This document shows positions 1 to 35,307 of a stretch of DNA of 35,307 nucleotides, piece after piece. Location: contig JAJRQL010000217.1 of NCBI GenBank assembly GCA_024280265.1, positions 1 through 35,307 of the forward strand, read 5' to 3'. Position 1 is the first letter of the stretch, and every line of letters begins with the position of its first letter. Position numbers and translations under genes: made by a program. The stretch comes from Deltaproteobacteria bacterium. GTDB taxonomy: Bacteria > Desulfobacterota > Desulfobulbia > Desulfobulbales > Desulfocapsaceae. The notes under the pieces were generated by a model. That model saw only the letters and a list, made by a program, of their open reading frames with translations, had not been told where the DNA came from and ran no database searches.

Positions 1-96
1 GTGTTTGAATATGTGAACCTGATACAGGAAAATCAGGTTGATATCAATGAACAGATAGGTCAAGATGGATGTATCTTCGATGACATCCCGTTCTGA
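1..96 (+). CDS. C-terminal end of an unidentified protein (partial)
   Basis: The reading frame is open from the first base of the window and stops with TGA at 94-96. It codes for about 31 residues, ending DDGIF-like in the form GCIFDDIPF. The stretch is acidic and shows no motif I recognise. It lies about 67 bp upstream of the phenylacetate-CoA ligase start on the same strand, so it may be the preceding gene of the same operon. The fragment is too short to name, and a chance open frame cannot be excluded because the gene start is outside the window. Confidence 0.4.
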   Translation: MFEYVNLIQENQVDINEQIGQDGCIFDDIPF

Positions 97-163
97 CCTG
101 TCAGGGCAAAAGACCCTTCAGGGCATACGTCCTTATTTATAAAATTCAACCTAATTGCTGATT

Positions 164-1462
164 ATGTACTGGGAATCTGAAAAAGAATGTATGGATCGTG
201 GTGAGCTTGAACAATTTCAGCTGGAACGTCTCCAGTCCACTCTCAACCGGGTGGGGGCCCATGTTCCTTTTTATCGGAAGAAGTTTGGTGAGATGAAACT
301 GGATTATGAGAGTTTCAATTCCCTTGATGATATCCGTAAGCTTCCCTTCACCACCAAGCAGAATTTACGAGACAGTTATCCCTACGGTATGTTTGCTGTT
401 CCTCTACGCGAGGTGGTTCGAGTTCATTCCTCATCAGGTACAACCGGTCAGGCAACGGTGGTTGGGTACACCAGAAATGATATCAAAAACTGGTCCAATC
501 TGGTGGCTCGTATTCTCACCGCCGCAGGTCTCACTGCTGATGATGTGATTCAGATCGCTTTTGGTTACGGACTCTTCACCGGTGGTTTTGGACTGCACTA
601 TGGTGCAGAACGTTTAGGCGCCTCGGTTATTCCCATCTCTGCCGGAAATACCAAACGTCAGATTCAAATCATGCAGGATTTCAAGACCACTGCCCTGGTA
701 TGCACTCCGTCATACGCTCTCAATATTGCAGATGTACTTTTTGATATGGGGATTAATCCGGCTGGCCTGTCCCTTACATTTGGTCTTTTTGGGGCTGAAC
801 CCTGGTCTGAGGCCATGCGTCAGGAGATAAACGATAAGCTTGGTATTCGTGCCACAGATAATTATGGACTGTCAGAGGTTATGGGGCCGGGTGTTGCTGG
901 AGAGTGCATTGAGTGTAATGGTCTTCATATCAATGAAGATCATTTTCTGGTAGAGATCCTTGACCCGGAAACACTGGATCCTGTTGAGCCCGGAGAGGTA
1001 GGTGAACTGGTTATCACCACACTCACCAAAGAGGCTTTCCCCATGATTCGATACCGCACCCGGGATCTCACCCGTTTTATTCCGGAACCCTGTCCCTGCG
1101 GGCGGACTTTCAGGCGCATGCATCGTATTCTCGGTCGCACCGATGATATGCTGATCATCAAGGGAGTGAATGTCTTTCCTACCCAGATCGAATCTGTACT
1201 TTTCAACATCGATGGAACCGAACCTCACTACCGGATTGTCGTGGAAAGGGAAAATCACCAGGATCGTGCTACTGTGCTGGTGGAGGTGAAGGAGTCTCTG
1301 TTTTCTGATCAGATGAGCCAGCAGCGAGAACTGATTGACATCATCAGAAAGCAGCTCAGTTCCGAGCTTGGTATCGGGGTAGTGGTAAAACTTGTAGAAG
1401 AACGAACCCTTGAACGTTTTGAAGGGAAAGGCCAGAGGGTCATTGATAAGAGAAAAATATGA
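164..1462 (+). CDS. paaK: Phenylacetate-CoA ligase
   Basis: An adenylate-forming enzyme that activates phenylacetate or another aryl acid with ATP and CoA to the CoA thioester in the cytoplasm. The open frame extends back to a TTG at 155, but the ATG at 164 gives [12 protein letters not shown], which matches the usual PaaK N-terminus, for 432 residues, the family's normal size. Visible motifs are the Ser/Gly/Thr-rich AMP-binding loop [15 protein letters not shown] near residue 90 and the family core [10 protein letters not shown] followed by [16 protein letters not shown]. The C-terminal part carries [20 protein letters not shown], the swinging AMP-binding C domain. The stop overlaps the start of rph by four bases (ATGA), so the two are translationally coupled. 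In anaerobes such ligases often recycle aryl acids made from aromatic amino acids; no indolepyruvate oxidoreductase is visible here, so the substrate is open. Confidence 0.93.
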
Positions 1463-2157
1463 GTCGTTTTGAGGGAAGGAAGTATGACAGCCTGCGAGCG
1501 TTGTCACTGGAGTGGGATTTTCAGCCGGGAGCGGATGCCTCGCTGCTGATCCGTATGGGCGGAACCCATGTGCTCTGTGCCGTAAGTGTTGAAGAGAAAG
1601 TCCCTCCTTTTTTGAAAGACGGTGGCAAAGGCTGGATTACGGCGGAGTACGGCATGCTGCCTGGCGCCACAGACTCCAGATACCGGCGTGAGATTGGTGG
1701 CCGTTCCGGCAGGACCCATGAGATACAGCGCCTTATTGGCCGCAGCCTGCGGATGATGGTGGATCTTTCCACCATTGGAGAACGTACTTTCAGGGTGGAC
1801 TGTGATGTGTTAAACGCCGATGGCGGTACCCGTACCGCATCCATCACTGGTGGGGCCCTTGCTCTGCGGTGTGCCTTTGAGAAACTGGTGGCTGATGGAA
1901 CGCTTGAGGAAATGCCCGAGATCCTGCCGGTGGCGGCAATTTCAGTGGGGATTGTTGCTGGTGAACCCTGCCTTGATCTCGATTACAGTGAAGATTCCAG
2001 TGCTGAGGTGGATGCCAACTTTGTGATGAGTGGTGACGGGCGCTGGATAGAGATGCAATCTACGGCAGAGGGAAAGCCTTTTAGTTCTGAATCCTTTCTG
2101 GCAATGACAGCGCTTGCTGAAAAGGGCATCAATGAGCTCTTCAAACTATGGAAATAG
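1459..2157 (+). CDS. rph: Ribonuclease PH
   Basis: A phosphate-dependent 3'-5' exoribonuclease that trims the 3' ends of tRNA precursors, working as a hexameric ring in the cytoplasm. The 232-residue product has the normal length. It shows the signature stretch [18 protein letters not shown], which includes the phosphate-binding Arg residues, then [18 protein letters not shown] and the C-terminal [21 protein letters not shown]. The ATG overlaps the stop of paaK by four bases. rph is often followed by rdgB; here a small HAD phosphatase follows instead, 37 bp downstream. Confidence 0.95.
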
Positions 2158-2194
2158 CCTTCCCAGGTGAAAAAAGCCTGCAAAAGGAAAGCAA

Positions 2195-2587
2195 ATGTAT
2201 ATCTGCATAGACTTTGATGGAACAGTGGTTGATCATCGTTATCCTTATGTCGGGGATCCCGTGCCACTGGCAATTGACTGGCTGCAGCGCTGGCAGGAAC
2301 TTGGGGCAAAGCTGATCCTCTTTACCATGCGCTCAGATAACGGTGCGGGACAGGACCTGCTCAGCGATGCAGTGAACTATCTACGGGAGAACAGTATTGA
2401 GCTCTTTGGTATCAATCAGAATCCCGATCAGCTCTCCTGGACGGACAGTCCCAAGGCTTATGCTCACCTCTACATTGATGATGCGGCCTTTGGCTGTCCC
2501 CTGATCCATCTCGCTACGTTCAATAAACCCTGTGTTGACTGGAGAGAGGTGGGCCCGGCCGTTGAAAAACTTCTCCTGGAAAGCTGA
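2195..2587 (+). CDS. Small HAD-family phosphatase
   Basis: A 130-residue protein of the haloacid dehalogenase fold, probably a magnesium-dependent phosphatase of unknown substrate. Motif I is IDFDGTVV at residues 4-11, where the first Asp would be the nucleophile. Motif II is LFTMRS near residue 45, and the metal-binding acidic pair of motif IV is YIDDAAFG near residue 93. There is almost no cap domain, which suggests a C0-type enzyme acting on a large or exposed substrate. A good ribosome site (AAGGAAAG) sits seven to nine bases before the ATG. It follows rph closely and probably shares its transcript. The family assignment is firm; the role is not known. Confidence 0.75.
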   Translation: MYICIDFDGTVVDHRYPYVGDPVPLAIDWLQRWQELGAKLILFTMRSDNGAGQDLLSDAVNYLRENSIELFGINQNPDQLSWTDSPKAYAHLYIDDAAFGCPLIHLATFNKPCVDWREVGPAVEKLLLES

Positions 2588-2620
2588 CAGATCAACAATA
2601 TTGGGATTGCAGGTGCTACC

Positions 2621-3256
2621 ATGAGTTTTCCTGGAGTAACAGATCTTGGGCTTTTTATCATAGCAGGCCTGATCCTGAACATCACCCCAGGTGCCGATCT
2701 GCTCTATATTACCAGCCGCAGTGCTGCCCTTGGGAAAAAGGCCGGGATGATTGCAGCACTCGGTATCGGCACCGGTTGTATGGTCCATGTGGCTGCAGCG
2801 TCTCTTGGCTTCTCGATGATTCTGGCTTCTTCTTCGCTGGTTTTCAGTATTGTGAAGTACCTGGGTGCAGTCTATTTGATCTATCTTGGAATACATACCC
2901 TGCTCTCCCTGAAGAATAGTAATTCCGAACAGGAGAAGCAGCTTCAACAGACAGCAACTGCACAGATATTCAGACAGGCAATTCTCATCAATGCCCTGAA
3001 CCCTAAGGTTGCCCTCTTTTTCATGGCCCTTCTGCCGCAATTCGTCTCAGCAGAGGCAAGTCATCCCAGTCTGATATTTTTCTTTCTCGGGGTGTTGTTT
3101 ACTGTAAATGGAACAGTGATAAATATCCTCATGGCTCTTTCTACCTCTATTGTCGGTGCTAAACTCCAGCATCTTAGCGTACTGCCAGAGCTTATGAAAA
3201 CCATGGTCGGAACACTCTTTGTCGCCCTCGGTATCCGCCTGGCATTCTTCTCTTGA
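2621..3256 (+). CDS. LysE/RhtB-family amino-acid exporter
   Basis: An inner-membrane exporter of the LysE/RhtB superfamily, whose members pump out amino acids or related small metabolites. The 211-residue protein is the family's usual size, with about six hydrophobic segments. It has the N-terminal signature NITPGADLLYI near residue 20 and the mid-protein INALNPKVALFFMALLPQFV near residue 125. Substrate cannot be told from sequence. It lies 33 bp after the HAD gene on the same strand. A second LysE-family gene lies at 5910-6527 and shares these two signatures, so the pair may be paralogues. Confidence 0.88.
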   Translation: MSFPGVTDLGLFIIAGLILNITPGADLLYITSRSAALGKKAGMIAALGIGTGCMVHVAAASLGFSMILASSSLVFSIVKYLGAVYLIYLGIHTLLSLKNSNSEQEKQLQQTATAQIFRQAILINALNPKVALFFMALLPQFVSAEASHPSLIFFFLGVLFTVNGTVINILMALSTSIVGAKLQHLSVLPELMKTMVGTLFVALGIRLAFFS

Positions 3257-3267
3257 GCACACAGTAC

Positions 3268-3300
3268 AAAAAAACCCCTTCCAGATGATCTTGGAAGGGG
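3268..3300 (-). terminator. Intrinsic terminator of the small sigma-54 gene
   Basis: A perfect 9-bp stem (CCCCTTCCA at 3275-3283 with TGGAAGGGG at 3292-3300) has an 8-nt loop. Read on the minus strand the stem is followed by seven T residues (positions 3274-3268). On the plus strand it is followed by TCAGGGGAGG without a T run. It therefore serves minus-strand transcription, ending the short gene at 3376-3543. Confidence 0.8.
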
Positions 3301-3375
3301 TCAGGGGAGGGGAAAAGAAGATATATATAAAGTGGCTTTACAGCCAACGGAGAAACATGAAATTTTTCACGAAAA

Positions 3376-3543
3376 TTATGTTGCCGTGATCATTCCTCTG
3401 ACCTGATATTTTGTGAGTATTGATCGCTGCAATTCAAAAATCTCAGCCGTAAGCTTTGCAATTCTGCCTGAGTCAGGGCTTGTTTGTTGAAGGAGATGTC
3501 TTGTGGCACGTCTGACAGCAATTTCATGGCGTAAAATTTTCAT
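3376..3543 (-). CDS. Small 55-residue protein under a sigma-54 promoter
   Basis: A short open frame beginning MKILRHEIAVRRATRHL and ending YQVRGMITAT. I do not recognise it. The product is basic and predicted mostly helical, with no signal peptide or membrane segment, and the stretch RIAKLTAEIFELQRSIL (residues 27-43) could form an amphipathic helix or short coiled coil. Support for a real gene comes from context. A GAGGAC ribosome site lies about nine bases before the ATG, a near-consensus sigma-54 promoter lies about 46 bp upstream, and a strong minus-strand terminator lies about 75 bp after the stop. It is a one-gene transcription unit facing the LysE gene. The transcript might instead act as an RNA. 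Confidence 0.62.
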   Translation of the reverse strand: MKILRHEIAVRRATRHLLQQTSPDSGRIAKLTAEIFELQRSILTKYQVRGMITAT

Positions 3544-3600
3544 TTTGTTGTCCTCATGATCTAAGAAAAAAGTGTTGTTTCAAATTCTATTTTAAGTAAC

Positions 3601-3615
3601 GCAAGGGGTGTGCCA
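3601..3615 (-). promoter_or_regulatory. Sigma-54 (RpoN) promoter
   Basis: On the minus strand the sequence reads TGGCAC-ACCCC-TTGC, an exact match to the -24 TGGCAC and -12 TTGC blocks of the sigma-54 consensus, with exactly 10 bases between the GG and GC dinucleotides. The expected start is near 3589, giving a leader of about 46 nt before the ATG at 3543. Sigma-54 promoters need an enhancer-binding ATPase, and a suitable inverted repeat lies about 140 bp upstream. Confidence 0.75.
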
Positions 3616-3716
3616 GAACGACGGAAGTGTCTATGTTGTTGAAAGTACGCATATGTGGAATGGTACTTTTGGGGAAGTATGGGTTGTTTGGAGAAAAGGT
3701 GAATAGAAAGTATCCA

Positions 3717-3740
3717 TTTTACTCGGTAGCATGAGTAAAA
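3717..3740. promoter_or_regulatory. Putative enhancer-binding site (8-8-8 inverted repeat)
   Basis: TTTTACTC-N8-GAGTAAAA is a perfect inverted repeat of two 8-bp arms. Its centre lies about 140 bp upstream of the start predicted for the sigma-54 promoter at 3601-3615, within the range usual for NtrC-type activators. Neither side is followed by a T run, so a terminator for ogt is unlikely, although a 3' hairpin of the ogt transcript is a possible alternative. Confidence 0.5.
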
Positions 3741-3771
3741 AGTATTCAATTGTCTGGTTAAGGAGTAGTTG

Positions 3772-4296
3772 TCAGGATGATGCCAGGGTCACTTTCATGT
3801 GTGAGATGATATGACCTTCCAGGAGAAGCAGGAATTTTTTGATCTCAGGCCCTCCGGTAAAGCCTGAGATCTTGCCGGATTTTCCGATTACTCGGTGACA
3901 GGGAATGACTATGGGAAGTGGATTGGCTCCATTTGCACTGCCCACTGCCCGTACTGCCTTGACTCTTCCCATGAGTTTCGCCTGTTCCTGGTACGAATGT
4001 GTCTTTCCGTATGGTATGGTCAAAAGAGTTTCCCATGCCAGTTGCTGAAACTCTGTGCCCCGGAAGGACAGGGGCAGGTTGAAATGTGTTCTTTCTGCCC
4101 TGAAATATTCCTGTAACTGGGTCCGGGTACGGCTGATAATGGTGTTGTCACCCCGTGGAAGGGGCCCGGCTTTCTGGAGAACGCTTCCCCAGTTACCAGC
4201 AAAGACAATTTTTTTCAGGAATTGATGATTAGCGACTATTACAATAGTTCCAACGGGAGACAGATATTTCTGGTAGCGGGTTGTGGTGGTGTCCAT
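3772..4296 (-). CDS. ogt: Methylated-DNA--[protein]-cysteine S-methyltransferase
   Basis: A suicide DNA-repair protein that moves the alkyl group from O6-alkylguanine to its own cysteine. The active-site block IPCHRVIG is present near residue 133, preceded by the helix-turn-helix region with RAVGSANGANPLPI and the Arg finger, and followed by SGFTGG. The 174-residue length fits the Ogt class rather than the larger Ada protein, since no Ada Zn-binding Cys cluster is present. The ATG at 4296 lacks a good ribosome site, but it places YLSPVGTIVIVAN at the normal distance from the N-terminus. It is transcribed alone. Confidence 0.93.
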   Translation of the reverse strand: MDTTTTRYQKYLSPVGTIVIVANHQFLKKIVFAGNWGSVLQKAGPLPRGDNTIISRTRTQLQEYFRAERTHFNLPLSFRGTEFQQLAWETLLTIPYGKTHSYQEQAKLMGRVKAVRAVGSANGANPLPIVIPCHRVIGKSGKISGFTGGPEIKKFLLLLEGHIISHMKVTLASS

Positions 4297-4400
4297 TTTG
4301 AAAGGGTCTACTGGTGATGAAGAGTCTTTGTAATGGGGTTGGAGAGTGGTTTGTAAAATGATTGTTCTGTTGTTAAATAATGGTTTTATGACTCATTCTA

Positions 4401-4498
4401 TTGCCGATCCATTTGAATAACATATTTAGGCCTTTCCGGCATGTATTACCGATATTATATATGCCAGCAGGTGTCGGGCATGCCCTGTTCTTTTTTTT
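4401..4498 (+). ncRNA. Candidate small RNA with terminal T run
   Basis: The 318-bp gap between ogt and the transglycosylase gene contains a 9-bp hairpin (GGCATGTAT at 4438-4446 with ATATATGCC at 4457-4465, one G-U pair). A second GC-rich hairpin follows at 4468-4487 (CAGG/CCTG around GGGCATGCCC), then eight T residues at 4491-4498. A weak promoter (TTGCCG at 4401, TATTTA at 4423, 16-bp spacer) would start transcription near 4435, just before the first hairpin. The arrangement resembles a small RNA of about 60 nt with an intrinsic terminator. The second stem is short, so this is only a candidate. Confidence 0.3.
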
Positions 4499-4614
4499 GA
4501 GAGGCTGATTTTAAGCCGTTTATTATCAAACAAATGGTCATTGGGGGCATGCTGTGGTAAAAAGGTTATAATAATAAATACCAAAACATCTCTTTATAAT
4601 ATACACAGGTATCC

Positions 4615-5844
4615 ATGAGGAATTATAATATATTTTCAGTACTGTTGTTGTGCCTTTTCAGTGTTTTTTCTATTGCATTCTCACCGGTAGCTCAGGCTGT
4701 TCCCGTTGACAGTCAGAGTTTTCAAGAGTTTCTGGACTCTTTTTATAAAGAGGCAGCAAAAAAAGGAATCCAGAAAAAGACCTATGACAGGGCTTTCGCC
4801 ACCGTGACAGCCCCAGATAAAACCGTGTTGAAGAACGCACAATATCAGCCGGAGTTTACCACAGAGATCTGGGACTATCTTGATACCCGGGTAAATCGCA
4901 GGAGTGTTGATGAAGGCAGGATCATGGCCCGGGTGTATGGAGATCTGCTGTCTCGGATCGAATCTCAATTCGGTGTAGCACCGGAGGTGATACTTGCTAT
5001 CTGGTCCATGGAGACCAGTTATGGAGCTGCTCTTTTGCGCACCTCACGTCTCTATTATGTGCCACGGTCTCTTGCTACTCTGGCCTACGCCGATAAACGG
5101 CGCCAGGAATTTGCCCGCAAACAGCTTCTGGCTGCGCTGGAAATCGTCCAGGCAGGAGATGTGGAGTTGGACCAGCTCACAGGATCCTGGGCCGGTGCCA
5201 TGGGCCATACACAATTTATTCCGACCAGTTTTCTTGCCTATGGGGTCGATATGGATGGGGATGGTCATCGTGATATCTGGAACTCCATACCTGACGCCCT
5301 GGCAACCGCCGCAAACCTGCTGGCAAGTAACAAATGGAAGACTGGAAAACCCTGGGGGTATGAGGTACTTGTCCCGGATAAAGGTGGACAGCTTGAAGGC
5401 CAGAAAAAAACATTGGCTCAATGGCAGCAGCTGGGTTTTGTAAGACCCGGAAAGAACGCTTTTGATTACCCCGAAGAGGAAGCTGAGCTGAAGATGCTGG
5501 GTGGCGACAAGGGCCCCGGGTTTCTCATGCTGCATAACTTCTTTGTTCTCAAGCGTTACAATAATTCTGATTTCTACGCACTTGCAGTCGGGCTTCTTGC
5601 AGACAGGATAGCAGGAAGAGCCGCCATGTCTCAAACATGGCCGCGGCCAAAAGGAGCACTTACCGTGGAGGAAAAGTTTGAGGTTCAGGAATTGTTGAAA
5701 GAGAAAGGTTTTTATTCCGGCGAGATAGATGGCAGAATTGGCAGCAATAGCAGGAAGGGAATACGGGAATTTCAGATTCAGAATGATTTGGAAGTAACTG
5801 GTCAAGCCTCCAAGGATGTCCTGAAAGTGCTCCGAAAGAGATAA
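4615..5844 (+). CDS. Lytic murein transglycosylase, MltB family, with peptidoglycan-binding domain
   Basis: An exported enzyme that cleaves the glycan strands of peptidoglycan, forming 1,6-anhydromuramic ends. Residues 1-28 form a signal peptide (Leu/Phe-rich core ending in VAQA) with no lipobox Cys, so the protein is probably soluble and periplasmic. Residues 30-330 are the SLT_2 domain; the catalytic Glu is E133 in IWSMETSYGA, and AGAMGHTQFIPTSFLAYGVDMDGDG is the typical downstream core. Residues about 350-407 are a PG_binding_1 domain with GFYSGEIDGRIG and REFQIQNDLEVTG. TATAAT-like boxes lie at 4567 and 4595, without a convincing -35. The 409-residue length is normal. A LysE-family gene follows 65 bp downstream. 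Confidence 0.92.
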   Translation: MRNYNIFSVLLLCLFSVFSIAFSPVAQAVPVDSQSFQEFLDSFYKEAAKKGIQKKTYDRAFATVTAPDKTVLKNAQYQPEFTTEIWDYLDTRVNRRSVDEGRIMARVYGDLLSRIESQFGVAPEVILAIWSMETSYGAALLRTSRLYYVPRSLATLAYADKRRQEFARKQLLAALEIVQAGDVELDQLTGSWAGAMGHTQFIPTSFLAYGVDMDGDGHRDIWNSIPDALATAANLLASNKWKTGKPWGYEVLVPDKGGQLEGQKKTLAQWQQLGFVRPGKNAFDYPEEEAELKMLGGDKGPGFLMLHNFFVLKRYNNSDFYALAVGLLADRIAGRAAMSQTWPRPKGALTVEEKFEVQELLKEKGFYSGEIDGRIGSNSRKGIREFQIQNDLEVTGQASKDVLKVLRKR

Positions 5845-5909
5845 AACAATGGTGTGGCTGTGATGTATGGAGAGAACTGTCTTGCAGGATGTGACAAGGG
5901 CGAGAGACC

Positions 5910-6527
5910 ATGACTCTTACTGCCTGGTTTTCTCTTGCATCTATCTGTGTCGTAGGAGCCATGTCGCCGGGGCCAAGTCTCGCTGTTGTTTTAAAAAACA
6001 CTTTGGCTGGTGGTCGTTCTGAGGGAGTGAAAACTGCAGTTGCTCACGGACTCGGGGTCGGCTTATATGCCTTTGCGACAGCAGCCGGGCTTGCAGTCCT
6101 GATCACCGGGAGTCCAATATTGTTTCAGGTAGTGCAGTGGCTGGGTGCTTTTTTTCTGGTATATCTTGGGGCGAAGGCGCTCGTTGGAAACACCGGTATC
6201 GCCCAGGCGGCCCAGACGGAGGCAGATTTTACACACAAGGGGCATGGCTTTCGTGTCGGTTTTCTTGCCGCTTTTCTTAATCCCAAGCTGGCCCTCTTTT
6301 TTGCTGCTCTCTTCAGCCAGTTTGTTTCAGCCGATGCCCAGTTATCAGAAAAAATGTTAATGGCTCTGACTGCTGCATTTATCGATGCCGGATGGTATCT
6401 GCTGGTGGTGCTTGTTCTCTCCCAGTCACGGATATTGGGAGTACTACGTCACAGGGCAAATGTGCTGGATAAGATATTCGGGGTCCTTCTCATTATGCTG
6501 GCGGTACGACTTTTTATGGCCCCGTAA
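5910..6527 (+). CDS. LysE/RhtB-family exporter (second copy)
   Basis: An inner-membrane amino-acid or metabolite exporter of 205 residues. It has the signature GAMSPGPSLAVVLKNTLAGG near residue 16, six hydrophobic segments, and the central FLNPKLALFFAALFSQFVSA. It resembles the protein at 2621-3256 in these blocks but differs elsewhere, for example in the N-terminal signature (SPGP here, TPGA there). The ribosome site is modest (GGGCGAGAG before the ATG). The transported compound is not predictable. Confidence 0.88.
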   Translation: MTLTAWFSLASICVVGAMSPGPSLAVVLKNTLAGGRSEGVKTAVAHGLGVGLYAFATAAGLAVLITGSPILFQVVQWLGAFFLVYLGAKALVGNTGIAQAAQTEADFTHKGHGFRVGFLAAFLNPKLALFFAALFSQFVSADAQLSEKMLMALTAAFIDAGWYLLVVLVLSQSRILGVLRHRANVLDKIFGVLLIMLAVRLFMAP

Positions 6528-6648
6528 GGGGACATGGAAGTACTGTGTGTCTTCGCCGTCCCAGGTCTTACAATGGGTGTTCTGTTCGTTTGGTATCTCC
6601 TTTTAATTGAAAATACACCTTAACATACTGTCCTGTTTGCAGGGGCCA

Positions 6649-6828
6649 CTATAGACTGTTGATTTTCCCTGCATCACCTCCAATAGATTGATTGGTATAG
6701 AGTTTTCTCAGGCCAAGTTCTTTCATGGTGTGGCCGTTCAGGCTGGAGCGGGAAGAAATAATGGCCTCAAGTATACCAAATTGTTCCGGTGACGATTCTG
6801 ACACAAAAGTCTGAATGGAAGCAATCGG
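6649..6828 (-). pseudogene. Remnant of a TrkA-C (RCK_C) domain, probably from an SLC13-type permease
   Basis: After two adjacent stops (TAG, TAA) the minus strand is open for 59 codons to TAG at 6649. The translation includes SSPEQFGILEAIISSRSSL and NGHTMKELGLRKLY. The pattern of acidic lead-in, then EAIISxRSSLNGxTMKELxLRKLY, is how TrkA-C domains in SLC13/DASS permeases and K+ channels begin. There is no start codon, ribosome site or membrane part in front, and the domain is cut short at its C-terminus. It abuts the broken outer-membrane gene upstream, so a deletion probably joined two decayed genes. Confidence 0.5.
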
Positions 6829-6831
6829 TTA

Positions 6832-7196
6832 CTAGTGTAAGACGTTAATGACGGTGTATACGGCTTTCCGTTGGAGTTGTCATTGAAGTCATCTAAGAAA
6901 AGCGGAGTATTTCCTAACACTGCAGCATAGGCATGGAATCCTGCATATGCAGGCGTCAGATATCCAAGACGCAAACGGACAGGGTCACCGTTGGCAGACC
7001 GCAGATCGTCATCAACCACACGATCGTAGCGATATCGCAGATTAAGTGTTATCTGGTTCCAGTCGTCTTACAGGTCTTGTGAGAATGTATCAGTTGCTGT
7101 GGGTTCTGTTGCAGAGACAGAGGCGCTTGTCAGCAGCACTGTCAGACATGCGCTGCTGAAGGAGAGTAGCTTACTACAGGGGAAAATAGTTGACAT
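6832..7196 (-). pseudogene. Broken outer-membrane (alginate-export/porin-like) protein gene
   Basis: An ATG at 7196 preceded by GGAGAA starts a signal peptide (Leu/Ser-rich core ending SASVSA). After 42 codons an in-frame TAA (7068-7070) interrupts it. The same frame then continues with DDWNQITLNLRYRYDRV, LRLGYLTPAYAGFHAYA and FNDNSNGK, alternating strands typical of beta-barrel proteins of the alginate-export type. Near 6861 a frameshift appears: the expected continuation after NGK (Tyr-x-Val-Ile) is found in another frame as VYTVINV, which soon stops. Only the first 100 or so codons of a protein normally several times larger remain. The family call rests on pattern recall. Confidence 0.65.
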
Positions 7197-7403
7197 AATC
7201 GTTCTCCAATATGCTCAAAGGGTAGTGAGAGATGGTTGCGCTTTGCCGAATCTTCACATGGGTCTCTTAATCTCCTCTGTACTTGTATCAGGTTGATGTT
7301 TCCACTATTGCATTACTTGTAATCAGCAGGATTTTATCTCCGTCTGAAAAAGACGTGGTTAGTTGGAAAGCCCTGTGGCCAGTTTGTATTCTCTTTTTTT
7401 TGT
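7197..7403. other. Non-coding gap downstream of glgX
   Basis: Between the end of glgX and the ribosome site of the broken outer-membrane gene I see no open frame with coding character. A small stem CGTCT/AGACG occurs near 7345-7365 without a T run, so it is not a convincing glgX terminator. Confidence 0.5.
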
Positions 7404-9503
7404 CTATCTGCTTTCACAGACAATAATAGAATGAGATGATACGTGAATCTTCGATGTTGTGACGCTTTGTTGCCGTGTAGGTTCAACAATATCTTTTGAA
7501 ATGGAACGGCTGGTATCAATGGCGAGGTGCCACTTTCCATGCGTAATCGGCGGCAGTTCCATGAAAATATCCTCAGATGACATGTTGAGCATGATATGCA
7601 TATCTTCTTCGTCGGGCTCCACACGACCCAAGGTAAATGCCAGGACCCGGGATTCAGAATCCTCCCACCTCGGATCATCCAGGGCTGCACCATGCCAGCT
7701 GATATCAGCCAGTGCTGCAGAGTTGGGTTTTTTCCCCTGGAGAAACTGCTGCTGCATCAGGCATGGATGGCGTTTCCGCAGACTGATCATGCCTTTAGTG
7801 AAGCAGAACATTTCCCTGTTCTTTTCAAGGAGGTCCCAGTTAAACCAGCTCAGGACATTGTCCTGGCAGTAGCAGTTATTGTTTCCCTGTTGTGTCCGTA
7901 GAACTTCATCTCCTGCCAGGATCATGGGGACTCCCTGGCTGAGAAGAAGTGTTGCCATGAAGTTTTTGGCCTGTTTTCTCCTGTGGGCATTGATTGCAGG
8001 GTCATCGGTGACACCCTCTGCACCGTAATTTCTGCTATGGTTCTGATTGTCGCCGTCACGGTTTCCTTCACCATTGGCCTCATTATGTTTCTCGTTATAA
8101 CTGACCAGATCACAAAGGGTAAATCCATCATGGCAGGTGATAAAATTGACGGAATTGGTGGGGAGACGTCCGGAATGCTGATACAGATCACTTGAACCGG
8201 TCAGCCGGGTGGCAAGCTCCGGGACCAGACCCGGATCACCTTTGATATACTGTCGCACCAGATCACGGTAGCGACCGTTCCATTCTGCCCAGCGAAATCC
8301 GGGGAATCCACCAACCTGGTAGAGCCCGCCAGCATCCCAGGCCTCTGCTATAAGTTGGGTATGTGATAAAATATCAGAAAATTCGATATTCCAGACCACG
8401 GGAGCATGGTACATGGGGGCGCCATCTTCTCCACGGGACAGGATAGAAGCCAGGTCAAATCGAAAGCCGTCCACATGAAACTCTCTGACCCAGTATTCAA
8501 GTGCCTGAATTATAAAATGTGCCACCAGTGGGTGATTACAATTTACTGTGTTTCCGCAGCCACTATAATTTTTGTACAACCGGGCATCATGATCTTCCAA
8601 GTGGTAAAAGCCACGATTCATTATTCCTTTGAAATTAATGGTCGGGCCATCTACTCCACCTTCTGCAGTATGGTTAAAGGCCACATCCAGGATAACACTG
8701 ATCCCGGCCTGGTGCAGTGCTTTGACCATATCGCGAAACTCATCACGGTGATTGCCGGAGAGTGGGTCTATACAGTATCCGGGATGGGGACTGAAAAAGG
8801 AGTGAGTGGCATACCCCCAGTAATTTCGCAGACCAAGATCCCTGGCATTATCCGGCAAATCATGTTCATCGAAGGCCATTACCGGTAAAAGTTCTACAGC
8901 CGTTATGCCAAGCTCCTGCAGGTAGGGTATCTTCTCTATAATCCCTGAGAATGTACCTGGATGGGCAGCATTTGCCGAAGGATGACGGGTGAATCCTCCC
9001 ACATGCAACTCATAGATAATGTCTTTTTCACAAGCCTGCTGCAGGGGTTTGTCGCCTTCCCAGTTGTAGCTGTTTTCGGGCAGGACCATGGCTCGCATGG
9101 ATTGTGTGGGAGAGATCTCATCAGGGTCACGGTTAAACTTCCTCTGCCACAGGATATCGGTGACCCCTTTTGCCCATGGATCAAGTAGTTCCACCTTGGG
9201 ATTGAATCGGTGGCCTGGGTCATCATTGTCAGGTCCATCAACTTTCCAGGTGTAGGACATTTTTTCCTGTCCGGTCGTTCCCTGTATACCAACATGCCAG
9301 AAAAAAAAGGTACGATTCTTTACAGGATCAAGATTGATTGTCTGAAAAGGTGTACTGGAGTCCGGCTTCTCGTAGAGAAGCAGTTGAACAGCGGTGGCAT
9401 GCCTGGAAAAAATACAGAAGTTGGTACCATCGGGGCCGACGGTGGCACCTGCAGGATAACGATGACCAGGAGTAATGGGAAAGGGTTTCATGGGAGAACC
9501 CAT
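7404..9503 (-). CDS. glgX: Glycogen debranching enzyme (isoamylase type)
   Basis: A GH13 alpha-1,6-glucosidase that removes branches from glycogen, usually after phosphorylase has shortened the outer chains. The N-terminal CBM48-like domain (residues 10-110) includes VGPDGTNFCIFSRHA. The four GH13 regions are visible: DVAFNHT at 273-279, GFRFDLAS at 346-353 with nucleophile D350, AEAWD at 386-390 with acid E387, and TCHDG at 456-460 with D459. The tail NEANGEGNRDGDNQNHSRNYG is typical of GlgX/TreX. The length of 699 residues is normal. Neither the ATG at 9503 nor an in-frame ATG at 9491 has a strong ribosome site. It is the most downstream gene of the glycogen block, 134 bp after ackA. Confidence 0.95.
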   Translation of the reverse strand: MGSPMKPFPITPGHRYPAGATVGPDGTNFCIFSRHATAVQLLLYEKPDSSTPFQTINLDPVKNRTFFFWHVGIQGTTGQEKMSYTWKVDGPDNDDPGHRFNPKVELLDPWAKGVTDILWQRKFNRDPDEISPTQSMRAMVLPENSYNWEGDKPLQQACEKDIIYELHVGGFTRHPSANAAHPGTFSGIIEKIPYLQELGITAVELLPVMAFDEHDLPDNARDLGLRNYWGYATHSFFSPHPGYCIDPLSGNHRDEFRDMVKALHQAGISVILDVAFNHTAEGGVDGPTINFKGIMNRGFYHLEDHDARLYKNYSGCGNTVNCNHPLVAHFIIQALEYWVREFHVDGFRFDLASILSRGEDGAPMYHAPVVWNIEFSDILSHTQLIAEAWDAGGLYQVGGFPGFRWAEWNGRYRDLVRQYIKGDPGLVPELATRLTGSSDLYQHSGRLPTNSVNFITCHDGFTLCDLVSYNEKHNEANGEGNRDGDNQNHSRNYGAEGVTDDPAINAHRRKQAKNFMATLLLSQGVPMILAGDEVLRTQQGNNNCYCQDNVLSWFNWDLLEKNREMFCFTKGMISLRKRHPCLMQQQFLQGKKPNSAALADISWHGAALDDPRWEDSESRVLAFTLGRVEPDEEDMHIMLNMSSEDIFMELPPITHGKWHLAIDTSRSISKDIVEPTRQQSVTTSKIHVSSHSIIVCESR

Positions 9504-9637
9504 TTTGCGGTGATCAGGGACATGGCCGGAAAAGCAGGGGGGTGGCCAGGGGATGGATGTTCATTGTCTTCTCCTGTGTATCAAGGCAGCCCTCGTATCG
9601 TGATGCTGAACGAAAGCACTCGTTTTGCAAGGCACCA

Positions 9638-10843
9638 TTATATCTCACTGATCACCTGTACTGTTTGGCTGGCAATCTCATATTCTTCATCAGTGGGTAT
9701 GACCAGAATGCTTATCCGACTGTTTTTTTTCTGAATCTCATGGATAGTATTTTGTTGAGTACTGTTTTTCCGGATATCCAGGCTGATGCCAAGCCGTTCC
9801 ATATCCAGACAGCACTCCTCGCGCACTGTGGCGGAATTTTCACCAATACCGCCGGTGAAAACAATACAATCCACCCCGCCAAGGGCAGCCATATAGGATC
9901 CGATATACTTTTTGAGCCGATAACAGAATATGGTGAGGGCAAGCTTGGCGTGTTGATTGCCCCGGGCTGCAGATTCACAAATATGGCGCATATCATTGTC
10001 GCCGCAAATTCCCTTGAGGCCGCTTTTTTTATTGAGTAGTGTGTCAAGTTCATCAATGTCCAGTCCACTCTCACGGGCAAGATAAAAGAGAATGGCAGGA
10101 TCAATATCCCCACTGCGAGTTCCCATCACAAGTCCTTCAAGGGGGGTCATGCCCATGGAGGTATCTATGCATTTTCCACCTTGAATGGCAGCTGCGCTGG
10201 CACCGTTACCCAGATGAAGGGTAATGATATGTAGATTTTCAATGGGGGTGTCGAGATACTGTGCGGCCTGTCGTGCTACATACGCATGGGAGGTTCCATG
10301 AAACCCGTAGCGTCGTACCTTCTGTTTTTCATACAGGTAATAGGGCAATGCATAGAGATATGCGTGAGCGGGTATTGATTGGTGAAAGGCGGTATCAAAT
10401 ACTGCTACCTGAGGAATGCGAGGAGCATGTTCTGTTGCAACCTCGATCCCTGTCAGGTTTGCAGGATTATGGAGAGGTGCTAAGGGAGTCAGTTTCTTAA
10501 TTGCGCGAATAACATTTTCATCTATATATACGGGTTGTTGAAAAGACTCACCACCGTGAACGACCCTGTGTCCGATTCCTGCAAGTTCCTTCAGATCTGC
10601 CAGCATACCACTTTCCCGCAGCATTACAGTCATAATCTTAATGGCTTTGCGGTGATCTGAAATGGGTTCATTGAGCTGTACTTTTTTATTATTTCCTGAA
10701 GCATCAAGAAAAGAGAGCTGGGCAGAACTGTCCTTCTCACCAATCTGCTCTATCAGACCGGAAGCTGAAGGAAGAAGCTCCTTCTCCCTGAAGAGCTTAA
10801 ATTTGAGTGAAGAAGAACCTGAGTTGAGTACTAATATTTTCAT
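9638..10843 (-). CDS. ackA: Acetate kinase
   Basis: Interconverts acetyl phosphate plus ADP with acetate plus ATP in the cytoplasm, giving substrate-level ATP in fermentation or activating acetate. The open frame extends to a TTG at 10885, but the ATG at 10843 starts the canonical MKILVLNSGSSSLKFKL and yields 401 residues, the usual size. Other signatures are GHRVVHGGE, FDTAFH, RRYGFHGTSHAYV, LGNGASAAAI and FTGGIGENS. No phosphotransacetylase gene is in the window. No ribosome site precedes the ATG, and a promoter-like -10 box lies only 13 bp upstream, suggesting a nearly leaderless mRNA. Confidence 0.96.
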   Translation of the reverse strand: MKILVLNSGSSSLKFKLFREKELLPSASGLIEQIGEKDSSAQLSFLDASGNNKKVQLNEPISDHRKAIKIMTVMLRESGMLADLKELAGIGHRVVHGGESFQQPVYIDENVIRAIKKLTPLAPLHNPANLTGIEVATEHAPRIPQVAVFDTAFHQSIPAHAYLYALPYYLYEKQKVRRYGFHGTSHAYVARQAAQYLDTPIENLHIITLHLGNGASAAAIQGGKCIDTSMGMTPLEGLVMGTRSGDIDPAILFYLARESGLDIDELDTLLNKKSGLKGICGDNDMRHICESAARGNQHAKLALTIFCYRLKKYIGSYMAALGGVDCIVFTGGIGENSATVREECCLDMERLGISLDIRKNSTQQNTIHEIQKKNSRISILVIPTDEEYEIASQTVQVISEI

Positions 10844-10855
10844 TGTTGTCGGGTT

Positions 10856-10885
10856 AGTATAGTCAGCAGTTTGCTGACTCTTCAA
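10856..10885 (-). promoter_or_regulatory. Putative ackA promoter with a palindromic operator in its spacer
   Basis: On the minus strand TTGAAG (10885-10880) and TATACT (10861-10856) are separated by 18 bp. The 19-bp sequence AGTCAGCA-N3-TGCTGACT (10879-10861 on this strand) is a perfect palindrome filling the spacer and touching the -10 box, the usual position for a repressor. Transcription would start near 10849, about six bases before the ackA ATG. A 5'-end hairpin is an alternative reading if the promoter lies further upstream. Confidence 0.5.
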
Positions 10886-10998
10886 TTACACCCCAAGCAT
10901 ACTTTTTTCAAGGAGCATTTTATGCTTATCCCATGTTTCTTTTCTGCTGTGCTGAGCGCTTACCCTGATTGCTGATCTCTTTACGAGTATATCATAAC

Positions 10999-11859
10999 TT
11001 ATCTGTCTTTTGCCTCACTGGAAGTGGCCAGGCTGCTCTCAAGTAATCTGGCACCATCAATGCCGGGCTGCTGCAGGGTTGATTGTACAATCTTAAGATT
11101 TCGCAATGATGGGGAAAATGCGAATTCGGGAAGTCGGGTTTTAAGAAGAGTGACCAGGTAGTCATTATGCTTAACAACACCGCCACCCAGCACCAGTATC
11201 TCCGGGTTGGCCAGAGTGACCAGGGTTGAGGCTGCAAAAACCAAGGCTTCTTCAAACTGGACTTTGATCTTTCTGCCAGCTTCACTCTGTTCAAGCAGGG
11301 GAAAGCTGAGAGCGCCATCGATATGATGATGTTGCATCCATCGCTCAAGCCCTGAACCTGATGCATAGAGTTCCAGGCAGTTGTTTTTGCCGCAGCCGCA
11401 GGTAAATGGTGTCAGTCGGTGGGGGATGTGGCCAATTTCAAACGCCTGGTTTTCTGTCCCCCGGATAAGTTTTCCATGATCAATAACTGAACTGCCGGTA
11501 CCGGTACCGATATAGAGGGCAGCAATATTTCTGCAGTTGAAGAAATCAGCTTCGGCCATAACCGCACAGTTCAGGTCATTGTCTATCTCAAGATGAAGGT
11601 CATGGCTGGATTCAAAATACTTTTTAATACTCTTCGTACTGACCTTGATGTTGGGGGCTGATAATATGACCCCATTGTGAACCTGACCCGCATAGGAAAT
11701 CCCGATAAATGCTATTTCGGGATGCTCCTTGAGCAGTAATTCAATATAGTCAACAAGGTCATACTTTCTGGAGCTTCGAGTATCTTCCCGGACCGATTTG
11801 CCGTCATGCAGTTCGCTGCGAAGCTGAGTACCGCCGATGTCTATGAATAACTTTTTCAT
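10999..11859 (-). CDS. ROK-family sugar kinase (probable glucokinase)
   Basis: A 286-residue ROK protein that probably phosphorylates glucose released from maltodextrins by the neighbouring 4-alpha-glucanotransferase. It shows the ATP-binding phosphate-1 motif FIDIGGTQLRSE at residues 5-16, the ROK catalytic region with IDNDLNCAVMAEADF, GTGTGSSVI, and the zinc motif CGCGKNNCLELYASG. It has no N-terminal helix-turn-helix, so it is a kinase rather than a NagC-like repressor. Its ATG overlaps the malQ stop by four bases (ATGA), which ties it to malQ. Glucose as the substrate is inferred from context. Confidence 0.85.
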   Translation of the reverse strand: MKKLFIDIGGTQLRSELHDGKSVREDTRSSRKYDLVDYIELLLKEHPEIAFIGISYAGQVHNGVILSAPNIKVSTKSIKKYFESSHDLHLEIDNDLNCAVMAEADFFNCRNIAALYIGTGTGSSVIDHGKLIRGTENQAFEIGHIPHRLTPFTCGCGKNNCLELYASGSGLERWMQHHHIDGALSFPLLEQSEAGRKIKVQFEEALVFAASTLVTLANPEILVLGGGVVKHNDYLVTLLKTRLPEFAFSPSLRNLKIVQSTLQQPGIDGARLLESSLATSSEAKDR

Positions 11860-13409
11860 ACTTCCGTGTCATTATTGTTTTCGGTGGTGTCACTCTCATC
11901 TTCAGCACCTGTCCGGCCATAGAGCTGTGTCATTTGCAACAGGTCCTCTTTAAGGGCAGGGGAAAGCTCCTTCTCCGAAAATCGGTACTGCCAGTTGCCG
12001 TCGGGCCTGCCCGGCTGGTTCATCCGCCCTTCATTGCCCTGACCAAACAGATCCTGCAGTGGAAAAATAGCAAGGTGCGCAACAGATGCAAGGGCCGTGC
12101 GAATCATATCTCTGTGAATCATAACTCCGTCTGTGTTGAGGTAGCGTCGGGTGAAATCCTTTACCTCTTCCGGCTGTTTATCCCACCATCCTCTGATTGT
12201 ATCGTTGTCGTGGGTGCCAGTGTAGACAACCTGATTGTTGCAATGATTCTGAGGCAGAAAAGAAGAATTGTTCAACCCGTTCTGAACTGCCTCAAAACCA
12301 AACTGGAGGATCGCCATACCGGGGAACCCAAGTTCATCCAGCAGTTTGGTGACATCAGGGGTGATGACACCAAGATCTTCGGCAATAATCGGTATATCAC
12401 TGCCTATTGCCCGCTCTATGGTCTTAAAGAGATCGATACCCGGGCCTTTTTTCCAGGTACCGTTGATGGCTGTCTCTTCATCACCGGGGATCTCCCAGTA
12501 GCTGGCAAAACCTCTAAAGTGGTCTATGCGGATCAGGTCAAACATATGGGCAAGCAGTTCAAAGCGTTTGACCCAGAAGGAATAGTTTTCTTTTTTCAGC
12601 TGTTTCCAGTTAAACAGAGGATTACCCCAACGCTGCCCTGTTTCACTGAAATAATCGGGAGGGACACCCGCTACGACAGTGGGGTTTCCTTTTGTATCCA
12701 GATAAAACCATTCCGGGTGACTCCAGACATCGCTGGAATCATGGGCAACGAAAATTGGAATATCACCGATAATCCTGACCTTTCTGGAGTGTGCATAGCT
12801 GTGGAGTTTCTCCCATTGATCAAAGAACAGGAATTGCACAAAATGACTTCTCTCAATCTCATTTTCAAGTTTCTGGGACCAGTCAGCAAGTGCCTCTGGC
12901 TTCCGCTGAACCAGTTCGCGAGGCCAGTTTGTCCAGGCTTGCCATTGATGAGCTCCTTTCAGTGCTGTAAACAGGCAGAAATCGTCCAGCCAGTGTTTAT
13001 GCCTGTTACAAAACTGTTTGTAGCGTTTCGTAAGGACTGGTGGCCTATTTTTCAGGAAATTCGCATGGGCCTTTCGCAGAAGCTGGATTTTAAAAGGGAT
13101 AACATTCCCAAAATCCACATGAGTATCCTGAAAGGATGGTTTGGCAATATCTCTGTTATCTAATAATCCCTCATCAAAGAGAAGATCCGGATTGATGAGC
13201 ATGGGGTTACCGGCAAAGGCAGAGAGGGTCTGATAGGGGGAGTCACCATATCCTGTCGGTCCAAGGGGCAACATCTGCCAGACACTTTGCCCGGAATTAT
13301 GAAGGAAATCGATAAATCGGTAGGCGCCTGAGCCAAAATCGCCGATTCCCCACTCTGACGGCAGGGAAGTGGGGTGCAATAAAATACCGCTGGTTCTTTG
13401 TGTTGTCAT
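11856..13409 (-). CDS. malQ: 4-alpha-glucanotransferase (amylomaltase)
   Basis: A GH77 enzyme that moves glucan segments between maltodextrins, releasing glucose and making chains long enough for phosphorylase. The N-terminal signature SGILLHPTSLPSEWGIGDFG and LPLGPTGYGDSPYQ are present, with the catalytic blocks IRIDHFRGF (nucleophile Asp), IIAEDLGVI (acid Glu) and GTHDNDTIRGWW. The length of 517 residues fits the short bacterial/plant type without the E. coli N-terminal extension. It lies 173 bp downstream of glgP and is coupled to the ROK kinase. The ribosome site (GAAAG) is weak. Confidence 0.95.
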   Translation of the reverse strand: MTTQRTSGILLHPTSLPSEWGIGDFGSGAYRFIDFLHNSGQSVWQMLPLGPTGYGDSPYQTLSAFAGNPMLINPDLLFDEGLLDNRDIAKPSFQDTHVDFGNVIPFKIQLLRKAHANFLKNRPPVLTKRYKQFCNRHKHWLDDFCLFTALKGAHQWQAWTNWPRELVQRKPEALADWSQKLENEIERSHFVQFLFFDQWEKLHSYAHSRKVRIIGDIPIFVAHDSSDVWSHPEWFYLDTKGNPTVVAGVPPDYFSETGQRWGNPLFNWKQLKKENYSFWVKRFELLAHMFDLIRIDHFRGFASYWEIPGDEETAINGTWKKGPGIDLFKTIERAIGSDIPIIAEDLGVITPDVTKLLDELGFPGMAILQFGFEAVQNGLNNSSFLPQNHCNNQVVYTGTHDNDTIRGWWDKQPEEVKDFTRRYLNTDGVMIHRDMIRTALASVAHLAIFPLQDLFGQGNEGRMNQPGRPDGNWQYRFSEKELSPALKEDLLQMTQLYGRTGAEDESDTTENNNDTEV

Positions 13410-13582
13410 CTGCTTTCAGTCTCGATCTGTCATGATTTTATTGTTCCCAATTCCGGTCGTCGCAAGTCATCAGAGTCACTAGTGTCACCGATTCCCGGCT
13501 TCGCAGGGAGAGTTATCCCAGCCCTCAAAAAAGAGGTAACCTCACACATGCCATTTTTGTCATTATTTATGACAGAGAATCC

Positions 13583-16099
13583 TTATTTGGCCTTTCGCGG
13601 AGCAAAGAGGACACCATCCTCTGGAAGTCGCTGCCATTTCAGCTCCACCGGGAAAGGTTTGACATCCCAGATTTTTCTGGAATAATCTATTATGGAACGA
13701 TCCGATGAAAACTTACCCATGCGGACTGCATTCAAAATAGACATTCGAGTCCAGTTTTTTGTGTCCTGAAAAGCCTTGCTCACGAGATCCTGGCAGTCAA
13801 CATAGGCCCTATAGTCGGCAAAGAGGGTGTACTGATCGTCGTAGAGCAGTGAATCAACAATGGGCCTGAACAGTTCCTGATCACCGTGTGAAAAATGGCC
13901 GGACGCAATCAGGTCAATGGCAGTTTTCAATTCAGCATCGCCCTGATAATAGTCTCTGGGATTATACTTGCTGGATTGTAACTCCATAACTTCTTCAATG
14001 GTCAAACCAAAGAGAAAGAAATTCTCAGCACCCACCTCCTCCCGGATTTCCACGTTGGCACCATCCAGAGTGCCGATGGTTAATGCACCATTCATGGAAA
14101 ATTTCATATTACCAGTACCCGATGCTTCCATGCCTGCCTGGGATATCTGTTCGGACAGATCGGCCATGGGATACACTGAATGACCTATTTTGACATTATA
14201 GTTGGGAACAAAAAAGACATTCAGACGCCCGGCAATATCGGGATCATTATTGACTACGCCTGCAACAGAAGTAATTAGTTTAATCATCCGCTTGGCCATA
14301 AAGTAACTGGGTGCAGCCTTACCTCCAAACACAAAGAGACGAGGAGTTATTTCCATATCAGGGTTGGCTTTAATCCGATTATAGAGGGTAATAATATGCA
14401 GGATATTAAGATGCTGCCGTTTGTACTCATGAATTCGTTTTACCTGCACATCGAACATGGCCCTGGGGTCAACCAGCAGATCCAGGTGCTTTTTTATGTT
14501 ACCAGCAGCATCCTGTTTGTTTGCTTCCTTGACCTTGAGCCAGGCATCCTGGAAAGCGGTATCATCAGCCATTTTTTCCAGTTTTTTCAGGTCATCGAGG
14601 TTGGGGAGCCACTTTTCGCCAATGGCCTCAGTGATCAGTGAGGTCAACCTGGGATTGCTTACCGCAATCCATCGTCTCGGGGTGACCCCGTTGGTTACAT
14701 TACGAATTTTCCCGGGGTACATCGCATTGAAATCTGCCAGGGTATGCTTGCGCAGCAGGTCGGTATGCATGGCCGCCACCCCGTTAATGGCCTTGGAGCC
14801 GATACAGGCCATGTTCGCCATTCTTATGTAGCGGGGGCCTGATTCATCAATAATGGACATGCGGCTCAATCGTTGATTGTCACCTGGATATTTCAAACGG
14901 ACCTCGTCCATAAATCGGCTGTTGATTTCAAAGATTATTTCCAGGTGTCTGGGCAGGAGGCTGCCAAAGAGATCGATCTGCCACTTTTCCATGGCCTCGG
15001 GCAGTAGAGTGTGATTGGTGTAGCACAGGGTTTTTGTAGTTATCTCCCAGGCGCTGTCCCAGTCGTAGAAGTGGACATCCATCAGGATACGCATCAGCTC
15101 GGGTATGGCAACTGACGGGTGCGTGTCGTTGAGTTGGCCTTGAAAACAATCGAAGAAGTTGTCAAGGTTGTCGTGGGAGAACAGGTGAATACGGATCATA
15201 TCCTGGAGAGAGCAGGAGACGAAAAAAAATTGCTGTTCCAGACGCAGCTGTTTTCCCTTAAACTGCTCATCATTGGGATAAAGAACTTTTGTGATGGTCT
15301 CAGCGTTGATTTTATCTTCCACGGCGCCGTAATAATCACCGGTATTAAAGTCTGCAAAATCAAAGGAACAGTGGGACTCAGCACTCCACAGCCGGAGCAG
15401 GTTGACATTGTTGACTTTAAATCCCGGAATCGGTGTGTCATAGGGGATGCCTGTAACCACCCTGCCGGGAACCCAACGTGAGCGGCGATTACCTCTTTCG
15501 CCATGGTATATTTCTGCGTAGCCCCCAAATCCCACATCACAGGACAAATCTGATTTTTTAATTTCCCAGGGGTTGCCGGGATGCAGCCAGCGATCGCTGA
15601 GTTCTTTCTGCCAGCCGCCCACGATCTCCTGATCAAACATGCCGTACTCGTAGCGAATACCATACCCAATAGCAGGAATCTGCAGGGAGGCAAGCGAATC
15701 CAGGTAACAGGCGGCAAGTCTTCCCAGGCCGCCATTGCCAAGTCCCGGTTCCTCCTCGTGGTCAATGAGCTCCTGCAAATCCAGACCACTTTCTGCAGCA
15801 GCTTGAGCAAAATCATCATAGAGACCAAGGTTAACCAGGTTGTTGTGGAGATGCGGGCCCATAAGAAATTCTGCTGACAGGTAGCATACAATCTTTGAGT
15901 CCTTATCAAGCAGTGCCTCCACCGAATTCACAAAGAGATGCTGCATGCGATCCCGGAGGGTGTGAGATACAGCAAGGAAGCAATCATTCAGGCTGGCTGT
16001 CCGGGTGGTAGTTCCCTGTTTGTAGAAGATATTGTAAGCGAAGGCTCTTTTGAGTTTTGCTATGTGCTCTTTTTGTGTGCTGTTTGATTTTGTGCTCAT
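13583..16099 (-). CDS. glgP: Glycogen/maltodextrin phosphorylase
   Basis: A GT35 pyridoxal-phosphate enzyme that splits alpha-1,4 glucan ends with phosphate, yielding glucose-1-phosphate. The 838-residue length is normal. Visible blocks include the N-terminal YLSAEFLMG, NGGLGRLAACYLDSLA, and the PLP-binding segment EASGTGNMKFSMNGALTIGTLDGANVEI, split here around K in NMKFSMNG, where the cofactor Schiff base forms. The ATG at 16099 follows an excellent AAGGAG at seven bases. It lies 61 bp downstream of the eda stop, so it probably shares the eda transcript. Downstream is a short CCTC/GAGG element with a T run near 13530-13546, which might weakly terminate. Confidence 0.96.
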   Translation of the reverse strand: MSTKSNSTQKEHIAKLKRAFAYNIFYKQGTTTRTASLNDCFLAVSHTLRDRMQHLFVNSVEALLDKDSKIVCYLSAEFLMGPHLHNNLVNLGLYDDFAQAAAESGLDLQELIDHEEEPGLGNGGLGRLAACYLDSLASLQIPAIGYGIRYEYGMFDQEIVGGWQKELSDRWLHPGNPWEIKKSDLSCDVGFGGYAEIYHGERGNRRSRWVPGRVVTGIPYDTPIPGFKVNNVNLLRLWSAESHCSFDFADFNTGDYYGAVEDKINAETITKVLYPNDEQFKGKQLRLEQQFFFVSCSLQDMIRIHLFSHDNLDNFFDCFQGQLNDTHPSVAIPELMRILMDVHFYDWDSAWEITTKTLCYTNHTLLPEAMEKWQIDLFGSLLPRHLEIIFEINSRFMDEVRLKYPGDNQRLSRMSIIDESGPRYIRMANMACIGSKAINGVAAMHTDLLRKHTLADFNAMYPGKIRNVTNGVTPRRWIAVSNPRLTSLITEAIGEKWLPNLDDLKKLEKMADDTAFQDAWLKVKEANKQDAAGNIKKHLDLLVDPRAMFDVQVKRIHEYKRQHLNILHIITLYNRIKANPDMEITPRLFVFGGKAAPSYFMAKRMIKLITSVAGVVNNDPDIAGRLNVFFVPNYNVKIGHSVYPMADLSEQISQAGMEASGTGNMKFSMNGALTIGTLDGANVEIREEVGAENFFLFGLTIEEVMELQSSKYNPRDYYQGDAELKTAIDLIASGHFSHGDQELFRPIVDSLLYDDQYTLFADYRAYVDCQDLVSKAFQDTKNWTRMSILNAVRMGKFSSDRSIIDYSRKIWDVKPFPVELKWQRLPEDGVLFAPRKAK

Positions 16100-16160
16100 G
16101 ATATCTCCTTGACTAGTGGGTCCGGTTTATGGATGAAAAAACGGGCTACGATATCTTCTG

Positions 16161-16799
16161 TTATGCGATGGCTGCTTGGGCAAGCCTGGTAATTCTCCGG
16201 TAATCACCAAGCTCAAGGGCCTCCGTTGGCGCAAGCCATGAACCGCCGACACAGGCAACATTTTCCAGCCGCAGATAGTCCTTGTAATTGTCAGGGGAGA
16301 TTCCACCAGTGGGGCAGAAGGTTGCCTGTGGAAAAGGGCCGGCAATGGATTGAAGCATTCTGATTCCACCGGCTGCTTCTGCTGGGAAAAATTTAAATTC
16401 CCGCAAGCCATACTCCATACCCAGCATCAGCTCTGAAGCTGTTGAAATTCCAGGGATAAGTGCTATTGGTCCTTTGATTGCAGCCTCAATCAGGGTTGGG
16501 GTCAGTCCAGGGCTGATGGCAAAAACACCTCCGGCTTCTGTTACTGCATTCAAGTCAGCTTCTGTGGCCACGGTTCCGGCACCGACAACAGCATCTTGAA
16601 CTTCTTCTGCAATTCTTCGAATAGCCTCAATAGCCACCGGGCTGCGAAGAGTCACTTCCAATACGTTCACCCCGCCGCTGACAAGTGCTTTGGCAAGGGG
16701 AACTGCATGGTCAATATCATGAATGACAATCACTGGAACAACGGGGCTGGTGTGCAGGACATTCAGGGCGCTCAGTTTCCAGTTTGGTCTCTTTGACAT
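16161..16799 (-). CDS. eda: 2-dehydro-3-deoxy-phosphogluconate (KDPG) aldolase
   Basis: The last enzyme of the Entner-Doudoroff pathway, splitting KDPG into pyruvate and glyceraldehyde-3-phosphate. The ATG at 16799, starting MSKRPNWKL, is preceded by CGGAGAT and is preferred over an upstream in-frame start at 16862; it gives 212 residues, normal for the family. Catalytic features are the Glu in NVLEVTLRS, the GAGTV and SPGLTP phosphate/substrate loops, and the Schiff-base Lys in [11 protein letters not shown], followed by CPTGGIS. It follows edd by 194 bp; that gap contains copy 1 of a dispersed repeat. Confidence 0.95.
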
Positions 16800-16905
16800 G
16801 ATACTATCTCCGGGATTGAAGGGTAGTGCCTTGCTCCATAAAAACTGCGGGTAATCTTGCAAAATTGTCTTTTTTCCCGATCTCTGTGTTATGTCCTGGG
16901 ATTCA

Positions 16906-16969
16906 TCCTCGGAATATCAAACATATGCATGCGGTAAAATTTCTTCTGCGCCTCGATTTAGAGGAAAAA
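16906..16969 (-). repeat. Dispersed repeat, copy 1
   Basis: Ungapped match to 21507-21570, about 48 of 64 positions identical by hand count, with the core AATCGAGGCGCAGAAG unchanged. An inverted repeat within it (CTTCTG at 16943-16948 with TAGAGG at 16959-16964 on the plus strand) pairs through G-U wobbles, where copy 2 pairs perfectly. It lies in the edd-eda gap, about 110 bp before eda. Confidence 0.6.
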
Positions 16970-16993
16970 ACCTCATTCCTGGACAGACACGAG

Positions 16994-18823
16994 TCAGGTT
17001 TCATCAATATAGGTGAAGATTGAGCTTGCCCCTTCTTCGGCGCCCAGCAGATCTTTGCGCAAAGGGGCAAAAATCTGTCTACCCAGTCCGTAACGGCTGG
17101 AATCAAGGTCGTATTTACAGGGGCTGCGTTGCTCAAGTTCCAGCCTATCCACTTTCAGTTCCAAGATGCTGTTGTGGGCATCCATAAGGATTAAGTCTCC
17201 GTCCTGCACCTTGGCCAGTAAGCCTCCGGTCACAGCCTCAGGAGTACAGTGAATGGCAAAGGGCACTTTGCCGGAAGCACCTGAGAGTCTGCCGTCTGTG
17301 ACAAGGCCTACAGTATGACCCCGATCCATGGTGATGGAAAGATAAGTAATTAGCTTGTGTAACTCAGGCATGCCGTTGCCACGCGGACCCTGGAAACGGA
17401 CAACTGCGATCATGTCCTGATTGAGTTTGTCCGCTTTGAAGGCATCTTCGAGCTCTTGTTGGCTGTTGAAAACCATGGCAGGTGCTTCAACAAAGGTTTT
17501 CTCTCCATCGGCAAGGGCAGAAATTTTCATGATTGCCCGACCAAGATTTCCCGACAATATCTTGATGCCGCCCATTGTCTCAAAGGGTTCGGCAACCGTT
17601 GAGATGATTGTTGCATCTCCTGTTTTGGCCGGGCCTTTCTTCCAAGCCACCTTATCATCTTTAAGTATCGGTTCCTCGGTGTACCTTGCAAAACCATCTC
17701 CCGCTACAGTTTGCACATCCTCATGGATAAATCCGCTATCCAGTAACTCTTTAATGAGTAAAGCCATTCCCCCGGCTTTCTGGAAAGAATTAATATCGCT
17801 TGAACCGTTTGGGTAAATACGCACAAGAAGTGGGGTGATGTCTGATATCTCTGCAAAATCATTCCAGTCAATGCGTATTCCGGCAGCACGGGCAATGGCC
17901 ACAAGGTGCATGGTCTCATTGGTCGATCCGCCTGTGGCCATAAGACCGACAATGGCGTTGACGATTGATTTTTCGCTGATAACCTTGGCCAGGGGGGTGT
18001 AGTTCGTACCAAGATGAGTCAGTGACGTGACTTGTGCGGCAGCGGATCGTGTGAGTGCGTCACGCAATCTGGTCCCGGCGTTGACAAATGAGCTGCCCGG
18101 TAGGTGTATGCCCAACATTTCCGCCATAAGCTGATTGGAGTTAGCCGTACCGTAAAAGGTACAGGTTCCCGGACTGTGGTAGGCTTTGAGCTCTGAGGAG
18201 AGGAGCTGGTCCTGTCCGATCTCACCTTTGGCAAAAGCTTCCCGAACCGTATTTTTATCTTTATTGCTAATGCCGGAAGTCATGGGTCCTGCAGGAATGA
18301 GAATCATGGGGAGATGGCCAAACTGCAGGCCACCCATCAGTAAACCCGGTAAAATTTTGTCACATACGCCGAGCAGGATGGCACCGTCAAAGACATTATG
18401 GGAAAGTCCGATAACCGTGGACATGGCAATCACATCACGACTCATCAGGCTCATGTCCATTCCGGGTTCCCCCTGGGTGACCCCGTCACACATGGCAGGG
18501 ACACCACCGGCAAACTGAGCATTACCACCAGCTTTTGTAACAGACGCTTTAATGACAGCAGGGTACGCACCGTAAGGCTGGTGTGCTGAAACCATATCAT
18601 TGTATGCTGATATGATGCCAATATTGGGAGTTGTGTCATTTAGAAGTGAGCTGCGACAGCTACCAACACAGCCTGCAAGATCGTGAGCCAGGTTGGAACA
18701 GGGGAGTTTGTTACGAAAAACCCCATCACCCTTGGCCTCTTCCATCCGTTGCAGGTAGCGTTGACGGTGCGATTTACTTCGCTCAATGATTCGTTCTGTG
18801 ACTTTTTGAACTGTTGTATGCAC
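16994..18823 (-). CDS. edd: 6-phosphogluconate dehydratase
   Basis: Dehydrates 6-phosphogluconate to KDPG, the committing step of the Entner-Doudoroff pathway; it belongs to the IlvD/Edd family with an oxygen-sensitive iron-sulfur cluster. The frame runs upstream to 18904, but the true start is the GTG at 18823, preceded by a perfect AAGGAG eight bases away; this gives 609 residues, close to E. coli Edd. Visible features are the cluster-ligand regions PAMCDGVTQGEPGM and GVCDKILPGLLMG, ATGGSTNETMHLVAIA, and GRLSGASGKVPFAIHCTPEA. Edd rather than IlvD is supported by overall length, the N-terminal extension and the adjacent eda. Confidence 0.94.
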   Translation of the reverse strand: MHTTVQKVTERIIERSKSHRQRYLQRMEEAKGDGVFRNKLPCSNLAHDLAGCVGSCRSSLLNDTTPNIGIISAYNDMVSAHQPYGAYPAVIKASVTKAGGNAQFAGGVPAMCDGVTQGEPGMDMSLMSRDVIAMSTVIGLSHNVFDGAILLGVCDKILPGLLMGGLQFGHLPMILIPAGPMTSGISNKDKNTVREAFAKGEIGQDQLLSSELKAYHSPGTCTFYGTANSNQLMAEMLGIHLPGSSFVNAGTRLRDALTRSAAAQVTSLTHLGTNYTPLAKVISEKSIVNAIVGLMATGGSTNETMHLVAIARAAGIRIDWNDFAEISDITPLLVRIYPNGSSDINSFQKAGGMALLIKELLDSGFIHEDVQTVAGDGFARYTEEPILKDDKVAWKKGPAKTGDATIISTVAEPFETMGGIKILSGNLGRAIMKISALADGEKTFVEAPAMVFNSQQELEDAFKADKLNQDMIAVVRFQGPRGNGMPELHKLITYLSITMDRGHTVGLVTDGRLSGASGKVPFAIHCTPEAVTGGLLAKVQDGDLILMDAHNSILELKVDRLELEQRSPCKYDLDSSRYGLGRQIFAPLRKDLLGAEEGASSIFTYIDET

Positions 18824-19131
18824 GAAATATCTCCTTACCTGGTCGCTGAATAAAATTAAGCCTAAATCCTGCAGGGCAAAGAAAACGAAAAAATGTATAT
18901 CCATTCAAAATACGAATTCTGGCTCTAATGAATATGCCACAACATATCGATATTAAATGGTAAATACATTTTTTTCCTGGAAACTATCACACTGCGCGTA
19001 ATGCTGATGCTGTCTGCCAGCTCAGAATTCAGTATATCGTACTCTAATAAAGAATAACGCCCCACTGGAGGGTGCACGTTTAAAGTTTATGCTCCTGAAA
19101 GATTCATAATGGCCTTGCCGTATTCACTTTT
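18824..19131. other. Gap between AOR gene and edd
   Basis: This 308-bp stretch separates two minus-strand genes. It is AT-rich and should hold the edd promoter, but no hexamer pair is convincing; a TATACT box lies near 19030-19035 without a good -35. A possible weak terminator of the AOR gene is listed separately. No coding frame stands out. Confidence 0.5.
19056..19080 (-). terminator. Possible weak terminator after the AOR gene
   Basis: On the minus strand AACG...CCC-N6-GGG...CGTT forms an imperfect stem with a 4-nt bulge, followed by the T-rich TATTCTTTATT. It lies about 50 bp after the AOR stop. The stem is weak, so read-through into edd is plausible. Confidence 0.3.
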
Positions 19132-20826
19132 TCAACTGTTGAGATACTCCGAATCTATGGCCCCCTTCCAGGTCTTGACCTTAAAGAAGCGTTTTGGGAT
19201 GGTGGTACCCTCCGGGGTGAATCCGGTTGCAATCCGAGTCTGCCAGCGAAGCTTCTGGATGTGTTTGCCAAGGGGATCCAGACCTGCAGCCAGTTCTGGA
19301 TATCCTATGGAATGTAAACAGTCCGCCAGGAGTTCCTCCTTGTATACGCCCCTGGCAAAAAGGCAGGAAACCATGGAGGTCATAACAGCACGCCCTGCTT
19401 CGTCACTGATCAGGAAATCGACAGCCCCTTCGATGTCCTGATCTGAATGCTTCTGGTCATAGGTGTAGGCTCCGGTATCAAGGTGGGAATGCCTGAAACC
19501 CAGTGACTGGGCAGCGAAAAAGACCTCACCTGTAGCGTATCCAGCCATCTCCTGGCCCAGTACACAGGCAAAGTCAATACCGCCATATTCGGCAGCTGCC
19601 CTGAGAGTTCCCTGGCCAAGAAGCCGGTAAAAATCGTTTGCCCCATTGCCAAGCATCTTTGTTGCCAACTGGTAGGCCTCAGAATCCCCAAAGGAGAGTT
19701 TCACCTTACTTTCCTGCTCTGAGATTAAACCTTTTTCGGTGGCTTCTGTGGCCCAGGCCAGAGCAACGCCACCTGACATGGCGTCCAATCCTGTTTTTTC
19801 CATAAGATCAAGAATGCTCAGAACAGCATGGGTTTCTGTTACCCCGAGCATGGTACCCAGTGAGAAAATCATCTCATAATCATAGGAAACCTGTTTGAAA
19901 ATGTAGCGATGGTTGGCATCAAACATTTCCCTGACGTAGCCGACATGAATGCACCCCACAGGGCATCCAGAGCAGGCGGAGTTGCGGAGCAGGTTGTCTT
20001 TGGCAAAGCGCTCTCCATTAATTGCACCAATGGCCGGGTCACTGGTGGCCTGCAGATTGCGCCAAGGCAGAGATTTAATGTCGTTTAGTCCCTGCAGGTT
20101 TGCGGGGGTACCCAGGTTGTGATATTTTTTCATCATATCAGTGGCTGTAACCTGCTGATACACTTTTTCAAAGAGTTTGTTGTACTCTTTATTCTCAATT
20201 CCAGGGAAAATAGCATCACCATGGATAAGAATGGCTTTGCAGTTCTTGACCCCGAGTACTGCACCGCCTCCAAGTCGACCAAAGTGCCGGTAGGTGTCCA
20301 CATTTATGTTGGCCATGGCGGAACCATTTTCACCGGCCGGACCAATGCGGAGGGTGGTTCGATGGCCGGATCCTTTCGATATGTTCCGTAAAATCTTGCC
20401 GCTTTCATCCACTGTCATCCCTTTCATAAAGGAAACATTCTTGATGTCAAGTGATCTGGAACTGACACTCACATAGCAGAGTTGCTTGGCTTTTCCGGTA
20501 ATGACCAGTGCGTCAAGGTTGGCAAAGAAGAGAGATAGTGCGGAGCGTCCTCCGGCATGACTTTCGGTGTACTGGTCATGGTAGGGAGATTTAAAGCTAC
20601 AGACCGTCTTACTCATCAGTGGAAAATATCCGGTGAGGGGGCCAATGGCAAAGATGATCGGCTGGCGGGTGTCATTCCAGGGATGTTCCGGCAGACCGTA
20701 TTTGTTAAACAGCAGTGCGGCAAGGCCACTTCCGCCAGCCTCACTGTTGCGACCGTCAAGCTGGACAATTTGACCTTTTCCGGAGGACAGGTTCACCACT
20801 AAAATTCTAAAGTGATTACGAATCAT
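19132..20826 (-). CDS. Aldehyde:ferredoxin oxidoreductase family protein (tungsten/molybdenum type)
   Basis: A 564-residue AOR-family enzyme; members hold a bis-pterin tungsten (or molybdenum) centre and one [4Fe-4S] cluster and oxidise aldehydes with ferredoxin as acceptor. The pterin region ESHAGGRSALSLFFANLDALV is at residues 88-108. The cluster ligands are C285, C288 and C292 in CSGCPVGC and probably C488 in SMVSCLFARG. The ATG overlaps the stop of the four-cluster ferredoxin gene by four bases (ATGA), so the two form a unit like AorA-AorB. It is shorter than archaeal GAPOR. Its position just upstream of edd and eda hints at a sugar-derived aldehyde, but the substrate cannot be read from sequence. 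Confidence 0.88.
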   Translation of the reverse strand: MIRNHFRILVVNLSSGKGQIVQLDGRNSEAGGSGLAALLFNKYGLPEHPWNDTRQPIIFAIGPLTGYFPLMSKTVCSFKSPYHDQYTESHAGGRSALSLFFANLDALVITGKAKQLCYVSVSSRSLDIKNVSFMKGMTVDESGKILRNISKGSGHRTTLRIGPAGENGSAMANINVDTYRHFGRLGGGAVLGVKNCKAILIHGDAIFPGIENKEYNKLFEKVYQQVTATDMMKKYHNLGTPANLQGLNDIKSLPWRNLQATSDPAIGAINGERFAKDNLLRNSACSGCPVGCIHVGYVREMFDANHRYIFKQVSYDYEMIFSLGTMLGVTETHAVLSILDLMEKTGLDAMSGGVALAWATEATEKGLISEQESKVKLSFGDSEAYQLATKMLGNGANDFYRLLGQGTLRAAAEYGGIDFACVLGQEMAGYATGEVFFAAQSLGFRHSHLDTGAYTYDQKHSDQDIEGAVDFLISDEAGRAVMTSMVSCLFARGVYKEELLADCLHSIGYPELAAGLDPLGKHIQKLRWQTRIATGFTPEGTTIPKRFFKVKTWKGAIDSEYLNS

Positions 20827-21251
20827 GAAATCTCCTCCGTAGTTGCAGGAATCTTCACTTCTTCCATTTCAAGACAGTCGTGGGGACAGAAATCAACGCA
20901 GCGTCCACAGTGGATGCAGACATAAACCGGCCCGTAGTGATCTTGAAAAACGGCATCAATCGGGCAGGCTGTAACGCAGTCGCCACAATGAATGCAGAGT
21001 TTTTTCTTTACAATTACTCCACCGCCTTTACGCTGAGAAAAGGCGCCTGTGGGACAGGCTGCGGCACAGGGCGCAGGGTCACAGGCAAGGCAGTAATTCG
21101 CCTGGAATCCAGTAGTGAGTCCTCCGGAGGACTTGATTCGAATTCCGGCCGTGTCCCAGGAAATCTGTTTGTGAACCAGCCTTGCACAAGTCAGGGAACA
21201 GGAGTGACATCCGATACAACGGTCAATCCTGGGTGCGATTAATTTTTTCAT
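20823..21251 (-). CDS. Four-cluster [4Fe-4S] ferredoxin subunit
   Basis: An electron-transfer protein of 142 residues from the ATG at 21251 (a TTG at 21290 is a less likely start). Cys groups fit four [4Fe-4S] clusters: C12, C15, C18, C22; C54, C57, C62, C66; C86, C89, C92, C96; and C112, C115, C118, C122. The layout (CIGCHSC, then CLACDPAPCAAACP, CIHCGDCVTACP, CIHCGRCVDFCP) resembles the small subunit AorA/YdhY/HycB type. It is translationally coupled to the AOR-family gene and should carry its electrons to a free ferredoxin or another acceptor. There is no signal peptide, so it is cytoplasmic. Confidence 0.9.
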   Translation of the reverse strand: MKKLIAPRIDRCIGCHSCSLTCARLVHKQISWDTAGIRIKSSGGLTTGFQANYCLACDPAPCAAACPTGAFSQRKGGGVIVKKKLCIHCGDCVTACPIDAVFQDHYGPVYVCIHCGRCVDFCPHDCLEMEEVKIPATTEEIS

Positions 21252-21754
21252 AATGGTCTCTGTGTTTCCTGCTTTGACTGCCGGGAGCAACCAAAGCAGT
21301 TCAGTGGAGTTGGCATCGGAGATGAAGAATCTCAGGAACAGTTCAGGCGATTGCTGTCCATGTTAAAATAGATTACACCATTGCAAATGAAAAAGAAAAG
21401 CAGATATCATGGTGCCTGTCCAGAAAAAGCCTTTTTCTCCTGACTCATCGTTACTTTAAAATTTTCCACCCAGGATTAATAACGTTGAAATAAGCTGGGT
21501 ACTTTGTCTTGGGGATATTAGGTGTATGCCCGCACTGAAATTCCTTCTGCGCCTCGATTCAGAAGAAAAATCTTATCATGGCCTGGTACTTTCTAATAAC
21601 AAGACAAGAATATATGCCACATAAAAGTAAAGTACAATAAAATGTCTTAACTCGACAAGTCGGAAAACTTTTTAGAGTCACTGGATAAGTGCCTTGTTGG
21701 TAACTCTAATCTTCTGATTTTAAAAAGCTCTCACAGTTTTTATGGAGTAAGGCA
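21252..21754. other. 503-bp gap upstream of the ferredoxin/AOR genes
   Basis: It contains no convincing open frame. It holds copy 2 of the dispersed repeat (21507-21570) and most of a potential pseudoknot (21672-21756) that begins at the stop codon of the HD-domain gene. The ferredoxin/AOR promoter should be here on the minus strand, but I found no clear sigma-70 or sigma-54 match. Confidence 0.6.
21507..21570 (-). repeat. Dispersed repeat, copy 2
   Basis: Same orientation as copy 1 at 16906-16969 and aligned without gaps. Here the internal inverted repeat is perfect: CTTCTG at 21544-21549 with CAGAAG at 21560-21565. It lies about 255 bp upstream of the ferredoxin/AOR genes. Of roughly 16 differences between the copies, about 13 are transitions. 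Confidence 0.6.
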
Positions 21755-21756
21755 CT
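21672..21756 (-). other. Potential RNA pseudoknot in the 3' end of the HD-domain gene
   Basis: On the minus strand the order is AGTGCCTT (21756-21749), TTAGAGTTAC (21709-21700), AAGGCACT (21695-21688), GTGACTCTAA (21681-21672). The first pairs with the third (8 bp, perfect) and the second with the fourth (10 bp with one G-U pair), which is pseudoknot topology. The loops are 39, 4 and 6 nt. The first arm overlaps the TAG stop of the HD gene. No T run follows, so it is not a simple terminator. Confidence 0.4.
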
Positions 21757-22342
21757 AAAAATCGGGTAGTCCTGTGCTGGTCACAGTCGCAGCTATCGCG
21801 TCTGGAGTTAAGGCGATTGCCGAGAAGAGGAATCTCTCAAGTCGTTGGCATTTCGTAAAGTTTTCTCTGATGAGTGCGTGTCGGGCGGGGTCATTGTTGC
21901 CATAATGCTCAAGGATATAATCAAGGCGCTGCTCGAGAGAGACTATTTCGTCATGACGTACCCGCTTGTCTGCATAGTAGACGATTTCTTTGGCGAGAAA
22001 ATGCCCTCTAGTGTAACGATCCGGTGAATACTCCGTGAGTATCACATGCTCACGAACCACTTCCGCCACTTCGTCATAACCGTGTTTCAGGCAGAGGTCT
22101 CTGCCTTTTCTGGCGTGGTCACAACCCTCTTTGAGGCATGGTGTCTTTGCAATATCATGGAGCAAGGCTCCTGCAAGGACGAGTTTTTTTGAGGGAACCC
22201 GGGGAGGGGGATTTGAAGCGGCAAGTTCAAGAAGAAGAACCTGAGACACCCGGGCCACCATGATGGAGTGAGCCCGGATGTTGTCAAGCATATCATACTC
22301 GTCCATGAGCGAGTAGCAGGTGTGTGAAGATGGAATAGACAC
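21755..22342 (-). CDS. HD-domain metal-dependent phosphohydrolase
   Basis: A 195-residue HD-superfamily protein. Metal ligands expected from the family are visible: H25 in NIRAHSIMV, H62-D63 in LLHDIAK, H99 in REHVILTEY, and D125 in YYADKRV. The substrate is unknown; such proteins act on nucleotides or nucleotide second messengers. The start is a GTG at 22342, eleven bases after the hemE stop, so it is the last gene of the heme group. Its link to heme synthesis is by position only. A possible structured RNA begins at its stop codon. Confidence 0.8.
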   Translation of the reverse strand: MSIPSSHTCYSLMDEYDMLDNIRAHSIMVARVSQVLLLELAASNPPPRVPSKKLVLAGALLHDIAKTPCLKEGCDHARKGRDLCLKHGYDEVAEVVREHVILTEYSPDRYTRGHFLAKEIVYYADKRVRHDEIVSLEQRLDYILEHYGNNDPARHALIRENFTKCQRLERFLFSAIALTPDAIAATVTSTGLPDF

Positions 22343-22353
22343 GATGCCTGTTG

Positions 22354-23373
22354 TTATTTCCCACTCAGCTCATGCACATATTCCACAGCAGCAATTGCCT
22401 GTTCGGGGGGCGTAAACTGGTGGATCCCGTGGCCAAGATTGAAAATATGGCCTTTTACATCCTTTGCATCATCGAGTAGTGCAGCAACACGTTTTTTGAG
22501 TTTTTCCTTGGGAAGCAGCAGGGAAAAGGGGTCCATATTTCCCTGCAGAGCGACATCGCCAACCCGTTTAGCTGCATCACCAATATTAATACGCCAGTCG
22601 AGGCCGAGAACGTCTGCTCCTGATGACTCTGAGAGTTCAAGAAGAGTTGCACCATTGTTGGCAAAGTAGATAATGGGGAGCCCTGTATCTTTGAGATCCC
22701 GGATGATCTCTTTTACATAGGGCAGGGCAAAGCTTTCAAAATCACGGGGAGCAAGAATTCCGGCCCAGGAGTCAAATATCTGCAGTGCCTGAGCGCCTGC
22801 TTTTGCCTGGGCTTTAAGATAAAGAGTAGTGGTGTCTGTGATCTTGCGCATCATATTGTGGAAGAGATCTGGAGCGGTGTACATCATCTTTTTGGTTTCC
22901 CAGAATACCTTAGAGGATCCGCCCTCAATAAGATAGGTGGCGCATGTGAATGGGGCACCTGCAAATCCGATGAGCGGTACCTTGAGCTCTTTACGTAACA
23001 ACTTGATGGTATCCATGACGAACCCGGTGTGTTCTTCCGGATCGGGGATGATCAGTTTGTCGAGACTGGCTTGGTTTTTGATGGGTTCCGGGAACACCGG
23101 GCCGCGTCCTTCATGAAACTCCAATGGAGTACCCATGGCCTCCAGAGGAATAAGAATGTCTGAAAAGAGGATGGCTGCATCCACCTTCAGTATATCGATG
23201 GGCTGCAGGGTGACTTTCACGCAGAGTTCCGGAGTTTTACATAACTCGAGAAAAGTAACGCTGCCGCGTACCTTCTGATATTCCGGCAGATAGCGACCGG
23301 CCTGACGCATGATCCAGATGGGGGTGTAGTCTGTCTTTTCGCCTCGGCAGGCCTTTAAAAAGGTATCATTCAT
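22354..23373 (-). CDS. hemE: Uroporphyrinogen decarboxylase
   Basis: Decarboxylates the four acetate side chains of uroporphyrinogen III to give coproporphyrinogen III. The 339-residue product has the diagnostic N-terminal motif IWMRQAGRYLPEYQKVRG near residue 20, with both substrate-binding Arg residues, plus FAGAPFTCATYLIEGG and QIFDSWAG. These separate true HemE from the related corrinoid methyltransferases. It sits between an ahbC-like radical SAM gene (142 bp upstream) and the HD-domain gene. True HemE feeds the coproporphyrin routes, whereas AhbC acts in the siroheme route, so the pairing is notable. Confidence 0.94.
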   Translation of the reverse strand: MNDTFLKACRGEKTDYTPIWIMRQAGRYLPEYQKVRGSVTFLELCKTPELCVKVTLQPIDILKVDAAILFSDILIPLEAMGTPLEFHEGRGPVFPEPIKNQASLDKLIIPDPEEHTGFVMDTIKLLRKELKVPLIGFAGAPFTCATYLIEGGSSKVFWETKKMMYTAPDLFHNMMRKITDTTTLYLKAQAKAGAQALQIFDSWAGILAPRDFESFALPYVKEIIRDLKDTGLPIIYFANNGATLLELSESSGADVLGLDWRINIGDAAKRVGDVALQGNMDPFSLLLPKEKLKKRVAALLDDAKDVKGHIFNLGHGIHQFTPPEQAIAAVEYVHELSGK

Positions 23374-23515
23374 AAATTCAATAAAATGATCCGGTGGGCA
23401 GTGGTTCTACTAGGAATTCTGTATGCCCGGGGCCATTTCTCCTTGTCTGAGTTGTTTATCTTGTTGTGAAGTTTTTTTACTTAGCCATCTACAATTTCAG
23501 GTTTTTACGAGTTTG

Positions 23516-24595
23516 TCATGGTTTGTTTGTCGTTTTTTTCTGGATACTACGCGGTATGTAATTACAAAATGGTTCTTGAGCCAGGTAGTCGCCGGTCATG
23601 GCGTAGGCTCTGGCACGGCAGCCACCGCAGACATTTACATATTCGCAGGATCCGCAGTTATCCTTGTATCCCTTGAAGTCCCGCATGTCGGAAAAAAGCC
23701 TGGAGTCTTCCCACACTTCCTTAAAAGACTGTTTGTGGAGGTTGCCTGCTGATTTTGGGAAATAGCTGCAGGGTAAGACGTCCAGATCCACATCAATAAG
23801 ACAGATGAGCTGGCCAGCGAGGCATCCCTTGGAGCCGCCTGTGGAGAACTGCAGGTTCCTGCGTTTAAAGGAGCTGTTTGCTTCCTTTGCCTTCTGCCGC
23901 ACTATTCGGTAATAGTGTGGGGCACAGGTGGGGCGGGTAAGAAGTTCGTCATCATTCTTCTCTATCTCGTAGTGCCATTCCAGAATTTCATCATAGAGGT
24001 CAATGGGGATCAGCTCTTCCATGATGTCCTCGCCACGTCCAGTGGGCACAATCATGAACATATACCAGGCTGTGGCTCCAAGGCCCTTGACCAGTTTATA
24101 TATTTCCGGAATTTCCTCTCTGTTACGTATTGTAAAAGAAGAGTTTATAAGAAAGGGGATACCATGTTCTTTAAAGAGTCTGATGGCATTCATGGTACCA
24201 TCAAATGCACCCACCTGATTGCGAAAGTTATCGTGAGTCTCTGCCCTGGCTCCATCAAGACTCAGTGATACCATTTTGATTCCGGCATTCTTTATCTTTT
24301 TACAGATATCAGCGGTGACCAGAGTGCCGTTGGTTGCAAGGCACATCCGCAATCCTTTGGAGTCACCGTAGCTGGCGATATCAAAAACATCATTACGCAA
24401 CAGCGGTTCACCGCCTGAAAGGACTATTACCGGAGAGGCGTATGAGGCAATGTCATCGAGAACCCGCTTGGCCTCCTCAAGAGAAAAATCCGGGTGGCCT
24501 TCTATGGCAAGTTCTGATGAGGATCTGTAGTGGACACACTTCAGGTTACAGCGCCTGGTGATTTCCCAGGCAATCCATTTTGGTTCAAAATCCAT
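23516..24595 (-). CDS. ahbC: Radical SAM/SPASM protein, AhbC/NirJ-like, with a cluster Cys replaced by Tyr
   Basis: It resembles AhbC, the 12,18-didecarboxysiroheme deacetylase of the alternative heme route, and the related AhbD/NirJ proteins. Supporting features are [11 protein letters not shown] at residues 10-20, the SAM-binding [24 protein letters not shown], and a C-terminal SPASM/twitch Cys set with CLAGQ, LPCSYFP and [18 protein letters not shown]. The radical SAM motif should be CxxxCxxC, but it reads C16-NLK-C20-VH-Y23: the codon at 24529-24527 is TAC where TGC is expected. Losing the third ligand should prevent normal [4Fe-4S] binding, so the copy is either inactive or carries a base error. 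All else is full length (359 residues). AhbC rather than AhbD is my best guess. Confidence 0.75.
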
Positions 24596-24692
24596 TGGGT
24601 AGTTTCTCCGTACAAGAAAAATGGGAAATAATACCGGCTACTATATTGTGTTTTTTTATAAGATGAAAGGCAAAAAGACGCCATGCGGCCAC

Positions 24693-24721
24693 TTGACAAC
24701 GAAAATAGGGCTACTTATTGT
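24693..24721 (+). promoter_or_regulatory. Sigma-70-type promoter of grpE
   Basis: TTGACA (24693-24698) and TATTGT (24716-24721) are separated by 17 bp, about 100 bp upstream of the grpE GTG. No CIRCE repeat (TTAGCACTC-N9-GAGTGCTAA) and no sigma-32 CCCCAT box is seen in the gap. Confidence 0.55.
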
Positions 24722-24819
24722 TGATGGCGTCACAGGGAGGACGGAAGTTTAATTTGCTTGAAAAGCAGTTGGTAGTTTTTAGCTGGACTTCTGCTTAAGT
24801 CTATATATGGAGGAATTGG

Positions 24820-25395
24820 GTGAGCGAGAAAAAAAACCAGGAAAAGGTTCTGGAAGACGTTGAGGTAACTGAGGAGGAGCTTTCTGAAGTTGAGGAAGTT
24901 GCAACGGAGGATAGCCTTGAGAAACAGCTGGCAGATGCACTGGCTGACGCGGCAGAGCAGAAGGATCAGGTACTGCGCATAGCCGCTGAGTTTGAAAATT
25001 ACAAAAAACGGATGATGCGTGAAAAGAACACGGCTATGAAATATGCCGGTGAACACATCTTTCGTGAAATACTGGCCACAGTGGATAATCTGGAACGTGC
25101 TATTGCCCAGGGGGAAACCAAAGATGTTGATCCCAGGCAGGCCCTGGAAGCACTTCTTGAAGGTGTGAAGCTGACGCTGAAAAGCCTCGTTGCCGCACTT
25201 GAAAAATTTGAGGTGACACCCATTGAGAGTGTCGGGGAGCCCTTTGATCCGGAAAGTCATGAGGCATTGACCATGGAGCCAAGCGAGACGGTCCCCGCCA
25301 ATCACGTCCTGAACGAATTTGAAAAAGGCTACCAATACAAAGACCGTCTCCTCCGTGCAGCGAAAGTGATCGTATCTGCAGGTGATGAAAAGTAA
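24820..25395 (+). CDS. grpE: Nucleotide exchange factor GrpE
   Basis: Cytoplasmic co-chaperone that releases ADP from DnaK. The 191-residue protein has an acidic, coiled-coil N-terminal half (Glu-rich residues 5-55), then the core ENYKKRMMREKNTAMKYAGE and a C-terminal beta domain ending in the family pattern NEFEKGYQYKDRLLRAAKV. It starts with GTG at 24820, preceded by GGAGG at a good distance. dnaK follows 268 bp later on the same strand, with a possible second promoter in between (TTGACA at 25517, CTGTAG at 25541). hrcA and dnaJ are not adjacent. Confidence 0.95.
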   Translation: MSEKKNQEKVLEDVEVTEEELSEVEEVATEDSLEKQLADALADAAEQKDQVLRIAAEFENYKKRMMREKNTAMKYAGEHIFREILATVDNLERAIAQGETKDVDPRQALEALLEGVKLTLKSLVAALEKFEVTPIESVGEPFDPESHEALTMEPSETVPANHVLNEFEKGYQYKDRLLRAAKVIVSAGDEK

Positions 25396-25663
25396 TTATT
25401 TATCAGGTGAGACTGGGGTGGGAGCGATGCAGAAGGATTTTGAGGCTACTTGGGCAGATGGGAATTGTTTTTTTGCGGCAAACAGAAAAATAATGGCTGA
25501 TGCTTGAATCAGTGACTTGACAAAAGCAGGATGATGAGCACTGTAGCAAGTGTTATTACGAACAAAAGGTAGTTTTTCACATATTAAAAAAAACAGGAAA
25601 AGTAAAGATGTTGTCTGACTGAAATGCAGGCGATCTCACGATTCGATATAAGGAGAGAATGTC
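25396..25663 (+). promoter_or_regulatory. grpE-dnaK gap with a possible dnaK promoter
   Basis: TTGACA at 25517-25522 and a weak CTGTAG at 25541-25546 (18-bp spacer) could give dnaK its own transcription start. An AAGGAG ribosome site lies just before the dnaK ATG. No CIRCE element or hairpin terminator is seen. Confidence 0.35.
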
Positions 25664-27583
25664 ATGGGAAAGATAATAGGAATTGATTTAGGAACTACAA
25701 ATTCATGTGTGGCTGTAATGGAAGGTGGCGATCCCACCGTTATTGCAAATGTGGAGGGTAATCGTACTACTCCATCCATTGTGGCTTTTGCAGATAATGA
25801 CGAGCGACTGGTTGGACAGGTTGCCAAACGTCAGGCGGTGACCAATCCGGAGCGTACTCTGTATGCCATTAAACGGCTGATTGGTCGTAATTTTAAAGAT
25901 GGTGAGGTCCAGAAATCGATAAAGATCAGTCCTTTTAAGATTATTGAGGGAAAGGAAGGAAGCGCAGTCATTGAGGTGGAAGGTAAGACTTACACCCCGG
26001 CTGAGGTTTCCGCCATGATCCTTGGTAAGATGAAACAGACTGCTGAAGAATATCTTGGTGAGGAAGTGACCGACGCAGTTGTTACCGTGCCTGCCTATTT
26101 TAACGATGCTCAACGTCAGGCTACCAAAGATGCGGGCAAGATTGCAGGGTTGAATGTACAGCGTATTATTAACGAGCCAACCGCTGCATCTCTGGCCTAC
26201 GGACTTGATAAAAAAGGTGAAGAGAAAATAGCCGTTTTTGATCTTGGTGGTGGAACGTTTGATGTGTCCATTCTTGAAATTGGTGATGGTGTCTTTGAGG
26301 TAAAATCCACCAACGGTGATACTTTTCTTGGTGGTGAAGATTTTGATATGCGGATCGTGAACTGGCTGGCCGATGAATTCAAACGGGAGCAGGGGATTGA
26401 CCTTCGCAGTGACAAGATGGCTCTGCAACGTCTTAAGGAAGAGGGGGAAAAGGCCAAAATGGAGCTTTCCACCACCAGTGAGACTGAGATTAATCTGCCA
26501 TTTATTACAGCAGACGCATCGGGTCCCAAACATCTGAATATCAAGTTGAGTCGTGCCAAGTATGAAGCACTGGTGGAAGACCTGGTTGAGCGTACAGTGG
26601 GGCCCTGTGAGACTGCTTTGAAAGATGCTGGACTTTCTGCCTCGGACATCGACGAAGTAATTCTCGTTGGTGGCATGAGTCGTATGCCCAAGGTTCAGGA
26701 GAAGGTAAAGGAGATTTTTGGAAAAGATCCTCATAAGGGGGTAAATCCTGACGAAGTCGTGGCTATTGGTGCTGCCATCCAGGGTGGGGTACTGCAGGGT
26801 GATGTGAAGGATGTACTGCTCCTTGATGTTACTCCGTTGTCTCTTGGTATTGAGACACTTGGTGGCGTCACCACAAAACTGATTGAGAAAAATACTACGG
26901 TTCCAACGAAAAAGAGTCAGGTGTTCTCAACAGCTGCGGATAATCAGCCGGCGGTTTCCATCCACGTCCTTCAGGGTGAGCGTGAGATGGCTCAGGATAA
27001 TAAGACCATTGGTCGTTTTGAGCTGACAGATATTCCACCTTCACCCCGCGGTGTGCCTCAGATTGAGGTTTCTTTTGATCTTGATGCCAACGGTATCCTG
27101 AATGTGTCGGCTAAGGATCTTGGAACGAACAAGGAGCAATCCATCCGCATCACCGCTTCTTCCGGGCTGTCTGAGGAAGAGATAGAGAAGATGAAACGTG
27201 ATGCCGAGGAGCATGCCGAAGAGGATAAAAAGCGTAAAGAGCTTGTTGATGCCCGCAACAATGCAGATGGCTTGATACATGCCTCTGAAAAATCTCTGAA
27301 AGATCTTGGTGATAAGGTTGATGCTGAGACCAAGGCCAATGTTGAAAAAGAGATTGAAAATGTGAAGAAGGCGGTTGAGGGTGAAGATACAGGTGCAATC
27401 AATGCAGCCATTGAAGAGCTCACCAAGGCATCTCATAAATTGGCAGAACTTATGTATGCCCAGGCGTCTAAAGAGAATCCTGATGCGACTGCAGGGGCTG
27501 CCGGCGCTGATGCTGGAGCAGCACAGCAGGATGATGATGTCGTTGATGCCGACTTTGAAGAAGTCAAAGATGACAAAAAATAA
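25664..27583 (+). CDS. dnaK: Molecular chaperone DnaK (Hsp70)
   Basis: The ATP-dependent Hsp70 chaperone. Signatures are [17 protein letters not shown] at the N-terminus, [14 protein letters not shown] and [11 protein letters not shown] in the ATPase domain (residues 1-380), the linker [19 protein letters not shown], and the C-terminal acidic tail ending in [12 protein letters not shown]. The 639-residue length is standard. An AAGGAG ribosome site lies before the ATG. The last third before the tail includes an Ala/Gly-rich stretch (residues about 600-618). It is followed by a strong intrinsic terminator rather than by dnaJ. Confidence 0.98.
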
Positions 27584-27618
27584 TCTCGACAGTATGTAGT
27601 TAGGTTGTTGCAGCAGGT

Positions 27619-27662
27619 AAAAAAAAAGGGGAATCCGATGTGTTTCGGGTTCCCTTTTTTTT
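27619..27662 (+). terminator. Strong intrinsic terminator after dnaK
   Basis: GGGAATCCG (27629-27637) pairs with CGGGTTCCC (27646-27654) in a 9-bp stem with one G-T wobble and an 8-nt loop, followed by eight T residues. A run of nine A residues precedes it, so it can also work on the minus strand. Confidence 0.9.
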
Positions 27663-27745
27663 CGTTTTTTTTATTATCTGGGGTAATATGCACCATCTTT
27701 TCAAATTAAAGTCCTTCATTCTTAAAAAAAATAGAGCAATATATT

Positions 27746-28711
27746 ATGAAAATCCTATCAGGCATTCAGCCCTCGGGGCAGCTGCATATCGGTAATTATT
27801 TTGGAATGATGAAGACCGTGATTTCCAATATGGAAAAATCTGATCTTTACGTCTTTATCGTTGACCTTCACGCCCTTACCTCTGTTCACGACAGGGAAAA
27901 ACTTGCCACTGGAACTCTTGAGGCTGCTGCTGACTTTCTGGCACTAGGCCTTGACCCGGACAAGTGCACCTTCTGGGTGCAGTCTGATGTGCCCGAGGTT
28001 TGTGAGCTGACCTGGATACTTTCAACGCTGACTCCGATGGGGTTGATGGAACGCTGTCATTCTTATAAAGACAAGGTTGCCAAAGGAATTGATGCAAGTC
28101 ACGGTCTCTTTTCCTATCCGGTGCTCATGGCAGCTGACATTCTCCTTTATCAGGCAGATCGGGTGCCTGTGGGAAAAGATCAGAAACAGCATCTTGAGGT
28201 TGCACGCGATATTGCACAGAAGTTCAATAACATCTTTGGAGAAACCTTTGTGGTGCCGGAACCGGCTATCAGTGAGAAAACAGCTACGGTTCCCGGTCTT
28301 GATGGTCAGAAAATGTCAAAGTCCTACGGAAATACCATCCCTATTTTTCTTGAGGGCAAGCCACTGAAGAAAAAGGTGATGGCCATTGCCACAGATGCCA
28401 CACCTGTGGAAGACCCGAAGGATCCTGACCAGTGCAACCTCTTTGCAGTGTTTAAACTTTTTGCAAGTGCCCAAAGGGTGCGGGAGGTTCGTGAACTCTA
28501 TGTAAATGGTGGTGCGGCGTATGGATATATCAAGCTTGAACTTCTGGATCTAATCAGTGACTACTATGCTGATGCGCGTCGGAAAAAGGCTGAATATCTT
28601 TCGGATCCGGATATGTTGAGGGGTATTTTGAAAAAAGGCGCTGAACAGGCTCGTGAAAAGGCTACGGTCACCATCGATCTTGTTCGTGAACGGGTGGGTT
28701 TGAAATATTGA
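27746..28711 (+). CDS. trpS: Tryptophanyl-tRNA synthetase
   Basis: Class I aminoacyl-tRNA synthetase charging tRNA-Trp. The HIGH-type motif appears as QPSGQLHIGNYFG at residues 7-19, and the KMSKS motif is intact in LDGQKMSKSYGN near residue 193. ADILLYQADRVPVGKDQKQHLE is the tryptophan/adenylate-binding region typical of TrpRS. The 321-residue length is normal for a bacterial enzyme. It follows the dnaK terminator and should have its own promoter, which I could not define. Confidence 0.97.
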   Translation: MKILSGIQPSGQLHIGNYFGMMKTVISNMEKSDLYVFIVDLHALTSVHDREKLATGTLEAAADFLALGLDPDKCTFWVQSDVPEVCELTWILSTLTPMGLMERCHSYKDKVAKGIDASHGLFSYPVLMAADILLYQADRVPVGKDQKQHLEVARDIAQKFNNIFGETFVVPEPAISEKTATVPGLDGQKMSKSYGNTIPIFLEGKPLKKKVMAIATDATPVEDPKDPDQCNLFAVFKLFASAQRVREVRELYVNGGAAYGYIKLELLDLISDYYADARRKKAEYLSDPDMLRGILKKGAEQAREKATVTIDLVRERVGLKY

Positions 28712-28731
28712 TTTCTGTTGTCGGGTTGTGA

Positions 28732-29565
28732 GTGTCAGAGAGTATTTTTTTGCAGAGAGGGGTGATTTTGAATACTTTTGAGACTATGGTCAGGTTGTTA
28801 TTGCTGTGCCCTGCCTTTGTTCTTCTTGCATCGCCTGTTTTGGCGGGAGAACAGCCTCTGAAACCCTTTTTGCTGGTTAAGGATCCCTGGCCGCCCTACA
28901 CTGTGGGGGAGAGTGGTTCTATTGTGGAAAAGGGGCTTATAGTTGAAGTCCTGACAGAGCTTTTTCGGCGGGTTGATCTGCCTTTTCGGATGGAGTTATG
29001 TCCCTGGAAACGTTGCGTTTATATGGTGCAGACTCAGAAGGCTGACGCCTTAATGCTCACTGTGAAAACGGCTGAGCGCGAGAAGTTTGCGTACTTTGCG
29101 AAACCCTTTTTTGTTAATAAGATATAATTTTTTTACAGGAAGGGGGCCTCTTTTTTTCTGGGATGATTTTTCGGATTTAAAGGAGGTGGTCATCGGCGTT
29201 GTGGATGGTGCAGAATATTCCCAGGCCTTTCAGGATGCAATCTTGTGTCATGACATCACGGTAGAGGTGGTGAATTCCATTGAAATCAATTTTCAGAAAT
29301 TGAAGGCAGGTCGTATAGATATCAGCCCCGTACTTGATGTGGTGGCAGCTGACATAATAGCTGGCAATGAGGAGTTTGGAGGTGAGTTTGCCACGGCAGC
29401 TAAGCTAAACCTTTAAGGATTGCTTCCCTGCGGATAGCTATAGGCCGTTCATCCGCTTTGATGGATTACAAAGATGACATAAATGATGCCATTGAGGAGA
29501 TGAAAAAGGATGGGACCCTGCAGGCTATTTATTTACAATACGTCCATCCTGTATCCGGGATCTGA
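28732..29565 (+). pseudogene. Extracellular solute-binding protein (family 3) gene, broken by two frameshifts
   Basis: The gene would code for an exported amino-acid-type solute-binding protein. A signal peptide (LLLLCPAFVLLASPVLA) is followed by FLLVKDPWPPYTVGESGS and ADALMLTVKTAEREKFAYFAKP. The frame ends at a TAA near 29125, and the sequence continues one base on (FFTGRGPLFFWDDFSDLKE) to a stop at 29416. A third segment, back in the first frame, reads AKPLRIASLRIAIGRSSAL, then DDINDAIEEMKKDGTLQ, to TGA at 29565. The first break fits an extra T near 29125; the second fits a 5-nt tandem duplication of GCTAA near 29399. The true start may be TTG 28768 or ATG 28786. No permease or ATPase gene lies nearby. 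Confidence 0.8.
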
Positions 29566-29581
29566 TTTTGATGCAGTAGTA

Positions 29582-29616
29582 TAAAAATGCCTGACCAGAG
29601 ATCCCGACCAGACATT
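29582..29616 (-). terminator. Terminator of the dual PPIase gene (may act both ways)
   Basis: On the minus strand AATGTCTG (29616-29609) pairs with CAGGCATT (29593-29586), 8 bp with one G-T wobble, followed by TTTAT. It lies about 38 bp past the end of the PPIase gene. On the plus strand the stem has one mismatch but is followed by seven T residues, so it may also end the pseudogene transcript. Confidence 0.55.
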
Positions 29617-29653
29617 TTTTTGTGCTATTGGAAGTCCTGGGGTGATGCTAAAC

Positions 29654-30685
29654 TTAGAAGTCGATCAACTCCACGTCAAAGACCATGGTCGCATTGGGTG
29701 GAATGGGTCCGCGTCCTGAAGGCCCATACCCAAGGTTTGCTGGAATGATAAGGACCCGTTTCTCACCCTTTTTCATGGAGAGCAGTGCCTCGTCCCATCC
29801 CTTAATGACTCGTCCCTCTCCAACAGGGAAGTCGATGGGCTGGCCGCGATCTACAGATGAGTCAAATTTTGTTCCATCAAGTAATTTTCCGGTGTAATGA
29901 ACTTTTACCATGGTTCCAGGTGCTGGAGTATCACCAGTTCCTTCTGCAACAACAACATACTTGAGACCAGAATCTGTGGTGATGGCATCAGGCCACTGAC
30001 CTTTAATCTGTTCCATGGCCTCTTCCATGGCTGCGAGCTCTTTTTCTCTGGCACGTTCTTCCTGGCTGGACAGCAGCTTGTCAAATGCGGCCTGGTCGCT
30101 CTTGAAAGCTTTTGCATCATCACCTACACGGATTATCTCAACTTTTTTGAGTGTATCACCTTTTGCAATGGCATCAACCACATCCTGGCCTGAGACAACA
30201 TGGCCAAAGACAGTATGTTTGCCGTCAAGATGGGGGGTTGCAACATGGGTGATAAAAAACTGACTGCCATTTGTGTTCGGTCCTGCATTTGCCATGGAGA
30301 GAGTGCCGGGGCCACTGTGTCGCAGGCTGGGGTCAATCTCGTCGGGGAAGGTGTATCCAGGCCCCCCTGTTCCAGTGCCCAGGGGACAACCACCCTGAAT
30401 CATGAAATTGTCAATGACACGGTGAAAGGTGAGCCCATTATAAAAGGGAGTGCCTTCTGTACCGGCTCCACCGCCCAGCTGTTTGGTGCCTTCTGCAAGG
30501 CCAACAAAGTTGGCTACGGTAATCGGGGTTTTCTGGTATTCAAGTTTACAGATGATGTCGCCTTTATCAGTGATAAATTTGGCGTACAGGCCATCTGCCA
30601 GTTTGCTTTCTGCCATTACAGTGTCTCCAAATGAAATAAGTAAAAGAAAAAATGATACAATCAATAAACTTCCTATTTTATGCAT
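29654..30685 (-). CDS. Exported cyclophilin-FKBP fusion peptidyl-prolyl isomerase
   Basis: A 343-residue protein joining two unrelated prolyl isomerase folds. Residues 1-25 are a signal peptide (ending TVMA). Residues about 33-195 are a cyclophilin, with [38 protein letters not shown] and [12 protein letters not shown], including the catalytic Arg in FHRV. Residues about 200-240 form a charged helical linker rich in Glu and Ala. Residues about 240-343 are an FKBP domain, with [39 protein letters not shown] and PANLGYG. It should assist folding of exported proteins in the periplasm. AAGGAA precedes the ATG. Both active sites look intact. Confidence 0.93.
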
Positions 30686-30821
30686 GACTGTTCCTTCCGA
30701 AAAGAGGGGTGTTAAAAAAAAATTATTGCCTAGTCTTACTCAATCAGAAGGAAGAAAAAAAGGGAAAACAGGAATAAAAGGGCGAACAAATCGGATTTTG
30801 TCATATCATGTTTGATTCCTG

Positions 30822-30850
30822 TTGACTCATTTCCATATCTTGGGTTTAAT
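30822..30850 (+). promoter_or_regulatory. Probable carAB promoter
   Basis: TTGACT (30822-30827) and TTTAAT (30845-30850) are 17 bp apart, a good sigma-70 match. Starting near 30857 it would give a leader of about 390 nt before carA. Confidence 0.5.
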
Positions 30851-31078
30851 AATATAATTTTGTCTATGCTGTTTACTCGTGGGGAGGAGTTGTTCCTTTG
30901 AATTGTTTGCGGGAAGGGTTGTCTTCTGATCATGATATCGGGTGCGCGCCCTTTCTTCATGTTTTCCAGTCAAAGTTCGTTACGTTTGATATCTCAAAGA
31001 GATAAACAGAGAAAGCCATCACTGTCTCCGCTCTCGCTGGGAAAAGTACTTTTGGTGTCTCGCTGCGATTGACGAATT

Positions 31079-31108
31079 CCGGGGCCCCCCGGGTAGACCC
31101 GGAGTTTT
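31079..31108 (+). promoter_or_regulatory. Possible attenuator in the carA leader
   Basis: Three GC-rich segments can pair in two exclusive ways. CCGGGG (31079-31084) pairs with CCCCGG (31087-31092), or CCGGGT (31089-31094) pairs with ACCCGG (31097-31102), which is followed by AGTTTTAT. The second has the look of a short terminator and the first of its antiterminator. The T run is only four bases and the loops are tight, so this is tentative. Confidence 0.3.
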
Positions 31109-31245
31109 ATCAACTTTGCAGATGTGATGACGGATCCCTTGAGAAGGGGATGGCGGATGGTTTGTTTTGTATGATTAATTGATACTGAGAAAATAAAGCT
31201 CTGCTGCGGAGCTGCTACTCAGGAAGCGAAAGATAAGGGAAATAT

Positions 31246-32391
31246 ATGAAAGCATTGATTGCCCTGGAAGATGGTACCCTGTTTGAGGGACGTTCCTTCA
31301 CCGGATCTGGAGAGGCCATTGGAGAGATTGTTTTTAATACCTCCATGAGTGGTTATCAGGAGATTCTGACAGACCCCTCTTATACTGGTCAGATTGTGAC
31401 CATGACCTATCCCATTATTGGGAATTATGGTGTCAATGGCGCTGATATGGAATCCGCATCTGTCCATCCCAAGGCATTTCTCATCAAGGAATATATCGGT
31501 TTTCCGTCCAACTTCAGATCCGAACAGCCCCTTGCAGAGTGTTTAAAAGATTACGGCGTACTTGGTGTGGAAGGCTTTGATACCCGCGCCCTGGTTCGTC
31601 ATATTCGTACCAAAGGGGCAATGAAGGGGAGCGTCTCCACCAAAGACCTTGACCCGGAATCCCTAGTCTCCCGTGCCCGTGCCTGGGCGGGGCTTGTTGG
31701 GCAGGACATGGTGAGTAAGGTCACGTGTAAAGAACCTTATGGTTGGGCCGATAATCGTGTGGTGCCCGGGGCAGACTTCACAACAGTCCAGGCAGGAATG
31801 GAAAATCCCTTGAGGGTAGTAGCCTTTGACTTTGGACTGAAATATAACCAGGCCAGGATATTCACAGAAAAAGGCTGTCAGGTGCAGGTCGTTCCCGCTT
31901 CAACTGATGCGGAAACTCTACTTGCCATGGACCCGGACGGCATCTTTCTCTCCAATGGCCCGGGTGATCCAGAAGGGGTGCCGGGGGTGGTAGGGACGAT
32001 TCGGGCGCTCCTGGGAAAGAAGCCCATGTTCGGTATCTGTCTCGGACACCAGATCCTTGCTCTGGCTTATGGCGGAAAGACTTTTAAATTGAAATTTGGG
32101 CATCGTGGTGGAAATCAACCGGTAAGGGATCTTAGCACCGGGAAGGTTGAAATTACCTCTCAAAATCATGGTTTTTGTGTGGATATGGACAGCCTGAGTA
32201 ACAAGGATGTTGAACTCACCCATGTGAATTTAAATGACGGATCTGTTGAAGGAATGCGTCACAAAAAATACCCCGCATTTTCAGTGCAGTACCATCCTGA
32301 GCATGCCCCGGGGCCCCACGATGCCATGTATCTTTTTGACAGATTTATTGAAATGATGCACAAAGAAGCTGTAACAGAAATCAACGTATAA
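31246..32391 (+). CDS. carA: Carbamoyl-phosphate synthase small subunit
   Basis: The glutaminase subunit that passes ammonia from glutamine to CarB for carbamoyl phosphate, the precursor of pyrimidines and arginine. Residues 1-150 are the CarA-specific N-terminal domain ([30 protein letters not shown]). The class I amidotransferase domain follows, with nucleophile C265 in FGICLGHQ and the partners H350 and E352 in [12 protein letters not shown]. The 381-residue length is normal. AAGGGAAAT precedes the ATG. carB begins nine bases after the stop. Confidence 0.97.
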
Positions 32392-32400
32392 AAACTCTCA

Positions 32401-35307
32401 TGCCAAAACGAACAGACATAAAAAAGATTCTTATCATAGGTTCCGGTCCCATTATCATCAGTCAGGCCTGTGAGTTTGATTACTCAGGTGCCCAGGCAGT
32501 GAAGGCATTGAAAGAGGAGGGTTACGAAGTTGTGCTCATCAACTCTAACCCGGCAACCATCATGACGGATCCAGGGCTTGCTAATTTTACCTACATTGAG
32601 CCCATCACCCCCGAAATGGTGATTAAAGTCATAGAGAAGGAACGTCCAGATGCATTGCTTCCCACCCTTGGTGGACAGACTGCCCTGAATACTGCCATTA
32701 AGGTTGCTGAGACCGGTGCCCTTGAAAAGTACAATGTTGAGATGCTTGCAGCCAATATTGATGTCATTAAAAAGGCTGAAGGAAGGGAAGAGTTCAAGGA
32801 GGCCATGGAAAATATCGGTCTCAATGTCCCGAAATCTTTCATCGTACATAGCCTTGAAGATGCAATGGTGGCTGGGGATAATATCGGTTTTCCCATCATT
32901 GTGCGTCCCAGTTTTACCTTAGGCGGCACCGGTGGCGGAGTAGCATACAATCGTCAGGAGTTGGAAGAACTCTCGACTTCGGGGCTTGATCTTTCCATGA
33001 CCACTGAAATCATGCTTGAACGGAGTCTTCTTGGGTGGAAGGAGTATGAGCTTGAGCTGATGCGTGATTCCAAGGATAACGTGGTCATTATCTGTTCCAT
33101 CGAAAATATTGATGCCATGGGGGTTCATACTGGTGATTCCATGACCGTTGCTCCTGCTCAGACTTTGACTGATCGAGAGTATCAGGACATGCGGGATGCA
33201 TCCATTGCTATCATTCGTGAGATCGGTGTTGAGACTGGCGGATCAAATGTGCAGTTTGCAGTAAATCCTGCTGATGGTGAACTGATGGTCATTGAGATGA
33301 ACCCCCGTGTTTCCAGAAGTTCTGCCCTTGCATCAAAAGCAACAGGGTTTCCCATTGCAAAAATTGCCGCAAAACTGGCAGTTGGTTATACCCTTGATGA
33401 GATCAAAAATGATATAACCCGTGAAACCTACGCCTCCTTTGAACCCGCAATTGATTATTGTGTTGTAAAAATTCCACGGTGGACCTTTGAAAAATTCCCT
33501 GAAGCTGAAGATGTACTTTCTACTGCTATGAAGTCGGTTGGAGAAACCATGGCCATGGGAAGGACCTTTAAAGAGGCATTTCAAAAGGGAATGAGATCTC
33601 TTGAGACCGGAAGATTTGGTTTCGGTGCCGACGGTAAGGAAGATCTTGGCCACCTTGAGAGGGAAGATCTTGAAGCCGGGTTGCGCAAACCCAACTCCAA
33701 ACGGGTAGGTTTTATCCATGAGGCTCTCAAACGGGGCTTCTCCATAGATGAGATTTTTGAACTGACTTTCATTGACCCGTGGTTTCTGCATAACTTCCAG
33801 CAGATTGTTGCCAGGGAAAATGAGATCCGTGAGAAGGGCTTTCAGGGGCTGGATAAGGATTTTCTCCAGGGCTGCAAAGAGTATGGCTTTTCAGACTATC
33901 AACTTGCTCATCTCACGGGTACTTCCCCAAGGGACGTGCGGGAACTCAGGAAGAAGTTGGGTGTTGAACCTGTGTACAAACTTGTGGATACCTGTGCCGC
34001 TGAGTTTGAGTCCTACACTCCTTACTACTACTCCACGTATGAACAGGAAAATGAGGCATCAGCTACCACTAACACAAAAATCATGATTCTTGGTGGAGGG
34101 CCAAACCGTATCGGCCAGGGAATAGAGTTTGATTACTGCTGCGTTCACGCCTCCTTTGCCCTGGCTGAAATGGGAGTAGAGTCCATCATGGTGAATTCCA
34201 ACCCCGAGACAGTCTCCACTGATTATGACACCTCGGATAAACTTTATTTTGAGCCGCTTACTTTTGAGGATGTGCTGAACATTGTTGACCTTGAGAAACC
34301 GGATGGAGTTATTGTACAGTTTGGTGGGCAGACCCCGTTGAACCTGGCAGTGGCTCTTGAAGAGGAAGGGGTCAGCATCATCGGTACTCCTCCGGGTTCC
34401 ATTGATCGGGCTGAGGATAGAAAACGTTTTCAGCAGTTTCTCCAGAAACTGGGGCTGCGACAACCAGATAATGACACGGTCTACACCCTGGAAGAGGCAA
34501 TAGACGTTGCAAACACCATTGGATACCCCGTTGTGGTTCGTCCCTCCTATGTCCTTGGCGGTAGGGATATGCGAATTGTCTATAATGACAACGAGATACG
34601 GGATTTCATGGCCATTCCTGGAATTGCCGGCGCAGACCACCCGGTACTCATTGACAAGTTTTTGAAAGATGCCATTGAGGTAGATGTTGATGCTCTCTGT
34701 GATGGAAAGGATACCATTATCGGTGGCATCATGCAGCATATTGAGGAGGCTGGGATTCATTCCGGTGACTCTGCCTGTGTCCTGCCTCCCCATACCCTTG
34801 CCGCCGATATGAAAGCTGAGATCAAGGCTGCGACCAGTGCAATGGCCATCGAGCTTGGGGTCATCGGGCTTATGAATGGTCAGTATGCCGTCAAGGGAGA
34901 CGACTTGTATATTCTTGAGGTGAATCCGAGGGCATCCCGGACAGTGCCCTTTGTTTCCAAAGCCACAGGGGTTCCTCTTGCCAAGATGGCCACCAAGATA
35001 ATGATGGGTAAGACACTTAAGGAACTTGGGCTTACAAAAGAGGTGGAGATTGATCACTGGGCTGTGAAAGAAGCTGTCTTTCCATTTGATCGTTTTGATA
35101 ATGTGGATACGCTTCTTGGTCCTGAGATGAAATCCACAGGAGAGGTCATGGGCATTGATGATGACCTTGGACTGGCACTTGCCAAGGGGCAGATGGCGGC
35201 AGGTTCCACTCTTCCAGATTCCGGGACCGTTTTTATCAGTGTCCGTGACAGTGATAAAAACACCATTCTGGGGACCGCCAGAACGCTTGTTGGGATGGAC
35301 TTTGATA
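32401..35307 (+). CDS. carB: Carbamoyl-phosphate synthase large subunit (truncated by the window end)
   Basis: The synthetase subunit making carbamoyl phosphate from bicarbonate, ammonia and two ATP. The frame starts [18 protein letters not shown] and stays open for 969 codons to the last base; the full protein is normally about 1070 residues, so only the C-terminal allosteric (MGS-like) domain is mostly missing. Both ATP-grasp halves are visible: [12 protein letters not shown] with [18 protein letters not shown] in the first, and [11 protein letters not shown] with [18 protein letters not shown] in the second. The second half begins near [20 protein letters not shown]. It follows carA after nine bases. 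Confidence 0.97.

Follow-up and report, generated by a model that had tools for sequence, protein, structure and literature searches.

The 55-codon gene on the minus strand of the window (the 35,307-nucleotide stretch analysed here, contig C229 of the 3.3-Mb draft genome G000, whose completeness is ~96%) very probably encodes a stand-alone version of the helical hairpin at the centre of proteins of the periplasmic ZraP/Metal_resist family, as judged from sequence comparisons. The joint claim that this mini-ZraP has that identity and is, in addition, a regulated, cytoplasmic product is held with good confidence, while control of its gene by a regulator of the ZraR type is reasonably likely. These assignments name a small protein family and link the mini gene with a stress circuit of known type.

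The mini gene and its relationship to ZraP

The mini-zraP coding sequence occupies positions 3376-3543 (minus strand; 55 codons plus a stop), and is preceded by a ribosome-binding site, GAGGAC (3550-3555, minus strand), and followed by an intrinsic terminator, CCCCTTCC...GGAAGGGG, with a run of seven T (3268-3300, minus strand). All three had been described in the initial annotation and are indeed present at these positions, the ribosome site and the terminator being read directly from the sequence. Orthologues of the mini were detected in 5 of the 19 other genomes of Desulfocapsa, a genus that takes part in sulfur cycling, giving six copies in total (G000, G001, G006, G008, G010 and G012). 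A profile of the mini scored 98-113 bits in these 6 of the 20 genus genomes, with the next match at 53 bits; the scores of the six are inflated because the model was built from those same sequences, and the single window protein, used as a query, already retrieves the other five with E values of 2.4e-9 to 7.6e-18.

All six frames align from the same Met, and the terminator recurs in each, as does the ribosome site, which reads GAGGA or AAGGA in the other orthologues. A check of the 55-residue frame for synonymous bias yielded pN/pS values of 0.23-0.47 across the 15 pairs of orthologues, with synonymous sites near saturation, and divergence by codon position amounted to 0.33, 0.26 and 0.59. On these comparisons the frame is a real gene under purifying selection; a chance ORF is ruled out by six orthologues at 98-113 bits together with the pN/pS range. 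The argument of the initial annotation for a real product is likewise supported at the sequence level, since both the frame and the promoter spacing are conserved in the six orthologues. The reading frame upstream of the start meets a stop at a distance of 7-12 codons in G000, G008 and G012, and stays open for 56-105 codons, past the promoter, in G001, G006 and G010, so that in the latter three genomes the assignment of the start depends on the promoter and the ribosome site together with the Met common to all six.

The initial annotation did not recognise the protein, which is nevertheless recognisable as the hairpin core of ZraP through its full-length relatives. Profile-profile comparison matched mini residues 4-52 to seven full-length proteins of the genus (97.8% probability, E 1.1e-12), and the profile of these seven proteins finds PDB 3lay, a zinc resistance-associated protein, at E 3.9e-8, its other two PDB matches reaching only E 0.14 and 0.95. 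The family link rests on these full-length intermediates, because the mini itself scores 18.1 bits against Metal_resist (PF13801), below the 29.2 cut-off, and has no BLAST match to E. coli ZraP; among the six minis, three match Metal_resist with E values of up to 0.1. Neither the mini by itself nor the mini profile retrieved ZraP from the PDB sequences, and no curated family model matched the small protein family above its cut-off in the searches carried out here. The AlphaFold model of the mini predicts two helices, at residues 2-20 and 24-54, that form a hairpin (pLDDT 75.8, pTM 0.39), and comparison of this model with known structures returned six entries, all generic helical hairpins with Z of at most 4.9.

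The window protein also matches, more weakly, 24 other loci in relatives, all of which hold open frames of 143-231 codons rather than short ones and, by eye, encode signal peptides and Gly/Met/Cys/His-rich tails. In the aligned sequences, also inspected by eye, the mini has neither the signal peptide nor the N-terminal linker nor the tail seen in the full-length proteins; the window protein has no Cys, and both of the His/Cys-bearing terminal regions are missing from it. As for the full-length proteins themselves, the NCBIfam ZraP model matches four of the five tested, all far below its 200-bit cut-off, and does not match that of G006, while of the two scanned against Metal_resist (cut-off 29.2) that of G006 passes at 34.9 and that of G018 narrowly fails at 28.1.

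The mini thus shares with the ZraP of E. coli and Salmonella (NF008584, PDB 3lay), which is associated with ZraS-ZraR, the hairpin core as traced via the full-length relatives, whereas it lacks their signal peptide, Cys and His/Gly/Met-rich tails, comprises 55 residues as against 141, and lies in a different neighbourhood that is not beside a kinase-regulator pair. With the full-length Desulfocapsa ZraP-like proteins (Metal_resist, PF13801) it has the core sequence, the sigma-54 promoter and the dyad position in common; unlike the mini, these proteins have a signal peptide as well as tails, and their genes are located near gamma-glutamyltranspeptidase and/or FeoB rather than near ogt/mltB. CpxP and Spy are relatives of ZraP that are likewise helical, stress-induced and periplasmic, with different regulators.

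The sigma-54 promoter and the upstream dyads

The exact sigma-54 promoter that the initial annotation had identified, TGGCACACCCCTTGC (3601-3615, minus strand), is present, and an exact TGGCAC-N5-TTGC recurs 65-72 nt before the ATG in all six orthologues. This pattern occurs at 8 sites in the whole 3.3-Mb genome, compared with none for a backwards control pattern. A sigma-70 scan of positions 3000-4700 produced two weak 9-of-12 matches on the minus strand (3616-3589 and 3583-3556), the total in this region being 5 matches versus 2.9 (sd 1.9) in shuffled sequences.

Further upstream, the initial annotation had drawn attention to a perfect 8-8-8 inverted repeat, TTTTACTC-N8-GAGTAAAA (3717-3740, minus strand). 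The repeat is perfect, but its right arm, GAGTAAAA, occurs in this position in none of the six genomes but the window's, and the alignment of the six upstream regions conserves GAATACTTTTTACTC and GGATACTTTCTATTC and not the right arm, which rules out the palindrome as the operator. The first of these conserved blocks, putative enhancer dyad 1 (3733-3747, minus strand), contains the left arm of the repeat, and the second, putative enhancer dyad 2 (3701-3715, minus strand), is positioned 32 bp from it. Regulation by sigma-54 and an enhancer-binding protein, as originally proposed, therefore stands with respect to the promoter, whose spacing is conserved, and changes with respect to the enhancer, which appears to consist of ZraR-type tandem dyads and not of the palindrome.

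Dyads were scored as pairs of G-R-R-T-N7-A-Y-Y-C set 30-33 bp apart, a motif that was defined after looking at the sequences. In all six mini promoters and in 17 of 19 full-length promoters, the best pair precedes the -24 element by 130-137 nt. In the window the pair has the full score, which was reached by none of 200 shuffles; overall, the score of the pair was reached by at most 2 of 200 shuffles in four of the six minis (at most 1 of 200 in these) and in 6 of the 19 full-length promoters, the weak pairs being those of the G006 mini (49 of 200) and the G001 mini (17 of 200). The constant position of the dyads is better evidence than their scores, since the motif was defined post hoc, the related promoters are not independent, and few pairs are significant alone. 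Half-site counts exceeded those of all 300 shuffles in both the mini and the full-length sets (13 versus 2.4, and 20 versus 7.8, respectively), while genome-wide TTTTTACTC is not enriched (63 occurrences, versus 86 for the control). In a survey of the window's genome that covered the 8 exact promoter loci and 30 of the 63 half-site loci, the mini promoter was the only one of the 8 exact sigma-54 sites to possess a full-score dyad pair, the rest scoring 10-12 of 16.

The comparisons with full-length promoters (half-site counts, conserved blocks and dyads) were based on 19 of the 25 full-length loci that were fetched: L010, L019, L024 and L031 were excluded because they had no sigma-54 match of 8 of 10, and the cut at a score of 8 was uneven, L013 and L027 being left out and L012 and L015 kept. 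L046 (G005) was not part of these comparisons.

The E. coli K-12 zraP gene displays a similar arrangement, with GAGTAAAAATGACTC and GAGTCATTTTTACTC set 31 bp apart upstream of TGGCACGGAAGATGC, a pair reached by none of 200 shuffles and one that we take to be the ZraR site. The mini promoter resembles it in the sigma-54 element, in the two dyads ~31-32 bp apart and in the half-site, which is the same. From this resemblance it would seem that E. coli and the Desulfocapsa relatives have the ZraR enhancer layout in common. Binding of ZraR to the intergenic region before E. coli zraP is described in PMC8249747 and PMC7657598.

Proposed role of the mini protein and its activator

In the mechanism that we propose, envelope or metal stress would lead to the activation (phosphorylation) of a ZraR-type response regulator, which would bind the two dyads and loop to the sigma-54 polymerase, thereby switching on the mini gene. 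The resulting short mRNA would end at the terminator, and the mini protein, because it has no export signal, would stay in the cytoplasm, where it probably self-associates. We lean, if only slightly, towards the view that a periplasmic stress protein became cytoplasmic when it lost the export signal and the metal tails but retained its sigma-54 enhancer switch, which would create an internal arm of the envelope-stress response.

The ZraP of enterobacteria has been described as a zinc-containing chaperone of the periplasm and an accessory of ZraSR (PMC8249747, PMC7657598), and the titles and abstracts retrieved from a mainly open-access literature mention no cytoplasmic or leaderless ZraP. By analogy, the mini may tentatively be regarded as an internal accessory or adaptor of the same response, binding a kinase, a regulator or misfolded clients. 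We prefer this to a plain cytosolic holdase, a rather unlikely reading in which hairpin oligomers would shield unfolded proteins under metal or envelope stress and would have no signalling role. Such an activity agrees with the description of ZraP as a chaperone (PMC8249747) and with the two-helix hairpin predicted for the mini; however, the mini corresponds to no more than the hairpin at the centre of the longer proteins, so that a holdase surface would require self-association. Whichever its role, the mini offers a natural minimal ZraP core for probing the function of the hairpin in the absence of metal sites and outside the periplasm.

With regard to the activator, a relative of E. coli ZraR (55-59% identity) was the best match in 17 of the 19 genus genomes covered by the regulator searches, including all six that hold a mini (G019, the twentieth, was missing), and in these six its recognition helix is nearly identical to that of E. 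coli ZraR. In the window's genome this relative is encoded at G000:C242:2757-4085, with 59% identity to E. coli ZraR and a near-identical recognition helix (GNKSEAARRLGITRKTL versus GNKTEAARQLGITRKTL in E. coli), and the runner-up among 24 C-terminal matches in that genome is ~55% identical to it. The mini does not have the gene of the ZraR relative as a neighbour, the locus of that gene (L062) has no half-site or sigma-54 match, and the relative is also found in genomes with neither a mini nor a full-length zraP. Inspection by eye of L062, L058, L059 and the other loci of ZraR relatives revealed no zraP and no histidine kinase in the flanking sequence covered.

A conserved operon near FeoB (L118 2452-7552, L119 3425-8607 and L120 2582-7841) comprises a full-length zraP, a DUF4405 membrane protein, an unknown protein, a histidine kinase and an NtrC-type regulator. 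It is unlikely, though worth weighing, that the mini is activated by another NtrC-type regulator, for example this one, which in G018, G002 and G011 belongs to the same operon as a full-length zraP and is matched in the window's genome by a 73% relative. Nonetheless, at E 1e-125 no relative of the operon regulator turned up in G001 or G010, which both have a mini, and the recognition helices of this regulator and of ZraR differ. Control of the ZraR type is accordingly the better bet.

The 3' UTR, distribution and neighbourhood of the mini gene

The 3' UTR has the same order in all six minis: a small hairpin (TGGCTGTAAAGCCA; 3333-3346, minus strand), an AT-rich stretch and a CU-rich tract (TATATA and the tract at 3301-3332, minus strand, conserved across the orthologues), and the terminator. 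The energy of the small hairpin was reached by 5, 5, 9, 21, 5 and 43 of 300 shuffles in the six minis, and on the automatic alignment it pairs in only four of the six because the register is off. The CU-rich tract is anti-Shine-Dalgarno-like, and its computed pairing with the ribosome-binding site, for which no control was run, amounts to 0.3 to 4.8 expected pairs, lowest in the window's genome.

A 3'-end small RNA from this region is possible. That the RNA is the main product, the 3' UTR functioning as a small RNA in a gene that is dual-function or whose peptide is secondary, is improbable. The blocks common to all six minis, a hairpin reached by 5 to 43 of 300 shuffles and its absence, by eye, from 13 full-length zraP 3' UTRs would fit such an RNA; on the other hand, tandem terminators would explain the hairpins, and the protein itself matters, since its frame is under purifying selection. 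Furthermore, no Rfam family matched at its gathering score, which rules out a known Rfam RNA; the one chance-level match was ncr1575 (27.8 versus 60 bits, E 0.057).

Across the 20 genus genomes, many of which are incomplete, five possess only a mini, eight only a full-length zraP, one both and six neither. The six minis form one clade with a support of 1.00 in a midpoint-rooted tree of 25 sequences, based on a short core alignment and on 19 of the 25 fetched full-length loci (not the same 19 as in the promoter comparisons), and the mini probably has a single origin within Desulfocapsa. Among the matches listed for the 257 genomes of the order there was no seventh mini. One candidate, G091:C67, was noise, and another, G075:C5, turned out to hold a zraP-like gene of full length that is interrupted by an in-frame stop. 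In the latter gene (L144, ~1470-1958) the single stop lies before the core and reflects either a sequencing error or decay. Truncation at both ends and presence in only 6 of the 257 genomes, among the matches listed, could suggest that the mini is a decaying, functionless zraP fragment, but this is scarcely credible given that six species agree in start, promoter, ribosome site and terminator and that pN/pS values are well below 1.

The mini locus is separate from the full-length zraP loci and has its own neighbourhood, formed in the window by ogt (3772-4296, minus strand), a gene for an MltB-type lytic transglycosylase (4615-5844, plus strand) and one for a LysE-type exporter (2621-3256, plus strand). 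In the comparison of the six loci, mltB adjoins the mini in G000, G001, G006 and G012, and ogt in G000, G006 and G010; the contig of G010 stops before the expected position of mltB, and in G008 the mini is 766 bases from the contig end, with upstream sequence that by eye resembles the end of ogt. The end of the LysE-type gene at 2621-3256 is faced by the terminator of the mini gene. A second LysE-type exporter is encoded at 5910-6527 (plus strand), and the two LysE-type genes flank the mini/ogt/mltB cluster.
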